The notes under the pieces are model-generated. The model did no database searches. It was not told the origin of the DNA and saw only the letters and a list, made by a program, of their open reading frames with translations. DNA of 64,000 bases from Candidatus Fimadaptatus faecigallinarum (lineage in GTDB: Bacteria; Bacillota; Clostridia; Christensenellales; Aristaeellaceae): positions 1-64,000 of the forward strand of contig DVNK01000030.1 of NCBI GenBank assembly GCA_018714445.1, in the 5' to 3' direction. Both the position numbers and the translations under genes were made by a program. Shown in pieces: positions 1 to 64,000 of this stretch. Within the stretch, counting starts at the first letter, position 1; the number at the start of each line of letters is the position of its first letter.

Positions 1-506
1 GGCAGTTCAGTTAATCGCAATGCCACTGATGATTCAGCTCAAACCATAAGGCATGAATCTCCGGCATTAGCCGCAACAAAGCATACGCCTGCCGCACCAT
101 GGAAAAGCGCCACAGTGATAATTGGGCAGTACCCCGAAAAATGAGCAGCGAAAACGAAACCTCCTGTTGTAGAACAAAACTACGACAGGAGGTTATCTGT
201 ATAAGGAGATGATATACGAAGGCTCCGCGTCTGGCGGGAGCTACATATGTACGAAAGTCAAGCGGGCAAAGCAATCGGAAAACAGCATAAAAACTGTGAT
301 TGATATCAAACCAGGTCAAGACATCGATCACGGGGGAAAACCGCGGCACAAGCCGATTGCACATGGATACAGTCCTTAACCCCAGCGCGTCCACTAAACG
401 CACCACGAGCAGAAGCCGAATCAAAGGACAATCAGGTAATCAAATCGCAAACGGATTGACCGGCAACGCCAATTGCGCGCGTTGCAGCAGCGCCATCGCA
501 TGCCGC
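1..506. other. Intergenic/window edge, no convincing gene
   Basis: I see no supportable gene here. A 137-codon reading frame on the minus strand has no ribosome site and runs through a hairpin (158-194, arms roughly AACCTCCTGT and ACAGGAGGTT). The hairpin could be a terminator for the transglutaminase-like gene that ends at 507 or for a gene left of the window. Confidence 0.5.
158..194. terminator. Hairpin, possible terminator
   Basis: The stem is AACCTCCTGTtGTAG / TACgACAGGAGGTT with an 8-nt loop. It lacks a clean T-tract, so its role as a terminator is tentative. Confidence 0.35.
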
Positions 507-1547
507 TCAGTTCCAACCCTCAGGCCCCCATACCCATTCGTGTGTGTCGGGCGCCTGACTGCGGCTCAGGTTGAAATAGTCGTAGCTGCCTGACCCGTCG
601 TCCCAGGTCACGTCTACCATGCGCCACTCGCCATCCACACGCACCATGTTCCAGGCGTGATTGCCCATCTCCACCAGCAGTTCTTCGCCCGATGGCACGC
701 CGCCTATCTGTATGGTCACATCCAGCCCGCACATAGTGCCCAGCAGCATGAACGTGTCCGCGTAACCATCGCACACGCATGTGCCATGCAGCAGCGCGCC
801 CACGCAGCTGTGGCAAAAGTCCGGCGTCTTATCGTAATCATACTCGACGTTGGCGCAGATAATGTCGTGTATCTGGCGCATCACGCTCTCGTCATCCCCT
901 GGCGTGACCTGCGCCGCCCACTGCTGAGCTATATCAAGCGCCGCCCGCTCATCATCCGTCAGCGCTGACGTGTCGCCGCTGCGCAGCGCCTCTATCATGA
1001 CGTAGCTCGAGTAGTACCTTCTGGGCGTGAAGCATATTACCGGCAATAGCCCCGTGGTATAATCCACATCTACCATGCCGCAGCAGTCGTTCAACAGCCG
1101 TCGCAAATCCAGCCAGATGTCATCCGTCAGGTACTCGTACAGCTCGTCGCTGCACTGCACATATATGTTGCGGTATGTCTCAAGCGGCCCCGCGTTTAAT
1201 GCGTCGACCAGGCTCGCAATGTCGTCGGCATACTGCATGTCGTCAAATACGCTGTTCCTATATCGGATTGACTTGCCCGTCGCCGCGTAGTGCACCTCGG
1301 CCAGCCCTGCGTTCAGCTCCAGCTCATGCAACAGCGCGTCATCGTCAGCCGACAGCTCATCCAGCAATTCCTCGGTCACCGGCACTTCAAATGAGACAAA
1401 CTGTCCCTTGTCTGCGCTGGCTCCGGCCTCCATCAGCGCCGCCAGGTACTCGTCCGCCGTGGCGCAGGCCGCTTCGTCAGCCAGCGTCGGCACGAACAGC
1501 CCGCACAGCAACGCCGCCAACAACACCCCAACTACATACCGCCTCAT
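507..1547 (-). CDS. Exported transglutaminase-like (cysteine protease fold) protein
   Basis: This 346-residue protein starts with a signal peptide (about residues 1-23, hydrophobic core VVGVLLAALLCGLFV). Its C-terminal third carries a transglutaminase/peptidase-like triad: Cys in CDGYADTF (about residue 259), His in GNHAWN (about 297) and Asp in VDVTWDD (about 312). This family includes peptidases and enzymes acting on cell-wall or surface proteins, so an extracytoplasmic role is inferred; the substrate is unknown. The start at 1547 (MRRYVV) is chosen because AGAAGGG lies 9 nt upstream; the upstream in-frame ATGs sit on or before that site. The residues between 25 and 215 match nothing I recognise. 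Confidence 0.8.
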   Translation of the reverse strand: MRRYVVGVLLAALLCGLFVPTLADEAACATADEYLAALMEAGASADKGQFVSFEVPVTEELLDELSADDDALLHELELNAGLAEVHYAATGKSIRYRNSVFDDMQYADDIASLVDALNAGPLETYRNIYVQCSDELYEYLTDDIWLDLRRLLNDCCGMVDVDYTTGLLPVICFTPRRYYSSYVMIEALRSGDTSALTDDERAALDIAQQWAAQVTPGDDESVMRQIHDIICANVEYDYDKTPDFCHSCVGALLHGTCVCDGYADTFMLLGTMCGLDVTIQIGGVPSGEELLVEMGNHAWNMVRVDGEWRMVDVTWDDGSGSYDYFNLSRSQAPDTHEWVWGPEGWN

Positions 1548-1692
1548 ATCGTCCATCCCTTCTGTGGTTGATTCCACTGCGCCTAATCATGCTTTTGCCG
1601 GCCTTTTACCGGCGCATGTTTAAGTTGCCCGCATCGGCCCAACGCAGCGCCTGCTCATCTATACGGGCAATGACATCGTCATATAGCCGTGC

Positions 1693-2244
1693 TCACTTGG
1701 ACCGCCAACGCCGTATCGCTTTGCCCAGCGCAAGCCCGACGCAGATCAGTACCGCTAAATAGACCAGGCCCAACGAATACATCGGAGTGCCGCTCAGGCA
1801 GCTCAGTGCGATGAGCGCCGCAACTACCAGCATCGCCATAGGTAGCACTATGCCCAGCGTCGCCGGTTTGCGCAGCAGCACACCCAGCCAGCCATGTTTG
1901 CAATGCTGAGTATCGAACTTGCATATCCTCCGGTCCGTAAAGCCAAACAGCGTCAGCAGCGATATGCCGGCGCCGACCAGCAAACCCATCGTCACGCCAA
2001 GCGCCATATTGAAATCGGCCAGCACCACGCCCAATAGCCCCGCTACCACGCTCAAGCCGACTAAACGCGCTATGAACGCCTTTATCAGCTGTTCCTCGGA
2101 CTTGTAAACCGTGGGCGGCAAACGGCGCCTGTTGTACGCCGTTGTCGACCCGCCGCCATAACCACTACCGCCGCCGCTATGACTACCGCCATAGCCGCCT
2201 TCATGCGACGTTTCGGTTTCCGACCGTGCGCCCGGCTTCAACAA
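1693..2244 (-). CDS. Four-span membrane protein, 3' part of a frameshifted gene
   Basis: This frame encodes a Gly/Ser/Tyr-rich linker followed by four hydrophobic segments of about 20 residues and a basic C-terminus (RRWRSK). The only start is a TTG without a ribosome site. The frame stays open upstream past 2244, reading VGQVAGSELEYGAAALLLLL between about 2300 and 2245. That continues the VGHI/VGHV repeat pattern of the gene at 2298-2645, with the expected 23-24 residue period. I therefore read the two frames as one gene of about 317 codons broken by a one-base deletion near 2300. The N-terminal repeats resemble the four/five-fold beta-flower proteins of Firmicutes, but that family assignment is from memory. 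Confidence 0.65.
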   Translation of the reverse strand: MLKPGARSETETSHEGGYGGSHSGGGSGYGGGSTTAYNRRRLPPTVYKSEEQLIKAFIARLVGLSVVAGLLGVVLADFNMALGVTMGLLVGAGISLLTLFGFTDRRICKFDTQHCKHGWLGVLLRKPATLGIVLPMAMLVVAALIALSCLSGTPMYSLGLVYLAVLICVGLALGKAIRRWRSK

Positions 2245-2297
2245 CAGCAGCAGCGCCGCCGCGCCATATTCCAGTTCGCTGCCCGCGACCTGACCTA

Positions 2298-2645
2298 CTA
2301 GTTCACGCCCGCAGAAGCCTCTGCCGGCGTCGAGTATACCTTGCCTTCTGATTCCACGTGCCCTGCGCAGTATCCCTGTACATCGCCCTGAAACTTTGAG
2401 TTCGTGTATACGTTGCCATTTGCGCCTATATGCCCCACACAGTTGCCCGTGCCTTCGCCAAACCCTCTGGCAGTCGTGTACACGTTGCCGTCGGACGCTA
2501 TGTGCCCTACGCAGTTATCCATGCTCTCACCGTAGACCAGCGCCGTATTGTATACATTTCCATCGTCGGCTACATGCCCTATCACATTTGAGTAATGTCG
2601 GGACGTTGCCGAATCGAATATTTCGCATGCCATCGATTTACGCAT
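2298..2645 (-). CDS. Beta-repeat protein (5' part of a frameshifted gene)
   Basis: The 115-residue frame holds four tandem repeats of 23-25 residues with the pattern (V/A)GH(V/I)xxxGxVY: VIGHVADDGNVY, VGHIASDGNVY, VGHIGANGNVY and AGHVESEGKVY. Such short glycine-centred hairpins suit a beta-propeller-like or beta-flower fold. It ends at a double TAG just where a fifth repeat would begin, and that repeat is found in the -1 frame, joined to the membrane domain at 1693-2244. A near-ideal promoter lies upstream (2679-2707), so the gene is probably transcribed. Either the gene is broken, the read has an indel error, or frameshifting joins the parts; I see no slippery heptamer. Confidence 0.65.
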   Translation of the reverse strand: MRKSMACEIFDSATSRHYSNVIGHVADDGNVYNTALVYGESMDNCVGHIASDGNVYTTARGFGEGTGNCVGHIGANGNVYTNSKFQGDVQGYCAGHVESEGKVYSTPAEASAGVN

Positions 2646-2678
2646 CCGATTGTCTTTTATGCGCCATCACCGATATTG

Positions 2679-2707
2679 AGTATACGCCGTATTCCTTAAA
2701 ATGTCAA
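2679..2707 (-). promoter_or_regulatory. Sigma-A type promoter for the beta-repeat gene
   Basis: On the minus strand TTGACA (2702-2707) is followed after exactly 17 bp by TATACT (2679-2684). It lies 34 bp upstream of the start at 2645. Confidence 0.75.
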
Positions 2708-2879
2708 TCTGCGATAATCTTTAACTTCAGATGCGCTATACGCTTTAAGCATCCACTGTCGTCCGTTCATGCTGCGCCTGCCTTACAATGCTAGCACGCC
2801 CCGGCAACGACGCGCCGCCATCCAGATCCACATTATGTATTTGTTTTGCGCATTCAACGCTCAAACCCATTCCTCAATA

Positions 2880-2914
2880 TTGAATTTCATGAACATTTAT
2901 CGTATACTGTATAC
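2880..2914 (+). promoter_or_regulatory. Promoter with overlapping palindrome, kinase operon
   Basis: TTGAAT (2880-2885), a 17-bp spacer and TATACT (2903-2908) lie just upstream of the HTH-like gene. The -10 is embedded in the perfect palindrome GTATACTGTATAC (2902-2914), a possible operator. Confidence 0.6.
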
Positions 2915-2941
2915 AACAAGATGATATGTTGAGGTATGGGC

Positions 2942-4114
2942 ATGCAAAACTACACGGAACTCTCACAAAAAGCATATGACCTGGCAATCGCGCCCGGAAT
3001 GAGCTCGAGACAGGCGGCGGAATGGCTCATGAATGCCGCCTCGTTCCAAACGCTGCCGGAAAAGCTGCTCAAGTTCTACCCCGGCACGCCCGATGATTTG
3101 CAGCGCCTGTTGCGCGATGAGCTGTACCGCTCCCACCCCGACGCCAACGAGCGCGATTCAATCCGAAAAAACGTCCGCAACTGGTTCACCGTCGCAAAGG
3201 GCATAGACGATCGCACGATATCACGCCCATATGCGCTTGAGATATGTTTTATATTAAGGCTGACGCTGGAGCGCGCCGATCAGCTGATGAAGGCCGTCGC
3301 CGGCATGGGCATACACTACCGCTCGCCCATCGAATTTGTCGCCGCATACGCGCTGGACAACGGCCTTACATACTCACAATACGTCGAACTGCTGGGCCAG
3401 CTGTCCACAGAAGGTCTGCTTGAGCTGTCCGACGGCGCCGTCAGCGAAAGCTTTACGCCGGTCGTCGCCGCCGCCGTGCGCATGCTCCACAGCGTGCCCG
3501 AGCTAAAGCGATACCTGCGCGAAAACCGCGGCGACTTCAGCGCCGCGCACAATACCGCGCACGCATTTCTCACCGACATGCTGGACGTGCTCCAAAACGA
3601 GGGCACTGACGCCACAGTGGGCGAGTTGATCGAACGTAACCTGTACCGCCGCTTCGTCGCGCGCCACAGTCAGCTCTCCGCGCTCGAAAAGAGCATACGC
3701 AACGGTTGGCCCGATGAGAGCCAGATTTCACGCATGCGTACACGCGAGATACCCGTCGGCCGCAAGACGCTTATATTGCTGTACCTGGCCTCAGGCGGCG
3801 GGCTATCGGTCAAGGCCCCTCAAACCGACGCCGCATGCGACGGCGATACCGCCTATGACGATTTCGACTATGACGACTACGGCGACGTAGATATCTCTGC
3901 CGGCGACGCAGACTTCGATGCAATGCGCATACAGCTTGACGCGATGTTGACCGACTGCGGGTACGCCCCGCTGAACCCGCGCCAGCCATTTGACTGGATG
4001 GTGCTTTTCGGCATAGCCACCGGCGACCTGTTCGACCTGGACGAGCGCTTCGAAACGCTGCTGGGCGAACTGTTTGGAAACGCCCCGCAAGCACGACCCT
4101 CACGCCAGTTATAA
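2942..4114 (+). CDS. HTH-like protein preceding the receptor kinase
   Basis: The protein has 390 residues. Residues about 55-110 read like the helix-turn-helix region of Xre-type regulators (IRKNVRNWF, then SRPYALEICFILRLTLERAD), followed by helical segments. The C-terminal part has a very acidic stretch (DDFDYDDYGDVDIS). I do not recognise the full-length family. The start at 2942 is preferred over 2936 because GAGG lies 7 nt before it. It is the first gene of a three-gene block: 29 bp later the kinase-NACHT gene begins. A natural inference is that it is a substrate or transcriptional output of that kinase. No phosphosite can be named from sequence alone. Confidence 0.7.
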   Translation: MQNYTELSQKAYDLAIAPGMSSRQAAEWLMNAASFQTLPEKLLKFYPGTPDDLQRLLRDELYRSHPDANERDSIRKNVRNWFTVAKGIDDRTISRPYALEICFILRLTLERADQLMKAVAGMGIHYRSPIEFVAAYALDNGLTYSQYVELLGQLSTEGLLELSDGAVSESFTPVVAAAVRMLHSVPELKRYLRENRGDFSAAHNTAHAFLTDMLDVLQNEGTDATVGELIERNLYRRFVARHSQLSALEKSIRNGWPDESQISRMRTREIPVGRKTLILLYLASGGGLSVKAPQTDAACDGDTAYDDFDYDDYGDVDISAGDADFDAMRIQLDAMLTDCGYAPLNPRQPFDWMVLFGIATGDLFDLDERFETLLGELFGNAPQARPSRQL

Positions 4115-4143
4115 TATAGTCAAATAACTGCGGAGGTAAGTCT

Positions 4144-7119
4144 ATGGACAAGCGACGGGGACTGCCTGCAGGTACATTGCTGAGCTTTCCGGGCATGACC
4201 TGTGAGATAGTTGCCGAGAGCGGTCGCGGCTCAAACGCGATAGTCTACCTGGGCCGGTATTCCGACGCGCTCAACGCCGGACAATGGCACAATGTGCTGA
4301 TAAAAGAACTGTTCCCATACCACGACAGCGGCGCGATATATCGCAGTGAAACCGGTTCGACAGTGTGCCATACCGACGAAGGCAGCGAACTCATGGAGCT
4401 GCACCGCCGCAGCTTCATATGGGGCAATGAGGCGCATCTGCGACTGCGCGCCGCCAACCCGGCCGAAGTGAGCGGCAACATAAATACATTTCCTTACAAT
4501 GGCACCTACTATACGATTCTCGACTTCAACGGCGGACGCACACTTGCGGCCGAGTTGAACAGATCCGACGAGCAGGTCACACTGCGCCGCATGATCCAGC
4601 GCATAATAGGCGTGCTTGATTCATTGAGCATATTCCACAACATGGGATTTTTGCATCTGGACATAAGCCCTGACAACATACTGCTGATAGGTCGCGGCTC
4701 TCAAGAACGAGTGGAGCTCATTGACTACAACAGCATAGTGCCCATAAGTGCGCTCAATGCCGGCCAAACCCCGCGTCTGAGCATAAAGCCCGGCTACGCT
4801 TCGCCCGAAGCCCGCGCGCACGACACTCGCTTAATAGGCACATGGACCGACCTGTACTCTGTAGTTGCAGTGCTGTTCAACCACCTGATGGGGCGGCCGC
4901 TGTCCAACATGGAAAGCAGCGGCGTGCGCAGGCCCGACGTGAGCGAAAGCCGCTACCTGTCAGACGCTCCCGAAACAGTGCGCAGCCTGCTGCGCCAGAT
5001 CGTCGCCCATGGCCTCGCGCCCACAGTGCGCCGGCGCTATCAAACCGCCGCCGAACTGCGCGCCGACCTGTGCGAACTGCTCGACCGCATCGACGGCGTG
5101 GGCGTGACGCACTGGGCGCTGTGGGAAGTCGCACGCAAGTGCATACATCGAGAGGTAAAGCTCAATCCGGCCGCGGATTACCTGACGGATGAGTCGCGCC
5201 TGTACCCGCTTGAGCTCGACAAGCCCGCAGGCAGCGGCTTTGAAGCGCTGCTCATGGGACGCGCAGTGCTGACCGGCAGCGGCGGCGCAGGCAAGACCAC
5301 GCTGCTGATGCGCACGGCATGGCTAGAGAGCCTGCATTACCGGCGCGACCGGCCGGCAGTGATATACCTGTCGCTATACGGCTACCATCCGGGCGACCCA
5401 GGTTTCATACGCGACAGCCTGCTCAGGCGCATGAAGTTCAAGGCCGATACCTCCAGCTATGCCGACGCACGCCACGCGCTGGAACTGTTGCTGCAAAAGC
5501 CGCTGCGCACCCGCTCAGGTACAGCGCCGGCTCTATGCCTGCTGCTGGATGGCTACAACGAGATCAGCGGCGACACGCATTCGCTCAGGCAGGAGATAAG
5601 CCAGCTTGCTCAGCTGGACGGCGTGAGCATGCTCATCGCCAGCCGCACTGCGCTGCGCGAATACCCATTTGAACACTGGCAACTCAGGCCGTTAGCCGAA
5701 TCCACGGTGCGCGCAACGCTCAGCGCCGCAGGCCTGCTTATGCCCGAGTCGCCGCAGTTGCTGGAACTGCTGGCCAATTCCATGATGCTCAGTTTATACG
5801 TGCGCGCTTGTCTTGACAGTCATGAGCAGGTTCAGATATCCACGCGCGAGGAACTCATACGCGCATACCTGAGAGCGCTACTTGCCAAGGAACTGGCCGC
5901 ATTGCCGCCAGACGCACCGCAACGCTGGCAGATCGATGCCGCAATTAAATGCGTATACCCCATGATAGCCGACATGGAGGTGCAGCGCGGCAGAAGCGTT
6001 GCCGGCAAGGAGCTGCTGCATCGCATGGAACAGCTCTATCACAGCCTCAACCGGCGCGCACTGCTCAAGCGCTATCCCCAATGGATAGGCCACGCCGCCG
6101 ACATACGCGGCTCGACCCGTGATGGCGACGAGTGGTACGGGTTGATGATACACGACCTGCTCTGGCGCAGACTGGGATTGCTGTATCAGGACGCGTATGG
6201 CGAATATCGCGTGGCGCATCAGGAGTTCCGCGACGTGCTCTCGGGTTCGGGCCGGGCGCTGCGACCTCTGTTTACGCGGTCACACAGGCTCGGCCTCATG
6301 GCTATCGGCGGAGTTTGCATGGCTCTGGCCGTATGCCTGTTCATATTGCAGTTGGGCAGTACTCGGTCATATGACGTAAACGGCGCGCTGGATGCGCTGT
6401 CGTACGTTCAGGCCACATATATGGGCATGAACAACCAGTATGCCACCATGCTAAGCCTGCTGGGCAACGCTCAACCCGATCAGTCGGGTTTTGACCCAAA
6501 TACCAGCTCGCTCACATACAGCTTTGACGACGCGCGCCGCGCACTGGACAGCAATGTAGCCATAGTCGCACTTGACCTGAATGCCGACGGTCATGTGGCC
6601 TCCGAATGCGCCGGATTCATATCCGACAAGCTGAGCGTTGGCGAGCACTTCCCCTGGAACGAGTTGGCGTTCGACGTGGAGCGATTCGATGACATGACCG
6701 CACACTTCGACGAATGCAGCGAGCGCTACGCTACATACATAGACTTGCTTGAATTCACATACCTGCGTGCCGACGACTACGCGCGCTGCCGGGAGCTTAT
6801 TCGGGCCGTACTGGACGCCAATGCGCGCGTTGCCGCAGCCTACAACTGCCTGCTGCTCACCAGACGGCTGGACGGCCTGCCGGCATGGGAAACCACCGCC
6901 GCCGGCGCCGCGGCCCAAGGCGCGTATCAGCGCTTAGACGATGGACGCAAGTATTGCAGCCAGACCAATGCGTTTATACAGTCGGACTGGCTCGAATTGA
7001 GCCTTGAGCAGTTGGCTTCTGATCTGACCGACGCGTTGGACGCTGAATACGCCGCGCGCACGGCACTGTCCAAAGATCCGGCATACGCTGATTACCTGGC
7101 GGCGACATTGACCGCTTGA
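4144..7119 (+). CDS. Membrane receptor: Ser/Thr kinase fused to NACHT-type NTPase
   Basis: The 991 residues divide into four parts. First is a Hanks-type kinase (about 15-315) with a glycine loop (SGRGSNAIVYLG), Lys54 (VLIKE), catalytic HLDISPDN (Asp173, Asn178), DYN in place of DFG at 194-196 and SPE in place of APE. Second is a P-loop NTPase with Walker A GSGGAGKTT (378-386) and Walker B LCLLLDGYNE (464-473), of the NACHT/STAND type, followed by a helical region. Third is one membrane span at about 716-740. Fourth is a 250-residue C-terminal domain that would lie outside the cell. Catalytic residues of both enzymes look intact. A sensor that couples ATP-driven oligomerisation to phosphorylation is inferred. 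The gene starts 10 nt after GGAGG and sits between an HTH-like gene and a lipoprotein gene. Confidence 0.85.
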   Translation: MDKRRGLPAGTLLSFPGMTCEIVAESGRGSNAIVYLGRYSDALNAGQWHNVLIKELFPYHDSGAIYRSETGSTVCHTDEGSELMELHRRSFIWGNEAHLRLRAANPAEVSGNINTFPYNGTYYTILDFNGGRTLAAELNRSDEQVTLRRMIQRIIGVLDSLSIFHNMGFLHLDISPDNILLIGRGSQERVELIDYNSIVPISALNAGQTPRLSIKPGYASPEARAHDTRLIGTWTDLYSVVAVLFNHLMGRPLSNMESSGVRRPDVSESRYLSDAPETVRSLLRQIVAHGLAPTVRRRYQTAAELRADLCELLDRIDGVGVTHWALWEVARKCIHREVKLNPAADYLTDESRLYPLELDKPAGSGFEALLMGRAVLTGSGGAGKTTLLMRTAWLESLHYRRDRPAVIYLSLYGYHPGDPGFIRDSLLRRMKFKADTSSYADARHALELLLQKPLRTRSGTAPALCLLLDGYNEISGDTHSLRQEISQLAQLDGVSMLIASRTALREYPFEHWQLRPLAESTVRATLSAAGLLMPESPQLLELLANSMMLSLYVRACLDSHEQVQISTREELIRAYLRALLAKELAALPPDAPQRWQIDAAIKCVYPMIADMEVQRGRSVAGKELLHRMEQLYHSLNRRALLKRYPQWIGHAADIRGSTRDGDEWYGLMIHDLLWRRLGLLYQDAYGEYRVAHQEFRDVLSGSGRALRPLFTRSHRLGLMAIGGVCMALAVCLFILQLGSTRSYDVNGALDALSYVQATYMGMNNQYATMLSLLGNAQPDQSGFDPNTSSLTYSFDDARRALDSNVAIVALDLNADGHVASECAGFISDKLSVGEHFPWNELAFDVERFDDMTAHFDECSERYATYIDLLEFTYLRADDYARCRELIRAVLDANARVAAAYNCLLLTRRLDGLPAWETTAAGAAAQGAYQRLDDGRKYCSQTNAFIQSDWLELSLEQLASDLTDALDAEYAARTALSKDPAYADYLAATLTA

Positions 7120-7154
7120 CGCCCATGTTCAAATCCACGCAAGGAGCTGGAATT

Positions 7155-8333
7155 ATGAAAAAACTGCTTAAAGCCATACTGATACTGGCGTTGAGCGCCC
7201 TGCCTCTGGGGTGTGCAGGCGCTGAAGCCGCGGACTCACCCATCGAGCGCATGCTGAGCGACTGGACCGCGGTGGCATACACACAGGACGACATCTTTTC
7301 TCAACAGAATTTTGCGCTCGAACTGATACTGGCGTTCCATCAGGACCCGACCTGGGACAATCTGGTGCGCGCCCGGGCTGCCGCTTCATTTACATGCGAG
7401 CTGATGGACTACTACGCGCAACACGAGCTCGCCGCCAGCGCATCTGCCGACGATTACGCGCAATTGATCTCTCAGGGCCTGGACGTGGCCGACGTACAGG
7501 CCACTGTAAACGCCTACGCGTCTGAACAGTCCGCTCAACAGCGCGAGCTGGACGCGCGCACATGGCAGATCTACTATGTGCCGGAACTCATGGAGTGCGC
7601 ATACACCGCCGATTGGGTAAGCGCACTGGCGCTCAACGCGAGCGCACGCGCAACTCACAACGATTTGGAGCTGCAATACTGGTTTTTGACCAACAACTTC
7701 CTGGTATTGCAGTTGCCCCAGGCCGACGCGGACAAGCTGGCCGAGTGGTCGCGTCAGAACCTGCCGGCAATAATGCGCAGATATCCTGAACTATTCGGTT
7801 CAGAGAACGAATTGCTCAACGAGCTAAATGAGACGCTGGAGCTCATGGCCGAAAACATGCTGGTATTCAACTCCGCGCTGGCCATGACTCAGGCAGATCT
7901 GAACGAGTTCGATGCCGAAGCCGTCGCATCAGACGTACTTGAGATAGCCGGTCTGCCGCGCGTGCTGCCGTTGCCGGCGTCACAGGGCATCGCGCTGGGC
8001 GACGTGACATACTATTGGACCGATGCCGATGGCAACATAACCCCGCTTGAGCGCCTGATGGCGTTCGACGAGCTGCCCAACTGCATGAACATGCAGTACA
8101 CCGGCTGCACCATCGAAGGTTTCCAGGCATACGTGCTGGAACTGGCGCACTATGGAGCTGAGCTCGCGGCCGCAGGCGACACAGTCGCCAGTTTCGACGT
8201 GGACGGCGTGGAGCTGTTGGTTTGGGTGGACGAGTCGGCGCAGACGCTGGACATACATGTATCCGGCGGCCAGATCTGCCTTGCGCCCAACTACTACGTC
8301 GAAGCGCTATCCGTTTCGGCTGACCAGAAGTGA
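7155..8333 (+). CDS. Lipoprotein following the kinase-NACHT gene
   Basis: This is a 392-residue protein with a lipoprotein signal (MKKLLKAILILALSALPLGC; lipidated Cys20), so it should be anchored on the outer face of the membrane. The rest is mostly helical and acidic in the first 250 residues, with a likely beta-rich end. I recognise no named domain. AAGGAG lies 8 nt upstream of the ATG at 7155, which rules out the longer in-frame TTG start at 7116. It follows the receptor kinase gene by 35 bp and is probably co-transcribed. A role as external ligand-binding partner of the kinase's outer domain is inferred from position only. Confidence 0.75.
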   Translation: MKKLLKAILILALSALPLGCAGAEAADSPIERMLSDWTAVAYTQDDIFSQQNFALELILAFHQDPTWDNLVRARAAASFTCELMDYYAQHELAASASADDYAQLISQGLDVADVQATVNAYASEQSAQQRELDARTWQIYYVPELMECAYTADWVSALALNASARATHNDLELQYWFLTNNFLVLQLPQADADKLAEWSRQNLPAIMRRYPELFGSENELLNELNETLELMAENMLVFNSALAMTQADLNEFDAEAVASDVLEIAGLPRVLPLPASQGIALGDVTYYWTDADGNITPLERLMAFDELPNCMNMQYTGCTIEGFQAYVLELAHYGAELAAAGDTVASFDVDGVELLVWVDESAQTLDIHVSGGQICLAPNYYVEALSVSADQK

Positions 8334-8792
8334 CCCGGCTGCCTCGCCACATTGAATCAACCGGTATAATCGCGTAGCCGCACCATGCTGAATAAATGAA
8401 GCGCTCCCATTTAACAGGCGATGGGGGCGCTTTCGCCTTTATAAAGATAAAGCATCGGCACACGCGTGCTGCATTCCGACGGACCCGCTCACAATCAGTC
8501 AAACTACATATGATATAATCAAATCAGTTTAATTGAACACGCCATTTGATTCATCGGCGGTCGACATGAGTCAAGCCCGCCTGCCGGCACTCGCCGCAAA
8601 CCACAGCACGCGGTGGCGCCGCAGCAAATCGCCAGACTGACCGGGGCGGCACACAGGCTGCTTTACTGCCAAAGCGCAACCCAATTTACGCGCTGATTCG
8701 CGGCCGGAACTGCCTAAAGATGTGCGGTCACAAATAGTTCTGCACCCGGTGCGCCGGGCAACGCGTACGATATAGATAGAATACATCGCATA
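8334..8792. other. Intergenic region after the kinase operon
   Basis: It holds the terminator at 8401-8434 and a TATAAT-like hexamer at 8514-8519 without a good -35. I see no other feature; minus-strand frames here lack ribosome sites. Confidence 0.5.
8401..8434 (+). terminator. Terminator of the kinase operon
   Basis: The stem is GCGCTCCCAT / ATGGGGGCGC (10 bp, one G-T pair) with a 10-nt loop, followed by TTTCGCCTTT. Confidence 0.65.
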
Positions 8793-9332
8793 ATGAGCAT
8801 GACATCTGCCAGCATCATGGCATGCTTTCTGACCAAAGGCGTAATGCCTCAGCTCGAGCGCATGGACAAGCTGCACTATGGTGAGCAGAAAGTCGATGAA
8901 ATATTTACGCACGCACTTGCTGGCGCAGCCGCGGGCCCTGCCGCTGCGATACCCGGCAGCAGCATATTGCTTATCGGCTCCGTCGGCAGCTTATGGTCCA
9001 TGTACTGCCGCATAGGAAATGCAATGAGAATAAAGCGCTCTAAGGCCGTGCTCAAATCGCTGACATCTGCGTTCATAGCCACTGTATCCAGCAGCGCTAT
9101 AAACATCGCTGCCGTTATAGCAGCCGCCACGGCGATATCGTTCATACCCGTGCCGGGCACGGTGAGCGCCAATCTGATTATGGCCGGCATCGATTTTGCA
9201 GTGGCAGTCGTTGCCGCCATGATTTACATCAAATTGCCGGGCCGCCTGACCGCCGCCGGCGTGCAGCCCGATCAGCTCGATGAGGACAGCCTCAAAGGCA
9301 TGTTGAAGGATATCATGGCCGATGCCAACTGA
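8793..9332 (+). CDS. DUF697-like membrane protein, C-terminus truncated
   Basis: This 179-residue protein has paired hydrophobic helices (about 41-70, 90-115 and 120-155) with the Ala/Gly-rich pattern AAAGPAAAIPGSS ... ISFIPVPGTVSANLI. This resembles DUF697-type proteins, which often accompany small GTPases or stress loci. The start is uncertain: no clear ribosome site precedes the ATG at 8793 or the in-frame ATGs at 8799 and 8817. The stop at 9330 lies at the first base of the second copy of a 29-bp tandem duplication. Without that duplication the frame would run on through 9490, adding about 41 residues. The protein is probably a truncated version. Confidence 0.6.
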   Translation: MSMTSASIMACFLTKGVMPQLERMDKLHYGEQKVDEIFTHALAGAAAGPAAAIPGSSILLIGSVGSLWSMYCRIGNAMRIKRSKAVLKSLTSAFIATVSSSAINIAAVIAAATAISFIPVPGTVSANLIMAGIDFAVAVVAAMIYIKLPGRLTAAGVQPDQLDEDSLKGMLKDIMADAN

Positions 9333-9358
9333 TGAAGAATACCATGGCCGATGCCAAC
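9301..9358 (+). repeat. 29-bp tandem duplication at the gene end
   Basis: Copies 9301-9329 and 9330-9358 agree at 26 of 29 positions and share ATGGCCGATGCCAAC. Since 29 is not a multiple of 3, the duplication shifts the frame and produces TGA TGA. Confidence 0.85.
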
Positions 9359-9490
9359 GTCAACGCCATGCTCAACAGCGCCCGCAGCAAATACGCCAAG
9401 GCATTCAAATGCGGTCAGAACACATGCATTGATACTGTGGATGAAGTCGCACAACGCATCCGGCACGCTCCGGCCAGAACGCCCACTTGA
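9344..9490 (+). pseudogene. Displaced C-terminal segment of the DUF697-like gene
   Basis: A 48-codon frame starts MADANVNAMLNSARSKYAKA and ends at TGA 9488-9490. It repeats the last residues of the upstream protein (MADAN) and then continues with a plausible coding stretch. It is best read as the original C-terminus, cut off by the 29-bp duplication. It has no ribosome site of its own. Confidence 0.45.
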
Positions 9491-9503
9491 CTTGGCACGA
9501 TGC

Positions 9504-9548
9504 AAAAGCACTCGAAGTCCTGCATTATGCACAGCCTCGAGTGCTTTT
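9504..9548. terminator. Bidirectional terminator
   Basis: A perfect 12-bp stem, AAAAGCACTCGA / TCGAGTGCTTTT, lies between two convergent genes, so it can serve both strands. Confidence 0.8.
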
Positions 9549-9625
9549 GTATGGCCGCATCCGGCATCTGCCACTATGACGCATGTGCTCTGGCCGCCGT
9601 GCCAGGGTACCGGCAAATGCGCGGC

Positions 9626-10108
9626 TCATTCCGCCAGCTCTGCCCTCAGCGCAGCCACGCCCAGCGAACACAGCTTGCGCGCGTTGATATAGCTCACACC
9701 CATCCGCTCGGCGATCTCCTTATGGCTCAGGCCCGCATAATAGAACAGCACGACCGCACTGCGCTGCCGCTCGGGCAGGCGCTCCAGCGCGACGGCCAGG
9801 CTCGCCAGCGCGGCGTCGGCATCAGCCGGGAGCGCCTGCGCCACGGGTTCGTAGCCCTCAGGCCATGCTACCGCGCGCGGCTTGCGGTAGTAGTCGATCA
9901 CCTGATTGCGCGCAATCGCGTATATCCAGGTCGACAGGCTGCCCTTGCTTTCATCGAACTCCGCCAAATGCGCGACGACCTTCAGGAACACCGCCGACAC
10001 GGCGTCCTCCGCATCGGCCCGGTTGGCTATGCGCATTGATACGTAACGCGCTATTCGAGGCTGATACTCACGATAGACCTCATCTATGTCAGTCGTGGTC
10101 CGGGTCAT
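9626..10108 (-). CDS. ECF-type RNA polymerase sigma factor
   Basis: The 160-residue protein has sigma region 2 (ARYVSMRIANRADAEDAVSA, then WIYAIARNQVIDYYR, about 15-75) and region 4 (LPERQRSAVVLFYYAGLSHK, then EIAERMGVS, about 105-155). It lacks regions 1 and 3, as in extracytoplasmic-function sigma factors. It should direct RNA polymerase to a small regulon in response to a signal that is not evident here. The start at 10108 is chosen because GGAAAGGAG lies 5 nt upstream; the frame is open further upstream but overlaps the preceding gene. That gene (10089-10301) overlaps the sigma start by 20 bp, so the two are probably translationally coupled, and it is a candidate anti-sigma factor. Confidence 0.88.
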   Translation of the reverse strand: MTRTTTDIDEVYREYQPRIARYVSMRIANRADAEDAVSAVFLKVVAHLAEFDESKGSLSTWIYAIARNQVIDYYRKPRAVAWPEGYEPVAQALPADADAALASLAVALERLPERQRSAVVLFYYAGLSHKEIAERMGVSYINARKLCSLGVAALRAELAE

Positions 10109-10301
10109 ACTGGCTCCTTTCCAGTGGATTGTGCTTGGGTTTGACGGCATTGCTGTCCCCTGCCGCGGATACGTCCAGGCTTGAGTCATCCAGTTCCTCG
10201 ACGTCGTTCAGATACCGCTCGCATACGCTGTCGATAATGCGTTGCAGCCTGGCATCCTGAGCAAACCGCTGATACCCAAACAATTCCCTCAGTTTATCCA
10301 T
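10089..10301 (-). CDS. Small protein upstream of the sigma factor (candidate anti-sigma)
   Basis: The protein has 70 residues, a helical N-terminal half (MDKLRELFGYQRFAQDARLQ) and an acidic, probably disordered tail. GGGGGAG precedes the ATG by 3-4 nt, and a consensus promoter lies upstream. It has no membrane span and no zinc-finger motif of the ZAS type, so it is not a classical membrane anti-sigma factor. Its overlap with the sigma gene is the main reason to suspect that it controls it. Confidence 0.6.
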   Translation of the reverse strand: MDKLRELFGYQRFAQDARLQRIIDSVCERYLNDVEELDDSSLDVSAAGDSNAVKPKHNPLERSQYDPDHD

Positions 10302-10418
10302 GTTCTCCCCCTTTGCCGCGCCAACTGTAAATGAATACGCGCGGCCACGGCGATTGTGAACCCAATCGGGCGCTGGCAGACCGTCGCCAACTGCCTGATT
10401 CGATCAGATCATATATAT

Positions 10419-10446
10419 TTTATATTGTTGCCACAGCCAATGTCAA
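10419..10446 (-). promoter_or_regulatory. Promoter of the sigma-factor operon
   Basis: Minus strand: TTGACA (10441-10446), 16-bp spacer, TATAAA (10419-10424). The surrounding sequence is AT-rich. Confidence 0.65.
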
Positions 10447-10565
10447 GCGCACTGCACGCAGCTTTGAGGCACAGTCGCGCATGATTTCGTCCAAACAGCC
10501 ACATATCATGGGCTGCTGAGCTCATGCCCGCACATGAAACCGGCTGCCGCCGCCAAACGCACAAA

Positions 10566-10596
10566 GCCCGCGACGCCATGCAATGACGTCACGGGC
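10566..10596 (-). terminator. Terminator of glgB
   Basis: The stem is GCCCGcGACG / CGTCaCGGGC with one mismatch, 17 bp after the glgB stop. Only a short T-tract (TTTGT on the minus strand) follows. Confidence 0.55.
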
Positions 10597-10612
10597 ACTG
10601 CCGTGTCCTATG

Positions 10613-12628
10613 CTATTTGCTGCCGATGCGCTTGAACACCGCCACGGTGCGCGACGGCGTGTACACCTCAAATCCGACGCCCTGGCCAAACGTAGGCCGC
10701 GCGTTATACACGTACTGTTCGTCTATGCGGTCCTGACCGCCGTAACGCGCGCGGTCACTTGAGAATACCGCCTGGTATTCGCCCACGTCGTGCGTGGGCA
10801 GGAAGAAGTTCGGATACGAACCAAACGGTGAAAAGTTGAACAGATATATGTACTCGCCCTTCTTATACGCCAGCAACTTGCGCTGTTCGTCCATCCACAG
10901 GTTCTCGCTTTCGCCGCCCTGCTGATCGTGGTCGCGCACAAACGCCAGCATATCGTTGTCAAATGCCAACAGCTGCGAATACTTGAGGAATCCCTTCTCC
11001 GACAGGCTCCACTGCCGCCGCGCATACTTGAACGACCAGCCGTTGCCCTCGCGCGGGAAATCTATCCATTCGGGATGCCCGAACTCGTTGCCCATGAAGT
11101 TGAGATATCCATCCCCGCCCAACGTGAGCGTTATGAAGCGTATCATCTTATGCAGCGCTATCGCGCGGTCGATCACCGGATTGTGCGTGTCGCAGGACAT
11201 ATCGGTATACATCGCCGCGTCGGCCATGCGGAATATCAGCGTCTTATCGCCGACCAGCGCCTGATCGTGGCTTTCGCAGTAGGCGACCTGCTTTTCGAGC
11301 GCGCGGTGGCGCGTCAGCTCGTAGTATATGCCGCCCATGTCCCAGTCCTCATCCTTAATGTCCTTGGTCAGCTTTATCCACATATCCGGCACACCCATGT
11401 TGAGCCGGTAGTCAAAGCCAAATCCGCCATGCGCCAGCGGCAACGCCATGCCCGGCATACCGCTCATATCCTCGGATATCGTGACCGCATTGCGCCGCAC
11501 GGTATGTATCAGTTCGTTCGCCAGCATAAGGTAGACCTGTGCGTCTATATTGCTGCCAAGCGAATAGTACTTATCGTAATTATCAAACGCCTGACCCAGT
11601 CCATGATCCCAGTACAGCATCGACGTCACTCCGTCGAACCGGAACCCATCGAACCTGTACTCGTCCAGCCAATACTTGAGATTGCTCAGCAACAGCCTCA
11701 GCGTCTCATCATGGGAATAGTCATACAGCCGCGAGCCCCACGCGCTGTGCCAGCCACGGTCGCCCGGCAGGAAGTAGTGTCCGCCAGCCTCGTCGCACCC
11801 CGCCAGTCCCTCGGCGGTGTTGGGCGCCACATGCGAATGCACAACATCCAGCAGCACGCTTATGCCCATTGAGTGCGCGGTATCTATCATGTGCTTCAGC
11901 TCTTCAGGCTCGCCGAACCAGTTGCTGGGCGCAAACAGATTGCTGACCTGATAGCCAAACGACGCATAGTACGGATGCTGCATTATCGCCATAAGCTGCA
12001 CAGCATTGTACCCGTCGGCCTTTATGCGCGGCAGCACGTTTTGCTCGAACTCGGCGTACGTGCCCACGCGTTCGGCTTCCTGCGCCATGCCTATATGCGC
12101 TTCGTATATCAGCGGATGCTCCAGCTTGGGCGTGGAATAGCGCTTCTTGCGCCACTTGTACTCCACATCCCACACCACGCCTGAAAACGTATTGTCCTCG
12201 TTTTGCACTACTTTGGTTATGTAGGAAGGGATTATGTCGCGCGTATGACCGTCCTTAAACTCCGCCCGCAGCTTGACGCGCTGTCCATTTTGCATCGCGT
12301 CTCCGGGCAATATGGCCTCCCACGTGCATTCGTCAAGCGCATCCAGCGGATTGGCCGCGGCATCCCAGCCATTGAAGTCGCCTATCAGCGCCACTGCCTT
12401 TGCATCCGGCAGCCATTCGCGCACGACCCACATGCCCTCCTGCTGATGTATGCCATAATACTTATATGCGTCGGCAAATTCGGTGAGTTTGCCGTCGCCT
12501 ATGAGCCGCTGCCTGCATTCAAGGTACTTGCTTTGCCGCAGCTCGATGTCGCCACGATAGGGCTTAAGCCAGGGATCCAGAGAAATCAGTTTGTTCGCCA
12601 GTAACCTTTCCTTAGCGAGCTTCGCCAT
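10613..12628 (-). CDS. glgB: 1,4-alpha-glucan branching enzyme, eukaryotic type
   Basis: The enzyme makes alpha-1,6 branches in glycogen. The 671 residues comprise a CBM48-type N-terminal module (about 60-155, AVALIGDFNGWD), a GH13 barrel and a C-terminal beta domain. Visible motifs are DVVHSH (261-266), the nucleophile region GFRFDGVTSML (Asp332), the acid/base region TISEDMSGMP (Glu386) and ESHDQ near 455. The wording RFDGVTSMLYWDHG and EDMSGMP is that of the eukaryote-like branching enzymes also found in some Bacteroidetes and Clostridia. GGGGGG lies 7 nt before the ATG. No other glycogen gene lies near it, so it is a stand-alone transcription unit with its own promoter. Confidence 0.92.
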   Translation of the reverse strand: MAKLAKERLLANKLISLDPWLKPYRGDIELRQSKYLECRQRLIGDGKLTEFADAYKYYGIHQQEGMWVVREWLPDAKAVALIGDFNGWDAAANPLDALDECTWEAILPGDAMQNGQRVKLRAEFKDGHTRDIIPSYITKVVQNEDNTFSGVVWDVEYKWRKKRYSTPKLEHPLIYEAHIGMAQEAERVGTYAEFEQNVLPRIKADGYNAVQLMAIMQHPYYASFGYQVSNLFAPSNWFGEPEELKHMIDTAHSMGISVLLDVVHSHVAPNTAEGLAGCDEAGGHYFLPGDRGWHSAWGSRLYDYSHDETLRLLLSNLKYWLDEYRFDGFRFDGVTSMLYWDHGLGQAFDNYDKYYSLGSNIDAQVYLMLANELIHTVRRNAVTISEDMSGMPGMALPLAHGGFGFDYRLNMGVPDMWIKLTKDIKDEDWDMGGIYYELTRHRALEKQVAYCESHDQALVGDKTLIFRMADAAMYTDMSCDTHNPVIDRAIALHKMIRFITLTLGGDGYLNFMGNEFGHPEWIDFPREGNGWSFKYARRQWSLSEKGFLKYSQLLAFDNDMLAFVRDHDQQGGESENLWMDEQRKLLAYKKGEYIYLFNFSPFGSYPNFFLPTHDVGEYQAVFSSDRARYGGQDRIDEQYVYNARPTFGQGVGFEVYTPSRTVAVFKRIGSK

Positions 12629-12649
12629 CGCGCATCCCCCCTTGAATAT

Positions 12650-12678
12650 ATCATAACGAAAAACTGCGGATTTGTAAA
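12650..12678 (-). promoter_or_regulatory. Promoter of glgB
   Basis: Minus strand: TTTACA (12673-12678), 17 bp, TATGAT (12650-12655), 22 bp before the start codon. Confidence 0.65.
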
Positions 12679-12750
12679 TCCCTTTTGCGATTTTTGCGGT
12701 TAATTTCCGTTACATCGCGCCTCCGACCCCTGTTCCATTATAAGTGACTA

Positions 12751-12779
12751 TTGGAATATTGGTGCGCGTATGGTATAAT
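12751..12779 (+). promoter_or_regulatory. Promoter of rhaA
   Basis: TTGGAA (12751-12756), 17 bp, TATAAT (12774-12779), preceded by TGG as in an extended -10. Confidence 0.7.
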
Positions 12780-12813
12780 AAAAGCACAAATTTGCCTACG
12801 CGAGGTGATTGCA

Positions 12814-14076
12814 ATGGACGAAAAACTCATTATAAAAGGCTACGAGTACGCGCGCGAAGTCTACGCTGAGCGCGGCATCGATGTTGAGGCCGCGCTCACC
12901 ACTGCCGGCAGCATACCGATATCGATGAACTGCTGGCAGGGTGACGACGTCATGGGCTTTGAAGGCGGCGACGAGGCCGGCGCCAGCGGCGGTATAGCCA
13001 CGACCGGCAACTACCCCGGCCGCGCTCGCACCGCAGACGAGCTGCGCGCTGACGCCGACCTGGCCATGAGCATGATACCCGGCCCCAAGAAGTTCAACCT
13101 GCACGCCAGCTACGCCGAGCTCCACGGCCGCAAGGTCGAACGCAGCGAGTACACTGCTGAACTGTTCAAGGGCTGGATCGACTGGGCGCGCGAGCGCAAT
13201 CTGGGCCTGGACTTTAACCCGACCTACTTCTCGCATCCAATGGTCAAGGATGGCTTTACGCTGTCCAGCGCTGACCCGGCTGTGCGCGAGTACTGGATAG
13301 AGCATGGCAAGCGCTGCCGTGAGATCGGCGCCGAGTTCTATCGCGCGCTGGGCAAGGAATGCGTAATCAACTACTGGATGCCCGACGGCTACAAGGACAA
13401 TCCCGCCGATATGGCCGGCCCGCGCGCGCGCATGGTAGAATCGCTGGACGCGATATTCGCTGGCGGCGCAATCGCAGGCGTCAAGGAGGCCGTCGAATCC
13501 AAGGTGTTCGGCCTGGGCGTGGAGAGCTATACCGTGGGCAGCCATGAGCTGATGCTGGGCTACGCCATAACGCGCGGCAAGCTCTACTGCCTCGACGCGG
13601 GCCATTTCCACCCGACCGAGGTCATATCAAACAAGATATCGTCGATCATGCAGTTCATGCCCGAGGCACTGCTGCACGTGAGCCGCCCGGTGCGCTGGGA
13701 CAGCGACCATGTGGTCACGCTGGACGACGAACTGATCGCGATAATGCAGCAGGTGGTGCGCAACGGTTACACCGAGCGCGTAAAGATTGCGCTGGACTTC
13801 TTCGACGCGTCGATAAACCGGCTCGCGGCATGGATAATCGGCACCCGCAACGCACGCAAGGCGCTGCTCAAGGCCAGCCTCGAAAATACCGCGCAGCTCA
13901 AGCAGCTCGAGCTGGACGGCGATCTGACCGGCCGCCTCGCGCTGATGGAAGAGGACAAGACGCTGCCGTTTGGCGCGGTATGGGACTACTACTGCCTGCG
14001 AGAAGGCGTGCCCGCCGGCGACCGGTGGCTGGATACCGTGCGCGATTATGAAAAGCGGATCATGCTGGCGCGCTGA
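12814..14076 (+). CDS. rhaA: L-rhamnose isomerase
   Basis: It interconverts L-rhamnose and L-rhamnulose, the first step of rhamnose use in the cytoplasm. The 420 residues match the usual length of about 420. Family signatures include [18 protein letters not shown] near the N-terminus, [10 protein letters not shown] (about 90) and [18 protein letters not shown] (about 260), which contains likely metal-binding His/Asp residues. GAGGTGATTGCA precedes the ATG at 12814. It is alone here: rhaB and rhaD are not in the window. The alpha-L-rhamnosidase at 44.9 kb would supply its substrate. Confidence 0.95.
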
Positions 14077-14125
14077 CGTCAACGCGGCATAGTGCGCTTT
14101 GTTCCGCAGCACGGGCCTGATGTCT

Positions 14126-14167
14126 AAAAGCGGTCGCACATGCGACAGACATGTGCGGCCGCTTTTT
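14126..14167 (+). terminator. Terminator of rhaA
   Basis: The stem is AAAAGCGGTCGCACATG / CATGTGCGGCCGCTTTTT with an 8-nt loop and T-run. Confidence 0.85.
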
Positions 14168-14221
14168 CATTTATCCTGGAGCCGGCGCGCGGCGTCCAGT
14201 TCGCAGTATATGGAGGTAATT

Positions 14222-14734
14222 ATGGCAGAGCTTATCGATCACAAGCTTATCGAATTGCCCACGCTTTACGCCGTGGGCGTACAGCTGGACGTGCCCAACA
14301 CGGGCAATAATCCAATACCCGCGCAGTGGCAGGCACAGTTCCAGACGGGACTGTTTGGGCGGCTGGAGCAGCTGCCGGGTGCGTACACTCCCGACTACAT
14401 GGGCATCATCCATTCCTGGCCGGGCGACATGAGCCGTTTCTACTATATAATCGGAATGCTGTTTGAAGCTCCGCCCGCAGATGTGCCCGAGGGGTGCGTC
14501 GTGCACGAGCTGGCCGGCGGTCCGACCATATGCGGCTATGTGCGCGGACGCGATGAGTCATATGTCATCGCACAGGCGCATGATCTGACGATGGCACGCG
14601 TCGAAAAGCTGGGCTACAGCTTCGATCTGGAGCGGCTCTGGCTGCTGGAAGGCTACAACTGCCCGCGCTATACCACGCCCGATTCACAGGGGCGCATCAT
14701 ATTCGACTACTATGTGCCGGTAAAGCGCCGGTAA
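14222..14734 (+). CDS. GyrI-like/effector-binding domain protein
   Basis: This stand-alone protein of 170 residues resembles the GyrI-like small-molecule binding domain (AraC effector-binding fold): an N-terminal strand LPTLYAVGVQLDVPN, a middle MGIIHSWPGDMSRFYYIIGM and a C-terminal strand GRIIFDYYVPVKR. There is no DNA-binding domain. Such proteins bind small hydrophobic compounds or act as hydrolases on them; its ligand is unknown. ATGGAGGTAATT precedes the ATG. Terminators flank it on both sides, so it is probably a monocistronic unit. Confidence 0.7.
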   Translation: MAELIDHKLIELPTLYAVGVQLDVPNTGNNPIPAQWQAQFQTGLFGRLEQLPGAYTPDYMGIIHSWPGDMSRFYYIIGMLFEAPPADVPEGCVVHELAGGPTICGYVRGRDESYVIAQAHDLTMARVEKLGYSFDLERLWLLEGYNCPRYTTPDSQGRIIFDYYVPVKRR

Positions 14735-14748
14735 GATTGCGCTTTGAT

Positions 14749-14800
14749 AGCACGCGACCCGCCCGGCGAACTTCATCTCGCCCGGCAGGTCGTGCTTTTT
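14749..14800 (+). terminator. Terminator after the GyrI-like gene
   Basis: An imperfect long stem (AGCACGcGACC ... GGTCGTGCT; inner GGCGA/TCGCC) is followed by TTTTT. Confidence 0.7.
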
Positions 14801-14979
14801 GGGGTACATCCGTTCTAATTATATATGCCGTCCACAGCGCGCAAAGCCATCTCGCAATAAACGACGGTCATACAAGGACAGGCGCGCCCCACCGGCAAGC
14901 CCGGCAGGGCGTATGCTGTTTACCGCTATTTAATTGCCAAATACCACCCAAGCGCATACCGCCAGACGCGCGGCGCCAC

Positions 14980-16326
14980 TCAATTGACGCTCGCCGCCGC
15001 GCGGTCTTCCAGGCGCTCGACCTCTATGCGCGATGCCACGCCGTCCTCATATTCCAGCGATACCAGATACTCGTCGTCAGCATAGACCGGAGCTGTACTG
15101 ACCTGTGCCGTATCAGCGTTTTGCAGCGTCCACCACGCGTCCAGGTCGGTCAGCTTGTAGCCGTTGGCCGTGAAGAACGTGTCCGAGTTGACCGCCAGAT
15201 ACGCGCCGCAGTACGCCGCGGTGCGTTCCACATCCAGCGTTGCAAGCTCCAGGCGGCACAGCCTGGTATCCTCCAGATCCGCGCCTTCGGCTTCCAGCGA
15301 CTTGCCAAAGTAGTATATATATCCACCGTGCAGCACCGGCAGGTAACTGCGCTCGTCGGTCAACGACAGGTCGTAGCCATCGCTGAGTCGATACGCATGC
15401 AGCGTCTCCTCGTCCTCATCGCTCTGATAGAGCAGCCAGTCATCGTCAAGCATATACGCATAATAGGCGTCAAAGCCCATGACCTCACGCGCGTCGCTGC
15501 CATCCAGCGCACAGCTGTACAGCTTGTGCTCCGCATTCAGATAGTAGAGCCGCCCATTGCTGAGCTGCAGTCCGCCAAACTCGCCCTCGATCAGCTGTTC
15601 AGGCTCGCCGCCGTCCAGTTCAAGCGCGTATATGCCGTTCCGGCCGTCAAGACCCACGCGCACATAGTACAGCTTGCCGCCGTCCATGTTCAGATACTGC
15701 GCCATGCATTGCTCATCCAGCGCACGCGCCTCGCTCACAACGCTTTGATCGCCCGTCAGAGTGCGCGCCGCCAGCATTGCCGCGCCGGACTCGTCCCAGC
15801 TCAATCCGTACAGCGTCTCGCCATCGCGCACAAACAGCCCGCCATTCAACAGGTTGCACATCGCCTGCGCCTGCGCGCCGTCGTATTCGAGCGCGTACAG
15901 CGCCGATGTGTCGCGTATGTACCTCGCGTTGACAGATCCGTCGCTCAACACAAGCGACATGCCGTCATAATCCAGCCTGGATTCATCGCCGTCCACGCTT
16001 AGCGCGACCGTGCCGTTCTCAATTGACCATTCGCCCTGCACGCTTTCGCCGTAGCGCGTGCACGTCGCGCCGCCATCCGCGTTCAGTTCGATAAGCTCGC
16101 CGCGTTCAGCCAGATCGGCGTCGGTGTAATACTCGTCGCCCACGCTGTACTCGATTAACTGCCATTTGCCTGCCAGCGTCTGAGCCGTCAGCTCAGATTC
16201 CGCTTCTGCCTCGACCGCTTCGGATGCGGCTGCATCCGATACCGGCACATCTGCGTCGTCCGCCAACGCCATGCCCCCAAGACACATAAGCGCCAGCAGC
16301 ATCGCACATATCCTCCTGAGCAACAT
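14980..16326 (-). CDS. Exported protein with lipocalin-like and beta-propeller-like parts
   Basis: The 448 residues start with a signal peptide (MLLRRICAMLLALMCLGGMA) and an acidic Ala/Glu-rich linker. Residues about 50-115 (LAGKWQLIEYSVGDEYYTDA ... GEWSIENGTVALSVDG) look like a small lipocalin-like beta domain. From about 135 on, the pattern YALELDGG ... YYLN ... LYSCALDGSDAREV repeats, as in the DUF5050/low-density-lipoprotein-receptor-like propellers of Firmicutes. The start at 16326 is fixed by GGAGGTGGAGCG just upstream. It is probably a cell-surface or secreted protein; the function is unknown. Confidence 0.7.
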   Translation of the reverse strand: MLLRRICAMLLALMCLGGMALADDADVPVSDAAASEAVEAEAESELTAQTLAGKWQLIEYSVGDEYYTDADLAERGELIELNADGGATCTRYGESVQGEWSIENGTVALSVDGDESRLDYDGMSLVLSDGSVNARYIRDTSALYALEYDGAQAQAMCNLLNGGLFVRDGETLYGLSWDESGAAMLAARTLTGDQSVVSEARALDEQCMAQYLNMDGGKLYYVRVGLDGRNGIYALELDGGEPEQLIEGEFGGLQLSNGRLYYLNAEHKLYSCALDGSDAREVMGFDAYYAYMLDDDWLLYQSDEDEETLHAYRLSDGYDLSLTDERSYLPVLHGGYIYYFGKSLEAEGADLEDTRLCRLELATLDVERTAAYCGAYLAVNSDTFFTANGYKLTDLDAWWTLQNADTAQVSTAPVYADDEYLVSLEYEDGVASRIEVERLEDRAAASVN

Positions 16327-16501
16327 CGCTCCACCTCCGCTTGTTAACCCATTTGATCTGATTATATACTGTGCGCATGGCAAAATTATGGCGTGCAGTG
16401 CACACATGGCAGGTTTACATATTTTTGCCGAACATGTCAACCCTGCAATTACGCGCATGACGCCGCAGTTTATAAAATTACCGGCATCGATTTGTATGGC
16501 C

Positions 16502-16534
16502 AAAACTAAAAGCGCGGCCCGAATTGGGCCGCGC
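16502..16534 (-). terminator. Terminator of the decarboxylase operon
   Basis: A perfect stem, GCGCGGCCC / GGGCCGCGC with loop GAATT, is followed on the minus strand by a T-rich tract, 24 bp after the oadA stop. Confidence 0.8.
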
Positions 16535-16558
16535 ATATGCATCGCTCAATGCGATCCA

Positions 16559-17959
16559 TTACACGGGATGAGTCATGTCCTGGCGATTGAACATCGTCGA
16601 ATCCAGACCCTTCTGAGCCGCGTCGCGATACTCGAAGAACTTCTTGGCGACTGCCGGGAACAGCGCGTAGGACAGCACGTCCTCTTCCTGCTGCATGTAG
16701 TCGCCTATCTCGGCGCGGTACTTGTCCAGTTCCGGCGGGATGTCGTCGGCAGGGCGCTTGGTTATGATGGGCGCGTCGCCTATGACCTTGCGGCGCACTT
16801 CCTCGTTGACCGGCGCCGGCAGACGGCCGTACTCGCCGCGCATCAGGCCCTGGCTCTCCTTGGGGCACATCTTGTAGCGCTCGCCCGCGATCACGTTCAT
16901 GACCGCCTGCGTGCCCACGATCTGGCTGGTAGGAGTGACCAGCGGCGGATAGCCGAAGTCCTTGCGCACCCGCGGCACTTCCTCAAGCACCTCGTAGAAC
17001 TTGTCTTCCTTGCCCGCCTGCTTGAGCTGGTTTATCATGTTGGACAGCATGCCGCCCGGCACCTGGTACAGCAGCGTGTTGATATCCACGCCCAGCACCT
17101 TGGGATCCAGGAAGCCATCCTTCTTGAGGCGATCGGCGACGCCGCGGAAGTGCTTGGCCGCCTCGCTCATCAGGCCCAGATCCAGGCCGGTGTCGCGGTC
17201 AGTGCCGCGCAGCGAGGCCACTATCGGCTCGGTAGCGGGCTGGCTGGTGCCGTTGCCCAGCGGAGAGAGCGCGGTGTCGACTATGTCCACGCCAGCCTCT
17301 ATCGCCTTGAGCAGCGTCATGTCGCCGGTACCGGCGGTGTTGTGGGTATGCAGGTGTATCGGCACGCTGACTTCGCGCTTCAAGCGCTTGACCAGCGTAT
17401 ACGCATTGTAGGGCAGCAGCAGGTTGGCCATGTCCTTGATGCAGATTATGTCGGCGCCCATCTTCTGCAGCTCAACGGCGAGCTTTACGAAGTAGTCCTC
17501 GGTGTGCACCGGGCTGAGCGTGTAGCTCATCGCGACCTCGCAGGTGCCGCCGTACTTCTTGGTGGACTTGATCGCCTGCTGCAGGTTGCGCGGATCGTTC
17601 AGCGCGTCGAATATGCGGATAATGTCTATGCCGTTTTCGATGGACTTCTTGACGAAGAAGTCGACGACGTCATCGGCGTAGTGCTTGTAGCCCAGTATGT
17701 TCTGGCCGCGGAACAGCATCTGCAGCTTGGTATTGGGCAGAGCCTTGCGCAGCTTGCGCAGCCGCTCCCACGGATCCTCGTTCAGGAAGCGCAGGCAGGT
17801 ATCAAACGTAGCGCCGCCCCAGCACTCCAGCGAGAAATAGCCTATCTTGTCAAGTATAGCGCACGCGGGCAACATCTCATCGGTGCGCATGCGGGTCGCA
17901 GCCTGCGACTGATGCGCGTCACGCAATATCGTTTCAGTTATAAGCAGCTTATTAGCCAT
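16559..17959 (-). CDS. oadA: Oxaloacetate decarboxylase alpha / transcarboxylase 5S-type carboxyltransferase
   Basis: This 466-residue carboxyltransferase has the pyruvate/oxaloacetate TIM barrel: RDAHQSQAATRMRT near the N-terminus, LFRGQN near residue 83, and the metal-binding HLHTHNTAGTGD near 208. It moves CO2 between oxaloacetate and biotin. It ends where the C-terminal biotinyl domain of classical OadA would begin, and that domain is encoded separately at 19312-19692. This makes it like the 5S subunit of propionibacterial transcarboxylase. It is the last of five co-directional genes with gaps of 39-69 bp. Pyruvate carboxylase subunit B is an alternative name for the same architecture. 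Confidence 0.9.
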   Translation of the reverse strand: MANKLLITETILRDAHQSQAATRMRTDEMLPACAILDKIGYFSLECWGGATFDTCLRFLNEDPWERLRKLRKALPNTKLQMLFRGQNILGYKHYADDVVDFFVKKSIENGIDIIRIFDALNDPRNLQQAIKSTKKYGGTCEVAMSYTLSPVHTEDYFVKLAVELQKMGADIICIKDMANLLLPYNAYTLVKRLKREVSVPIHLHTHNTAGTGDMTLLKAIEAGVDIVDTALSPLGNGTSQPATEPIVASLRGTDRDTGLDLGLMSEAAKHFRGVADRLKKDGFLDPKVLGVDINTLLYQVPGGMLSNMINQLKQAGKEDKFYEVLEEVPRVRKDFGYPPLVTPTSQIVGTQAVMNVIAGERYKMCPKESQGLMRGEYGRLPAPVNEEVRRKVIGDAPIITKRPADDIPPELDKYRAEIGDYMQQEEDVLSYALFPAVAKKFFEYRDAAQKGLDSTMFNRQDMTHPV

Positions 17960-17998
17960 AGTGCAACCTCCTTTGTGGATATATACCCTTAAATCAGC

Positions 17999-19243
17999 TT
18001 ACGCAAACAGCGACAGGAACACGCCCGCGGCCACCGCAGAACCGATGACGCCCGCGACGTTGGGGCCCATAGCGTGCATAAGCAGGAAGTTGGACGGGTT
18101 ATCCTTCTGGCCGACGACCTGGGATACGCGCGCCGCCATGGGCACCGCCGACACGCCCGCCGAGCCTATCAGCGGGTTGACCTTGCCGTGCGTGAGCTTG
18201 CACATGAGCTTGCCCAGCAGCACGCCGCCCGCCGTGCCGAAGCCGAACGCGAACACGCCCATCAGCAGTATCTTAAGCGTATCCACCGTCAGGAACACCG
18301 AGCCGTTGGCGGTAGCGCCGACCGTGGTGCCCAGGAATATCGTCACTATGTTCATCAGTTCGTTCTGCGCGGTCTTGGACAGGCGGTCTACCACGCCCGA
18401 CACGCGCAGGAGGTTGCCCATCATAAGCATACCCACCAGCGGAGCGGCCGACGGCAGCAGCAGCGACACCAGCACGGTGACCACTATCGGGAACACTATC
18501 AGTTCCTGCTTGGACACGTTGCGCAGCTGCTCCATCTTTATCATGCGCTCTTCCTTGGTGGTCAGCGCCTTCATTATCGGCGGCTGTATGACCGGCACCA
18601 GCGCCATGTACGAATACGCCGCGACCGCTATCGAGCCAAGGTACTCAGGCGCGAGCTTGGAGGTCACGTATATGGCCGTGGGGCCGTCCGCGCCGCCGAT
18701 TATGCCTATCGACGCCGCGAGCCTGGGGCCCATGCCCATCATGACCGCGCCGGTGAACGCGACGAATATGCCCAGCTGGGCCGCCGCGCCCAGGAACAGC
18801 GACTTGGGGTTGGCTATAAGCGGCGCAAAGTCGGTCATCGCGCCCACGCCCAGGAATATCAGCGGCGGGTATATGCCCAGTTTTACGCCCTGATACAGGT
18901 AGTAGAGCAGTCCGCCCGCGGTCTCCATATGACCTGTGGCGTCGTACACCGGTTCGGCCATCAGTCCCGCCAGCGGCAGGTTGGCCAGCACCATGCCAAA
19001 GCCTATCGGCAGCAGCAGCAGCGGCTCGTACTGCTTGTGTATCGCCAGGAATATCAGCACGCAGCCTATGACTATCATCACCAGCATCTTCAGCCCGTCC
19101 ACTGTGCCGAACGCGCCAAAGCCGGTCGTGGCGAGCAGCTTCTGCATAGCGTCGCCAAAGTTTATCGGGTAATTTTCAATGGTATCGGCCACGGTGTTCG
19201 CCGCGTCGGCCAACGCCACGCTTGACCCAAACAAAAAGCCCAT
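17999..19243 (-). CDS. oadB: Na+-translocating decarboxylase beta subunit
   Basis: This 414-residue multi-span membrane protein carries the hallmark [11 protein letters not shown] near residue 185 and [17 protein letters not shown] near the C-terminus. The beta subunit releases CO2 from carboxybiotin and couples this to Na+ export across the membrane. Length and topology (about 9-11 hydrophobic segments) suit the OadB/MmdB/GcdB family. Substrate class cannot be told from this subunit, because oxaloacetate, methylmalonyl-CoA and glutaconyl-CoA pumps share it. Confidence 0.93.
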
Positions 19244-19311
19244 TTAGCCCCATCCTTTCTGTCAGCCCGGCCAAACCGCCGGGCCGTTCTATTCGAGTGT
19301 GCGCCCAGCGC

Positions 19312-19692
19312 TTATTGGATGGCAACTATTACATCGCCCGAGTTCACGGTGGCGCCCTTGGTCACGCTGACCGCCACGACTTTGCCGTCGTTGGGAGCCA
19401 TGATTTCGTTTTCCATCTTCATGGCCTCGAGTATCGCCAGCACGTCGCCGCGCTTTACTTCCTGGCCCACGGTCACGTTTATGGACACTATGGTGCCCGG
19501 CATGGGCGCGGTTATCGTGGTCGCATTGGCGGGCGCGGGAGCCGGAGCGGGCGCAGCGGGCTTGGGCGCGGGCGCGGCGGCCGGCGCGGCTACGGGCGCG
19601 GGAGCTACGGGAGCGGCGGCCTGACCGGCGGCTATTTCTTCGACTTCGACCTCATAAGCGGTGCCATTTACATAGACGTTAAACTTGCGCAT
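19312..19692 (-). CDS. Biotin carboxyl carrier protein
   Basis: This 126-residue carrier has an N-terminal strand (MRKFNVYVNGTAYEVEVEE), an Ala/Pro-rich linker (about 25-58) and a biotinyl domain with EAMKMEN; Lys92 is the biotin site. It shuttles CO2 between the carboxyltransferases and the membrane beta subunit. The start at 19692 follows GAGGAGGATTACA. The separate carrier matches the gamma/delta subunit of methylmalonyl-CoA decarboxylase and the 1.3S subunit of transcarboxylase. Confidence 0.93.
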   Translation of the reverse strand: MRKFNVYVNGTAYEVEVEEIAAGQAAAPVAPAPVAAPAAAPAPKPAAPAPAPAPANATTITAPMPGTIVSINVTVGQEVKRGDVLAILEAMKMENEIMAPNDGKVVAVSVTKGATVNSGDVIVAIQ

Positions 19693-19761
19693 TGTAATCC
19701 TCCTCAAGTCCAGTCGATAGCTGGCTGTATTATTTTAGTCGGTATGCCAATTGCCCTCAAA

Positions 19762-20103
19762 TTACATATAAGCGTGCTTCCAGTCCGCGCTGGAGCGGCG
19801 CACGGCGCGCACCGCGCGCACCACGGGGCGCTTGCCGGTGCCCTCGTACATGCAGCTTATCGCAGCCATTATAGCGGCGACCACCGCCGCATCGTCTCCG
19901 GCGGGCGCGGCGGCGACCGGCGCGGGCGCCGGAGCGGCCGGAGCCGTGGGCACGACCGGAGCCGCGGGCTTGGGCGCGGGCTCTTCCTTCTTGTTGAGTA
20001 TCACGGTCATCACCTTTACGATGCCTATCAGTATCGCAAGGCCGATAAACACCACGACCATGCCTATAACCGCGACTTCAAGTCCGTATATTAACGCATT
20101 CAT
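19762..20103 (-). CDS. oadG: Na+-decarboxylase gamma subunit (OadG type)
   Basis: The 113-residue protein has one N-terminal membrane span (VAVIGMVVVFIGLAILIGIV), an Ala/Pro-rich linker and a short C-terminal conserved part (DDAAVVAAIMAAISCMYEG, then SSADWKHAYM). OadG-type subunits help to assemble the decarboxylase at the membrane. The ATG at 20103 is preferred over the TTG before it because GGGAGG lies 7 nt upstream. Confidence 0.9.
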   Translation of the reverse strand: MNALIYGLEVAVIGMVVVFIGLAILIGIVKVMTVILNKKEEPAPKPAAPVVPTAPAAPAPAPVAAAPAGDDAAVVAAIMAAISCMYEGTGKRPVVRAVRAVRRSSADWKHAYM

Positions 20104-20150
20104 CAATGTTCCTCCCTTTCACCCGAACTAAAGCGCTCTCTGCTTCAGCC

Positions 20151-21602
20151 TCACAGCGGCATATTGCCGTGCTTGCGGGGCGCGCGCACGTCGCGCTTGC
20201 CCTCGAGCGTCTCCAGCGCGCCGATTACGTCCTTGCGGGTGTCGGAGGGGACTATCACCGCGTCAACCTGACCCGCGCGCGCGGCGTTCACGCCGTCCAC
20301 TACGTCGTGCAGGTATTCGCTCTCCAGTTCGGCGCGGCGGGCGGCGGGATTGGCTATGCCGACCAGTTCCTCATGATGCAGTATCTGCACTGCGGCGGGC
20401 GCGTCCAGCGGTGCGACGGACGCCTGCGGCCATGCAAATACGATGTCGTTTACGGCCTTGGAGCCCAGCGCCATGTAGGCGGCGCCTATCGCCTTGCCGG
20501 CTACTATGGCTATCTTGGGCACGGTGGCCTCAGCCATGGCGTACATGAGCTTGGACTGGGCCAGTATCATGCGGCCGTTCTCGGCGTCAATCGAGAAGCC
20601 CTCGGTATCTATAAGCGTCACCACCGGCAGGCCGAAGCAGTCGCAGGTGCGCACAAAGCGCGCTATCTTCTGGCACATGCCCGGGCATACGCGGCCGGTC
20701 GCCGCCACAAAGCCCACCGCACGATCGCCGATGCGGCCCAGCGCAGTCACCGCGCGCTTTGAGTAGTCGCTCAGCAGCTCTATCGCCTCGCCGTTGTCAG
20801 CCATGGCCTTAATGACCGCGCGCGAATCGAACGCCGCGTCATTGAGCTCAGGCAGCTCGCGCGCGTAGTCGTCGCCGGTCTCGACCAGGTCGTTGTCGCA
20901 CGCCGAGTTCAGCGGCAGCAGGTTTATGACCTTGCTGGCCAGCTCAAACGCCTCGTCCTCAGTCTCGCAGGTCATATGGCTCACGCCGGCCTTGGCCGAC
21001 GCCTCTATGCCGCCTATCGCCGCCGCGTCAACGGGCTTGCCGTGCACCGCCGCCAGCACCTGCGGGCCATAGGTCATGACCGCGCCGCACTTGGCCTGTA
21101 TCACTATGTCGCACTGCGCCGCCAGCATGACCGCGCCGCCCGCGACCGGTCCCAGGCACAGCGCGATCTGCGGCACCACGCCCGACAGCTCGGAGACCTT
21201 GGCCAGCACGCTGGCAAACGCGCCCAGCGCGCTCACGCCCTCATCCAGCCGCATGCCCGCGCTGTCCAGCAGCGAGACCACGGGCTTGCCGGCCTTCTTG
21301 GCCAAATCGAGCAGCTTTATAACTTTTTTCGCGCCCGCGACGCTGACCGCGCCGCCCTTTACCGCGTAGTCCTGCGCCCAGACGTAGACCGGGGTCTCGC
21401 CCAGCACACCATAGCCGGTCACAACGCCCGACTCGCCGCCCTCGACCAGCTGGTCCAGCTCGGTAAACTCCGCGCCCAGCAGTTTGTCGATCCGCTCGCG
21501 CGCCGTCAGCTTACCCGCGTCGTGCTGCGCCTTTATGCGCGCCGCGTCGCCCGCGAGAATCTCTTCCCTGCGCTTAAGCATTTGTTCAAGTTCCTTGCCC
21601 AT
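20151..21602 (-). CDS. mmdA: Methylmalonyl-CoA decarboxylase alpha / acyl-CoA carboxyltransferase
   Basis: This 483-residue protein has the two-domain crotonase-like carboxyltransferase fold of MmdA/PccB/12S proteins: N-terminal LTARERIDKLL, SLLDSAGMRLDEGV and GPVAGGAVM, and C-terminal RVCPGMCQKIARFVRTCD and GKAIGAAYMA. It transfers CO2 from a CoA ester such as methylmalonyl-CoA to biotin. It is the first gene of the operon after AGGAGG. Together with the OadA-type enzyme it gives the operon two carboxyltransferases for one carrier and pump. The family is usually about 510 residues, so it is slightly short. Confidence 0.9.
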   Translation of the reverse strand: MGKELEQMLKRREEILAGDAARIKAQHDAGKLTARERIDKLLGAEFTELDQLVEGGESGVVTGYGVLGETPVYVWAQDYAVKGGAVSVAGAKKVIKLLDLAKKAGKPVVSLLDSAGMRLDEGVSALGAFASVLAKVSELSGVVPQIALCLGPVAGGAVMLAAQCDIVIQAKCGAVMTYGPQVLAAVHGKPVDAAAIGGIEASAKAGVSHMTCETEDEAFELASKVINLLPLNSACDNDLVETGDDYARELPELNDAAFDSRAVIKAMADNGEAIELLSDYSKRAVTALGRIGDRAVGFVAATGRVCPGMCQKIARFVRTCDCFGLPVVTLIDTEGFSIDAENGRMILAQSKLMYAMAEATVPKIAIVAGKAIGAAYMALGSKAVNDIVFAWPQASVAPLDAPAAVQILHHEELVGIANPAARRAELESEYLHDVVDGVNAARAGQVDAVIVPSDTRKDVIGALETLEGKRDVRAPRKHGNMPL

Positions 21603-21961
21603 ATACCGTGCCTCCTATTCTCATCGCGCCATGCGTGCGCGGCCCATGCCGCCCGCCCAAGGCAGACAAGTAATGTAAAAAACCCGGGTGACATCCATTG
21701 CAGCGCACTTCGCACTGATTGTGTGAAATGGTACAATTTCATCCTTGATTCTTTTGTTTCTACGGGCCCATCCTTTTTTCCTGCTTTTTGCCTAGAAAAA
21801 AGCGCATTTTACGCGGATTTTATCTGACTATGACCACAACTGAGACTAAACCTGCGCATTTTCAAGTGTCTGACGCACATGGTGCTAATGTGTTGTATTA
21901 GCGTTGCCGCATGGTCGCGCCTCGAATTCAGACGTATGCTTTAGTACATATCGGTGCGCAT
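21603..21961. other. Divergent intergenic region with an inverted repeat
   Basis: This region separates the decarboxylase operon from an exported protein gene. It contains an 18-bp inverted repeat TGAAATGGTACAATTTCA (21722-21739), a possible operator. I found no convincing promoter for mmdA. Confidence 0.5.
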
Positions 21962-21990
21962 TTGCGTTTGTGCGCCAATTCTGATATAAT
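21962..21990 (+). promoter_or_regulatory. Promoter of the exported-protein gene
   Basis: TTGCGT (21962-21967), 17 bp, TATAAT (21985-21990), 27 bp before the ATG. Confidence 0.65.
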
Positions 21991-22017
21991 AGGCGCTGAT
22001 AACACAGGAGGTGCGCC

Positions 22018-22992
22018 ATGAGACACATACCCGCACTGCTGTTGACCGGCGCGCTGGCGCTTATGCCGGTCGCACTCGCCGCAGACGCCCCGGTCGTCAC
22101 GCCGACCGCATCGCCCGGCAGCATAGCGGCCGCACAGTCCGAACCGACGCCCGGCGCATCGCCGTCGGCCAGCGCACAAACAGAGATCAAAGCGCCCACG
22201 CTTGAACGGTACGAGGCCGCGCTCAGCGAGCTTCTCAAGGAACGCAATATCGAGTCCAACCAGGACAGCCCGGGCGTCACAGTAATATCAGATCTCGTAA
22301 CGCTCAGCGTCGAAACCCACGACGACTCGATAGCGCGTATAAGCATAGTCGCACACGGCAACGGCAGCGCGCAATCGGGCGAAACGATATTCAGTGCGCT
22401 GTCATGCGCGATAATGGCATACTCGCCTTCGGACGAATCCACTGTGCGCTCAAAGCTGCTGGAGCTGATGAGCAAGACCGACGGCCAGGACAGCGTGCCC
22501 GGCCTCACGCTCACATTTGCGCTCAAACCCGATGCGCTGGAGCTGACGCTCACGCCCGCCACCGCCGCCGTACAGCCCACTCAAACCGCAACGCGACAGA
22601 TAACCAACGTAGGCGAACTCATATCGCACTGCGCCGCACTGCTGCCCAGCGGTTGGACGCAGACCAGCTACATAAACGGCGATCCGCCCGATGTGCTGTT
22701 GAACATATACGCGACTTCATCCGAACCGGATGCGCTGTGGGACTGCGCGCGTACGCTGATGACAAAGTACTTCAGCCAGGTGCGCGCCTCCAATCTCAGC
22801 TGCGGGCGATTGTCGGTCGTGTTCTACTCGTCGGGCATGACGCCGCTGCTGTCGTTGGGCGTGGGGTGCGCTGACGCGCTGGCCAGCGACGCGATAACCT
22901 CCGCCGCAACTACCGATGAGTTCCGCGCTGAGATCGAACGCCTGGCCAGCGAATCGGACGCGCTGCTGGTCAAGCATTATGACGTAGGATAG
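22018..22992 (+). CDS. Exported protein of unknown function
   Basis: This 324-residue protein begins with a signal peptide (MRHIPALLLTGALALMPVAL) and a Pro/Ser/Ala-rich linker to about residue 60. Two alpha/beta stretches follow that look similar in plan (about 60-180 and 195-320). I do not recognise the family. AGGAGGTGCGCC precedes the ATG. It is a single-gene unit, ending at a hairpin shared with the convergent Hsp70-like gene. Confidence 0.7.
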   Translation: MRHIPALLLTGALALMPVALAADAPVVTPTASPGSIAAAQSEPTPGASPSASAQTEIKAPTLERYEAALSELLKERNIESNQDSPGVTVISDLVTLSVETHDDSIARISIVAHGNGSAQSGETIFSALSCAIMAYSPSDESTVRSKLLELMSKTDGQDSVPGLTLTFALKPDALELTLTPATAAVQPTQTATRQITNVGELISHCAALLPSGWTQTSYINGDPPDVLLNIYATSSEPDALWDCARTLMTKYFSQVRASNLSCGRLSVVFYSSGMTPLLSLGVGCADALASDAITSAATTDEFRAEIERLASESDALLVKHYDVG

Positions 22993-23066
22993 CGCCCAGC
23001 AAACGCGCGCATTATCGCAACAATCTGATGCAAATCCCACTGTCAATTGCACAGCATACCTCAAAC

Positions 23067-23094
23067 GGGCGCTCCCAGCTTATTGGGAGCGCCC
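23067..23094. terminator. Hairpin between convergent genes
   Basis: A perfect 11-bp stem, GGGCGCTCCCA / TGGGAGCGCCC, with a 6-nt loop. It has no T-run on either strand. Confidence 0.5.
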
Positions 23095-23113
23095 GCGCGC
23101 TCCGGCCGCCTTA

Positions 23114-25153
23114 TCAGCGTATCAGCAACACCGCTCGATTGAGCATATCGCGCAGCTGCGTCTCCAGGCAGTCGGCTATATCATTTACCATATCGGTTAT
23201 CTCGGGTGTATTCTTGTCAAGGTCGGCCATCAGCCGGTCGAATATCGCAAACGCAAAATCCTCCTGCTTTCGCTCCAGTCCGGCGTGGAAGCGCTTTTCC
23301 GAAAACATGCGCCTGACGCCCTTGGGCAGGTTTACGTTGCGCAATTTCTTATCAGCCGCTTCCGAGCCCACGAACGCTATCACCAGCCCCAGCACCGCGC
23401 CCACTATAAGCCCAACCGGCCCCGCGGCTAACAGCGCCGTCTCCGCGCCGCCCATTATCATCGCAAATATCGAAGCCACTATCACGTCCAGTATAACCTT
23501 GAACGCATCAAAGTTTATCAGCTTATCGGACGATATCGCTATGCCGTCGGGCGTGAACTCCATGCGGCCCGACAGTCTGAGCGCCGTGCGCGGCAGGTCG
23601 TATCTGTCGCAGATAGGATCGGTCAGCGCTTCGAGCTGCGGTCTGAGCTGGCGCAGCCATTCGTATATGTACGGCTCCAGCGCCGCCCGCAGTTCGGTGC
23701 TGCGCAGGCATGTTCCGGTGTTGCGCTGTATCTCCTCGGCGATTCCGTTTATCGTCTCTATCGAGCCCGCACGCCAGCGCTTGAACGCCGGTTCGGCCAC
23801 GTTGTCGCAGATCGCGCGCGCTATCGGCCGCGACACCTCCGAAAACAGCCGATTGAGCTCGCCTTTTATGATGTTTTCGACTGCGGGCGACTTTATCAGC
23901 TTTTCGACATCGCGCGTAAAGCCCTCGGCGCGCGCATCTATGCGCAGCGCATAGCACAGCCCGCGCGCTATAGCAAACTCAGGCTCCAATCCATGCACTA
24001 TCAGCGCCTCGGGGAACACCTGCCCCGCGACTTTGGGCATGAAACCCATGCGCGACGCGCCGCCGGTCATCAGTATCACGCTCACCTGTTTGCCCAGCAC
24101 CGCGCGCGCGTCTTCAAGCGCCCGCTTATATGCCTGCATGAAGCTGAGGCCGCCCAGCTCCGCAAGCGGCGCATTCAACGCCTGCTGCATGTCAGCGTCG
24201 TCGCACGATATGTCCACCGTTATCGGTGGCAGCGCGCAGTACAGCTTGACCGACGACTCGCACGGTACCGTTGCGCCCGCATTGCCGCGCCGCTGCCGCG
24301 TAAAGTACATCTCCTTGACCTTGCGCGCCTCCATCTCACAGCGCGCCCGGCACTGCGGGTAGCGCTCCAGCAGTGCGTTAAGCTCAGGGTTATCCTGCCG
24401 CTTGAGGTTTATGCGCAGCAGTTCCTGCTCAATCAGACCGCCGCCCAGCGCCGTATCGCCAAAGTCGTGCACCGGCAGGCGCTGCTCGGTCAGCTCCTCG
24501 ACAAACGTAAAGTCGGTCGTAGACGAGCCGGCATCTATTATAAGCGTGGGCTTACCCAGCAGTTCGCTGGACATGCGCAGTTCGCCCGACTCGCGCGAGT
24601 ACAAAAACGCCGCGCGCGACTCGGATACCACGCGCACGTTCGGAAATCCCGCGCGCCCAAACAACTGCGCATACGCGCGCCGCGTCTGCCCGTTCCAGCC
24701 TGACGGACAGCCTATCGCACATCGCACATTTTCGCCGTCAAGCATGCGCCCGCCGCGCTTGAGCTCATCGACAAGCACGCGCGCAAACCGGTCGATATAT
24801 CCCGATACGGTCTGCGTATCCTTCAGGTACTTGCTCTTAAAGCGCAGATGCAGCGCCATGGGGTCGGCTATCTGGCACGCCTCCTCGCCTATCACGCTCT
24901 TTCCGTCCTTGAGCACGCCCAGCGCGGTGATTATGCTCTTGCTGCCGCATATCTCCAGCATCTGCGGCTCGGTCTGCGTGTCCGACCTCAGCCACGACAC
25001 CGCCGACTCGCCGTCGCCCATGTCCACGCCGAAAAACTCCATCTTGGGCATCTCGGCGGGCTTGATCGCCTCCAGCAATTCAGCTTCGCGCGCCGCGTTC
25101 TCCCTTGCTATCTCCTCCGGGGTCAACTCCCGGTCCATATCCGAATTAGCCAT
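23114..25153 (-). CDS. Hsp70-like ATPase with membrane-inserting C-terminus
   Basis: The first 390 or so of 679 residues form an actin/Hsp70 ATPase: phosphate-1 MEFFGVDMGDGESAV (about 38-52), phosphate-2 TLIIDAGSSTTDFTF and adenosine motif VILMTGGASRMGF. In place of the canonical DnaK substrate domain there is a helical region and then a strongly hydrophobic block (FKVILDVIVASIFAMIMGG ... VGLIVGAVLGLVIAFVG) at about 545-610. This is therefore an Hsp70-family protein probably attached to the membrane, not DnaK itself. GGAGG sits before the ATG. The preceding gene (27 bp gap) encodes a membrane protein with a GrpE-like end, suggesting a dedicated exchange factor. Client and role are unknown. 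Confidence 0.85.
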   Translation of the reverse strand: MANSDMDRELTPEEIARENAAREAELLEAIKPAEMPKMEFFGVDMGDGESAVSWLRSDTQTEPQMLEICGSKSIITALGVLKDGKSVIGEEACQIADPMALHLRFKSKYLKDTQTVSGYIDRFARVLVDELKRGGRMLDGENVRCAIGCPSGWNGQTRRAYAQLFGRAGFPNVRVVSESRAAFLYSRESGELRMSSELLGKPTLIIDAGSSTTDFTFVEELTEQRLPVHDFGDTALGGGLIEQELLRINLKRQDNPELNALLERYPQCRARCEMEARKVKEMYFTRQRRGNAGATVPCESSVKLYCALPPITVDISCDDADMQQALNAPLAELGGLSFMQAYKRALEDARAVLGKQVSVILMTGGASRMGFMPKVAGQVFPEALIVHGLEPEFAIARGLCYALRIDARAEGFTRDVEKLIKSPAVENIIKGELNRLFSEVSRPIARAICDNVAEPAFKRWRAGSIETINGIAEEIQRNTGTCLRSTELRAALEPYIYEWLRQLRPQLEALTDPICDRYDLPRTALRLSGRMEFTPDGIAISSDKLINFDAFKVILDVIVASIFAMIMGGAETALLAAGPVGLIVGAVLGLVIAFVGSEAADKKLRNVNLPKGVRRMFSEKRFHAGLERKQEDFAFAIFDRLMADLDKNTPEITDMVNDIADCLETQLRDMLNRAVLLIR

Positions 25154-25180
25154 CAGTACCTCCGACTTATGGGATGATTG

Positions 25181-26038
25181 CTACTGCATCTTCTGCGTGA
25201 CCTGGCCGCGCGCGACCAGCCGCTCGCCCAGCATGAGCGCCGGGCGTATCGTATAACCGTCCTCAACACCCGGCAGCCGCTCAAAGTACTTCGCAGTGTC
25301 CTCGCTGTACTCTACCAGCTTCATGCCCTGCTGTTCGAGCGCCATGATGAGCTGCGGCAACGTCTTGAGCGCATAGCGCCCATCGTCCTGGCGCAGCGCC
25401 TCCCAGAGCATCTGCACCGCCTCGAGCTGCTCGGGCGACCACTCTATCGATTCGGGCAGCGCCGGCTTTGCGCTCTCGCCCAGCATGTGGCCATATGCGC
25501 TGTCCATGCTCATCGCCAGCCGCTCCAGTCGCCGCATCAGCTCGTCCACATCGGCGCGCGGTACGCCCTGCGCCTCGGGCAACGCCGGCACGTCGCGCCG
25601 CCTGACGCTGACCTTCCTCAGCATCGCCACCTGCCAGCCCGTCGCAAACAGGCCCACGCCCATCGGCGCCCACATGCCCTCCATGAGCAGGTATGCCGAC
25701 AGCAGCAGCGTGGCGCCCGCGCCCACGTACTGCTTCCAGTCGAACCTGTGTTCCTGCACGCGTTCGGGCGGCGCAGCCTTGAACAGCACCTCCGCCTGCG
25801 ATACGCTGAGCATGCATGATATCGCGCTCTTGGCCACCACAAACAGCTCAAAGCCCAGCTCCCGCGCCCGTCCGTCGGTCACGTTCGACGTAAACTCGTG
25901 CTGCATTGAATCCCAGTACAGCCGCACCGTGTCCTCTACCTCAGTCAGGTCGCGGCACTCCTCCAGCTTTGCGCGCAGGTTCTCGCGGCCCGCCCTGAAG
26001 TAGCCGCTGAACAGGCCCTGCTCCTGATCCACTCCCAT
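25181..26038 (-). CDS. Membrane protein with GrpE-like C-terminus
   Basis: The protein has 285 residues. Residues 1-100 are helical, and two short hydrophobic segments (GAGATLLLSAYLLMEGMW and APMGVGLFATGWQVAML) form a likely hairpin at about 108-145. A long helical region with YALKTLPQLIMALEQQGMKL follows, and the end reads VEDGYTIRPALMLGERLVAR. This end resembles the beta-wing of GrpE nucleotide-exchange factors (consensus GYxxxxxxIRPAxVxV), and the gene pairs with an Hsp70-like gene. That makes a membrane-tethered exchange factor a reasonable inference, though the sequence match is short. GGGAGGTCG precedes the ATG. Confidence 0.6.
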   Translation of the reverse strand: MGVDQEQGLFSGYFRAGRENLRAKLEECRDLTEVEDTVRLYWDSMQHEFTSNVTDGRARELGFELFVVAKSAISCMLSVSQAEVLFKAAPPERVQEHRFDWKQYVGAGATLLLSAYLLMEGMWAPMGVGLFATGWQVAMLRKVSVRRRDVPALPEAQGVPRADVDELMRRLERLAMSMDSAYGHMLGESAKPALPESIEWSPEQLEAVQMLWEALRQDDGRYALKTLPQLIMALEQQGMKLVEYSEDTAKYFERLPGVEDGYTIRPALMLGERLVARGQVTQKMQ

Positions 26039-26063
26039 CGACCTCCCGCCTGCGTTGAGTTAA

Positions 26064-26101
26064 GCATAGTTTCATTATATACTATGCCTGTTAACTGTCA
26101 A
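26064..26101 (-). promoter_or_regulatory. Promoter and inverted repeat of the Hsp70-like operon
   Basis: Minus strand: TTGACA (26096-26101), 16 bp, TATAAT (26074-26079). The -10 lies inside an inverted repeat GCATAGT (26064-26070) / ACTATGC (26081-26087), a candidate repressor site. Confidence 0.7.
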
Positions 26102-26124
26102 GGTTCGGCACAGAATTGTCAACA

Positions 26125-27150
26125 TTAGACGCGACTCGGCAACAACCGCGTCAGCTCGTCCGGCAGTTCGGACGTAAACCCGAGTTGCTCATTCGTGACC
26201 GGCTGTATGCACATCAGCACATGCGAGTGCAGCGCAAATCGCCCCGGCAGGCGCTCCGGCTCCTCTACGCCGTACAGGAAGTCGCCATACACCGGACAGC
26301 CAAGCGCCGCCAGATGTACCCGTATCTGATGCGTGCGGCCGGTCTCAAGCTCCAGCTGCACGAGCGCCTTGCCGTCGCCGCTCCACAGCGTGTCGTAATG
26401 CGTCACGCATGGCCGCCCCTGAGCCGTCACGCAGCGCTTGACCGCCGAGCCCGGCACGCGCCCTATCGGCAGCTCTATTCGCCCTCGCTCCGGCACGGGC
26501 GCGCCCTGCGTTATCGCGCGGTACACGCGCCTAAACTCAGGCGTGTGCAACTGCTGCTGCATCAGATGGTGCGCATGCGCAGTATGCGCCAATGCCATCA
26601 ATCCGCTTGTGCCCTTGTCCAGCCGGTTGACCGGCCGGAACTGCCAGGCCGCTCCATATCGCGCGCACAGTAGCAGTTCAAGCGTCAATCCCGACTTATG
26701 CGCGCTTGCACCGGTGGGCAATGGCGCGGGCTTATCGACTATAAGCAGGTCGCTGTCCTCATATACGATGATCTCTTCAGCCAGCTCGAGCCGCGTGCGC
26801 GCACTGCCCGATGGCGACAGGCGCGCTATCAGTTCGCGCTCGTCGGCCTGAGCCTCAGGATCGGGCAGGTCTGCCGGCACGGTCGGGCCATGCGCTACGC
26901 CCGACGCATAAGCGCCAAATTCAGACGGCGGCTGCGCGTCCGGCACGCCGTCGTACTCCAGCAGCAGCTCTATGCGGTCGCCCGTGCGCACTACGCGATT
27001 GGCATGCACGGTCTCGCCGTTAACGCGCATGCCGTCACAGCCCTTGAGCCGGCCCAGTTGCCTATGCGATATGCCCAGGCGCGAGCGTATGACGTATTTT
27101 ATCTGACGGCCGTCGTCGCTTGACGGCACCTCGTATGTCAGCGTGCGCAT
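26125..27150 (-). CDS. RluA-family rRNA/tRNA pseudouridine synthase
   Basis: This 341-residue enzyme isomerises uridine to pseudouridine in RNA. It has an N-terminal S4-like domain (SHRQLGRLKGCDGMRVNGE, about 25-70) and the catalytic RPVNRLDKGTSGLMALA with the essential Asp. RLDxxTSG is intact, although the usual His before RLD is Asn. The C-terminal LETGRTHQIRVHLAALGCPV is typical. AGGAGGAGAATGT fixes the start at 27150; the longer frame overlaps ispE. It follows ispE by 16 bp and is probably co-transcribed. The exact target (RluB/C/D-type) cannot be told. Confidence 0.9.
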   Translation of the reverse strand: MRTLTYEVPSSDDGRQIKYVIRSRLGISHRQLGRLKGCDGMRVNGETVHANRVVRTGDRIELLLEYDGVPDAQPPSEFGAYASGVAHGPTVPADLPDPEAQADERELIARLSPSGSARTRLELAEEIIVYEDSDLLIVDKPAPLPTGASAHKSGLTLELLLCARYGAAWQFRPVNRLDKGTSGLMALAHTAHAHHLMQQQLHTPEFRRVYRAITQGAPVPERGRIELPIGRVPGSAVKRCVTAQGRPCVTHYDTLWSGDGKALVQLELETGRTHQIRVHLAALGCPVYGDFLYGVEEPERLPGRFALHSHVLMCIQPVTNEQLGFTSELPDELTRLLPSRV

Positions 27151-27166
27151 ACATTCTCCTCCTGCA

Positions 27167-28000
27167 TCATGCCAGCGTGCGCGCTGCAAAGCACTCAGTA
27201 TACTCCGCTCCAAGCCGCGCGGCCGCCTCCGCCACGCGCTCCGCCGTGAATACTCCAAACACCGCGCTGCCGCTGCCCGACATTCGCGCAAACTCCGCGC
27301 CCAATTCATACATACGCGCCTGACACTTCGCTATGCCGGGCCGCAGGCGCTCGGCCGGCGGTTGCAGGTCGTTGGCCGTGTGATGCCTGAGCCAGTTCCA
27401 GTCGCGTTCGCGCAGCGCTTCCGCCGCCGCGCGCGTGTCCTGTGCCGGGCAGGGCGTGCTCTGCGCAAACACCGCAGCGGTGCTCAGTCCCGCGTCGGGC
27501 ATCGCAATGACCACGTTTACCTCCGGCGCGCCGTTCATGCGAGTTACCTGCTCGCCCAAGCCCTGCACCCTGCACAGCCCGCCGGTCAGGCAATACGGTA
27601 TATCCGCTCCAAGCCTCATACCCAAGGCGCACAGTTCATCCAGACCAACCCCCGCGCGCCAGTGCGCGTTCAACGCGTGCAGCACCGCAGCCGCATCGCT
27701 CGAGCCGCCGCCCAGCCCCGCGCGCGCCGGTATGCGCTTTACCAGCCTAATGTTCGCACCGGTGCGCACACCGCACTCATGCGCCAGCAGCCGGGCCGCG
27801 CGCAACACCAGGTTGTCCTCGCCCGCGCTCACCTCGGCGCCGCCCACAATCGTCAGCGAAAACTCGTCGGCGTCCTCCAGCTCCAACTCGTCGCAAAGGT
27901 CTACGCTCTGCATCAGCATGTCCAGCTCATGGTAGCCATCCGCGCGCTCGCCCAGCAGGTTGAGCGTCCAGTTGAGCTTGGCATTGGCCTTTATTATCAT
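27167..28000 (-). CDS. ispE: 4-diphosphocytidyl-2-C-methyl-D-erythritol kinase
   Basis: IspE phosphorylates CDP-methylerythritol in the non-mevalonate isoprenoid pathway. The 277-residue protein is of the GHMP kinase family: KANAKLNWTLNLLGERADGY at the N-terminus, the ATP-binding RIPARAGLGGGSSDAAAVL near 90-108, and the C-terminal FARMSGSGSAVFGVF. GGAAGG precedes two in-frame ATGs (28012, 28000); the second is spaced better. It lies between sipL and the pseudouridine synthase gene, all on the minus strand. Confidence 0.93.
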   Translation of the reverse strand: MIIKANAKLNWTLNLLGERADGYHELDMLMQSVDLCDELELEDADEFSLTIVGGAEVSAGEDNLVLRAARLLAHECGVRTGANIRLVKRIPARAGLGGGSSDAAAVLHALNAHWRAGVGLDELCALGMRLGADIPYCLTGGLCRVQGLGEQVTRMNGAPEVNVVIAMPDAGLSTAAVFAQSTPCPAQDTRAAAEALRERDWNWLRHHTANDLQPPAERLRPGIAKCQARMYELGAEFARMSGSGSAVFGVFTAERVAEAAARLGAEYTECFAARTLA

Positions 28001-28144
28001 AATATATCTCATCCTTCCGGTCGGATGACCGTCATTTCCGATGTCTATGCATACGGCATGTACCAGCAGCCCATGGCCACGCACCGCATCCCATGGCGCT
28101 TTCGCAGCTAATGGCCGCTCCAGCCACCCAGCCTGCGCCGGACA

Positions 28145-28178
28145 TACAAAGGCCGTCGCCAGCACCCGCGACGGCCTG
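28145..28178 (-). terminator. Terminator after sipL
   Basis: The stem is AGGCCGTCGC / GCGACGGCCT with an 8-nt loop, followed on the minus strand by TTTGTATG. It lies within the 226-bp gap before ispE. Confidence 0.65.
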
Positions 28179-28226
28179 CCATATCCATTATACAACGTCC
28201 CGGCCGGTTTGTGAACCACCATGCCG

Positions 28227-29750
28227 TTATCGCTTGAACACCATGACCTGCGCCGGCTTGCCATATGCGGTCTGCGCCGCCAGTTCGGGATTCATGCGCT
28301 CCAGCTCCTCGGTCGGCACCCGGAACCGCTTGGCCAGATCCCACGCCGTCTCGCCGCGCTGCGCCAGCAACACAGTTATGCCCATCGGCACTGCCTGCCC
28401 CTCGACCTCGCGCGCGTCCAGCGCCACGTCATGACTCTGCTGCGCCTCAGCCACGGCATTGAGCGCCAGCGTGCATTTCAGCTCCAACTGCGACGAGGTC
28501 ACCGGCACGCACTCACAGTCAAACGCCTCCAGCAGCAGCGGCGCATCCTCCGGCAGCTCGGCCGTAAACGCCGCCGTGAACGGCGCCTCCAGCGTCGCCG
28601 CCAACACGTCGTCGCCGCCAATCGGCAGGTACACTACCTGAAGCTCCATCACGCCGTCCACAGTAGCCTTGCCGCCACTGTGCTCTGCCTGTACGACCGT
28701 GGGCCGCGCCACGCAATACAGCGCCTGGCTTATGCCCGACACCCGCCCGTCGCCACCGCGCAGCTCGGGCAGCGTAAACCTGAGCTTGGCAGGTTGCAAT
28801 GCGCGCACCTGGCGCGACTCGGTGCGCGTGAGCAGTTCGCCGCGCGTTATCTCGATGTCGGTATCGCCGGTAGCATACGCGTCCACGACCGCCTCCGACT
28901 CATCCACACCCAACGCCTTGACCCCCAACAGCAGCTCCACGCCCACGCGCAGCATCGAGCCTTCCTCATCGCTAAGCGTCTGCGCCGTCAGGCCCGTGAC
29001 CCACGCATCCGCCCGCAAGTCGCCGCGCAGCCAGTCCGGCAGCTCCACCAGTTGTTCAAACGGCAATGCGTGCCGGCTCACGCATATGGGCCGCCCCGGC
29101 AACGCGCAGCTGTGCACCGCCTCTATCGCCACAGTGCCCTTGACCGTCACGCCGCCCACTGAGTCATACATATCGTTCACGTCGCACCGCGCGCGCGTGA
29201 GCAGTGTGCGCTCCGCACCCAGCGCCCGCTCCAGCTCGAACTCTTCGCTCAGCGACGCCGTCGCGCGCGCCTCGGCATTCACTTTTAGCGAGGTTATGCG
29301 CTCGCGCCGCACGCATACGCCCGATATGCCGTCCAGATCCGATATCACCGCGCGCGGCTCGAGCGTGGTGACCGTCAACCGTATCGCCGGCACCGCGCGG
29401 CACAGTATACGCCCAGCCATCAGCCGCGCCTCGGCGCTCTCCATCTCCACCGAGTACTCCACCGCCATCTTGGGGCCTACGTCAGCCTCTATCATCTCGC
29501 GCAGCGGCGCGCTTATCATGAGGCTGGTGACCTCGCCCTGCGCCCGGTACAGCACCTGAAAGCGCACCTTGCCATCCAGCAGTATGCGGCCCTGCTGCGT
29601 CTGCGCCGAGTCTATCGCGCACATCGCGTCGCACAGCAGCACCTCGTCTGCGCCCTGCGCCATCGCGTCGGTCTCTATAAGCGCCTTGACGATCCTCGAA
29701 TCGACGACGCGCTCGGTCTCAAGCGTCTGTCTGCTTATATTCAGCGGCAT
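28227..29750 (-). CDS. sipL: SipL-like spore coat morphogenesis protein (SPOCS/DUF3794 plus LysM)
   Basis: This 507-residue protein has repeated SPOCS (DUF3794) domains of about 120 residues (recurring patterns VDSRIVKALIETDAMAQGAD, LLDGKVRFQVLYRA and VDGVMELQVVYLP) and a C-terminal LysM motif (VLLAQRGETAWDLAKRF, then RMNPEL). In Clostridioides, SipL binds SpoIVA and is needed for spore coat attachment; same length and domain order support orthology. AAAGGAGGTAGTATA precedes the ATG. Its position next to spo0A, separated only by a tandem-repeat array, fits a sporulation locus. Confidence 0.88.
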   Translation of the reverse strand: MPLNISRQTLETERVVDSRIVKALIETDAMAQGADEVLLCDAMCAIDSAQTQQGRILLDGKVRFQVLYRAQGEVTSLMISAPLREMIEADVGPKMAVEYSVEMESAEARLMAGRILCRAVPAIRLTVTTLEPRAVISDLDGISGVCVRRERITSLKVNAEARATASLSEEFELERALGAERTLLTRARCDVNDMYDSVGGVTVKGTVAIEAVHSCALPGRPICVSRHALPFEQLVELPDWLRGDLRADAWVTGLTAQTLSDEEGSMLRVGVELLLGVKALGVDESEAVVDAYATGDTDIEITRGELLTRTESRQVRALQPAKLRFTLPELRGGDGRVSGISQALYCVARPTVVQAEHSGGKATVDGVMELQVVYLPIGGDDVLAATLEAPFTAAFTAELPEDAPLLLEAFDCECVPVTSSQLELKCTLALNAVAEAQQSHDVALDAREVEGQAVPMGITVLLAQRGETAWDLAKRFRVPTEELERMNPELAAQTAYGKPAQVMVFKR

Positions 29751-29871
29751 TATACTACCTCCTTTATCTATGCTATGTATAAGCGCGCCCGGCCCGCATT
29801 ATGACTGGTCATACTGTAAGTATACTTGGCTCATTTAACAGCATGTCTTGCCTGCCGCCTGCAAAGCGGCG

Positions 29872-30287
29872 GCGCGTCCACGGGTTGGGTCATGACTGGA
29901 GACGGCGTACCTTCTCGCGCATGGCAGTCGGAGGCGCGTTCGTGCTTCGAGGCATGCCGGATGGTACGATTTATCCGGCACAACAGGCGGCGGCGCGTTC
30001 GCGCTTCAGGTCATGCCGGATGGTACGATTTATCCGGCACAACAAGCAGCTGCGCGTTCGCACTTCGGTTATGTCGGGCGGTGCGATTCAACCAACACAA
30101 CAAGCGGCGGCGCGTTTGTGCTTCGGGGCATGCCGGGCGGTACGATTCATCCAGCACAACAACCGGCGGCGCGTTCGTGATTCTGGGCATGCCGGGCAGT
30201 ACGATTCATCCAGCACAACAACCGGCGGCGCGTTCGTGCTTCGGGGTATGCCGGGAAGTACGATTCATCCGGCACAACAAGCGGCGG
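29872..30287 (+). repeat. 59-bp tandem repeat array
   Basis: Six units of 58-59 bp begin with GCGCGTT at 29934, 29993, 30052, 30110, 30169 and 30228, ending at 30287; a degenerate copy (29872-29933) precedes them. Each unit contains a TACGATT(C/T)ATCC-like stretch followed by CACAACA and GGCGCG. The unit length is not a multiple of 3 and no unique spacers exist, so it is neither a coding repeat nor a CRISPR. It lies between spo0A and sipL. Confidence 0.9.
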
Positions 30288-30319
30288 CGCGACGGATCGC
30301 ACTGATCCATCGCGCCGCC
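30283..30319 (-). terminator. Hairpin at array end, possible spo0A terminator
   Basis: A 16-bp stem with one mismatch, GGCGGCGCGACGGATC / GATCCATCGCGCCGCC, lies 73 bp downstream of spo0A. There is no T-run. Its left arm is the start of a repeat unit. Confidence 0.4.
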
Positions 30320-30391
30320 TGCCAGTCGCGCTGCACATCACATATTCTATTATTATAAAGCCGCATGAACACCTGCGCACAGCGCGCGCCT

Positions 30392-31186
30392 TTACGCGCT
30401 GCGCTTTAGCAGCATCTTGTCCGCTATCAGCGCTATGAACTCGCCATTGGTGGGCTTGTCGTCGCGCGAGAACACCCGACATCCAAACGTCGCGTTTATC
30501 GCGTCTATGCGGCCGCGGTTCCACGCGACCTCTATCGCATGCCGTATTGCGCGCTCGACCTTGCTGGCCGACGTCGAAAACGTGCGCGCAATGCCCGGGT
30601 ACAGTTCCTTGGTTATTCGATTTATCACGTCCGGGTCGTTTACCACCATGCGCACCGCCTCGCGCAGATACTGATACCCCTTTATATGCGCCGGTATGCC
30701 TACCGCCAGGAACAGCGACGATATCTCCTCATCCAGCGACTTGGGCGGCGTGGGCTCGGGCACGCCCATGCTCACCTGCGCCACGGGCTGCTGGCGCATC
30801 GCCAGTATCTGCCGGTACAGTTCCTCACAGCCAAACGGCTTGAGCATGTAGTAGTCCGCGCCCAACTGCATCGCGCGCGTTATGAAGTCGCCCCGGCCCA
30901 GCGCCGTGAGCACCAGCGTGCGCGGCCTGCGCGGCAGGCTGTCCAGCATAGTCAGTACCGCAAATCCATCCAGCGCCGGCATTATCAGGTCCATGACCAG
31001 CACGTCGCACGGCGTTTCGCGCAGCAGCGCCAGCGCCTGCACGCCGTCGCTGGCACAGCCCACCAGTTCAACGTCGGGCTTGTCCGCCAGATAGTCCTTG
31101 ACCAGCGCGGTTATCTCGGCATTGTCATCCGCCAGTATTACCCGCAGCGCGGGCTGCGCACTCGCCGTTGTGTTGAGAATCGCCAT
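30392..31186 (-). CDS. spo0A: Stage 0 sporulation response regulator Spo0A
   Basis: Spo0A is the master regulator of entry into sporulation. The 264 residues have a receiver domain (acidic Asp20/Asp21, phosphorylation site Asp66 in DVLVMDLIMP, Lys in MLKPFG) and the Spo0A-only DNA-binding domain (HIKGYQYLREAVRMV, then SASKVERAIRHAIEVAWNRG and KPTNGEFIALIADKML). GGAGAGGATATTT precedes the ATG. Its presence indicates an endospore former or a recent descendant of one. Confidence 0.97.
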   Translation of the reverse strand: MAILNTTASAQPALRVILADDNAEITALVKDYLADKPDVELVGCASDGVQALALLRETPCDVLVMDLIMPALDGFAVLTMLDSLPRRPRTLVLTALGRGDFITRAMQLGADYYMLKPFGCEELYRQILAMRQQPVAQVSMGVPEPTPPKSLDEEISSLFLAVGIPAHIKGYQYLREAVRMVVNDPDVINRITKELYPGIARTFSTSASKVERAIRHAIEVAWNRGRIDAINATFGCRVFSRDDKPTNGEFIALIADKMLLKRSA

Positions 31187-31517
31187 AAATATCCTCTCCC
31201 CGCCTCATTACTTGTCGCAACCCGCGCAGCGCAGCCCGCCGGGCAAGCCCGCTCATTCAGGCATGCCGCGCCGGTTGCCGATTCCTGAGCGCCGCGCATA
31301 AGTTCCCGGCAGACGCGCCTATTTTCATATTTATAGGCGTTTGCCGTCGCGACGCGCAATCTGCGCCGCATATCGCACGGCTGTATCTCATCACTTTACT
31401 ATTTATGCGCGTGTTATGCGTTTTATGACACATCAGTCAAATTATTTTGCCATATGCGGCGAAATAGCTGCACAACTGTGGAAAATGTGCCTCGGACGCG
31501 AAATAACGCAGGCGGGG
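31187..31517. other. Divergent intergenic region upstream of spo0A
   Basis: I see no gene. It should hold spo0A control sites, but I could not pick a convincing promoter or 0A box by eye. Confidence 0.4.
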
Positions 31518-31546
31518 TTTACTTGCGCGCGGGATATTGATATAAT
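31518..31546 (+). promoter_or_regulatory. Promoter of the C39-like peptidase operon
   Basis: TTTACT (31518-31523), 17 bp, TATAAT (31541-31546), 25 bp before the ATG. Confidence 0.55.
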
Positions 31547-31570
31547 GTAGTTGATCGTGGAGGTAGACCG

Positions 31571-32878
31571 ATGCTTTTCAGGCTAAAGCTGATCTCGGCG
31601 ATGCTGGCGCTGATGATGGCGTTCGTCGCCGTTAACACCTGCGCGCTGGCCTCAGGCGACCAGCCCGTTACGCAAGCCCAGCTGCTGGGATTGCTGGTCT
31701 CGACATATGAGTTCATCGCAGGCGACGAGATAGACGATTCCAAGATAACAAGCAAGCTGTCCACCGACAAGCCCGTGCGCAAGGCGCTGGAGCTGGACCT
31801 GCTTGAGGACTACGAGGTAGCATGGGCGCACCTGCCCGCCACACGTCAGACCGCAGCCGCTCGCATACTGGCGCTGAAAAACGCGCTGCGCACACGGCTG
31901 TATGGCACCGCCACACACCAGGCCACTGTGGCTCAGGCGCGCGACGAACTGGCGCTGGCATTTGCGCTGACCCATTGCACCGACAGCGTGAGCGCCGCGC
32001 TCGCCCTCACACAGGACATGAACGACGATGACCTGTTGACCCGCGCGCGCCTGTGCGAGCTGGCTGTGCGCGCGTACGAGGCGCTGGTGGGCCCGGTCGA
32101 ACTGAATGGCTCCGCCGCGCCCGCCGATACCAGCGATGAATACGTGCTAAAGGCCATTCAGCTCGGCATAATGGACATATACGAAGTCTCGAACACATTC
32201 GAGCCCGATGCGCCGGTGCAGCTGCGCCAGATCGCGCCGACCGCCATACGCCTGGTCGGACTGTTCGATTACGCCATGGAGACTATGACACGCGCTCAGG
32301 CCCGCGATGCCGTCGGCGAGCTGCTGCTCAGTTGCGTTGGCGTGCCGCTCGCTGAGGGCGAAACCACGCTGAAGCTCAACGACGTTAACTGGGATTGGTA
32401 CGTAAATCAGCTCACGACTGGCAAATACAGCGCTAATAACTGCATGCCGGCGTGCGGCGAGATGGTCCTCAATTACCTGAACCGTGAAAACGTCGTCACG
32501 ACCGCCACGCTGCGCGCGCTGAGTCCACACGACGGCGAGGGCTGGTATGACGTCGAGTTCTACGACGTGATGACCGATCAGGGCGTAAAGCTCGAAAGCG
32601 AATACGAAATGACCGTGGACAACATGGTGCGCGACGTGGACGCGGGACATCTGCTGGTCGTAATGTGCAACTTCGACGGCGCGGCCAGCGGGCACGCAAT
32701 GGTGGTATGCGGCTACGAGCGCACGCCGGCCGGCACCTGGTTCATATGCAACGACCCCGAATCCTCAACCACCAACAAGTACGGCAAACCCGCCGGCTAT
32801 ATGCGCCATGTCGAATCACAGGAACTCGTACAGGCCATGAACCGGCATGTAGACCGCTATTTCAGGGTGATGAATTGA
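31571..32878 (+). CDS. Exported protein with C39-like peptidase domain
   Basis: The 435 residues start with a signal peptide (LISAMLALMMAFVAVNTCAL). The middle (about 35-245) has segments that resemble weak S-layer-homology motifs (KAIQLGIMDIYEV, then QLRQIAPTAIRL). The last 150 residues are a papain-like C39-type domain: YSANNCMPACGEMVLNYL (Cys about 291), SGHAMVVCGY (His about 375) and NDPES. In this family such secreted domains cleave or bind peptides; the substrate is unknown. GTGGAGGTAGACCG precedes the ATG. The stop overlaps the next start (TGATG), so the two genes are translationally coupled. Confidence 0.78.
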   Translation: MLFRLKLISAMLALMMAFVAVNTCALASGDQPVTQAQLLGLLVSTYEFIAGDEIDDSKITSKLSTDKPVRKALELDLLEDYEVAWAHLPATRQTAAARILALKNALRTRLYGTATHQATVAQARDELALAFALTHCTDSVSAALALTQDMNDDDLLTRARLCELAVRAYEALVGPVELNGSAAPADTSDEYVLKAIQLGIMDIYEVSNTFEPDAPVQLRQIAPTAIRLVGLFDYAMETMTRAQARDAVGELLLSCVGVPLAEGETTLKLNDVNWDWYVNQLTTGKYSANNCMPACGEMVLNYLNRENVVTTATLRALSPHDGEGWYDVEFYDVMTDQGVKLESEYEMTVDNMVRDVDAGHLLVVMCNFDGAASGHAMVVCGYERTPAGTWFICNDPESSTTNKYGKPAGYMRHVESQELVQAMNRHVDRYFRVMN

Positions 32879-33528
32879 TGATACGCACGTATGAAGAATT
32901 CGTATCGCTGCTCAATGAAAAAGGCTTTATGCTGTTCAGCGGCGACGGCTATCTGAGCCTGGCAGATGTGACCGCGCCCGAGGCCTGGCATACCGGTGGC
33001 CCACTCGATCCGTGGGGCTGGAAGGATCGCCTCGCCCAGGCCCGCGACGGCGCTTATGCTCACATGTTCGCCGGACGCGGCGGCTTCGTCAGCCGCAAGT
33101 GGTATCCGCTGTTCTATGCGGCGTACTGGGAAGATCTGGACGAGAGCTATGCGCTGGGACTGGCGCCGCGGCTTGCCCTGGACATGTGGCGACTGTTTGA
33201 TGAACGTCCGGTATGGGGCCGGCATGAGCTGCGCCGCGCGCTGAGCGGACGCTTTGCCAAGAAGGCCGAGTTTGAACGCGCACTCAGGCTGCTGGAGCGC
33301 ACTATGCAGATCACGATATCCGGTCAGGTTCAGCCGCTGTCCGCCAACGGCATGCCTATGGGCTGGCAGGCCATGGAGTACGCCCGCGTCGACATGTACC
33401 TGGCCGACTGGCTGAGCGACGCGGAACCGGATGCCGCAACCGCGCGTCAAATTATACGCACGCACGCGTTTGAAACCTGGCCGTCGCTGAGCGACGCGGA
33501 GTTTGCGCGCTGCTTTTTCAAGATATAG
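32878..33528 (+). CDS. AlkZ-related protein
   Basis: This 216-residue protein has the pattern of the small Firmicutes proteins annotated as AlkZ-related: AWHTGGPLDPWGWKDRLA, then GGFVSRKWYPLFYAAYW, then MQITISGQVQPLS and a helical end with HAFETWPSLSDAEF. AlkZ itself is a DNA glycosylase for interstrand crosslinks; whether these short relatives act on DNA is not established. The start shares one base with the preceding stop. No catalytic residues can be assigned from sequence alone. Confidence 0.65.
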   Translation: MIRTYEEFVSLLNEKGFMLFSGDGYLSLADVTAPEAWHTGGPLDPWGWKDRLAQARDGAYAHMFAGRGGFVSRKWYPLFYAAYWEDLDESYALGLAPRLALDMWRLFDERPVWGRHELRRALSGRFAKKAEFERALRLLERTMQITISGQVQPLSANGMPMGWQAMEYARVDMYLADWLSDAEPDAATARQIIRTHAFETWPSLSDAEFARCFFKI

Positions 33529-33555
33529 CCGCATTTGCGGAAAGAGGGGCATTTA

Positions 33556-34149
33556 ATGAAGTATCTGCGCAGATTTCTGTGGTTTTTCGCTACGCGGCTG
33601 ATGCTGCTGACGCTTGTCGCGGCGCTGCTGGTGGTGGGGTTTTACATGGCGATGAACTCCGCCAACATATACGTGCTGCTGACCGACGGCCTGACCGAAC
33701 GCGCCGACACCATCATCGCCGGCGCGGACAGCTCTCAGCTGAGCGACTATTTCGAGGATTCCTACCTTGCCAATGACACGCTGCTGGTCGAGGCACAAAA
33801 CGGCAATTCAGTCTACGCCAACTACAAGATAACCAGCTACGACCACAATGTGTCGCTAAATTGGATGTGGAGCTGGCCATGGAGCGAGACCGCTCAGGCC
33901 GAGATCACCGAAACCGTGTACGCAATAGAGGGCAAACCTCTGGCGTCGGCCGCCGACCGCGTGACCGCAGGCGAGCTGACCAGCTATCCGCCGCACTGGC
34001 AGGGCGGGCGCTATCGAGTGCTGCTGGTCAAGCGCAACGGCCAGTGGCGCATAAGCCAGATAATGCTGCTCGAGCCCATAGTCGAGCCTGACCCAACCGA
34101 GGCGCCCACATCGGAACCTACGCCCGCTGCCGAGTCCGAAGCTGAATAA
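33556..34149 (+). CDS. Membrane-anchored protein, unknown function
   Basis: The 197-residue protein has one N-terminal membrane span (RLMLLTLVAALLVVGFYMAM) after a basic segment, an extracytoplasmic alpha/beta domain ending in YRVLLVKRNGQWRISQIMLL, and a Pro/Thr/Glu-rich tail. The globular part resembles small NTF2-like extracytoplasmic domains only in general plan. GAGGGG precedes the ATG. It is the third gene of the unit and is followed by a strong terminator. Confidence 0.65.
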   Translation: MKYLRRFLWFFATRLMLLTLVAALLVVGFYMAMNSANIYVLLTDGLTERADTIIAGADSSQLSDYFEDSYLANDTLLVEAQNGNSVYANYKITSYDHNVSLNWMWSWPWSETAQAEITETVYAIEGKPLASAADRVTAGELTSYPPHWQGGRYRVLLVKRNGQWRISQIMLLEPIVEPDPTEAPTSEPTPAAESEAE

Positions 34150-34156
34150 ACAATCG

Positions 34157-34190
34157 ACGCCACGACGCATTGATGCAGTCGTGGCGTTTC
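34157..34190 (+). terminator. Terminator of the C39-like peptidase operon
   Basis: A perfect 10-bp stem, ACGCCACGAC / GTCGTGGCGT, is followed by TTCATTTAT. Confidence 0.8.
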
Positions 34191-34328
34191 ATTTATATTG
34201 AAAGTGCGCGTATGGGCGGGACATGCGGGGTTTTCGCGTAAATGTGGAGCGTTTTACATATTAACCGAAAATGAAAACGTGCCGCCGGCCGGCCGGCGCA
34301 ATTATGGATGCCGATGGTAACTCGTATA

Positions 34329-34390
34329 TCACTACCGGCAGATCCACACAATCACTAACGCAGATCCAGGTATTCACTAACGCAGATCCA
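34329..34390 (+). repeat. Three direct repeats, 22-23 bp period
   Basis: Copies of TCACTAaCGCAGATCCA lie at 34329-34346 (variant), 34352-34368 and 34374-34390. The two right-hand copies are identical. Confidence 0.75.
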
Positions 34391-34816
34391 CGCAAGTCTA
34401 CCGCCAGCATCTGCTAATCACAGTATTCAACTCATGGTGCCCGCCCCGGAACCCGCGTTGTGCGTCAACGGGCGCGCCGCAGAGTGACACGCATCGCCCT
34501 GAATGAGCTCCTGACCAAACTGTCCCGCGCTCAGGCGCCATTGCGCAATCTCCAATGGCGCTGGATTTGCACAGTTTCGCATATACCACGCCTATTCCTG
34601 GATATGCATCCAAAGCGGCGCGCGACAGCTGCAAACTATGCACATAAATTGGCGCTATTTCATAGCCGCGCACAGACGCACGCGACCGGCGCGGCTGAAT
34701 CCGCCACGCCGGTCGCGTTGCATTATGGTTTCAGTGACAGTGCTTTTGCATAGTTATCCTGCCTAATATGCCCGTTTACCCTGCCTTCAGCGTTGACATA
34801 TATCGCGACGCATCAT

Positions 34817-35581
34817 TCAATTGATCTCGGCAAGCATTTCATTGAGCACGCGCGCATCGCGCAGGAACGCCTGTTCGTCGGCGTTCTCAACAAACTCCAT
34901 GAACACATGATGATCGTTGCCGTCCTGCGTAGCCAGGCGCAACGCCTCGCTCAGGAACTCGCGCCCATCCGCCAGCGGATGGCGTATGACCTCCGCACCC
35001 CGATGCTCCCACGTGAACACATGCAGATGCGTCAGCCGCTGCATGGCTATCATCAATCCACCCAGCCGCTGCTCGGCCGTCCAGTCCCAACGCGGCTGCC
35101 AGTACATGTACACATTGCACGGTCCCAGTTCAGTAACCAGCCGTCCCGCGCTCTCATTGCTGTCGGTCAGCGTATTGCCGTGGAACTCCAGCGATACGGC
35201 TATGCCCGCCGCCAGCGCCAGCTCGCCGCACTCGCGCAGCTCCGCTATTATCTGAGCGCGCTCCTGTCCAGTCACCTGCGCCGACCCCTTCGTGCCAGCC
35301 CAGACGCGTATATTGCCCGCGCCCAGCGCCAGCGCACAGTCCAGCGCCTTCTCAAACTCGCCGAGCTTGCCCGCGCCCGCGCGGAAGTAAGACCCGAATG
35401 ACGCCGGCGCAAGCCCATAATCGGCGCTGATGCGCGCCACCTCTCGCGCCTTAGCCTCGTCAGTAACGTGCACATCGCCGCCCCACTCTATCGACTTTAA
35501 CTGCGCCTGCGCAGCCAGTTTGCATATTTCAAGCGGCTGAAGTGACCTGAACGTGACCGAACACAATCCCGGTATAAGCAT
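34817..35581 (-). CDS. Sugar phosphate isomerase/epimerase (TIM barrel)
   Basis: This 254-residue protein is of the AP-endonuclease-2 / xylose-isomerase-like barrel family: N-terminal IPGLCSVTFRSLQPLEI, KSIEWGGDVHV (metal-binding Glu), VSLEFHGNTLTD, LHVFTWEHRGAE and HHVFMEFVENAD. Members isomerise or epimerise sugars or inositols in the cytoplasm. The start at 35581 is chosen because GGAGG lies 9 nt upstream; an ATG at 35590 abuts it. The substrate is unknown. It lies near another member of the family (36091-36903) and glycerol kinase, but with large gaps. Confidence 0.8.
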   Translation of the reverse strand: MLIPGLCSVTFRSLQPLEICKLAAQAQLKSIEWGGDVHVTDEAKAREVARISADYGLAPASFGSYFRAGAGKLGEFEKALDCALALGAGNIRVWAGTKGSAQVTGQERAQIIAELRECGELALAAGIAVSLEFHGNTLTDSNESAGRLVTELGPCNVYMYWQPRWDWTAEQRLGGLMIAMQRLTHLHVFTWEHRGAEVIRHPLADGREFLSEALRLATQDGNDHHVFMEFVENADEQAFLRDARVLNEMLAEIN

Positions 35582-36090
35582 AAGTTCCATCCTCCATATG
35601 CGCGACAGCCTCATAGCCGTCGCGCTTTATATTGTTTCAAACCGTCCACCAGGCGCGCCTGTCGCCGCGGCATGCGGCACGATCACAGCCCTAACTGCTC
35701 ATCGTCCTCTTGCTTATGCGGTCGCGGTTGCTCATCGCCTTCACGCCAAACTGCCGCAACTTCATATCATGCGACGCTAGTAAATCCCAATCCGACGCAA
35801 CCTTAACCTACCCGCTTAGCCATGACCCGCGGCAACATCCAACCGCACATCGGCAACCGTCGCCGCCAATGCCAACCTTCGCGGCAACAAACCGCATAAC
35901 CCGAACATCAGCCTGTCATGAAACGCCGGGGCACGCGCGACATACCATGCGGCCTTAACCTCGCCTGCATATGCCGGCCAACTCGACCACGTCTGCCCAC
36001 CGCGCGCCGGCTCGGCCCGGCGTCGCCCGCCACACACAAGCCCGGCGCGGCGGGAAGCGCTCCCCACCGCGCCGTTGCCAGCGGCCCGCC
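35582..36090. other. Intergenic region, no gene seen
   Basis: It contains a GC-rich hairpin at 36043-36074 (GGCGCGG ... CCGCGCC) just after the isomerase gene ending at 36091, a possible terminator. Otherwise I see nothing supportable. Confidence 0.45.
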
Positions 36091-36903
36091 TCAGATCAGC
36101 GAGCTGAGTATATCTATCGCGCGCTTTATGTCGGCTATCTGCTTTTCGCCGCTTATCTCGCGCTCTATTGTAATCGCGCCGTCGTAACCGCATTCCTTCA
36201 GGCCCTTTATCAGCGCCGGGAAGTTCACGCTGCCCTCGCCCAGCGGCTTCTCCACGCCCAACTCGCGGCCACAGGTCGGATACTCGCCATCCTTGGCATG
36301 CACGTCGCGCACGTACTTGCCTATGATCTTCAGCGAGTCTACCGGATTGGCCTTGCCGTACATCAGCAGGTTGGCCGGATCCAAGTTCACGCCCAGATTG
36401 CCCGTGCCCACGTCCTCAATTACGCGCAGTATCGTCGTCGGAGTCTCCTGGCCGGTCTCAAACAGGAAGTACTGGCCATTCGCACGGCAGCGCTCGGCCA
36501 CCTGCCTGAGCGCGGCTATCACGCCCGGATACTGCGGATCGGTCGGGCTCTCCGGCAAAAAGCCCGCATGCGTCGCCATCTGATTCACGCCCAGGAGTTT
36601 GGCAAAGTCGGAACCCTTCATAAGGTCTTCCACGCGCGCCGCACGCATATCCTCGGGCACTATGCCCAGCGTGCGCGGGCCATCGATGAAGTTCCATATG
36701 CGCTCACCCCGATAGCCGCACCAGAACGTCGACAACTGCACATCGTACTTGGCGCTGGCCGCCTTGACCTCTTCGGCCTTTTCGGGGGTCATTATATCCA
36801 TGTTCCAGCAGGTTATCTGACAGCTGTGCAGCCCCAGCTCCGCAACCTTGCGCATCTCCTCATCAATGTTCTTTTCCAGTTGAAACAAAACGCCTATCCT
36901 CAT
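36091..36903 (-). CDS. Sugar phosphate isomerase/epimerase (TIM barrel)
   Basis: This 270-residue barrel protein of the AP-endonuclease-2 family has intact metal-site motifs: FLFETGQE (Glu), LGVNLDPANLLMYG (Asp), VRDVHAKDG (His) and GAITIEREISG (Glu). GGAGGTACCTCGAT fixes the start at 36903. It is related in fold but not closely in sequence to the protein at 34817-35581. A role in inositol, hexuronate or rare-sugar use is likely; the substrate cannot be read from the sequence. Confidence 0.85.
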   Translation of the reverse strand: MRIGVLFQLEKNIDEEMRKVAELGLHSCQITCWNMDIMTPEKAEEVKAASAKYDVQLSTFWCGYRGERIWNFIDGPRTLGIVPEDMRAARVEDLMKGSDFAKLLGVNQMATHAGFLPESPTDPQYPGVIAALRQVAERCRANGQYFLFETGQETPTTILRVIEDVGTGNLGVNLDPANLLMYGKANPVDSLKIIGKYVRDVHAKDGEYPTCGRELGVEKPLGEGSVNFPALIKGLKECGYDGAITIEREISGEKQIADIKRAIDILSSLI

Positions 36904-36980
36904 ATCGAGGTACCTCCACGTATGTCTTATTATATAATGCATCGCCGTGCACATGCCTTATGGCAATGCATGTGCTTGAA

Positions 36981-38471
36981 CTACTGCTGCTCTACCACCC
37001 AGCCGCGCGCACGCTCCACAGCGCGCTGCCAGCCCTGGTAGAGTTTGAGCCGCGTCACTCCATCCATCATGGGTCTGAACTCGCGCTCCGAACGCCACAG
37101 CGAGTTGAGCTGCTTCTGATCCCATATGCCCACCGCCAGCCCGGCCATCATCGCCGCGCCCAGCGCCGTAGTCTCAATGACCGCCGGCCGCAGCACGCGC
37201 GTGCCCAGTATGTCGGCCTGGAACTGCATAAGGAAGTTGTTGGCGCTCGCACCGCCGTCCACGCGTATCACCTCGGGTATGAGGTCGGCGTCCAGCTTCA
37301 TCGCGTCGACCACGTCGCGGGTCTGGTACGCAATCGACTCCAGCGCCGCGCGCACAAAGTGCGCCCGCCCCGTGCCGCGCGTCAGCCCCACGACCGTGCC
37401 CCGCCCGTACATGTCCCAGTACGGCGCGCCCAGCCCGGTAAAAGCCGGCACAAGGTAGACCCCGCCATTGTCAGGCACCGACTGCGCTATCATATCGGTA
37501 TCGGCCGCGGTCTGCACCAGCTTCATCTCGTCGCGCAGCCACTGCACCACCGCGCCCGCTACGAACACCGAGCCTTCCAGCGCAAAGTACGGCTGGCCGT
37601 TTATCCGCCATGCCACAGTTGTCAGCAGGTTATTCTGCGACCTGACGGGCGTTTTGCCGGTGTTCATCAGCAGGAAGCAGCCCGTGCCATATGTATTCTT
37701 CATCATGCCGGCGCCAAAGCATCCCTGACCAAACAGCGCCGCCGACTGGTCGCCCATAAGCGCCGCCACCGGTATCTGCACGCCCAGTATGTCCTTGCGC
37801 AACAGCCCTACCACTGACGCCGAATCGCATACCTCCGGCATCATCGACTCGGGTATGTCCATCGCCCGCAACAGCAGTTCATCCCAGTTCTGCGTGTGTA
37901 TGTTGAACAGCATCGTGCGGCCGGCGTTAGTGGCGTCGGTCACATGCGCGCCGCCGGTCAGGTGCCACGCCAAAAACGAATCCACCGTGCCAAAGCACAG
38001 TTCGCCCCGCTCGGCGCGCTCGCGCGCATCCGGCACGTTGTCCAGTATCCACTGCACCTTGGTGCCGGCAAAATATGCATCAGGTATGAGGCCGGTTTTT
38101 TCGCGTATCGTGTTGCCCAGGCCGTCGCGCTTTAAGCGTTCGACCAGGCTCGCGGTGCGCCGGCACTGCCACACTATCGCGTTGTATACCGGTTTGCCAG
38201 TCGCCCGATCCCACACCAGCGTGGTCTCGCGCTGATTGGTTATGCCGATCGCGGCTATCTGATTTACGGGCACGCCGCTCTTTTCCACGGCGAGCTTGAG
38301 CGCCTGGATCTGACTGTCGAGTATGTCGGTCGGGCTGTGCTCAACCCAGCCCGCGTTGGGATAAATCTGCTTAAACTCAATGCCATGCGAGGCCACCGCG
38401 TTGCCTAGCTCGTCAAACACGACCGCACGCGAGCTCGTCGTGCCCTGATCCAGCGCCACTACGTACTTCAA
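36981..38471 (-). CDS. glpK: Glycerol kinase
   Basis: It phosphorylates glycerol to glycerol-3-phosphate. The 496-residue FGGY kinase has [20 protein letters not shown] at the N-terminus, [20 protein letters not shown], the hinge [27 protein letters not shown] and [18 protein letters not shown]. All are hallmark GlpK motifs, and the length is normal. The best start is a TTG at 38471, 7 nt after GGGAGG; an upstream in-frame TTG overlaps that site. No glycerol facilitator or dehydrogenase lies nearby. Confidence 0.95.
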
Positions 38472-38500
38472 GCCGTTCCCTCCCAATATGTCTTAACGAT

Positions 38501-38529
38501 ATTATGCCACTATTCGCGGAATTTTGCAA
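38501..38529 (-). promoter_or_regulatory. Promoter of glpK
   Basis: Minus strand: TTGCAA (38524-38529), 17 bp, CATAAT (38501-38506) with an upstream TGG. Confidence 0.55.
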
Positions 38530-38683
38530 CCGAAATTTGGTAAAACGACATATGACCGGCGTATTCGGGGGATTAGCGTGTGTCCGCCTGCCGCATACTG
38601 GCGCACGCATTTTTACATGCGGCGGCGTTCATTAAGAGTTCATGTGCAATTTACCCATTGCAGCGCTGCTAATCGGCATAAAG

Positions 38684-38715
38684 CAAACGCGGCCCCGACT
38701 TATTGCGGAGCCGCC
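38684..38715. terminator. GC-rich hairpin, first of two copies
   Basis: GCGGCCCCG / CGGAGCCGC-type stem around ACTTATTG. A near-identical element recurs at 38877-38907. Confidence 0.4.
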
Positions 38716-38869
38716 AGACCATTTACATGTCCAGACCAATGTATCGCGCAAAACCCATGAGCCTTTGAATATGCCTACGACGACCGCACTGCGCGTTCGC
38801 TGTTGTCTAGGAGGGGTGAAACTGCCGAAGCCGCAAGTCGGCTTGTCGTGAATACCTCAACATGCATTG

Positions 38870-38907
38870 TAAAAGACTGGCGGCCCCGCCTTATCGCGGA
38901 GCCGCGC
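38870..38907 (-). terminator. Terminator of the PQQ-propeller gene
   Basis: The stem is GGCGGCcCCGC / GCGGaGCCGC with a short loop, followed on the minus strand by CTTTTAC, just after the stop at 38913. Confidence 0.6.
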
Positions 38908-38912
38908 CTATA

Positions 38913-41900
38913 TCACAGTATCCTTATTCCGTATATGTTGCAGTCGCGGGTGCCTATGACCAGCATATCGCCATAGACCGCCGGGCTGCCCTCCATATTG
39001 CCATCTATCTCGATCTCGCTGAGCTCCTCGCCGGTGCGGCCATCATACATGCGTATCACTCCGCCCGAGTTGCCCAGCACTACAACGCCTTCACCGGCAT
39101 CATTGTACACTATCACCGGAGACGACCACGAGTAGCGCTGGGTCGACTGTTGCCAGATGATCTCGCCGGACTGCTTGTCAAACGCGTACAGCGTGCCGCC
39201 GCCGCTGGTGCGGCAGATGTTGAAGTATATCAGGTCGCTGAGCTGATTCTTGCCGACCGCCGGCGATGCGAACGCGCCGCCGCCGTTGGTGCCGTCCGAG
39301 TTGCACTCCACCGAGAAGTTCCACAGCTCCTCGCCGCTGAGCGCATCGAGCTTGCGTATCGTGCTCAGGCCGCTGGACCCCTGCTTGTCGACCTCGTTGG
39401 CGGTATAGAGCGCTATGAGCCCGTCGGACTGCGGCTCCAACGATATCGACGCGTCGGTGTCGTCGCCGACGTCGAACAGCCATACCGGCGTCATTGTATT
39501 CATGTCAAAGCAGTTCAACAGTCCCGAATTGTCAATCAGATACGCATACCGGCCATACGCCGCCACCGAGTTTTCAAAGCCCAGCTCATCCGATATTGAC
39601 GACTTATACCGGTACAGCGTCACGACCGGATCTATTGATATGCTGGGCACGGTCGGGTCGAACTGCGTATTGAGCTTTATCGTATAGAATATGCCGTTCT
39701 CGCCGCCCACAACGGCGGTGTCGGTTTCGGCATCCACCAGGCACACGCCATCAAACGAGCCATGCGTGCGGAATCGCAGTTCGTCATGCCCGTTGAGCAG
39801 GTACATGTGCTCCTGGTTGAGCAGGTTGTACACGCGCCAGCCGATCGAGCCGGTGCGCCCATTGGCCTTGGATATGCCCTGGCCCACATACAGCAGTGGA
39901 TATCCGCGCGGGTCTATCGACACGCTGCCCTTTATCGGAAATCCCAGCTCTATCGGGTCGCGCGTGTACTCGCCCGTGCGCGCATCCAGGAAGTATATAT
40001 TGCCGTCCAGCGTGCCGTATATGACCTCGACCAGCTCGCTGTCGGATTTGTATTCATCCCTGATGTTCATCATCTGGCGCATCTCGTCGCTCCAGTGCAC
40101 CATGACCGGCTGACCGTTCCAGCCCACGCCCGACCACACCGCATAGCCGCTGTCAATCGAGCCTATGCGGTTTTTCCACATAACCTCGAACCTCTTTTCG
40201 GACAGCTCGGCCGTGCCATAGGCGGCATTCTCGCGGAAGTTATTGCCGCGGAACGTAATGACGCCCTCCAGCTCCGTATACTCCGAGCCCAGGCCAAACG
40301 TCATCTGCTCCGCACGCGCATACCCGTCGGCGCGCTCATAGTCCACGTAAACGCCGTATTCCAACCCAAACTCCGAGTTCGACGGATCGGTCGACGCGAG
40401 TGAATACGCCCTGAGCCGCTGCTCCGCCGTCCACTCGCCCCTTCCGGACGCGCTGGGCTGCTCAACAAGCGCAATCATGCCAACCGCCGCGTCCAAGGGC
40501 GCGGCGGCAGTGTCAACTGTATTCGATTGCTGTGAGGTCTGAGTGAGCGCTGAACCCACCAGCCCACCGCTTTGACTGTCGGCAGGCTGTATCGTGGGTA
40601 CCAGCGTCACACCCGGCATGGGCGTGGCGCTTGCGGCAGGCGTCGCGCTTACGGGCTGCTCGCTGGCTTCCGGCGAAGCGCTCGCATTGGGTTGTGCGGT
40701 CACATCGCCCGAGCCGGGCGCATCGGTAGCCGCGGGCAACAGGTTGCCGCGCAGCGGATCAAACAGCGGCATTGCAGCTATATCGCCGGCTATTCGCCTT
40801 ACGTTGAGCACATTGAAGTAGTCCAGCGCCCACACGCTGCCAAATATCACCAGCAATATCACCAGCAGCACCGTAAATGCCTTCAGGCAACCGCCGCGGC
40901 CGCGCGAATCCTCCTCGACTTCTTCTTCCTCTTCCTCCTCGTCCTCACCGAACGGATCGGAATACTGATCTTCGCCAAAGTTATACTGCGTATGGAACGG
41001 ACCCGGCTGGGTATCATGCGCATTCATCGCGCGATATCCATCGTCCTCGGGCTCGTCATCATCATCCGACAGGTACGCGCCGGCGCTCGGTGCGCTCTTG
41101 CGCTCATATCGCGCAGTGGCGTCAGCCGGCTCAGTCTGCCCGGCAAAATCGCCCGTGGACTCGTCATCGTCATCGTCGTCGTCCGACAAGTCATAGTCGC
41201 GCCGCCGCGCCGGCTTGCGATGCGCCGCCTTGCGCGCAGCCTTGCGCTCACGACGGCTGAGCTTGCGCGTCGGTTCGTCGGTCTCGGGCTCATCTTCAGG
41301 CTGCTCGGCGTCGCCCAGCTCGCCGATGTCCACATTGACCGGCGCCGCATCCCAGTTCACGTCTATGCTCACGTTGGACTCGGGCTGACTTTCGGGCTGC
41401 GCCTCGGGTTGAGGCTGCATTATGTGCTGATGGCCCTGTATGCCGAACATCATGCCGTTATCCGCCGGTTGCTCGGGCTGCGGTTCAGGCTGAGGCTCTG
41501 GCGTCGGCTCGGCAACAGCCTGTGCCGCCGTATTGTCGGCCGGTGCATACTGATTCGGGTCATACTGACCTTGCGCATACTGATTCTGTGCGTACTGGCT
41601 CTGTGCATACTGGCCCTGTGCGTACTGCACCGGCGCGTACTGTTCGGGCGCGGGCTGCGCATCGTCGGGCTGTGGCTGCGCCGGCGCTTCGGGCTGAGCG
41701 TCCTGCTGCGCGCGCATCGCCTTGCGGCTAACTATGTTAACCTGCGGGTAATCATCCTGTGGCGCAGTCTCCTCGGCGTGCTGCTGACTGAGCCGGCGCT
41801 CACGCCGCGATATCGGCCGTACATCCTCGATGGACTCCAGTTCCTGCGATACGCTCTCGTATTCGGCTGGATCTACGCTTATGCGGTGTTCCTGTTCGGC

Positions 41901-42845
41901 CTGCGCATCCTGCTGCGCCAGCGGTTGTATATCCAGCTGCACCGGCTGTGCATCGTCTACTCCGGGTTGAGCCCCACTCGCGGGCCGCTTGGGCGCAGGC
42001 CGACGCCGACCCTTGTTGTGCGGACGCTTTTTCCCGCCCGAACGCGCCTTTGCGCTGAGCGCGCGCAGGCTCTCGCGGCCGCGATTGAATACGCGCTTTA
42101 TGCCATCGGCCCATTCAGTGGCGCTGTCTTCGAGCTCTTCGTCGGAATCGAGGTCGTCCTCAAACTCGTACGGCTCGTATACATCGTCGCTGTATGCGGT
42201 ATCGTCGCTCTCGTAATCCTCTAGATCATCGACCTCATGCGAGGATTCATCGCGGCGCGGCGCGCGCTGTGCCTGAGCAGGATGACGCACGCGCTCGCTC
42301 TCTATGAAGTCGTTATCCTCATCGTCGGCGTCCGGCTCGCGATGCGGCGCAGGCCGCGCCGGCTTGTGCGTCGGCCGCGGAGCCTTGCGCGCCGGGCGAT
42401 GCGCCTGGCCGGACCTGGGATTCGCACGATGCGGCCGGGGTTCATGTTCGGGCTCGGGTTCGGCGTCGGGCTCACGCTCGCCGTCCTCCACGTCGTCGGA
42501 GATGCGGCGACGCTCGCTGGCGGGCTGATTGGCGCGATACGCGCGCGCACGGCGCCGCGGCGCGGGCATGGACTCCTCGTCCTCATCGCCTGAATGCCCG
42601 TCGGTCTCCAGCGCGCTATTCAGCTCGTCGTCGCCTTCTACGGTCGACTGCGCATACGCCTCGGCCGCGGCACGATCCATATCGTCATCCGGCGCGGCGT
42701 CCTCCTGGGAAGCCGCATGATCGGAATAAAGCTCATCATCATCGTCGTCAATATTTTTACGCCGCTCTTCAATTATGCGCTTATAGCTGCGATAATCACC
42801 TGTCGGAACGGCAGATTGTCTGCCACGCCCCTGATTCTTGGCCAA
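38913..42845 (-). CDS. Large membrane-anchored PQQ-like beta-propeller protein
   Basis: The 1310 residues fall into three parts. Residues 1-650 are low-complexity and probably disordered: acidic blocks, an Arg/Pro/His-rich stretch, Pro/Gln-rich segments and a run of QYAQ/QYAP repeats near 405-440. A single membrane span (LKAFTVLLVILLVIFGSVWA) lies near 652-672. The outer part has a Ser/Thr/Pro linker and a PQQ-like beta-propeller (blades such as VIYGTLDGNIYFLDARTGEY, IRMYDGRTGEELSEIEIDGN and VIGTRDCNIYGIRIL). A long cytoplasmic disordered tail joined to an outer propeller suggests a scaffold at the cell envelope; this is inference. The start is TTG, with only a weak ribosome site (GGGATGAG). 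Confidence 0.75.
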   Translation of the reverse strand: MAKNQGRGRQSAVPTGDYRSYKRIIEERRKNIDDDDDELYSDHAASQEDAAPDDDMDRAAAEAYAQSTVEGDDELNSALETDGHSGDEDEESMPAPRRRARAYRANQPASERRRISDDVEDGEREPDAEPEPEHEPRPHRANPRSGQAHRPARKAPRPTHKPARPAPHREPDADDEDNDFIESERVRHPAQAQRAPRRDESSHEVDDLEDYESDDTAYSDDVYEPYEFEDDLDSDEELEDSATEWADGIKRVFNRGRESLRALSAKARSGGKKRPHNKGRRRPAPKRPASGAQPGVDDAQPVQLDIQPLAQQDAQAEQEHRISVDPAEYESVSQELESIEDVRPISRRERRLSQQHAEETAPQDDYPQVNIVSRKAMRAQQDAQPEAPAQPQPDDAQPAPEQYAPVQYAQGQYAQSQYAQNQYAQGQYDPNQYAPADNTAAQAVAEPTPEPQPEPQPEQPADNGMMFGIQGHQHIMQPQPEAQPESQPESNVSIDVNWDAAPVNVDIGELGDAEQPEDEPETDEPTRKLSRRERKAARKAAHRKPARRRDYDLSDDDDDDDESTGDFAGQTEPADATARYERKSAPSAGAYLSDDDDEPEDDGYRAMNAHDTQPGPFHTQYNFGEDQYSDPFGEDEEEEEEEVEEDSRGRGGCLKAFTVLLVILLVIFGSVWALDYFNVLNVRRIAGDIAAMPLFDPLRGNLLPAATDAPGSGDVTAQPNASASPEASEQPVSATPAASATPMPGVTLVPTIQPADSQSGGLVGSALTQTSQQSNTVDTAAAPLDAAVGMIALVEQPSASGRGEWTAEQRLRAYSLASTDPSNSEFGLEYGVYVDYERADGYARAEQMTFGLGSEYTELEGVITFRGNNFRENAAYGTAELSEKRFEVMWKNRIGSIDSGYAVWSGVGWNGQPVMVHWSDEMRQMMNIRDEYKSDSELVEVIYGTLDGNIYFLDARTGEYTRDPIELGFPIKGSVSIDPRGYPLLYVGQGISKANGRTGSIGWRVYNLLNQEHMYLLNGHDELRFRTHGSFDGVCLVDAETDTAVVGGENGIFYTIKLNTQFDPTVPSISIDPVVTLYRYKSSISDELGFENSVAAYGRYAYLIDNSGLLNCFDMNTMTPVWLFDVGDDTDASISLEPQSDGLIALYTANEVDKQGSSGLSTIRKLDALSGEELWNFSVECNSDGTNGGGAFASPAVGKNQLSDLIYFNICRTSGGGTLYAFDKQSGEIIWQQSTQRYSWSSPVIVYNDAGEGVVVLGNSGGVIRMYDGRTGEELSEIEIDGNMEGSPAVYGDMLVIGTRDCNIYGIRIL

Positions 42846-43075
42846 TTCTCATCCCGCCCATCCATAAAGTATTATATTGAATAGACGCCTGTCAAACCAT
42901 AATTCGACAGACCAGTCGCTGTCAATCGACAAGTCTAACCTATTATAGCACATATCCGCGCCATGATTCCACAACTTTTGCTACAAAAGTCTAAATTCAC
43001 AAAAAATTCGCTTTGCCGCGCAGACATGGCACCAAATCCCAATTGCGGCATACGATAATGCGAGGAGGTGCGCGT

Positions 43076-43417
43076 ATGGACAATTATACGCTGATACAAA
43101 ACGCGACGCAACGCCGGCTTGAAAGCGAGCGCACAGGCTTTGCGGCGCTAAGCCGCCAGGACCAGGCCGACCGTTGGGCCGCCTGGCAGGCCAGCGCCGA
43201 CGCCACGCGATCCGCGCGCGATCTGGACGACTACATAGCCCCGCAGTCCCCCGAACCCGAACCCGAACCGGCCCCGGCACGCTGGGCAGGCGAAGCCCAG
43301 CCGCCCGCGCCCAATCCGGCGCCCAATCCCAACCCGCCTGCGCCGCCGCGCCGCTCTTTCGAGCTGTACAACGGCATAATGGCCCGACACCGCAAGGTAT
43401 TCGGACCGCAGACCTGA
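43076..43417 (+). CDS. Small hypothetical protein, Pro-rich
   Basis: This 113-residue protein has a helical N-terminal half (MDNYTLIQNATQRRLESERT) and a Pro/Glu/Asn-rich linker (PEPEPEPAPA ... NPAPNPNPPA) before a basic C-terminus (IMARHRKVFGP). GAGGAGGTGCGCGT precedes the ATG, which supports real translation. I recognise no family. It converges on dusB with a 24-bp gap. Confidence 0.65.
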   Translation: MDNYTLIQNATQRRLESERTGFAALSRQDQADRWAAWQASADATRSARDLDDYIAPQSPEPEPEPAPARWAGEAQPPAPNPAPNPNPPAPPRRSFELYNGIMARHRKVFGPQT

Positions 43418-43441
43418 TGCAGAACACGATGCGTAAATCCG

Positions 43442-44437
43442 CTAGAGACTGGCTATGTACGCCTCGAGCCGCGCATCGACTTCGCGCGGATCGTTGAGCG
43501 TAAGCAGCCCGGCGCGCACCTGCGCGCTGCCGCGCAAACCATGCAGATACCAGGCGATGTGCTTGCGCAATTCGCGCACGGCCACCGCCTGGCCCCGCCA
43601 TGCGCCGAGCATGTCGGCGTGACGGCGCAGCATCTCCAGCACGTCGCGCGGCGTTGGCGAGGCCGGCGCGCACTGGCCGTCCAGCACGGCGCGCACTGCG
43701 CCAAATACAAACGGATTGCCCTGCGCGCCACGTCCTATCGCTATCGCGTCGCAGCCAGTCGTCTCCAGCATGGCCAGCGCATCCTCAGGCGTGCGCACGT
43801 CGCCGTTGCCTATGACCGGTATGCTCACGGCGCGCTTGACCTGCGCGATAACGCCCCAGTCGGCGTGGCCCGAGTAGTACTGCTCGCGCGTACGGCCATG
43901 CACGCACAACGCGCTGGCGCCGCTCTGCTCGCACAGTTGCGCAAGTTCCACTGCGTTTATCGAATCGCCATCCCAGCCCGCGCGCATCTTGACCGTAAGC
44001 GGTATATCTATCGCCGCGGCCGTCGCGCGCACTATCTCGGCAGCCAAATGCGGCGTGCGCATCAAGGCCGAGCCTTCGCCATTGCCCGTGATCTTGGGCA
44101 TCGGACAACCCATGTTGATGTCGATGAATGCACAGCCCCGCGCGGCAAACCTGCGCGCCGCCTCGGCTACCAGTTCCGGCTCGCTGCCAAACAGCTGTAT
44201 GCCCACCGTCTCCCACGGCGCAAACGCATGCAGCGCCCGCACGTTCTCATTGGGGCGGCGGTTTAGCAGAAATCCCTTTGCGCTTATCATCTCGCTGACC
44301 GCAAAGTCCGCGCCCATCTCGCGGCACAACAGCCTAAACGCCATGTCGGTCACGCCCGCCATGGGCGCCAGTCCTACTTTCGCCCGTTTGCCACAGAATA
44401 TCGCACGCGCCGCGGCGCGCTTTTGCTCGATTGTCAT
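43442..44437 (-). CDS. dusB: tRNA-dihydrouridine synthase
   Basis: This 331-residue flavoenzyme reduces uridines in tRNA to dihydrouridine. It has GLAPMAGVTDMAFR at the N-terminus, the catalytic-cysteine motif DINMGCPMPK, VKMRAGWDGD, VHGRTREQYYSG, PVIGNGDV and IGRGAQGNPF, the usual DusB series. GAGGTCGTTAT precedes the ATG at 44437. Genes of this type often follow a lysyl-tRNA or nifR3 cluster; here it stands alone. Confidence 0.95.
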   Translation of the reverse strand: MTIEQKRAAARAIFCGKRAKVGLAPMAGVTDMAFRLLCREMGADFAVSEMISAKGFLLNRRPNENVRALHAFAPWETVGIQLFGSEPELVAEAARRFAARGCAFIDINMGCPMPKITGNGEGSALMRTPHLAAEIVRATAAAIDIPLTVKMRAGWDGDSINAVELAQLCEQSGASALCVHGRTREQYYSGHADWGVIAQVKRAVSIPVIGNGDVRTPEDALAMLETTGCDAIAIGRGAQGNPFVFGAVRAVLDGQCAPASPTPRDVLEMLRRHADMLGAWRGQAVAVRELRKHIAWYLHGLRGSAQVRAGLLTLNDPREVDARLEAYIASL

Positions 44438-44812
44438 ATAACGACCTCGTCTGCGGGCCCATTCGCCCATACATATACTTTGACGTCGCATCCGGCATAC
44501 TGGATGCCTTCAACGCGCGCTTTTACAGATATTACATCTGATTGTACAACGCACATCGGGCCGCGTCAAGCTGATGCGCCCGCCAGGCGCCAACATTTAC
44601 GTCCATGTCATGCATGCACATTCGCTTAGCGCCGGTATTGGCAAGTATTAACTTACGGCGCGCTTTAGCCAAATGCAAGTCGCGCCATATTGGTCGATAC
44701 AACCGGATTGAGTCGCCGCTTATATGCGATCTGCCCCTGTTGCCCGCATGCACAGCAAATCCAAGTCGCATTCCGCCGCCGCGATCATCGCATAAAAAGC
44801 CGGGAACGGGTG
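44438..44812. other. Divergent intergenic region, no gene seen
   Basis: This lies between dusB and the rhamnosidase gene. Apart from the promoter starting at 44813 I see nothing supportable. Confidence 0.5.
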
Positions 44813-44841
44813 TTCAACTTTGAGGCGCGATATGGTATAAT
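44813..44841 (+). promoter_or_regulatory. Promoter of the rhamnosidase gene
   Basis: A weak -35 TTCAAC (44813-44818), 17 bp, and a consensus TATAAT (44836-44841) preceded by TGG. Confidence 0.55.
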
Positions 44842-44878
44842 CAGCCTGTACATGCAATCCGAGCGGAGGTGAATCGCC

Positions 44879-47086
44879 ATGACATTTGGCGAAGTATTCG
44901 GCAGCGCGCAGTGGGTCGGCCCTGACGCGGACTGCCAGTGCCCCTACCTGCGCCAGCTGATAGAGCTGGACGGCGAGGTCGGGACAGCTGAGATCACGAT
45001 ATGCGGACTGGGCTTCTTCGAGCTGTACGTAAACGGCACACGCGCATCGGGCAAGCTGTTCACGCCGGTGACGTCCGATTACTGCAAGCGCAAATTCACG
45101 GTGTGCGGCGCGCCGTTTATCGAGCAGTTGCGCCACCGGACATACTTTGTGCGCTACGACATCGCCGAGCTGCTTACGCCCGGCCCGAACGCGCTGTGCG
45201 TGGCGCTCGCGCCCGGCTGGTTCGGCCAGCCCACCTGGTGCGACGATGGCAAGACCGTATGCTTTGGCGACGTGCGGCTGGCGTTCCATCTGGACGTGCG
45301 CATGGCCGACGGCACACAGCTGAGCTTTGAATCAGGGCCGGCTCACACCCGCTGGGCGCCCGGCCCGGTTGTCGAATACGACCTGTTCACCGGCGAGCGC
45401 CATGACCTGCGCCTGAGCCACGACGGCTGGCTGGAACCCGGCTACGCCGCCGACGAATTTGCGCCCACGCGCGCTCTGCCCGACCTGGATACCCGCTATC
45501 AGCTTCAGGACTGCCCCGCCGACGCCGTGATACGCCATATACGCCCTCGCCGCGTGGCCACGCACGACGGCTGCACAGTGTATGACGCCGGCGAAAACAT
45601 ATCCGGCACACCCGTACTGCGCGCAACAGGCGCGGCCGGCGATCAAGTCACGCTGCGCCTGGCCGAGGAGTTGTCGCCCGACGGCACCCTGGACGAGCGC
45701 TACACCCATGGTCAGTGCGCACGCTTCGTGCTGGACGGGCAGCCCCGCGAACTGAGCGCGCGGTTCACGTGGTTCGGCTTCAGGTATTTCTCAGTAGAAG
45801 GCCCGGCGGAAGTCGTCGATTGCCTGGTAATCCACTCCGATATCGCCGTGACCGCCGAGTTTGACAGCGATTCCCCCGCGCTCAACTGGCTGTTTGACGC
45901 ATATGTGCGCACTCAGCTGACCAACATGCACGCCGGCATCCCCTCCGACTGCCCGCACATAGAGCGCCGCGGCTACACCGGCGACGGTCAACTGACCTGC
46001 CAAAGCGCGATGCTCACACTGGACGCGCGCGCGTTCTATCAAAAGTGGCTGCGCGACATAGAGGACTGCCAGGACGATATCACCGGCCATGTGCAGTACA
46101 CCGCGCCCTACACGCGCTGCGGCGGCGGACCGGGCGGTTGGGGCTGCGCGATCGTGCATGTGCCGTACTGCTTCTACCTGCAATATGGCGACGCCGAACC
46201 CATGCGCCGCATGCTGCCGCGCATGTTCAAGTACTTCGACTACCTTGAAGCGCACAGCGAAAACGGTCTGGTTACCAGCGATAATCCCGGTCAGTGGTGC
46301 CTGGGCGACTGGTGCACGCCCGATGAGATACGCATACCCGAGCCGCTGGTCAACAACTACTTCTACATAAAGTCGATGCGCGAAGTGCTCGCCATCTGCG
46401 ACATACTGGGCGATCATGCCCGTGACGCTGAGCTCGGGCGCCGCATAACCGAGCGCAGCGACGCGCTTATGCGCAACTATTTCGACCCCGCGACCGGCGA
46501 CTTTGCCGGCAATGTGCAGGGCGCAAATGCGTTCATGCTCGACATAGGCCTGGGCGACGAGCGCACGTTTGCCAACATGGCCCGCCATTACGCTGAGACC
46601 GGCTGCTTTGACACCGGCATATTCGGCACCGATATAGTGCCGCGCGTGCTGTTCGAACGCGGATGCGCCGACACCGCCTATGCGCTGCTGGCCTCCGACA
46701 AGCCGGTATCGTTCGACCGGTTCAGGCAGTTGGGCGCGACGACGCTGTGGGAGTACTGGCCGCTGGGCGGCGAGCGTTCGCACAGCCATCCGATGTTTGG
46801 CGGGCCGGTGCGATATCTGTTCGAATACCTGCTGGGCATAGGCCAGCGCGGCGCGGGCTGGGATCAGCTTATAATAAAGCCGCGGCTAATAGACGGGCTG
46901 AGCTATGTGCGCGGCAGCATACTCACACCGCACGGGCGCGTATCGGTGCGCATAAACCGCATTGGCGGCGAGTACGCGATAGATGTAAACATAGACGATG
47001 CACGCGGCGGCGAGTTCGAACTTGACGGCATCCGGCGCAAGTTGAATCAGGGCATGACTCACATAATTGTGGGGACCGAGGCGTGA
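44879..47086 (+). CDS. Alpha-L-rhamnosidase (GH78-like)
   Basis: The 735-residue enzyme should release terminal L-rhamnose from pectic or plant glycosides. It has an N-terminal beta module typical of bacterial rhamnosidases (ICGLGFFELYVNGTRASGKL, then FTPVTSDYCKRKF) and an (alpha/alpha)6 domain with the family motif SDCPHIERRGYTGDGQ (general acid Glu in HIERRG), WLRDIEDCQ and GATTLWEYWPLGG ... SHPMFGGPV. There is no signal peptide, so it acts inside the cell on imported oligosaccharides. GCGGAGGTGAATCGCC precedes the ATG. Its stop overlaps the GTG start of the P-loop kinase gene. Confidence 0.9.
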   Translation: MTFGEVFGSAQWVGPDADCQCPYLRQLIELDGEVGTAEITICGLGFFELYVNGTRASGKLFTPVTSDYCKRKFTVCGAPFIEQLRHRTYFVRYDIAELLTPGPNALCVALAPGWFGQPTWCDDGKTVCFGDVRLAFHLDVRMADGTQLSFESGPAHTRWAPGPVVEYDLFTGERHDLRLSHDGWLEPGYAADEFAPTRALPDLDTRYQLQDCPADAVIRHIRPRRVATHDGCTVYDAGENISGTPVLRATGAAGDQVTLRLAEELSPDGTLDERYTHGQCARFVLDGQPRELSARFTWFGFRYFSVEGPAEVVDCLVIHSDIAVTAEFDSDSPALNWLFDAYVRTQLTNMHAGIPSDCPHIERRGYTGDGQLTCQSAMLTLDARAFYQKWLRDIEDCQDDITGHVQYTAPYTRCGGGPGGWGCAIVHVPYCFYLQYGDAEPMRRMLPRMFKYFDYLEAHSENGLVTSDNPGQWCLGDWCTPDEIRIPEPLVNNYFYIKSMREVLAICDILGDHARDAELGRRITERSDALMRNYFDPATGDFAGNVQGANAFMLDIGLGDERTFANMARHYAETGCFDTGIFGTDIVPRVLFERGCADTAYALLASDKPVSFDRFRQLGATTLWEYWPLGGERSHSHPMFGGPVRYLFEYLLGIGQRGAGWDQLIIKPRLIDGLSYVRGSILTPHGRVSVRINRIGGEYAIDVNIDDARGGEFELDGIRRKLNQGMTHIIVGTEA

Positions 47087-47586
47087 AACAGTTGATATTT
47101 GTCTGCGGCACGATGGGCGTGGGCAAGACGACCGCATGCCGCGAACTGCAAAAGCAGCTGCCACACAACGTATTTCTGGACGGCGACTGGTGCTGGGACG
47201 CGCGGCCTTTCGTAGTTAACGAGCGCACCCGCGCGCTGGTGCAGGACAACATCACCCACATGCTCAACAACTTTATCGCCTGCCCGGATTACGAAAACGT
47301 GATCTTCTGCTGGGTCATGCATGAGCAGTCGATAATCGACGAGCTGAAGCGGCGACTGCGCGGCCGGTATCAGTTGCGCGTATTCGCGCTGGTGTGCGAC
47401 GAGGCCGAATTGCGCCGGCGCATCGAATCCGATATCGCGCGCGGACTGCGCACTCCGGACGTGCTGGAGCGGTCGCTGCCCCGGCTTAAGCTGTACGACG
47501 CGCTGGACGCTCAGCGCATAGACGTGACGCGCCTGACTCCCGCGCAGACCGCCGCCGCAATAGTAAACTCACTGCAACAGCATTAA
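47083..47586 (+). CDS. P-loop NTPase/kinase of the shikimate-kinase type
   Basis: This 167-residue protein has Walker A GTMGVGKTTACREL (about 9-22), DGDWCWD (about 33) and a lid-like RRLRGRYQLRVFALVCDEAE region followed by RRRIESDIARGLRTP. This is the plan of small AAA/shikimate- or gluconate-type kinases. The substrate is unknown. The start is GTG, overlapping the rhamnosidase stop by 4 bp, so the two are translationally coupled and a sugar-related role is plausible. Confidence 0.78.
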   Translation: MKQLIFVCGTMGVGKTTACRELQKQLPHNVFLDGDWCWDARPFVVNERTRALVQDNITHMLNNFIACPDYENVIFCWVMHEQSIIDELKRRLRGRYQLRVFALVCDEAELRRRIESDIARGLRTPDVLERSLPRLKLYDALDAQRIDVTRLTPAQTAAAIVNSLQQH

Positions 47587-47639
47587 CGCCTTAAAACGAA
47601 GCCGCTCAAAGCCGCAACGGCCTTTGGCTGCGATCAGTG

Positions 47640-47677
47640 CCGTCGCGCCCGGCGTGAGTACGCCCTGGGCGCGACGG
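47640..47677 (+). terminator. Hairpin after the P-loop kinase gene
   Basis: A perfect 11-bp outer stem, CCGTCGCGCCC / GGGCGCGACGG, with an inner GGCGT/ACGCC stem. No T-run. Confidence 0.45.
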
Positions 47678-47773
47678 CCCGCGCAGCTCACACAGGCCGT
47701 GCCATTTAGAGCGGACGCCTAACGCGTGCGGCAAGGCAACCGCGCGCCTACGACTTTCAGGAGATGGATTGAT

Positions 47774-49228
47774 ATGCAGTCGATAAACGAGATATATACT
47801 ACTCAGCCGCGCCCGGTGCGCGTGGCACAGTTTGGCGAGGGCAACTTCCTGCGCGCGTTCGTGGACTGGATGATCGACATAGCCAACGAACAGGGCAAGT
47901 TTGGCGGCAACGTAGCGATTATAAAGCCTATAGAATACGGCAATCTGAACGCCTTCAGCAGCCAGGACAATGTATATACGGTGCAGCTGCGCGGCATAGT
48001 GGATGGCAAGCCTCAGGTGCAAAACCGCGTAGTGCGCTCGGTAGGCAAGGCGATAGACCCGTTCAATGACCCGGATGCGTTCTGGGCGCTGGCCGAGTCG
48101 CCTGAACTGCGCTTCGTGGTCAGCAACACGACCGAAGCCGGCATAGAGTTCCGCGCCGATGACCCCCGCCCCGAACAGGGACTGAGCAAGACTTTCCCCG
48201 GCAAGCTGACGCAGTTCCTGCTCAGGCGCTACGAGCGCTTTGACGGCGCGCCTGACAAGGGCCTTATCATGCTGCCAGTCGAGCTGATAGACCGAAACGG
48301 CGATCACCTGCGCGATTGCGTACACGAATACTGCCGCGCATGGGCGCTGGACGACGCGTTTGTGCGCTGGCTGGATGAGGCGTGCGTGTTTACTTGCACG
48401 CTGGTAGATCGCATCGTCACCGGCTACCCCCGCGACGACGCCGAAGCCGTATGGGCCGCGCTGGGCTATGAGGACAGGCTCATAACCACCGGCGAGCCGT
48501 TTGCGCTGTGGGTGATCGAGAGCAGCCGCGACATAAGCCATGAACTGCCGCTCGACAAGGCCGGGCTGCCGGTAATATTCACGCGCGACCTCACTCCCTA
48601 TAAGGAGCGCAAGGTGCGCATACTCAACGGCGGTCATACCTCCAGCGTGCTGGCGGCATATCTGGCGAGCTGCAAGACGGTACTGGACATGATGAACGAC
48701 GCGCAGCTGTGCGCTTACCTCGAGCGCGCGATGCTGGATGAGATGGTTCCCTGCGTGCCGCTGCCCGCCGAGGAGGCGCGCGCGTTCGCATTGAGCGTGC
48801 TGGAGCGCTTCCGCAATCCATATGTCAAGCATCAGCTGCTCAGCATATCGCTCAATTCGTTCTCCAAGTGGCGCGCGCGGCTGCTGAACAGCTTCCGCGA
48901 CAACATGGCGCGCGGCAATTTCCCGCGGCGCATCGCGTTCTCATTTGCCGCGATGCTGGCGTTCTACGTCGGCCAGGCACGCGCGGACGGCTATTATGGA
49001 AACGTGAACGGCGAGGAGTACCGCATACTCGACGACGAGCGCGTGATCGAAGCCGTGAGCGCAGCCTGCAAACTCACGCCCGAGCGTTACGCCCATGAGA
49101 TCATGACCCGCGAGGACTTCTGGGGCGAGGACCTGACGCGCTATGACGGCTTTGAAGCATGCGTCGCTGGCGATCTTGACCGCATACTCAGCCGCGGTGT
49201 GCGCGCGGCCATTGACGCTCTGAATTGA
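47774..49228 (+). CDS. uxaB: Tagaturonate reductase (altronate oxidoreductase)
   Basis: It reduces D-tagaturonate to D-altronate with NADH in galacturonate breakdown. The 484-residue protein is of the mannitol dehydrogenase family: VRVAQFGEGNFLRAFVDWMI, FVVSNTTEAGIEF, CTLVDRIVTGYP, KVRILNGGHTSSVLAAYLAS and FRNPYVKHQLLSISLNSFSK (catalytic Lys/Asn region). The length is usual for UxaB. AGGAG lies 10 nt upstream of the ATG. Altronate dehydratase follows after a 495-bp gap filled by a minisatellite. The uronate isomerase uxaC is not in the window. Confidence 0.93.
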   Translation: MQSINEIYTTQPRPVRVAQFGEGNFLRAFVDWMIDIANEQGKFGGNVAIIKPIEYGNLNAFSSQDNVYTVQLRGIVDGKPQVQNRVVRSVGKAIDPFNDPDAFWALAESPELRFVVSNTTEAGIEFRADDPRPEQGLSKTFPGKLTQFLLRRYERFDGAPDKGLIMLPVELIDRNGDHLRDCVHEYCRAWALDDAFVRWLDEACVFTCTLVDRIVTGYPRDDAEAVWAALGYEDRLITTGEPFALWVIESSRDISHELPLDKAGLPVIFTRDLTPYKERKVRILNGGHTSSVLAAYLASCKTVLDMMNDAQLCAYLERAMLDEMVPCVPLPAEEARAFALSVLERFRNPYVKHQLLSISLNSFSKWRARLLNSFRDNMARGNFPRRIAFSFAAMLAFYVGQARADGYYGNVNGEEYRILDDERVIEAVSAACKLTPERYAHEIMTREDFWGEDLTRYDGFEACVAGDLDRILSRGVRAAIDALN

Positions 49229-49253
49229 TCTGTATGCAGCATCAGGCGCGCGG

Positions 49254-49520
49254 CCATAAGCGCTCATGGCCGAACTGCGTGCGGCGCAATGTCGGATGAG
49301 CGCGCAGCAAGCGTTACTGGATGGACTGAAGGCGGCGCAAGCCGATTGCGCGCAGCAAGCGCTACTGGATGGACTGAGGGCGGCGCAAGCCGATTGTGCG
49401 CAGCAAGCGTTACTGGATGAACTGAGGGCGGCGCAAGCCGATTGTGCGCGAGCAACTGCTACTGGCTGAACTGAGTGCAGCGCAACTCGAATGCGCGCGA
49501 GCAACTACTACTGGCTAAAC
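49254..49520 (+). repeat. 48-bp minisatellite
   Basis: Units starting GCGCAGCAA lie at 49302, 49350 and 49398, with diverged units (GCGCGAGCAA) at 49446 and 49495 and a partial unit before 49302. The 48-bp period equals 16 codons, so one frame repeats perfectly (see 49266-49469). Confidence 0.88.
49266..49469 (+). CDS. Possible small repeat protein (67 codons)
   Basis: This frame lies wholly inside the 48-bp minisatellite and encodes three 16-residue repeats of the form AQQALLDGLKAAQADC, which would form amphipathic helices with regularly spaced cysteines. There is no ribosome site before the ATG, and the minus strand is also open, as expected of GC-rich repeats. I list it because the frame is kept through all full units; real expression is doubtful. 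Confidence 0.25.
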   Translation: MAELRAAQCRMSAQQALLDGLKAAQADCAQQALLDGLRAAQADCAQQALLDELRAAQADCARATATG

Positions 49521-49723
49521 GCTTGCTACGCAACATCTGATTCTCGGTAGAAGAAACACATTGCTGAAATGCGCAAAGTACAACGCCGTATACGCGGTAG
49601 TCAACGCTACTTGATTGTGTGCAACGCAGCATCGAATGCGCGACAGTAAATGTACAATATACTGAGCGGCGTGCGACGCAGCATCGAATACGCGCGGCCC
49701 CCGCGCCGCCAATTGGAGGCAGC

Positions 49724-51190
49724 ATGAATTCGCCAATATTTCAAATCAACCCGGCTGACAACGTTGCCGTGGCATTGCGCGCGCTGAACGCGGGCGAGTG
49801 CGGCGCAATCGAGCCCATACCCGCCGGGCACAAGCTCGCACTGCGCGATATAGCGCCCGGCGAGAACATAATCAAATACGGATTCCCCATAGGTCACGCC
49901 ACACGCCCGATTGCGCGCGGCGAGTGGGTGCACGTGCACAACGTCCACACCAACCTGGATGGGCAGCTCGAATACAAGTACTCGCCCGTGCCCGTAGCGC
50001 CGCTGCCCAACCTGACTCCCCGCACTTTCATGGGCTACGAGCGCGCAGCAGGACGCGTCGGCATACGCAATGAGGTGTGGATAATACCGACCGTGGGCTG
50101 CGTAAACGGCATAGTGCGCGCGCTGAGCCGCGACGCCCAGGCGCTATTGCGACCCGGTATCGACTGCATCACGGCATACGCGCATCCGTATGGCTGTTCG
50201 CAGATGGGCGACGACCTGGTGCGCACGCGCGAGGCTCTGCTGGCGCTGATGCGCCATCCCAACGCCGGCGGCGTACTGGTCGTTGGACTCGGATGCGAGA
50301 CCAACCGGCTGAGCGATATCGCAAGCGCACTGAGCGATGCCGATAAGCAGCACATCCGCTTTATGAACTGTCAGGATGAGCCTGACGAGCACGCCCGCGG
50401 CATGGAACTGCTAAGCGAGCTGATAGAGCAGGCCGCACAGGCGCGCCGCACGCCCGTAGACGCCGGCAGGCTGGTAATAGGCCTAAAGTGCGGCGGCTCT
50501 GACGGATATTCGGGCATAACGGCCAATCCGGTCGCGGGTGCGCTATCCGACCGCGTGATCGCGCTGGGCGGCAGCGCAGTGCTGACCGAGGTGCCCGAGA
50601 TGTTCGGCGCAGAGCAGTTGCTGATGAACCGCTGTGTAGACGAGGCCACGTTCGAGCGCACGGTGCGCCTGATAAACGACTTCAAGCAGTACTTCCAGTC
50701 AAACGGCCAGGTGATATACGAAAACCCCTCGCCCGGAAACAAGGACGGCGGCATAACCACGCTCGAGGACAAGTCGCTGGGCTGCACTCAAAAGGGCGGC
50801 AGCGCGCAGGTTGTGGACGTGCTCGACTATGCGCAGAGCGTGCGCAAGCCGGGTCTTACGCTGCTCAGCGCACCCGGCAACGACCTGGTCAGCGCCACCG
50901 CGCTCGCGATGGCTGGCGCACAGCTGGTGCTGTTCACAACCGGTCGCGGCACGCCGTTCACCTGCCCCGTGCCCACGCTCAAGATATCTACCAATCCCGT
51001 GCTCAGCGCGCGCAAGGGCGGCTGGATAGACTTCAATGCGGGCCGGATGCTGGACGGCATGAGCCGCGACAAACTGGCTGATGATCTGCTCGAACTGGTG
51101 CTGAATGTGGCATCCGGCACGCGCCACACCCGTTCCGAGGCGTTGGACAAATCCGATCTCGCCATATTCAAAACCGGCGTGACCGTATAA
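49724..51190 (+). CDS. uxaA: Altronate dehydratase
   Basis: It converts D-altronate to 2-keto-3-deoxygluconate, the step after UxaB. The 488 residues comprise an N-terminal SAF domain (about 1-95, AGHKLALRDIAPGENIIKYG, then WVHVHNVHT) and the catalytic domain with RNEVWIIPTVGCVN, THC-type AYAHPYGCSQMGDD, VVGLGCETN and KCGGSDGYSGITANP; the cysteines may bind the metal centre. Length matches the family. TTGGAGG lies 5 nt before the ATG at 49724. Confidence 0.94.
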   Translation: MNSPIFQINPADNVAVALRALNAGECGAIEPIPAGHKLALRDIAPGENIIKYGFPIGHATRPIARGEWVHVHNVHTNLDGQLEYKYSPVPVAPLPNLTPRTFMGYERAAGRVGIRNEVWIIPTVGCVNGIVRALSRDAQALLRPGIDCITAYAHPYGCSQMGDDLVRTREALLALMRHPNAGGVLVVGLGCETNRLSDIASALSDADKQHIRFMNCQDEPDEHARGMELLSELIEQAAQARRTPVDAGRLVIGLKCGGSDGYSGITANPVAGALSDRVIALGGSAVLTEVPEMFGAEQLLMNRCVDEATFERTVRLINDFKQYFQSNGQVIYENPSPGNKDGGITTLEDKSLGCTQKGGSAQVVDVLDYAQSVRKPGLTLLSAPGNDLVSATALAMAGAQLVLFTTGRGTPFTCPVPTLKISTNPVLSARKGGWIDFNAGRMLDGMSRDKLADDLLELVLNVASGTRHTRSEALDKSDLAIFKTGVTV

Positions 51191-51280
51191 CCCCAGCGCA
51201 TCCCACCATGCAGGCGGCTCATCCGGCGCGGCTCGCACATTCCCGAATGCCGGATATCTGCAAAGCTGCTGCGCAAAAGA

Positions 51281-51783
51281 GGCGTCGCGACACCTTGCAC
51301 AGGTTCACGACGCCCCAGTTTATTGACAAAGCGCTCACGCGCCGGCAATCCATTTCGATGTGCATTTGCTATGTTCTTATTCCACAAAATGTGGGCCGGT
51401 ATCCGCCGTGACGACAGCGCCTTACAGCGTCGCCTGCGCGCATGTTCAGAAGGTGGCTTGGAAGGAATAACGCTGTATGGCATTCTTGAATATATAGACA
51501 GCATGAGGCGTCGCGACACATTGCACAGGTCCGCGACGCCCCAGTTTATTGACAAAGCGTTCAAGTTGACAAAGCGCTCACGCGCTGGCAATCTATTTCG
51601 ATGTACAATCGCTATGTTCTTATTCCACAAAATGTGGGCCGGTATCCGCCATGACGACAGCGCCTTACACCGTCGCTTGCGCGCATGTTCAGAAGGTGGC
51701 TTGGAAGGAATAACGCTGTACGGCATCCTGGAATTTATCGACAGCATGAGGCGTCGCGACACCTTGCGCAGGTTCGCGACGCC
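51281..51783. repeat. 226/243-bp tandem repeat with terminal hairpins
   Basis: Unit 1 (51281-51506, 226 bp) and unit 2 (51507-51749, 243 bp) are near-identical apart from a 17-bp internal duplication (TTGACAAAGCGTTCAAG type) in unit 2. A third copy of only the 34-bp leading hairpin follows (51750-51783). Each unit begins with the stem GGCGTCGCGA / TCGCGACGCC (unit 1 has one mismatch). A small CCACAAAATGTGG hairpin lies in the middle of each unit. The region lacks plausible genes. Confidence 0.9.
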
Positions 51784-51862
51784 CTTTCATTTGGCGTATG
51801 CACGCCGATCATATGTCACTTGTACAAATCTGCTCGTCGCAGTTGGCGCACATTCCCGCGCG

Positions 51863-52387
51863 TCACAGCTGTATCCAGTAGCGCTGCTCTATCTTGCCGT
51901 CCTCCTCAATCTCGTTTTCCAGCACGCCGCCGTTGTTGATTATCGATTTTGCTGAACCTATGTTGTCCTTGTTGCAGCACATAAGCACCCTGTCAATGCC
52001 CAGCTTGCGGCATTCATTGAGCGCCAACCCAATCATCGCCGTAGCGTAGCCCTTTCGGCGCTCGCTGGGGCGTATGCCGTCGCCTATGTGCCCGCCCGAA
52101 CGCAGCAGCCGGTCGTTCAGGTAGTGGCGTATGTTGACCGCGCCCACGAATATGTTCCGGTCGCGATCCAGGCAAAACAGCGTGGTATCGGGCACCAGCC
52201 CACTATCCGGCTCCGGTTGGGTATTTAGGCTTTGTATGTACGCGTCAAAGTCGCGGTAATCGGTCGCCCATATTCTGTATGGTGACATGTCGGTCCTGTT
52301 GCGCTCTATGTCAGCCTTCCATTCGGCCAGCATGTCGAACAGCTGCCGCCTGTATTCGCTGGTCAGCCTAACCAGTTCTATATTCAT
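51863..52387 (-). CDS. GNAT family acetyltransferase
   Basis: This 174-residue protein has the acetyl-CoA fold: NIFVGAVNIRHYLNDRLLRS (beta4), HIGDGIRPSERRKGYATAMI (the R/Q-x-x-G-x-G/A loop is RKGYAT) and VLMCCNKDNIGSAKSIINNG. It transfers an acetyl group to an unknown amine. The start at 52387 follows AGGAGTGAAGATT. It is similar in plan to YdaF/RimJ-like single-domain acetyltransferases. Confidence 0.9.
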   Translation of the reverse strand: MNIELVRLTSEYRRQLFDMLAEWKADIERNRTDMSPYRIWATDYRDFDAYIQSLNTQPEPDSGLVPDTTLFCLDRDRNIFVGAVNIRHYLNDRLLRSGGHIGDGIRPSERRKGYATAMIGLALNECRKLGIDRVLMCCNKDNIGSAKSIINNGGVLENEIEEDGKIEQRYWIQL

Positions 52388-52562
52388 AATCTTCACTCCT
52401 GACCCGCTCGATGCGCGCATATGATGTTCCTGATTGTAGCACATATGATTTGCCGCGTCAACACATGGCCGCACGCCGGTTTGCATAGCGCCTGCTCTCC
52501 GACATAGCCGCCGTTTGATTTGCAATCGCCCGCCCGATTATCTCACTTTGCGCAGCATATGC

Positions 52563-52604
52563 AAAAAGGGGCTGAGCGCCGCACCGCGGAATCGCTCAGC
52601 CCCT
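52563..52604 (-). terminator. Terminator of the gat-like operon
   Basis: A perfect 12-bp stem, AGGGGCTGAGCG / CGCTCAGCCCCT, is followed on the minus strand by TTTTT. It lies 118 bp after the last gene, the aldo/keto reductase. Confidence 0.85.
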
Positions 52605-52721
52605 AAGTTCGATCGCATGGGATCAGATCATTAACCCGCCGTCACAACGCGCTCAACGCGCGCTCGCCGGCAGAGTCAGATGCGCGCTCGTCCGCACTGC
52701 GCGCCGGCCTAAGCTTCCGGC

Positions 52722-53726
52722 TCACGCCTCGCCGTCCCACAGCTCGCGCCAGTCGGTCGCGCCCGGCCACAGGAACACCTGGCCCTTTATCAGGCGGCAG
52801 TTCTTGTCGGCCTTGCCCAGCAGCGCCATCTCCTCGTCGGTCAGCGGGTCGTGTATCGCCGAAAGCAGGTTGTCCTTAATGTGATCCGCGCTCGCCGAGA
52901 ACGGTATCGGTATCGCGCCGCGCTGTACCGCCCACTTGAGGCAGATTATCGCCGGATGCACGCCGTGCGCCCTGGCGACTTCCACGACCTCAGGCAGTTG
53001 CGTATCGGCTACGTCCTCGGGCGTGGTGTCGCGCTCGGGGCGCGCCGGCGAGCCTATCGGGCAGAATCCAACCGGCTGTATGCCATGCGCCTTGACGTAC
53101 TCGAACAGCGCCTTCTGCTGGAACGCCGGATGCAGTTCCATCTCTATCAGCGCCGGCTTTACGCGGCACAGCGGCAACACCTGCTCAAGCTTGTGCACCG
53201 TCATATTCGACATGCAGATGTTCTTTGCCAGGCCCATGTCGTATATGCGTTCCATCTGCCGCCATACGCTCATGAACTCATCCACGGAAAACGGCTTGGA
53301 ATCGGGATTGCGGCTGTCGCCGTCGCAGCCCGGCGCATGGTAGTTCGGGAAAGGCCAGTGTACATAGTACGCATCCACATAGTCAATGCGCAGGTCCTTG
53401 AGCGTCTGCGCCAGGCTCAGCAGTATGTCGCCCTTGCCGTGCATGTCGTTCCAGACCTTGGACTGTATGAACAGCTCCTCGCGCTTGACCGTGCCGTTTT
53501 CAAACGCCTCGTCCAACACTTCGCCTATCAGCTTCTCGTTGCCGTACACCGACGCGCAGTCCAGCAGCCGGTAGCCGAACTTGATGGCCTCGCGCACCGC
53601 ATACGCCACCTGCTCACCCGAATAGTGATCCGAGCCGAACGTGCCCAGACCCAGCGCCGGTATCGTCGCGCCATTCGCCAGCGTGAACTGCGGCACCGAT
53701 TTGGGATCGATACATGCGGGTCTCAT
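52722..53726 (-). CDS. Aldo/keto reductase
   Basis: This 334-residue NAD(P)H-dependent reductase has the family motifs IPALGLGTFGSD, FGYRLLDCASVYGNEKLIGE (catalytic Asp and Tyr), LFIQSKVW (Lys), YYVHWPFPN (His) and the C-terminal AIPIPFSASADHIKDNL. Substrates are typically aldoses or ketoses. AGGAGG precedes the ATG. It is the last gene of the operon led by an aldolase, after the alcohol dehydrogenase gene with a gap of 21 bp, so a sugar/polyol substrate is likely. Confidence 0.9.
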   Translation of the reverse strand: MRPACIDPKSVPQFTLANGATIPALGLGTFGSDHYSGEQVAYAVREAIKFGYRLLDCASVYGNEKLIGEVLDEAFENGTVKREELFIQSKVWNDMHGKGDILLSLAQTLKDLRIDYVDAYYVHWPFPNYHAPGCDGDSRNPDSKPFSVDEFMSVWRQMERIYDMGLAKNICMSNMTVHKLEQVLPLCRVKPALIEMELHPAFQQKALFEYVKAHGIQPVGFCPIGSPARPERDTTPEDVADTQLPEVVEVARAHGVHPAIICLKWAVQRGAIPIPFSASADHIKDNLLSAIHDPLTDEEMALLGKADKNCRLIKGQVFLWPGATDWRELWDGEA

Positions 53727-53747
53727 ATAGTCATATCCTCCTGATGA

Positions 53748-54797
53748 TTATTTCGTAACCTCCAGCATCAGCTTGCCATGAACCGCGCCGGGTATCGTGT
53801 AGAGCTTGAACGCATCCATGGCCTCGCTCAGCGGGAACTTCTTGTATATAAGCGCCGGGTCGTACTTGAGCTGGCCATTGGCGAAGTAGTGCGCCGTCAG
53901 CTCCCACTCCGCGCCCGGGAACGGCGCCGAGTAGCTCATCCATGAGCCGGTCATCTTGAACTCCTTGCGGTTGAGCAGCTCCCATTCCTTGGCGGTGAAG
54001 GTTATCTCATTGTGCGGCGTGCCTATGAACGTCACATGCGAGCGGTTTCCCGCCAGCTCAAACGCCATGTGCATCGTGGGCACTGCGCCCGCCGTCTCGA
54101 ACGTGTAGTCGAAGCCGCGCCCGCCGGTTATCTTGTCGCACTGCTCCTTGAAGTCGGCGTCGGTGGTATTCACCGTATAGGTCGCGCCCAGCTTGCGCGC
54201 CAGCTCCAGCCGCTCGGGTACCACGTCCAGCACAGTCACATCGGCCGCGCCGTATATCCGCGCCCACTGCGCCGTAAACAGTCCTATCGTGCCGCCGCCC
54301 AGTATCGCCACATGCCCGCCGCCGCGGTAGTCGTTGAGCATTACGCCGTGCAGCGCCACCGTGGACGGCTCGAAAAACGCCGCCTGCTCAAACGGTATCG
54401 AGCTGTCGTACACTATCGCGTTGCGCTCGGGCAGCACCACGTACTCGGCAAAGCTGCCCTGCTGGCGCGAACCTATGAAGCTGTAATGCTTGCACAGCGA
54501 GAAGTTGCCGCGCTGGCAGTCCGCGCACTCCATGCACGGCAGCAGCGGCGCGCCCGACACGTGGTCGCCGACCTTGACGCGCGTGACGCCTTCGCCCACC
54601 TGCTCGACCACGCCCGAAAATTCGTGGCCCAGCACTATCGGATACCCGTGCGCGCCGTTGTACAGCACGCGCGGCACATCCGAACCACATATGCCCGTCA
54701 TGTGCACCCGCACGAGCACCTCGCCCGCGCCGCAACTGGGCGTCGGGTAATCCTCGTAGCGCAGATCCATGTTGGCGTGAAGAACCGCCGCTTTCAT
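53748..54797 (-). CDS. Zinc alcohol dehydrogenase, galactitol-1-phosphate 5-dehydrogenase type
   Basis: This 349-residue MDR dehydrogenase has the catalytic zinc ligands in TGICGSDVPRVLYNGAHGYP and LGHEFSG, four structural-zinc cysteines in CMECADCQRGNFSLC and the NAD site VAILGGGTIGLFTAQWARIY. The segment GSDVPRVLYNGAHGYPIVLG is characteristic of galactitol-1-phosphate 5-dehydrogenases, which make tagatose-6-phosphate. The GatY-type aldolase upstream agrees with that. Other polyol phosphates cannot be excluded. The start at 54797 is 10 nt after AGAAG; an ATG at 54803 is possible. Confidence 0.83.
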   Translation of the reverse strand: MKAAVLHANMDLRYEDYPTPSCGAGEVLVRVHMTGICGSDVPRVLYNGAHGYPIVLGHEFSGVVEQVGEGVTRVKVGDHVSGAPLLPCMECADCQRGNFSLCKHYSFIGSRQQGSFAEYVVLPERNAIVYDSSIPFEQAAFFEPSTVALHGVMLNDYRGGGHVAILGGGTIGLFTAQWARIYGAADVTVLDVVPERLELARKLGATYTVNTTDADFKEQCDKITGGRGFDYTFETAGAVPTMHMAFELAGNRSHVTFIGTPHNEITFTAKEWELLNRKEFKMTGSWMSYSAPFPGAEWELTAHYFANGQLKYDPALIYKKFPLSEAMDAFKLYTIPGAVHGKLMLEVTK

Positions 54798-55045
54798 ATA
54801 CATGTCACTTCTTTCTATATTAATGCCACGTTCCATAACATATTGCATCGATATACTTTGGAATTATTGGGCCTGTCGCAACTTAACGCGGCGCCGGCTC
54901 AGTCTTCATGATGCACACGCTGTACCAGCACTTGCGCATTATGACCTGCTGCGCACCCGTGCGCTCGGCCGGCATGTCCGCCGGCGTACCTGATTAGGCA
55001 CAGCACGCAGTACATCGCGCTTGATGCGCAAGCCCTTGGGCTACA

Positions 55046-56548
55046 TCAACGCATCAGCCCGCTCAGCGCCTCGCCCAGCTCGATGTAGCGCGCATAACCG
55101 GCGTCGTACACCGCGCGATTGGCCGCGTTCGGCTCGTGCCGCCGCCGCACCCGCACGGTGCGCGCAACCGCGTCTTCATAATCCGCATACGCGCCCACGC
55201 CCACGCCCGCCAGCAGCGCCGCGCCCAATGTGGTAGCGTTGTCCGAGTCGGGCACCACGAACGGCCGGTCGAGTATGTCGCTCTTGAGCTGCGTCCAAAC
55301 CAGGCTGTTGGCCGAACCGCCCATCGCGCGCAGCTCGCCGACCTGAGCTCCGCAGTTCTTTGCCACCTCGATGTTGTGCCGCACCGAGTACGCCACGCCC
55401 TCCATCACCGCGCGCGCCATGTGCGCCCGGGTCTTAGTGTAGTCCAGCCCATAGAACACGCCCTTGGCGTTCGGGTTCCACAGCGGCGAACGCTCGCCCG
55501 CCATGTACGGCAGGAACACCAGCCCTTCGCTGCCCGCGGGCACCTCGCCCGCCTCGCGGCTGAGCTGCTCGAACGAGTTGCCGCCCTGCTCCGCGGCCCA
55601 GATGCGCTCCTGCGCGCCCAGCTGCTTCTCAAACCAGTTCAGCGCGCCGCCGCCGCCGACCGTGCCGCCCTGCAACAGCCACCTGTCCGGTATCACATGC
55701 CACGACATTATCAGCCGCGGATCGGCCACATACTCGCTCAGGCAGATGCTCATGCCGCCCGCCTGACCGCCCTGCTCCTGCGTCTGGCCGGGCGCAATCA
55801 CGCCCGCGCCCAGCGTGCCGCATGCCGCATCCAACCCGCCTGCCACCACCGGCGTGCCCTCGCACAGCCCGCTCTCCAGCGCCGCCTGCGCGCTTACGCG
55901 CCCTATCACGCAATCGCAGGGCACTATGTCAGGCAACAGACGCGCATCTATGCCGAACTCAGCCGCCAATGCCCTGTCCCACTTGCTCCGGCGCATGTCG
56001 AAGCAGTGCCAGCCGTAGCCCTGCGACATGTCCTGCGTGAACTCGCCCGTGAGTTTGTAGGCGATGTAGCCGTTGGACTGGAGTATCGCGTCGGCCGCTG
56101 CATATACCTCCGGCACCTCGCGCTTGAACCAGATCACCTTAGGCAGCGTATAGCTGGGCATCAGCGGATTGCCGCATACCTCAAACACGCGCCGCTCGCC
56201 CAGCGCACGCCGGTATTCGGCACAGATCTGCTCGCAGCGGGTGTCCATCCATATCGGAGTCGAATGCAGCGCCCCGCGCTCGCGGCTGACAGGTATCGCC
56301 GACCAGCTCTGACCATCTATGCCTATGCCCAGTATATCGCCCGGACTTATCGCCATGCGCTCGACAATCTCGCGCGTGGCCGAACAGATCGCCAGCCACC
56401 AGTCCTCGGGCGACTGCTCGGCCCAGCCCGGCCGCTGATACGTGACCGTAAGCGGACGCGTGACCTGGCACACCGCATTGCCTTCCATATCAAACAGCGC
56501 GTTCTTGACGCCCGACGTGCCCACGTCTATGCCCAGCAGATATTGCAT
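55046..56548 (-). CDS. FGGY carbohydrate kinase, xylulokinase-like
   Basis: This 500-residue kinase begins YLLGIDVGTSGVKNALFDME and has GIGIDGQSWSAIPV, PIWMDTRCEQI, VAGGLDAACGTLGAGV, LPYMAGERSPLWNPNAKGVF and LRAMGGSANSLVWTQLKSD, closest to xylulokinases. It phosphorylates a ketose or polyol. GGGGAGGATAAA precedes the ATG. It lies between a class II aldolase and a galactitol-1-phosphate-type dehydrogenase, so the true substrate may be another ketose such as tagatose. A 248-bp gap separates it from the dehydrogenase gene, with no terminator that I can see. Confidence 0.82.
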   Translation of the reverse strand: MQYLLGIDVGTSGVKNALFDMEGNAVCQVTRPLTVTYQRPGWAEQSPEDWWLAICSATREIVERMAISPGDILGIGIDGQSWSAIPVSRERGALHSTPIWMDTRCEQICAEYRRALGERRVFEVCGNPLMPSYTLPKVIWFKREVPEVYAAADAILQSNGYIAYKLTGEFTQDMSQGYGWHCFDMRRSKWDRALAAEFGIDARLLPDIVPCDCVIGRVSAQAALESGLCEGTPVVAGGLDAACGTLGAGVIAPGQTQEQGGQAGGMSICLSEYVADPRLIMSWHVIPDRWLLQGGTVGGGGALNWFEKQLGAQERIWAAEQGGNSFEQLSREAGEVPAGSEGLVFLPYMAGERSPLWNPNAKGVFYGLDYTKTRAHMARAVMEGVAYSVRHNIEVAKNCGAQVGELRAMGGSANSLVWTQLKSDILDRPFVVPDSDNATTLGAALLAGVGVGAYADYEDAVARTVRVRRRHEPNAANRAVYDAGYARYIELGEALSGLMR

Positions 56549-56597
56549 TTTATCCTCCCCCGCGCCTTGAGCCGCTTGCCTGTACGGCGCCATTGAC

Positions 56598-57449
56598 TTA
56601 TGCGCGACCCGCGCTGCCTAGGACCTCTATGCGCGCCTTGACCGCCGCTGCAACGTACTCCTTGCCGCGCGTGCCGTACTTCTTGGGATCGAACGTGTCG
56701 GGCTTTTCGGCCAGATACGCCTTGACGCCATTGGAGTACGCTATGCGCAGTTCGGTCGCGTAGTTGACCTTGCATATGCCGTTGGCCACGCATGCGCGCA
56801 CCTGATCGTCCGGCACGCCCGACGCGCCGTGCAATACCAGCGGTATCGTAACCACCTTGCGTATCTCGGCCAGCCGCGGTATGTCCAGATGCGGCGTGCC
56901 CTTGTATATGCCGTGCGCGGTGCCTATCGCCACCGCCAACGACGCTATGCCGGTGCGCTCGGCAAACTCGGCCGCCTTGTCCGGCTCGGTGTACGCCACG
57001 CCGTGCGCGACCGTCGAGTCCTCCTTGCCGCCGACCGTGCCCAGCTCGGCCTCGACCGGTATATTCAGGCCCTGCTCGGCCACCATGTCCACCACGCTGC
57101 GGCTCAGCGCCACGTTAGCTTCAAAATCCAACTGCGACCCATCTATCATCAGGCTGGTATAGCCCGCGCCCGCCGCCGCGCGCGCCAGTTCAAAGCTGTT
57201 GCCATGGTCCAGGTGCAGCGCCACCGGCACGCTCGCGCGCCCGGCCACTTCACGCGCCATCGCTGCAAACAGCTCAACCGACGCGTACTTGACCGTGGAC
57301 GGCGTCGTCTGAAGCATTATCGGCGCGCGCATCTCCTCGGCCGCGCCCACTATCGCCTGCAACATCTCCATATTTTCAAAATTGAACGCGCCCACGGCAT
57401 ACCCGCCGCGCTGCGCCTCCAGAAGCATCTCCCGACTGCTGACAAACAT
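56598..57449 (-). CDS. Class II fructose/tagatose-bisphosphate aldolase
   Basis: This 283-residue zinc aldolase has VGAFNFENMEML, VALHLDHGNSFE (zinc His, catalytic Asp), PVEAELGTVGGKED, AIGTAHGIYKG and PLVLHGASGVPDDQV, the class II set. It cleaves a ketose-1,6-bisphosphate to dihydroxyacetone phosphate and glyceraldehyde-3-phosphate. Neighbours suggest the tagatose form (GatY/KbaY). AAGGGG precedes the ATG at 57449. The longer frame upstream crosses the promoter and is not used. Confidence 0.88.
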   Translation of the reverse strand: MFVSSREMLLEAQRGGYAVGAFNFENMEMLQAIVGAAEEMRAPIMLQTTPSTVKYASVELFAAMAREVAGRASVPVALHLDHGNSFELARAAAGAGYTSLMIDGSQLDFEANVALSRSVVDMVAEQGLNIPVEAELGTVGGKEDSTVAHGVAYTEPDKAAEFAERTGIASLAVAIGTAHGIYKGTPHLDIPRLAEIRKVVTIPLVLHGASGVPDDQVRACVANGICKVNYATELRIAYSNGVKAYLAEKPDTFDPKKYGTRGKEYVAAAVKARIEVLGSAGRA

Positions 57450-57472
57450 AATAGCGTCCCCTTTCCACGAAC

Positions 57473-57482
57473 GAAACGTTTC
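57473..57482. promoter_or_regulatory. LacI-family operator
   Basis: GAAACGTTTC is a perfect 10-bp palindrome with a central CpG, the core of LacI/CcpA-type operators. It lies at about +1 to +10 of the aldolase promoter, where a repressor would block transcription. Confidence 0.7.
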
Positions 57483-57488
57483 ACAATA

Positions 57489-57517
57489 ATTGTAGCGCAG
57501 CGCGCATTTTTTGTCAA
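57489..57517 (-). promoter_or_regulatory. Promoter of the aldolase-led operon
   Basis: Minus strand: TTGACA (57512-57517), 17 bp, TACAAT (57489-57494), directly upstream of the LacI-type operator. Confidence 0.8.
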
Positions 57518-57921
57518 CCGCGCGCGTGAATTTTACGCTATTATAGCGCTGCCGCTGCATGCGCGGTATACTGTCGCCAGGCGCTGCGCTCGGGCTTACG
57601 CGCAGCCGTCATTGCGTCCCACACTGTGATCCGTCGATGATCGCATGCGCACTCAAGTCAGCCGGCGACGCGCAGTCAGCCGGCATAGACCACTTGCACA
57701 GGCGCGCGCCCAACCTGCGAACGGCTTATAAATGCGGATATTACGTAATTATCATCTGATCAAATTAAACTATTTTGCCACATAATCGCGCGCTGCCGCA
57801 CGCATTCGCGGTTTCTCATCCAATTCTTATCTAATCTGCGCGCACAAAGTCACACACAAAGCTCATAGTTTAACAATCGCGCTGTATACTATAAACGAGT
57901 ACGATTTAGGCAGGTATTTGT
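57518..57921. other. Divergent intergenic region, no gene seen
   Basis: This separates the aldolase operon from the flippase-like gene. It contains the direct repeat AGTCAGCCGGC twice (near 57655 and 57676) and AT-rich sequence before 57922, but no promoter that I trust. Confidence 0.45.
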
Positions 57922-59013
57922 ATGCAGACAAACAAGCCCGGCCGCTCTCGCTGGAACTACATATTCATAGCGCTGACGGCAGCAGTGATGATCTGGTTGC
58001 TCTCGCAGATGCAGGATCCTGAGCAGGTCTTAAATACGCTGCGCGCCGCCGATGTGCGCTATATGCTCGCCGCCGTGGGATGCATGGTGGTGTTCTGGTG
58101 GTTGGAGAGCGTGCTGCTCAGACAGATATCGCACAGCTTCGGCCAGCGCCTGACGCGCGCCGCCAGCTTTCGCGTGAGCATGATAGGACAGCTGTTCAAT
58201 AACATCACGCCCTTCGCCAGCGGCGGACAGCCGGTGCAGGCTTACGAGCTGGCGCGCTACGGCGTGGGTTACGGCGAGAGCAGCTGCATACTGTTGGTCA
58301 AATTCGTGATATATCAGCTGGCGATGACGCTCTACGCGCTGGTAGTCACGTTCATCGAGTACAGTTTTTTCAGCTCACGCATACCCGGCTTTGGGCTCAT
58401 AATCGCGGTTGGGTTTCTGACAAACATAGTCGCGCTCAGCATGATAACCGCGGTGGGCTTTTTCCCGACGGCGACGCGCCGTGGACTGAGCGCGCTGGTA
58501 AAACTGGCTGCCCGGCTCCACCTGGCGCGCCACCCCGAAGAGTTGCAGCGCCGTGTTACCGCCGAACTCGACATGTTTTACGTCAACTTCCAGCACATGC
58601 GCAGCCGCCCACAGATAATCATAACGCCGCTGCTGGTGACGCTGGCGCAGATGACGGTCTATTTTACGATACCGTTCCTGATATTCCGCTCGCTGGGCAT
58701 TGACAACGTGGAGTACGCGCAGGTGTTCAGCGCAACGCTGTTCGTGTTCATGGTGACGTCGTTCATACCCGCACCCGGGGCGTCCGGCGGCGCGGAAGGC
58801 AGCTTCTACTGGTTCCTGTCGATATTCATAGGCAATGCCGACCTGTTGCTTATGACGACCGTGCTATGGCGCGTGGTCACGTTCTATCTGCCGATGGGCG
58901 TAGGCGCGTGCTTCTACTTTACGCGCAAGCGCGCCCGTCCGCATATCAAGCCGCTGACGCGCCCCGCGCGCGAGTCCAGCCGCTCGCCGCGCAACGATCC
59001 TTCGCCTGAATGA
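57922..59013 (+). CDS. Flippase-like integral membrane protein (UPF0104/LPG synthase TM family)
   Basis: This 363-residue protein has about 7-8 membrane spans. It carries the family pattern MIGQLFNNITPFASGGQPVQ and FIPAPGASGGAEGSFYWFL, found in the membrane part of lysylphosphatidylglycerol synthase and in stand-alone UPF0104 proteins. Members move or modify lipid-linked molecules at the membrane. There is no soluble synthase domain, so aminoacyl transfer is not expected. The ribosome site is weak (GGCAGG). A strong terminator follows. Confidence 0.87.
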   Translation: MQTNKPGRSRWNYIFIALTAAVMIWLLSQMQDPEQVLNTLRAADVRYMLAAVGCMVVFWWLESVLLRQISHSFGQRLTRAASFRVSMIGQLFNNITPFASGGQPVQAYELARYGVGYGESSCILLVKFVIYQLAMTLYALVVTFIEYSFFSSRIPGFGLIIAVGFLTNIVALSMITAVGFFPTATRRGLSALVKLAARLHLARHPEELQRRVTAELDMFYVNFQHMRSRPQIIITPLLVTLAQMTVYFTIPFLIFRSLGIDNVEYAQVFSATLFVFMVTSFIPAPGASGGAEGSFYWFLSIFIGNADLLLMTTVLWRVVTFYLPMGVGACFYFTRKRARPHIKPLTRPARESSRSPRNDPSPE

Positions 59014-59040
59014 TACGCCTTGCGCAATCGCCCAAACGCA

Positions 59041-59086
59041 CAAAACCCGTCGCGCCGGATGTAACTATCCGGCGCGACGGGTTTAT
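59041..59086. terminator. Bidirectional terminator
   Basis: A perfect 15-bp stem, CCCGTCGCGCCGGAT / ATCCGGCGCGACGGG, has an A-run before it and T-rich sequence after it, between convergent genes. Confidence 0.85.
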
Positions 59087-59114
59087 CTATTGATCTGCCG
59101 CTAACGCGCTGCGG

Positions 59115-59456
59115 TCAACCCCTGACCTGCTTTATCAGCGCCTTGACCTCGTCCTTTTTGAGCACGCGACCGCTGGACAGCACCTTGCCATCCACAACCA
59201 GTGCCGGCGTGGCCATGACGCCATATGCCGCTATCTGAGTAAAGTCAGTCACATGGTCTATCGCAGTGTCCATGCCCAGCTCAGCCAGCGCCTCGCGCGT
59301 CGCCGTTTCCAGCGCGTTGCATTTAGCGCAACCCGAACCCAGCACCTTGATCCCTGAAGCAGTCGGCTGCGCATGGGTCACGTCGGTTGCAGCCGCATTG
59401 GCGGCGCAGCCACAGCAGTCACAGGCTTCTTTGTTCTTGCGGTTGAAAAGTCCCAT
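59115..59456 (-). CDS. Thioredoxin-like small redox protein
   Basis: The 113-residue protein has a Cys-rich N-terminus (ACDCCGCAANAA) and a thioredoxin-like domain with the CxxC active site GSGCAKCNALE (about 41-51), a conserved cis-Pro in MATPALVVDGKVL and a helical end. It matches the small redox-active disulfide proteins that accompany YraQ-type permeases. AGGAGG lies 9 nt before the ATG at 59456 (another ATG lies two codons upstream). It follows the permease gene by 19 bp, so the redox function probably serves the transport or detoxification process. Confidence 0.85.
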   Translation of the reverse strand: MGLFNRKNKEACDCCGCAANAAATDVTHAQPTASGIKVLGSGCAKCNALETATREALAELGMDTAIDHVTDFTQIAAYGVMATPALVVDGKVLSSGRVLKKDEVKALIKQVRG

Positions 59457-59475
59457 AATCATTTACCTCCTGAAG

Positions 59476-60477
59476 TCATATTATCGCAAACTGTATAGCA
59501 TTGAACAGGTACCCGACTATTATTATGCCCACAGTGCAGATCGCAACGAACAGCGCCAGCAAGCGCGGCTTTACCGCCTTGCGCAGCATTATTATCGAGG
59601 GCAGGCTCAGCGTGGTCACGGCCATCATGAACGCAAGTATCGCGCCCAATTGCGCACCCTTGGCCAGCAGCGCCTCCGCCACCGGTATCGTGCCGAATAT
59701 GTCCGCGTACATGGGCACGCCGACGACCACCGCCAGCACCACGCCCAGCGGATTGTCGCTGCCCAGCACCATCTCTACCCAGTCCTGCGGGATCCAGTTG
59801 TGTATTACCGCGCCGATGCCCACGCCCACCAGTATGTACGGAAATACCTTCCTGAATGTAGTGGCGACCTGCGCCCCGGCATACCTCGCGCGCTCGCGCC
59901 AGGCAAGCTCGGGCGCCTGGATATCCACGCCCCCCGCGGTAAGTATGAAGTTCTCGACATACCGCTCCATATGCATTTTCTCGATGATCGCGCCGCCTAC
60001 TATCGCTATCACCAGCCCGACCAGCACATACAGCACCGCAACCTTGGCTCCAAATATGCTCATCAACAGCACCAGGCTGCCCAGATCCACCATCGGCGAC
60101 GATATCAAAAATGAAAACGTCACCCCCACCGGCAAGCCCGCACTGGTGAACCCCATGAACAGCGGTATCGACGAACAGGAGCAAAACGGCGTCACAGTGC
60201 CCAGCAGCGCCGATATGGCGTTGGCGCCTATGCCATGAAATCGGCCCAGTATGCGCCTGCTCCGCTCCGGCGGAAAGTAACTTTGCACATACGATATCAC
60301 GAATATCAGCGTGCACAACAGTACGGTTATCTTTACCACATCGTATATGAAAAACTGAATGCTGCCGCCTATGCGCCCGCCGACGTCCAATCCAAGCCCC
60401 GTCAGACCGTCGCCTATCAGCTTATTCAGCCACTTCATGCCCAGCACCTGGTCCTGTATGAATTGCCACGCGCCCAC
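59476..60477 (-). CDS. YraQ/ArsP-type permease
   Basis: This 333-residue membrane protein has about 8-10 spans and the hallmark GTVTPFCSCSSIPLFMG near residue 90, then SFLISSPMVD, GVPMYADIFGTIPVAEALL and MAVTTLSLPSIIML. Some members export organoarsenicals, and the substrates of most are unknown. The start is GTG at 60477, 10 nt after GGGAG. The ArsR-type regulator gene lies upstream and a regulator-type operator lies just before this start, so a metal(loid)- or redox-linked substrate is plausible. Confidence 0.88.
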   Translation of the reverse strand: MGAWQFIQDQVLGMKWLNKLIGDGLTGLGLDVGGRIGGSIQFFIYDVVKITVLLCTLIFVISYVQSYFPPERSRRILGRFHGIGANAISALLGTVTPFCSCSSIPLFMGFTSAGLPVGVTFSFLISSPMVDLGSLVLLMSIFGAKVAVLYVLVGLVIAIVGGAIIEKMHMERYVENFILTAGGVDIQAPELAWRERARYAGAQVATTFRKVFPYILVGVGIGAVIHNWIPQDWVEMVLGSDNPLGVVLAVVVGVPMYADIFGTIPVAEALLAKGAQLGAILAFMMAVTTLSLPSIIMLRKAVKPRLLALFVAICTVGIIIVGYLFNAIQFAII

Positions 60478-60512
60478 AGTGAGCCATCTCCCTTCGCTCG
60501 GCCAAAATTCAT

Positions 60513-60528
60513 ATCAAAATAATTTGAT
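60513..60528. promoter_or_regulatory. ArsR-type operator upstream of the permease
   Basis: ATCAAAATAATTTGAT is an inverted repeat with 6-bp arms, 35 bp before the permease start. It resembles the second site at 60887-60902. Confidence 0.75.
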
Positions 60529-60566
60529 GTATTGCGCACAGGAACATCAGCCCTCCGCCGCGCCTT

Positions 60567-60875
60567 TTACCGACCGCCCGTGGGCGTATCGTCCTCCAGC
60601 TCGGGCGTGGTTATCGCCAGCAGGCGTTTTACCGCCCGTTCGCGGCCCTCGCGGCTCAGGCGATAGTGCGTCCACTTGCCCTCCTGGCGGCTCGTCACCA
60701 GCCCGGAGTCGCACAGTATCTTCATGTGATACGACAGACCCGACTGCGTCAAATCCATGGGCCCCTGCAACACGCAGGCACACTTCTCGCCACTGCGCAG
60801 CTGCTCCAGTATCGCCAGCCGCTTGGGGTCGCACAGCGCCTTGAATACCCGCGCATCCTCGTCATATGTGCTCAT
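60567..60875 (-). CDS. ArsR/SmtB-family metalloregulator
   Basis: This 102-residue winged-helix repressor has ALCDPKRLAILEQLRSGEKC, ACVLQGPMDLTQSGLSYHMK (recognition helix) and SRQEGKWTHYRLS (wing). The pair Cys-Ala-Cys in EKCACVL occupies the place of the ELCVCDL metal site of ArsR/CadC proteins, so it may sense a thiophilic metal or metalloid. The ATG at 60875 follows GTGAGGTGCGC. Operators lie both before its own gene and before the permease gene, which fits autoregulation and control of the downstream genes. Confidence 0.92.
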   Translation of the reverse strand: MSTYDEDARVFKALCDPKRLAILEQLRSGEKCACVLQGPMDLTQSGLSYHMKILCDSGLVTSRQEGKWTHYRLSREGRERAVKRLLAITTPELEDDTPTGGR

Positions 60876-60886
60876 GCGCACCTCAC

Positions 60887-60902
60887 ATCAATTATTTTTG
60901 AT
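60887..60902. promoter_or_regulatory. ArsR-type operator at the regulator gene
   Basis: ATCAATTATTTTTGAT (arms ATCAA/TTGAT) lies at the expected transcription start of the regulator gene, just downstream of its -10. Confidence 0.75.
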
Positions 60903-60908
60903 ATGAAC

Positions 60909-60937
60909 AGTATATGCCACGCCGGCGCGTTTGTCAA
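60909..60937 (-). promoter_or_regulatory. Promoter of the ArsR-type gene
   Basis: Minus strand: TTGACA (60932-60937), 17 bp, TATACT (60909-60914). Confidence 0.8.
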
Positions 60938-60990
60938 TGGCTTTCGCAAAATTAACCTGCACACAGCACGCGCTGGCGCCGGCGCAACAC

Positions 60991-61025
60991 ACAGCGCGCC
61001 GGACGCTCATCGTCCGACGCGCTGT
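60991..61025 (-). terminator. Hairpin after the barrel-like gene
   Basis: The stem is ACAGCGCGcCGGACG / CGTCCGaCGCGCTGT with a 5-nt loop, 29 bp after the stop at 61054. No clear T-run. Confidence 0.5.
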
Positions 61026-61053
61026 ACAAATTCAAAGCTTGCAAAACCGGGCG

Positions 61054-62772
61054 TCATTGCGCATCGCGCTGCAACTCAATGCGCGCCGCAAACCGGCCGT
61101 CCGCATCCGGCACTATCGTGTACTCGGTCGCATCAAATCCGCCGGTCAGCATGAATATGCGCTCTGTGCTGCATGCCCCCGGCACCTCAACGCGGGCCTT
61201 GTCCGCCACGACCGGCAGCACAAACCGCGCCTGCGCGGCGTCCTGGCCATACACCCGACCCGATATGCCCACGCCGCCGTCCGTCAGGCGATACTCGAGC
61301 TTGACGCACACCGGCGAATTCAGCGGCGCCTGATCGAGCGTCACCAGCGAGGCGTGTACCTTGACTGAGATCTGCTGCGCATTGCCTGAAGTCGTGATGA
61401 CAGCGCGTGTGTCATAGCACTGCGAATAGCGCACGCCATTACGAATCAGCTCCACGCGCGGCACCAGCGAGCGATGCCGGCTCTTTTTGAGCGACAGCTG
61501 CTGGTTGTGCGCCTCAACCAGCCGGTAGTCCACGACCGAACCCGCAATCACCGGCCCCACGCTGTCATGCCATACCAGCGTCAGCGCGCCGCCCGACGCG
61601 TGGCCCGCGTTCAGATTGTAGTCATATCCGGTAACAGTCGCGCGCAGGCCGCCCACCGACAGCTTATACGTATCCAACTCGGGGAAGTACTTTATCGGAG
61701 TCACGCACTCATCCTCGGGCAGCGCCGAACGCGCGTCATACCGCTCTATGCCGGCGTCCAGCGCACAGGTTATGGCGTTTGCATGAGTGAATGTGTGGTG
61801 TATGCATGCCGGTTCGCCGTTTTCAGGATACCTCAGGCCGCCATGCAGCAACCCGCCCTGTGAACAGCGCCGCATCAGCAGCGTATTGCGCAGCGCCGCC
61901 TCGGCAAACGCCGGGTCGCGGTCCGCCAGCAGCGCATATCCACTCTGGCAACCGTCCGACGTGCGGCTGCCGAAGTATGTCCACTTGTTGTTGCGCGAGC
62001 CAAAGCTGTTGTCCCACGCGCCGTCGGGCAGCATGAACTTGAGCTGCTTGCGCAATACATCGGTCAGTACGTCCAGCGCGGGCTTATCGTCGACGCTCAG
62101 CGCATATTTTATAAGCGACGGTATCGACTCCTCCACGTTATAGCCTATGTCTATCGCGCGGCAGCCGCGTGCGGTCACAATATCGCGCGGTTTGCCTTCG
62201 CCGTACAGCAGGCCGTTGGGGGTTATGCGCTCCAGCGCGTACGCGGCCAGGTGACCCGCCTGTTCGACATACGCCTCCTGTCCAAGGTATTTGCCCGCCA
62301 GCGCCAGCGCCGCCGCATTCGTCGCCAGATAGTTTATGTTTGTAGGCAGATCCTCGTTGAGCGCACTGTACAGCCAGCCGGCCATTCGTGCAAGTTTGTT
62401 TTCCCATTTTTCGCGCGTCTGGGCGTCCAACGGCGTGGAATGCCTGTCCAACGCCTCGCACAGCGCTATCGTCGCGAACACAGTAATGCCGTTCCATTCG
62501 GAGTTGGGGTCGTTGTACGCGCTGCCGTCGTCGCACATCATATTGCGGTCGTGCCAGTCGAACACAGCCTTGGCTGCGTCCACGTACTTGCGCTCTCCGG
62601 TGCGCTCGGCCATGTACATTAGCGGGTACACCGCGTCATGGCAGCGCCCATGCTCGTACTTGCAGGCCGGGCACAGAAACGCACCGTCGAATTCCGGCCC
62701 CATGCCCGCGACCTGATGCGCTATCAGCGAATCGCACCAGTCCTTCAGTAGCTCGAAGTATACCGTCTGCAT
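61054..62772 (-). CDS. (alpha/alpha)-barrel-like protein, possible polysaccharide lyase or hydrolase
   Basis: Of the 572 residues, the first 340 or so are helical with the recurring pattern of (alpha/alpha)6 barrels (CHDAVYPLMYMAERTGERKY, NYLATNAAALALAGKYLG, DIGYNVEESIPSLIKYAL). The C-terminal 230 are beta-rich. This is the general plan of heparinase-II/III-like and related polysaccharide-active proteins. A Cys/His cluster, CPACKYEHGRCHD, lies near residue 35 and could bind zinc. There is no signal peptide. I cannot assign a family or substrate. GGAG lies 8 nt before the ATG at 62772, and a consensus promoter lies upstream. Confidence 0.6.
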   Translation of the reverse strand: MQTVYFELLKDWCDSLIAHQVAGMGPEFDGAFLCPACKYEHGRCHDAVYPLMYMAERTGERKYVDAAKAVFDWHDRNMMCDDGSAYNDPNSEWNGITVFATIALCEALDRHSTPLDAQTREKWENKLARMAGWLYSALNEDLPTNINYLATNAAALALAGKYLGQEAYVEQAGHLAAYALERITPNGLLYGEGKPRDIVTARGCRAIDIGYNVEESIPSLIKYALSVDDKPALDVLTDVLRKQLKFMLPDGAWDNSFGSRNNKWTYFGSRTSDGCQSGYALLADRDPAFAEAALRNTLLMRRCSQGGLLHGGLRYPENGEPACIHHTFTHANAITCALDAGIERYDARSALPEDECVTPIKYFPELDTYKLSVGGLRATVTGYDYNLNAGHASGGALTLVWHDSVGPVIAGSVVDYRLVEAHNQQLSLKKSRHRSLVPRVELIRNGVRYSQCYDTRAVITTSGNAQQISVKVHASLVTLDQAPLNSPVCVKLEYRLTDGGVGISGRVYGQDAAQARFVLPVVADKARVEVPGACSTERIFMLTGGFDATEYTIVPDADGRFAARIELQRDAQ

Positions 62773-62827
62773 AGCCACATCTCCTTATCTCGCGCCGGCC
62801 ATTGCCCGCGCGCGACTCTATATCCCT

Positions 62828-62856
62828 ATTATAGATGCAAACGCGCCCCTTGTCAA
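62828..62856 (-). promoter_or_regulatory. Promoter of the barrel-like gene
   Basis: Minus strand: TTGACA (62851-62856), 17 bp, TATAAT (62828-62833); both hexamers match the consensus exactly. Confidence 0.85.
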
Positions 62857-62929
62857 ACGCATAACTCAACATGCGTTTAACTACATATAAGCACTTCGAG
62901 CAGCCGCAGGCCGACGCCCACCCCACAAT

Positions 62930-62973
62930 CAAAATGCCGCCGGACAAGGGCTTGAGCCCCCATCCGACGGCAT
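62930..62973 (-). terminator. Terminator of the MFS gene
   Basis: The stem is ATGCCGcCGGA / TCCGaCGGCAT around an 18-nt loop, followed on the minus strand by TTTTGATT. Confidence 0.75.
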
Positions 62974-62993
62974 ACTGCTTTAACCGGGCTGCG

Positions 62994-64000
62994 TCATGCG
63001 CCTGCGCTTAGACGGGCATTGTCGCGCACCTGCAAACGCCATATTGCCATGCTCAACCCCACCGCTACCACGCACAGCACCGCCGTCAGCACAAACGGCA
63101 GCGCGCGGTCCATGTCCGACAGATAACCCGCCACAATGCCCGAAGGCGAAGTGACCAGCATAGTCATGGCGTAGAACAGCCCCAGCATGCGCGCGCGCTC
63201 CTCGGTATCCACGTTCACGACCTGCAGCGAAGAGGTCACCGGATTGAGCACCGACAGCGCCAGCGCCTCGCCCGCAACCGCCACCACTACCAGCCAATAC
63301 TGCCCAACCGGCATGAACACCATCATCAGCTGCACCGCAAGATATATCAAAAAGCTCAACAGCATCGGCTGCTTGAAGCGCGTGAGCGACACCTTGGGCA
63401 CCACCACAAAGTAAAACAGCAGCATCAGCAGCGACCTTATCGTCGAGAATATCGACAGGTTCTCGGCCGCAATGCCAAGCTTGTCCTGTACAAGCAGCGC
63501 CCAAAAGCTGTCGTTTACGTTCTTGATAGTCGCAAAGCACGCCAGCAATGCGATCGTCAACATGACCTTGCGGTCGCGCAGCATAACCATCAGCACATGC
63601 CTGCTGTCCAACAGATGCGCCCATATGCTGCGATTGCGGAACTCCTCGCGCCGGCGCTTGCCTATCGCCGTCTCGTGCGACCAGAAGTACAGTATCAGGA
63701 ACTTGGCCGTCATCATGACGAACGTAATGCCATACAGCACGCGCATCGTCGGCACGACGCTGTACTTCTGTACAAACACATACGCAAGCGGCGCAATAAA
63801 GCCCGCAACCAGCCCCGCGACATGCGATATCGAGTACATATGCACGAGCTTGTCCTCAGGCGCCTCCTCAATCAGCAGCAGCCCCCACGAGTTCTCGGTA
63901 ACGCGCCACATGCCGTTGAACAGCGCCGCCACAAAGAACCACCAGTAGTTCTGCGCACACATCCACATCAACGCCGGCACGCTCCACGACAACACGTCGA
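62994..64000 (-). CDS. MFS transporter, 5' end cut by the window
   Basis: About 335 C-terminal residues of a major-facilitator-type permease are present, with at least eight hydrophobic spans and the basic loop HETAIGKRRREEFRNR between the two halves. The frame remains open to the last base, so the true start lies beyond 64000; a GTG at 63995 has no ribosome site. The substrate is unknown. It could serve the neighbouring barrel-like gene, but a terminator separates them. Confidence 0.85.
   Translation of the reverse strand, partial: DVLSWSVPALMWMCAQNYWWFFVAALFNGMWRVTENSWGLLLIEEAPEDKLVHMYSISHVAGLVAGFIAPLAYVFVQKYSVVPTMRVLYGITFVMMTAKFLILYFWSHETAIGKRRREEFRNRSIWAHLLDSRHVLMVMLRDRKVMLTIALLACFATIKNVNDSFWALLVQDKLGIAAENLSIFSTIRSLLMLLFYFVVVPKVSLTRFKQPMLLSFLIYLAVQLMMVFMPVGQYWLVVVAVAGEALALSVLNPVTSSLQVVNVDTEERARMLGLFYAMTMLVTSPSGIVAGYLSDMDRALPFVLTAVLCVVAVGLSMAIWRLQVRDNARLSAGA

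Follow-up and report, generated by a model that had tools for sequence, protein, structure and literature searches.

A conserved kinase-NACHT protein with two gene partners in gut Clostridia: a candidate surface receptor carrying an NLR-type module

Several described systems resemble parts of the locus analyzed here. PknK of Mycobacterium tuberculosis has been described as a STAND-family kinase that is soluble or membrane-associated and stands outside the transmembrane kinases; like gene 2 below, it carries an N-terminal Ser/Thr kinase in a STAND-classed protein, and it acts on regulatory proteins (PMC9045387). The predicted STAND counter-invader proteins, reported mainly from multicellular bacteria, include NACHT proteins with the order effector, NACHT and sensor, in which kinases are listed among the effectors and the C-terminus is lectin-like (PMC8195603). 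The bacterial NACHT (bNACHT) antiphage proteins that have been tested show the same effector-NACHT-sensor order (PMC12169576). The PASTA receptor kinases (PknB/PrkC/Stk1) share another part of the layout, namely a cytosolic Hanks kinase, one transmembrane (TM) segment, and an outer sensing domain. In the open-access literature searched, we found no description of a NACHT module placed directly under a TM segment and combined with an outer sensor, a secreted partner that is co-inherited, and an inner partner dedicated to it.

Herein, we analyzed a three-gene locus in a 64,000-nucleotide stretch of DNA (the window) from Candidatus Fimadaptatus faecigallinarum. All three genes lie on the forward strand. 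Gene 1 (2942..4114) encodes a 390-aa all-helical protein, earlier termed "HTH-like" and treated below as a putative kinase partner. Gene 2 (4144..7119) encodes a 991-aa candidate receptor with the order kinase, NACHT/HD1/WHD, TM segment, and outer domain, and gene 3 (7155..8333) encodes a 392-aa secreted partner with a signal peptide and the non-canonical lipobox PLGC. Shine-Dalgarno-like sequences precede gene 2 (GGAGG) and gene 3 (AAGGAG). Just 5′ of gene 1, a sigma-70-like promoter match (TTGAAT-17-TATACT, 9/12) was located at 2880..2908 on the forward strand, which is weak because the count of promoter-like matches in the region was near the shuffled expectation. Considering this upstream match and that no terminator-like site was found on the forward strand within the 2942–8333 block, the three genes likely form a single operon.

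The neighbors of the operon in the window are ordinary chromosomal genes, encoding a transglutaminase-like protein, an ECF sigma factor, and Spo0A; a glycogen branching enzyme-like gene and sugar genes also lie nearby (names read from the sequence). On the reverse strand at 2298–2645, a 115-aa protein contains approximately four copies of a GHxxxDGNVYxxxxxxG-type repeat and matched no Pfam family above the cut-off. The 179-aa hydrophobic protein encoded 3′ of the operon (8793–9332, forward strand) had no Pfam match, and a weak match of 43 residues to it was observed 3′ of another operon copy (L042 6087–6635).

The N-terminal part of gene 2 (4144..5088, forward strand; about residues 1–315) is a Hanks-type kinase domain, which matched Pfam Pkinase with 39.3 bits (E 6.6e-10), above the cut-off of 31.7. 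The catalytic motifs are K54, HLDISPDN (171–178), D194, and SPE (220–222). In the 25 aligned proteins, K54, H171-L-D173, and N178 were all kept, as were D194, which stands in a DYN or DFN motif, and the last two residues of APE (PE, with E222). A phmmer search of PDB sequences placed PknB (E 2.4e-12) among the nearest solved kinases. Since the family has HLD in place of HRD and DYN or DFN in place of DFG, the kinase is likely, but not certain, to be active.

The original prediction had placed a NACHT-type NTPase behind this kinase. The putative NBD-HD1-WHD module spans 5131..6258 on the forward strand (about residues 330–705). When Pfam NACHT was run on the window protein alone, the score was 18.4 bits, below the cut-off of 26.7. 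Among the relatives, however, 20 of 24 were matched (best E 5.9e-9), and L044, L084, and L086 exceeded the gathering score with 31.2, 35.9, and 35.8 bits, respectively. The family profile also recovered NLRC4 from PDB sequences across the nucleotide-binding core (E 7e-5). Thus, the NACHT profile match holds at the family level, with the window protein taken by itself scoring below the cut-off.

The NTPase motifs of gene 2 comprise Walker A with K384 (5293), Walker B DGYNE at residues 469–473 (5548), the sensor-1 residue R501, and the WHD residue His692 (6217). Walker A, GGxGK(T/S), was present in every aligned relative except L085, a protein without the NTPase; the sensor-1 Arg of the SR motif was conserved with the same exception, and the WHD histidine was invariant among all members having the NTPase. 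Walker B reads LLLDGYNE in the window and mostly LLLDGxNE in the relatives, so that the second D of the NACHT-type hhhhDGhDE is replaced by N. For structure prediction by AlphaFold2, everything after the kinase of relative L076 was used as input (pLDDT 87, pTM 0.48), and the NTPase of the window protein is thus represented by that of a relative. Foldseek matched the NTPase part of this model to NLRC4, NOD2, and NLRP3. VIA-align superposed model residues 1–392 on NLRC4 over 323 residues (Z 20.7, rmsd 4.5), and the match covered the complete NBD-HD1-WHD in NLRC4, NLRP3, and NOD2. Judged from the modeled structure of the relative and the motifs of the family, gene 2 carries an NLR-type NBD-HD1-WHD fold.

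The complete NBD-HD1-WHD and the conserved Walker and WHD-His motifs are shared with the bNACHT proteins and with NLRC4, NLRP3, and NOD2. Those proteins, however, are intracellular and have no membrane-spanning outer sensor, and their effectors are, for example, nucleases or CARD/PYD domains, whereas the effector of gene 2 is a kinase. PknK, in turn, is not a transmembrane kinase, whereas gene 2 has a TM segment. The STAND part of PknK is of the MalT type and that of gene 2 of the NACHT type, and we know of no secreted partner of PknK.

The single TM segment, predicted from hydropathy, lies at 6289..6345 on the forward strand (residues 716–734). It begins approximately 25 residues after the WHD histidine, and the relatives have theirs at the corresponding position; the stretch from the WHD to the membrane contains no cytosolic sensor domain. 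The final ~250 residues (738–991; 6355..7116, forward strand) form a fast-evolving domain, helical in the fusion model of the relative, that is taken to lie outside the membrane. The architecture of kinase, NACHT module, membrane segment, and outer domain, as read in the original prediction, is therefore borne out by the Pkinase match over its cut-off, the conserved motifs, the one predicted TM segment, and the NLR-type fold. Compared with the counter-invader proteins that have lectin-like sensors, the window system occurs in Clostridia, has its TM segment directly after the WHD, and is accompanied by a dedicated secreted partner and gene 1.

To assess how far the three genes travel together, 308 genomes of the window's family were searched for relatives of genes 1 and 2. 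Gene 2 relatives were found in 21 genomes and gene 1 relatives in 26. Co-occurrence had been set beforehand as the result on which the proposed unit could be refuted, and gene 1 was present in all 21 genomes with gene 2 (hypergeometric 4e-28, ignoring phylogeny). The neighborhood was then read at 27 gene-2 loci, two of which (L044 and L086) reached a contig edge. Gene 1 adjoined gene 2 at every locus with enough sequence, except L078; it was divergent in L084 and elsewhere lay upstream in the same direction. Gene 3 lay directly 3′ of gene 2 in 21 of the 27 loci, with a 4-base overlap in several. Gene order was kept in distant genera, and gene 2 was 53% identical over the whole protein to a homologue in another genus, so that both the trio and the architecture lie far beyond chance. 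The trio of genes 1–3 is a real conserved unit of gut Clostridia.

The individual copies differ in their surroundings. Genome G214 carries gene 2 twice, and its second copy, the exceptional locus L078 (6710–10015), has no gene 1 nearby. A TIR-RCC1 protein and a Band-7/zinc-ribbon protein are encoded directly 3′ of the copy in L079 (245–5277), and genes for an AAA ATPase and an Hsp70-like protein adjoin that in L072 (11132–16978, reverse strand). An origin of the locus as mobile-element or phage cargo was also considered and dropped, as no viral contig or phage match was obtained and one distant plasmid caspase-family protein matched the NTPase part.

The conservation of the parts was uneven. 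Mean pairwise identity was 52% for the kinase, 44% for the NACHT module, 40% for gene 1, 26% for the outer domain, and 23% for gene 3, indicating that the outer parts evolve fastest. Natural fusions link these two outer parts. L076 and L080, which belong to different genera, each encode a single protein in which gene 2 continues at its C-terminus into gene 3 lacking the signal peptide, and in L078 the C-terminal part of gene 3 alone is fused to the outer end. The fusion of gene 3 minus its signal peptide to this end fits a gene 2 C-terminus outside the cell. Since the fusion model had a pTM of 0.48 and provided no interface data, the contact between the outer domain and gene 3 rests on the fusions and on gene linkage. 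The proposed link of the outer domain to the third protein thus stands on natural gene fusions rather than on a modeled interface.

In the L076 fusion model, gene 3 consists of a helical N-part followed by a beta C-part. Its product has a signal peptide, and the original prediction called it a lipoprotein. A clear lipobox was present in the relatives L038, L042, and L081, whereas other relatives have a plain signal peptide or are fused, and PLGC of the window protein departs from the canonical [LVI][ASTVI][GAS]C. Lipid attachment may thus apply to some relatives but is not supported as a fixed trait of the family. Searches of Pfam and of PDB profiles gave nothing credible for gene 3 and no recognizable ligand-binding domain, and no reliable match was obtained in Pfam or NCBIfam. 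The idea that gene 3 is a duplicate of the gene 2 outer domain was dropped at an hhalign probability of 1%.

The relative without an NTPase, L085, consists of a kinase, a TM segment, and Sel1 repeats, and has neither NACHT module nor gene 3. The outer domain of L044 likewise consists of Sel1 repeats, but the contig ends there. Considering that gene 3 was missing in the sole readable locus with a Sel1 outer domain, its presence appears to be tied to the helical type of outer domain that most relatives have, and the kinase and gene 1 appear to be the constant core. In L085 (208–5279), the place of gene 3 is taken by a gene for a secreted leucine-rich-repeat protein; it is possible that this protein and the Sel1 receptor are a swapped sensor pair.

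We also considered whether the whole family is a variant, particular to this lineage, of the PASTA-type kinases that sense the envelope (PrkC/Stk1/PknB), in which the NACHT module would be an accessory oligomerizer. The common layout, the position of PknB among the closest solved kinases, and L085, which is exactly a kinase, a TM segment, and an outer domain, agree with this. However, PASTA repeats were not found in gene 2: no PASTA match was obtained, and NCBIfam PknB_PASTA scored 51 against 450 bits, on the kinase region alone. Gene 2 differs further from the PASTA kinases in the NACHT module between kinase and membrane, and all relatives but one have this NTPase. The distribution (21/308) is patchy and not that of a core gene, and further kinases are encoded elsewhere in the window's genome (G000:C51 and C17). 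We therefore regard this explanation as very unlikely.

Gene 1 had been predicted to be an HTH-like, DNA-binding protein. Its AlphaFold2 model is confident and all-helical (pLDDT 85, pTM 0.84), and no reliable match was found in Pfam, NCBIfam, PDB sequences or profiles, or in fold searches with Foldseek and VIA-align. Across 27 gene 1 members, HTH profiles matched two relatives, both weakly (HTH_31 in one case and HTH_54 in the other), and gave nothing for the window protein. With nothing reliable from these searches, the HTH label is unsupported and a role as HTH regulator was set aside, although the weak matches in the two relatives leave it some probability. Homologues of gene 1 were instead found beside other Hanks kinases in L087, L089, L090, L091, and L045, at some of which FHA, PP2C, and PrsW-type genes are also present; gene 1 therefore looks like a general kinase-partner family. 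The five genomes with gene 1 alone had another kinase close by in four cases, and none was near L088, a weak gene 1 match. Searching 397 genomes spread over the phylum with the gene 1 profile gave no other match, so its distribution is narrow.

The kinase cassettes with gene 1 homologues in or beside them lie at L087 5605–16001, L089 184–3690, L090 7495–16000, and L091 1946–9530. Those in L087 and L090, from the same Clostridia, resemble the window locus in having the gene 1 family beside a Hanks kinase, but where the window has the NACHT module and gene 3, they contain FHA-like and PP2C phosphatase genes, to which L087 adds one for a PrsW-type protein. L090 also encodes a 1489-aa kinase-LRR protein.

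A role in defence had also been raised in the original prediction. Gene 2 would then be an NLR-like protein of an anti-phage or competitor-defence system, with the kinase as a toxic effector that halts growth upon a surface threat. STAND/NACHT proteins with N-terminal effectors, including Ser/Thr kinases, are predicted counter-invader systems (PMC8195603; PMC7159879), and the patchy distribution, the fast-evolving and swappable outer parts, and the TIR-RCC1 gene near one copy would suit such a role. However, the PADLOC matches, among those listed, fell essentially on the kinase region of gene 2. The window operon is surrounded by ordinary metabolic and regulatory genes, with the other copies largely among ordinary genes as well; no phage record was matched, and one distant plasmid NACHT-type protein was the sole match. 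In addition, the sensor of gene 2 would face outwards, whereas the bacterial NACHT proteins that have been tested are intracellular sensors. With no support from PADLOC, phage and plasmid matches, or gene neighborhoods, we consider defence unlikely.

We find it fairly probable that gene 2 is a receptor kinase of the membrane in which the NLR-type NTPase switch controls clustering, with gene 3 as co-sensor and gene 1 as partner. The helical outer domain of gene 2 would combine with the secreted product of gene 3 into a single sensor on the outside of the cell. A signal there, from a ligand or from a change in the envelope, would travel along the one membrane helix into the WHD, which lies directly before it. 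ADP would then be swapped for ATP in the NACHT module, which would open and oligomerize in the plane of the membrane. The N-terminal kinases clustered in this way would activate each other and then act on gene 1, which would be their dedicated helical partner, either as the main substrate or as an adaptor presenting substrates.

Against such a receptor switch, the relative L085 does without the NTPase, and in known NLRs the membrane does not separate sensor from switch, whereas here a signal from outside would have to reach the WHD through one helix. The stricter form, a transmembrane NLR with its animal-NLR-type switch directly under the membrane, in which the outer domain and a secreted co-receptor drive NACHT oligomerization and the kinase signals via an undescribed partner family, is put forward more tentatively.

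The signal might also run in reverse, with the cytosolic NACHT module sensing an internal state and the kinase regulating gene 3 or the envelope, so that gene 3 would be the output. NLR switches usually read cytosolic cues, and the want of a recognizable ligand-binding domain in gene 3 is in agreement with this direction. Against it stand the direct passage from WHD to membrane, which leaves no cytosolic sensor domain, the fastest diversification in the outer rather than the cytosolic parts, and L085, which keeps kinase, TM segment, and outer domain without the NTPase. Such a reversal is, in our judgment, quite unlikely.

Kinase-STAND fusions are already known, and it is the membrane-spanning layout with secreted and inner partners that we judge to be unusual. 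NLR-type switches are familiar as alarm proteins inside cells; such a unit, set here between kinase and membrane helix and with a co-inherited partner outside, would carry the NLR principle over to bacterial cell-surface receptors. The analysis also points to the families of gene 1 and gene 3, neither of which had a reliable Pfam or NCBIfam match. As the system is small and modular, with outer parts that swap and with existing fusions, whether binding outside the cell drives the NACHT switch would be directly testable.
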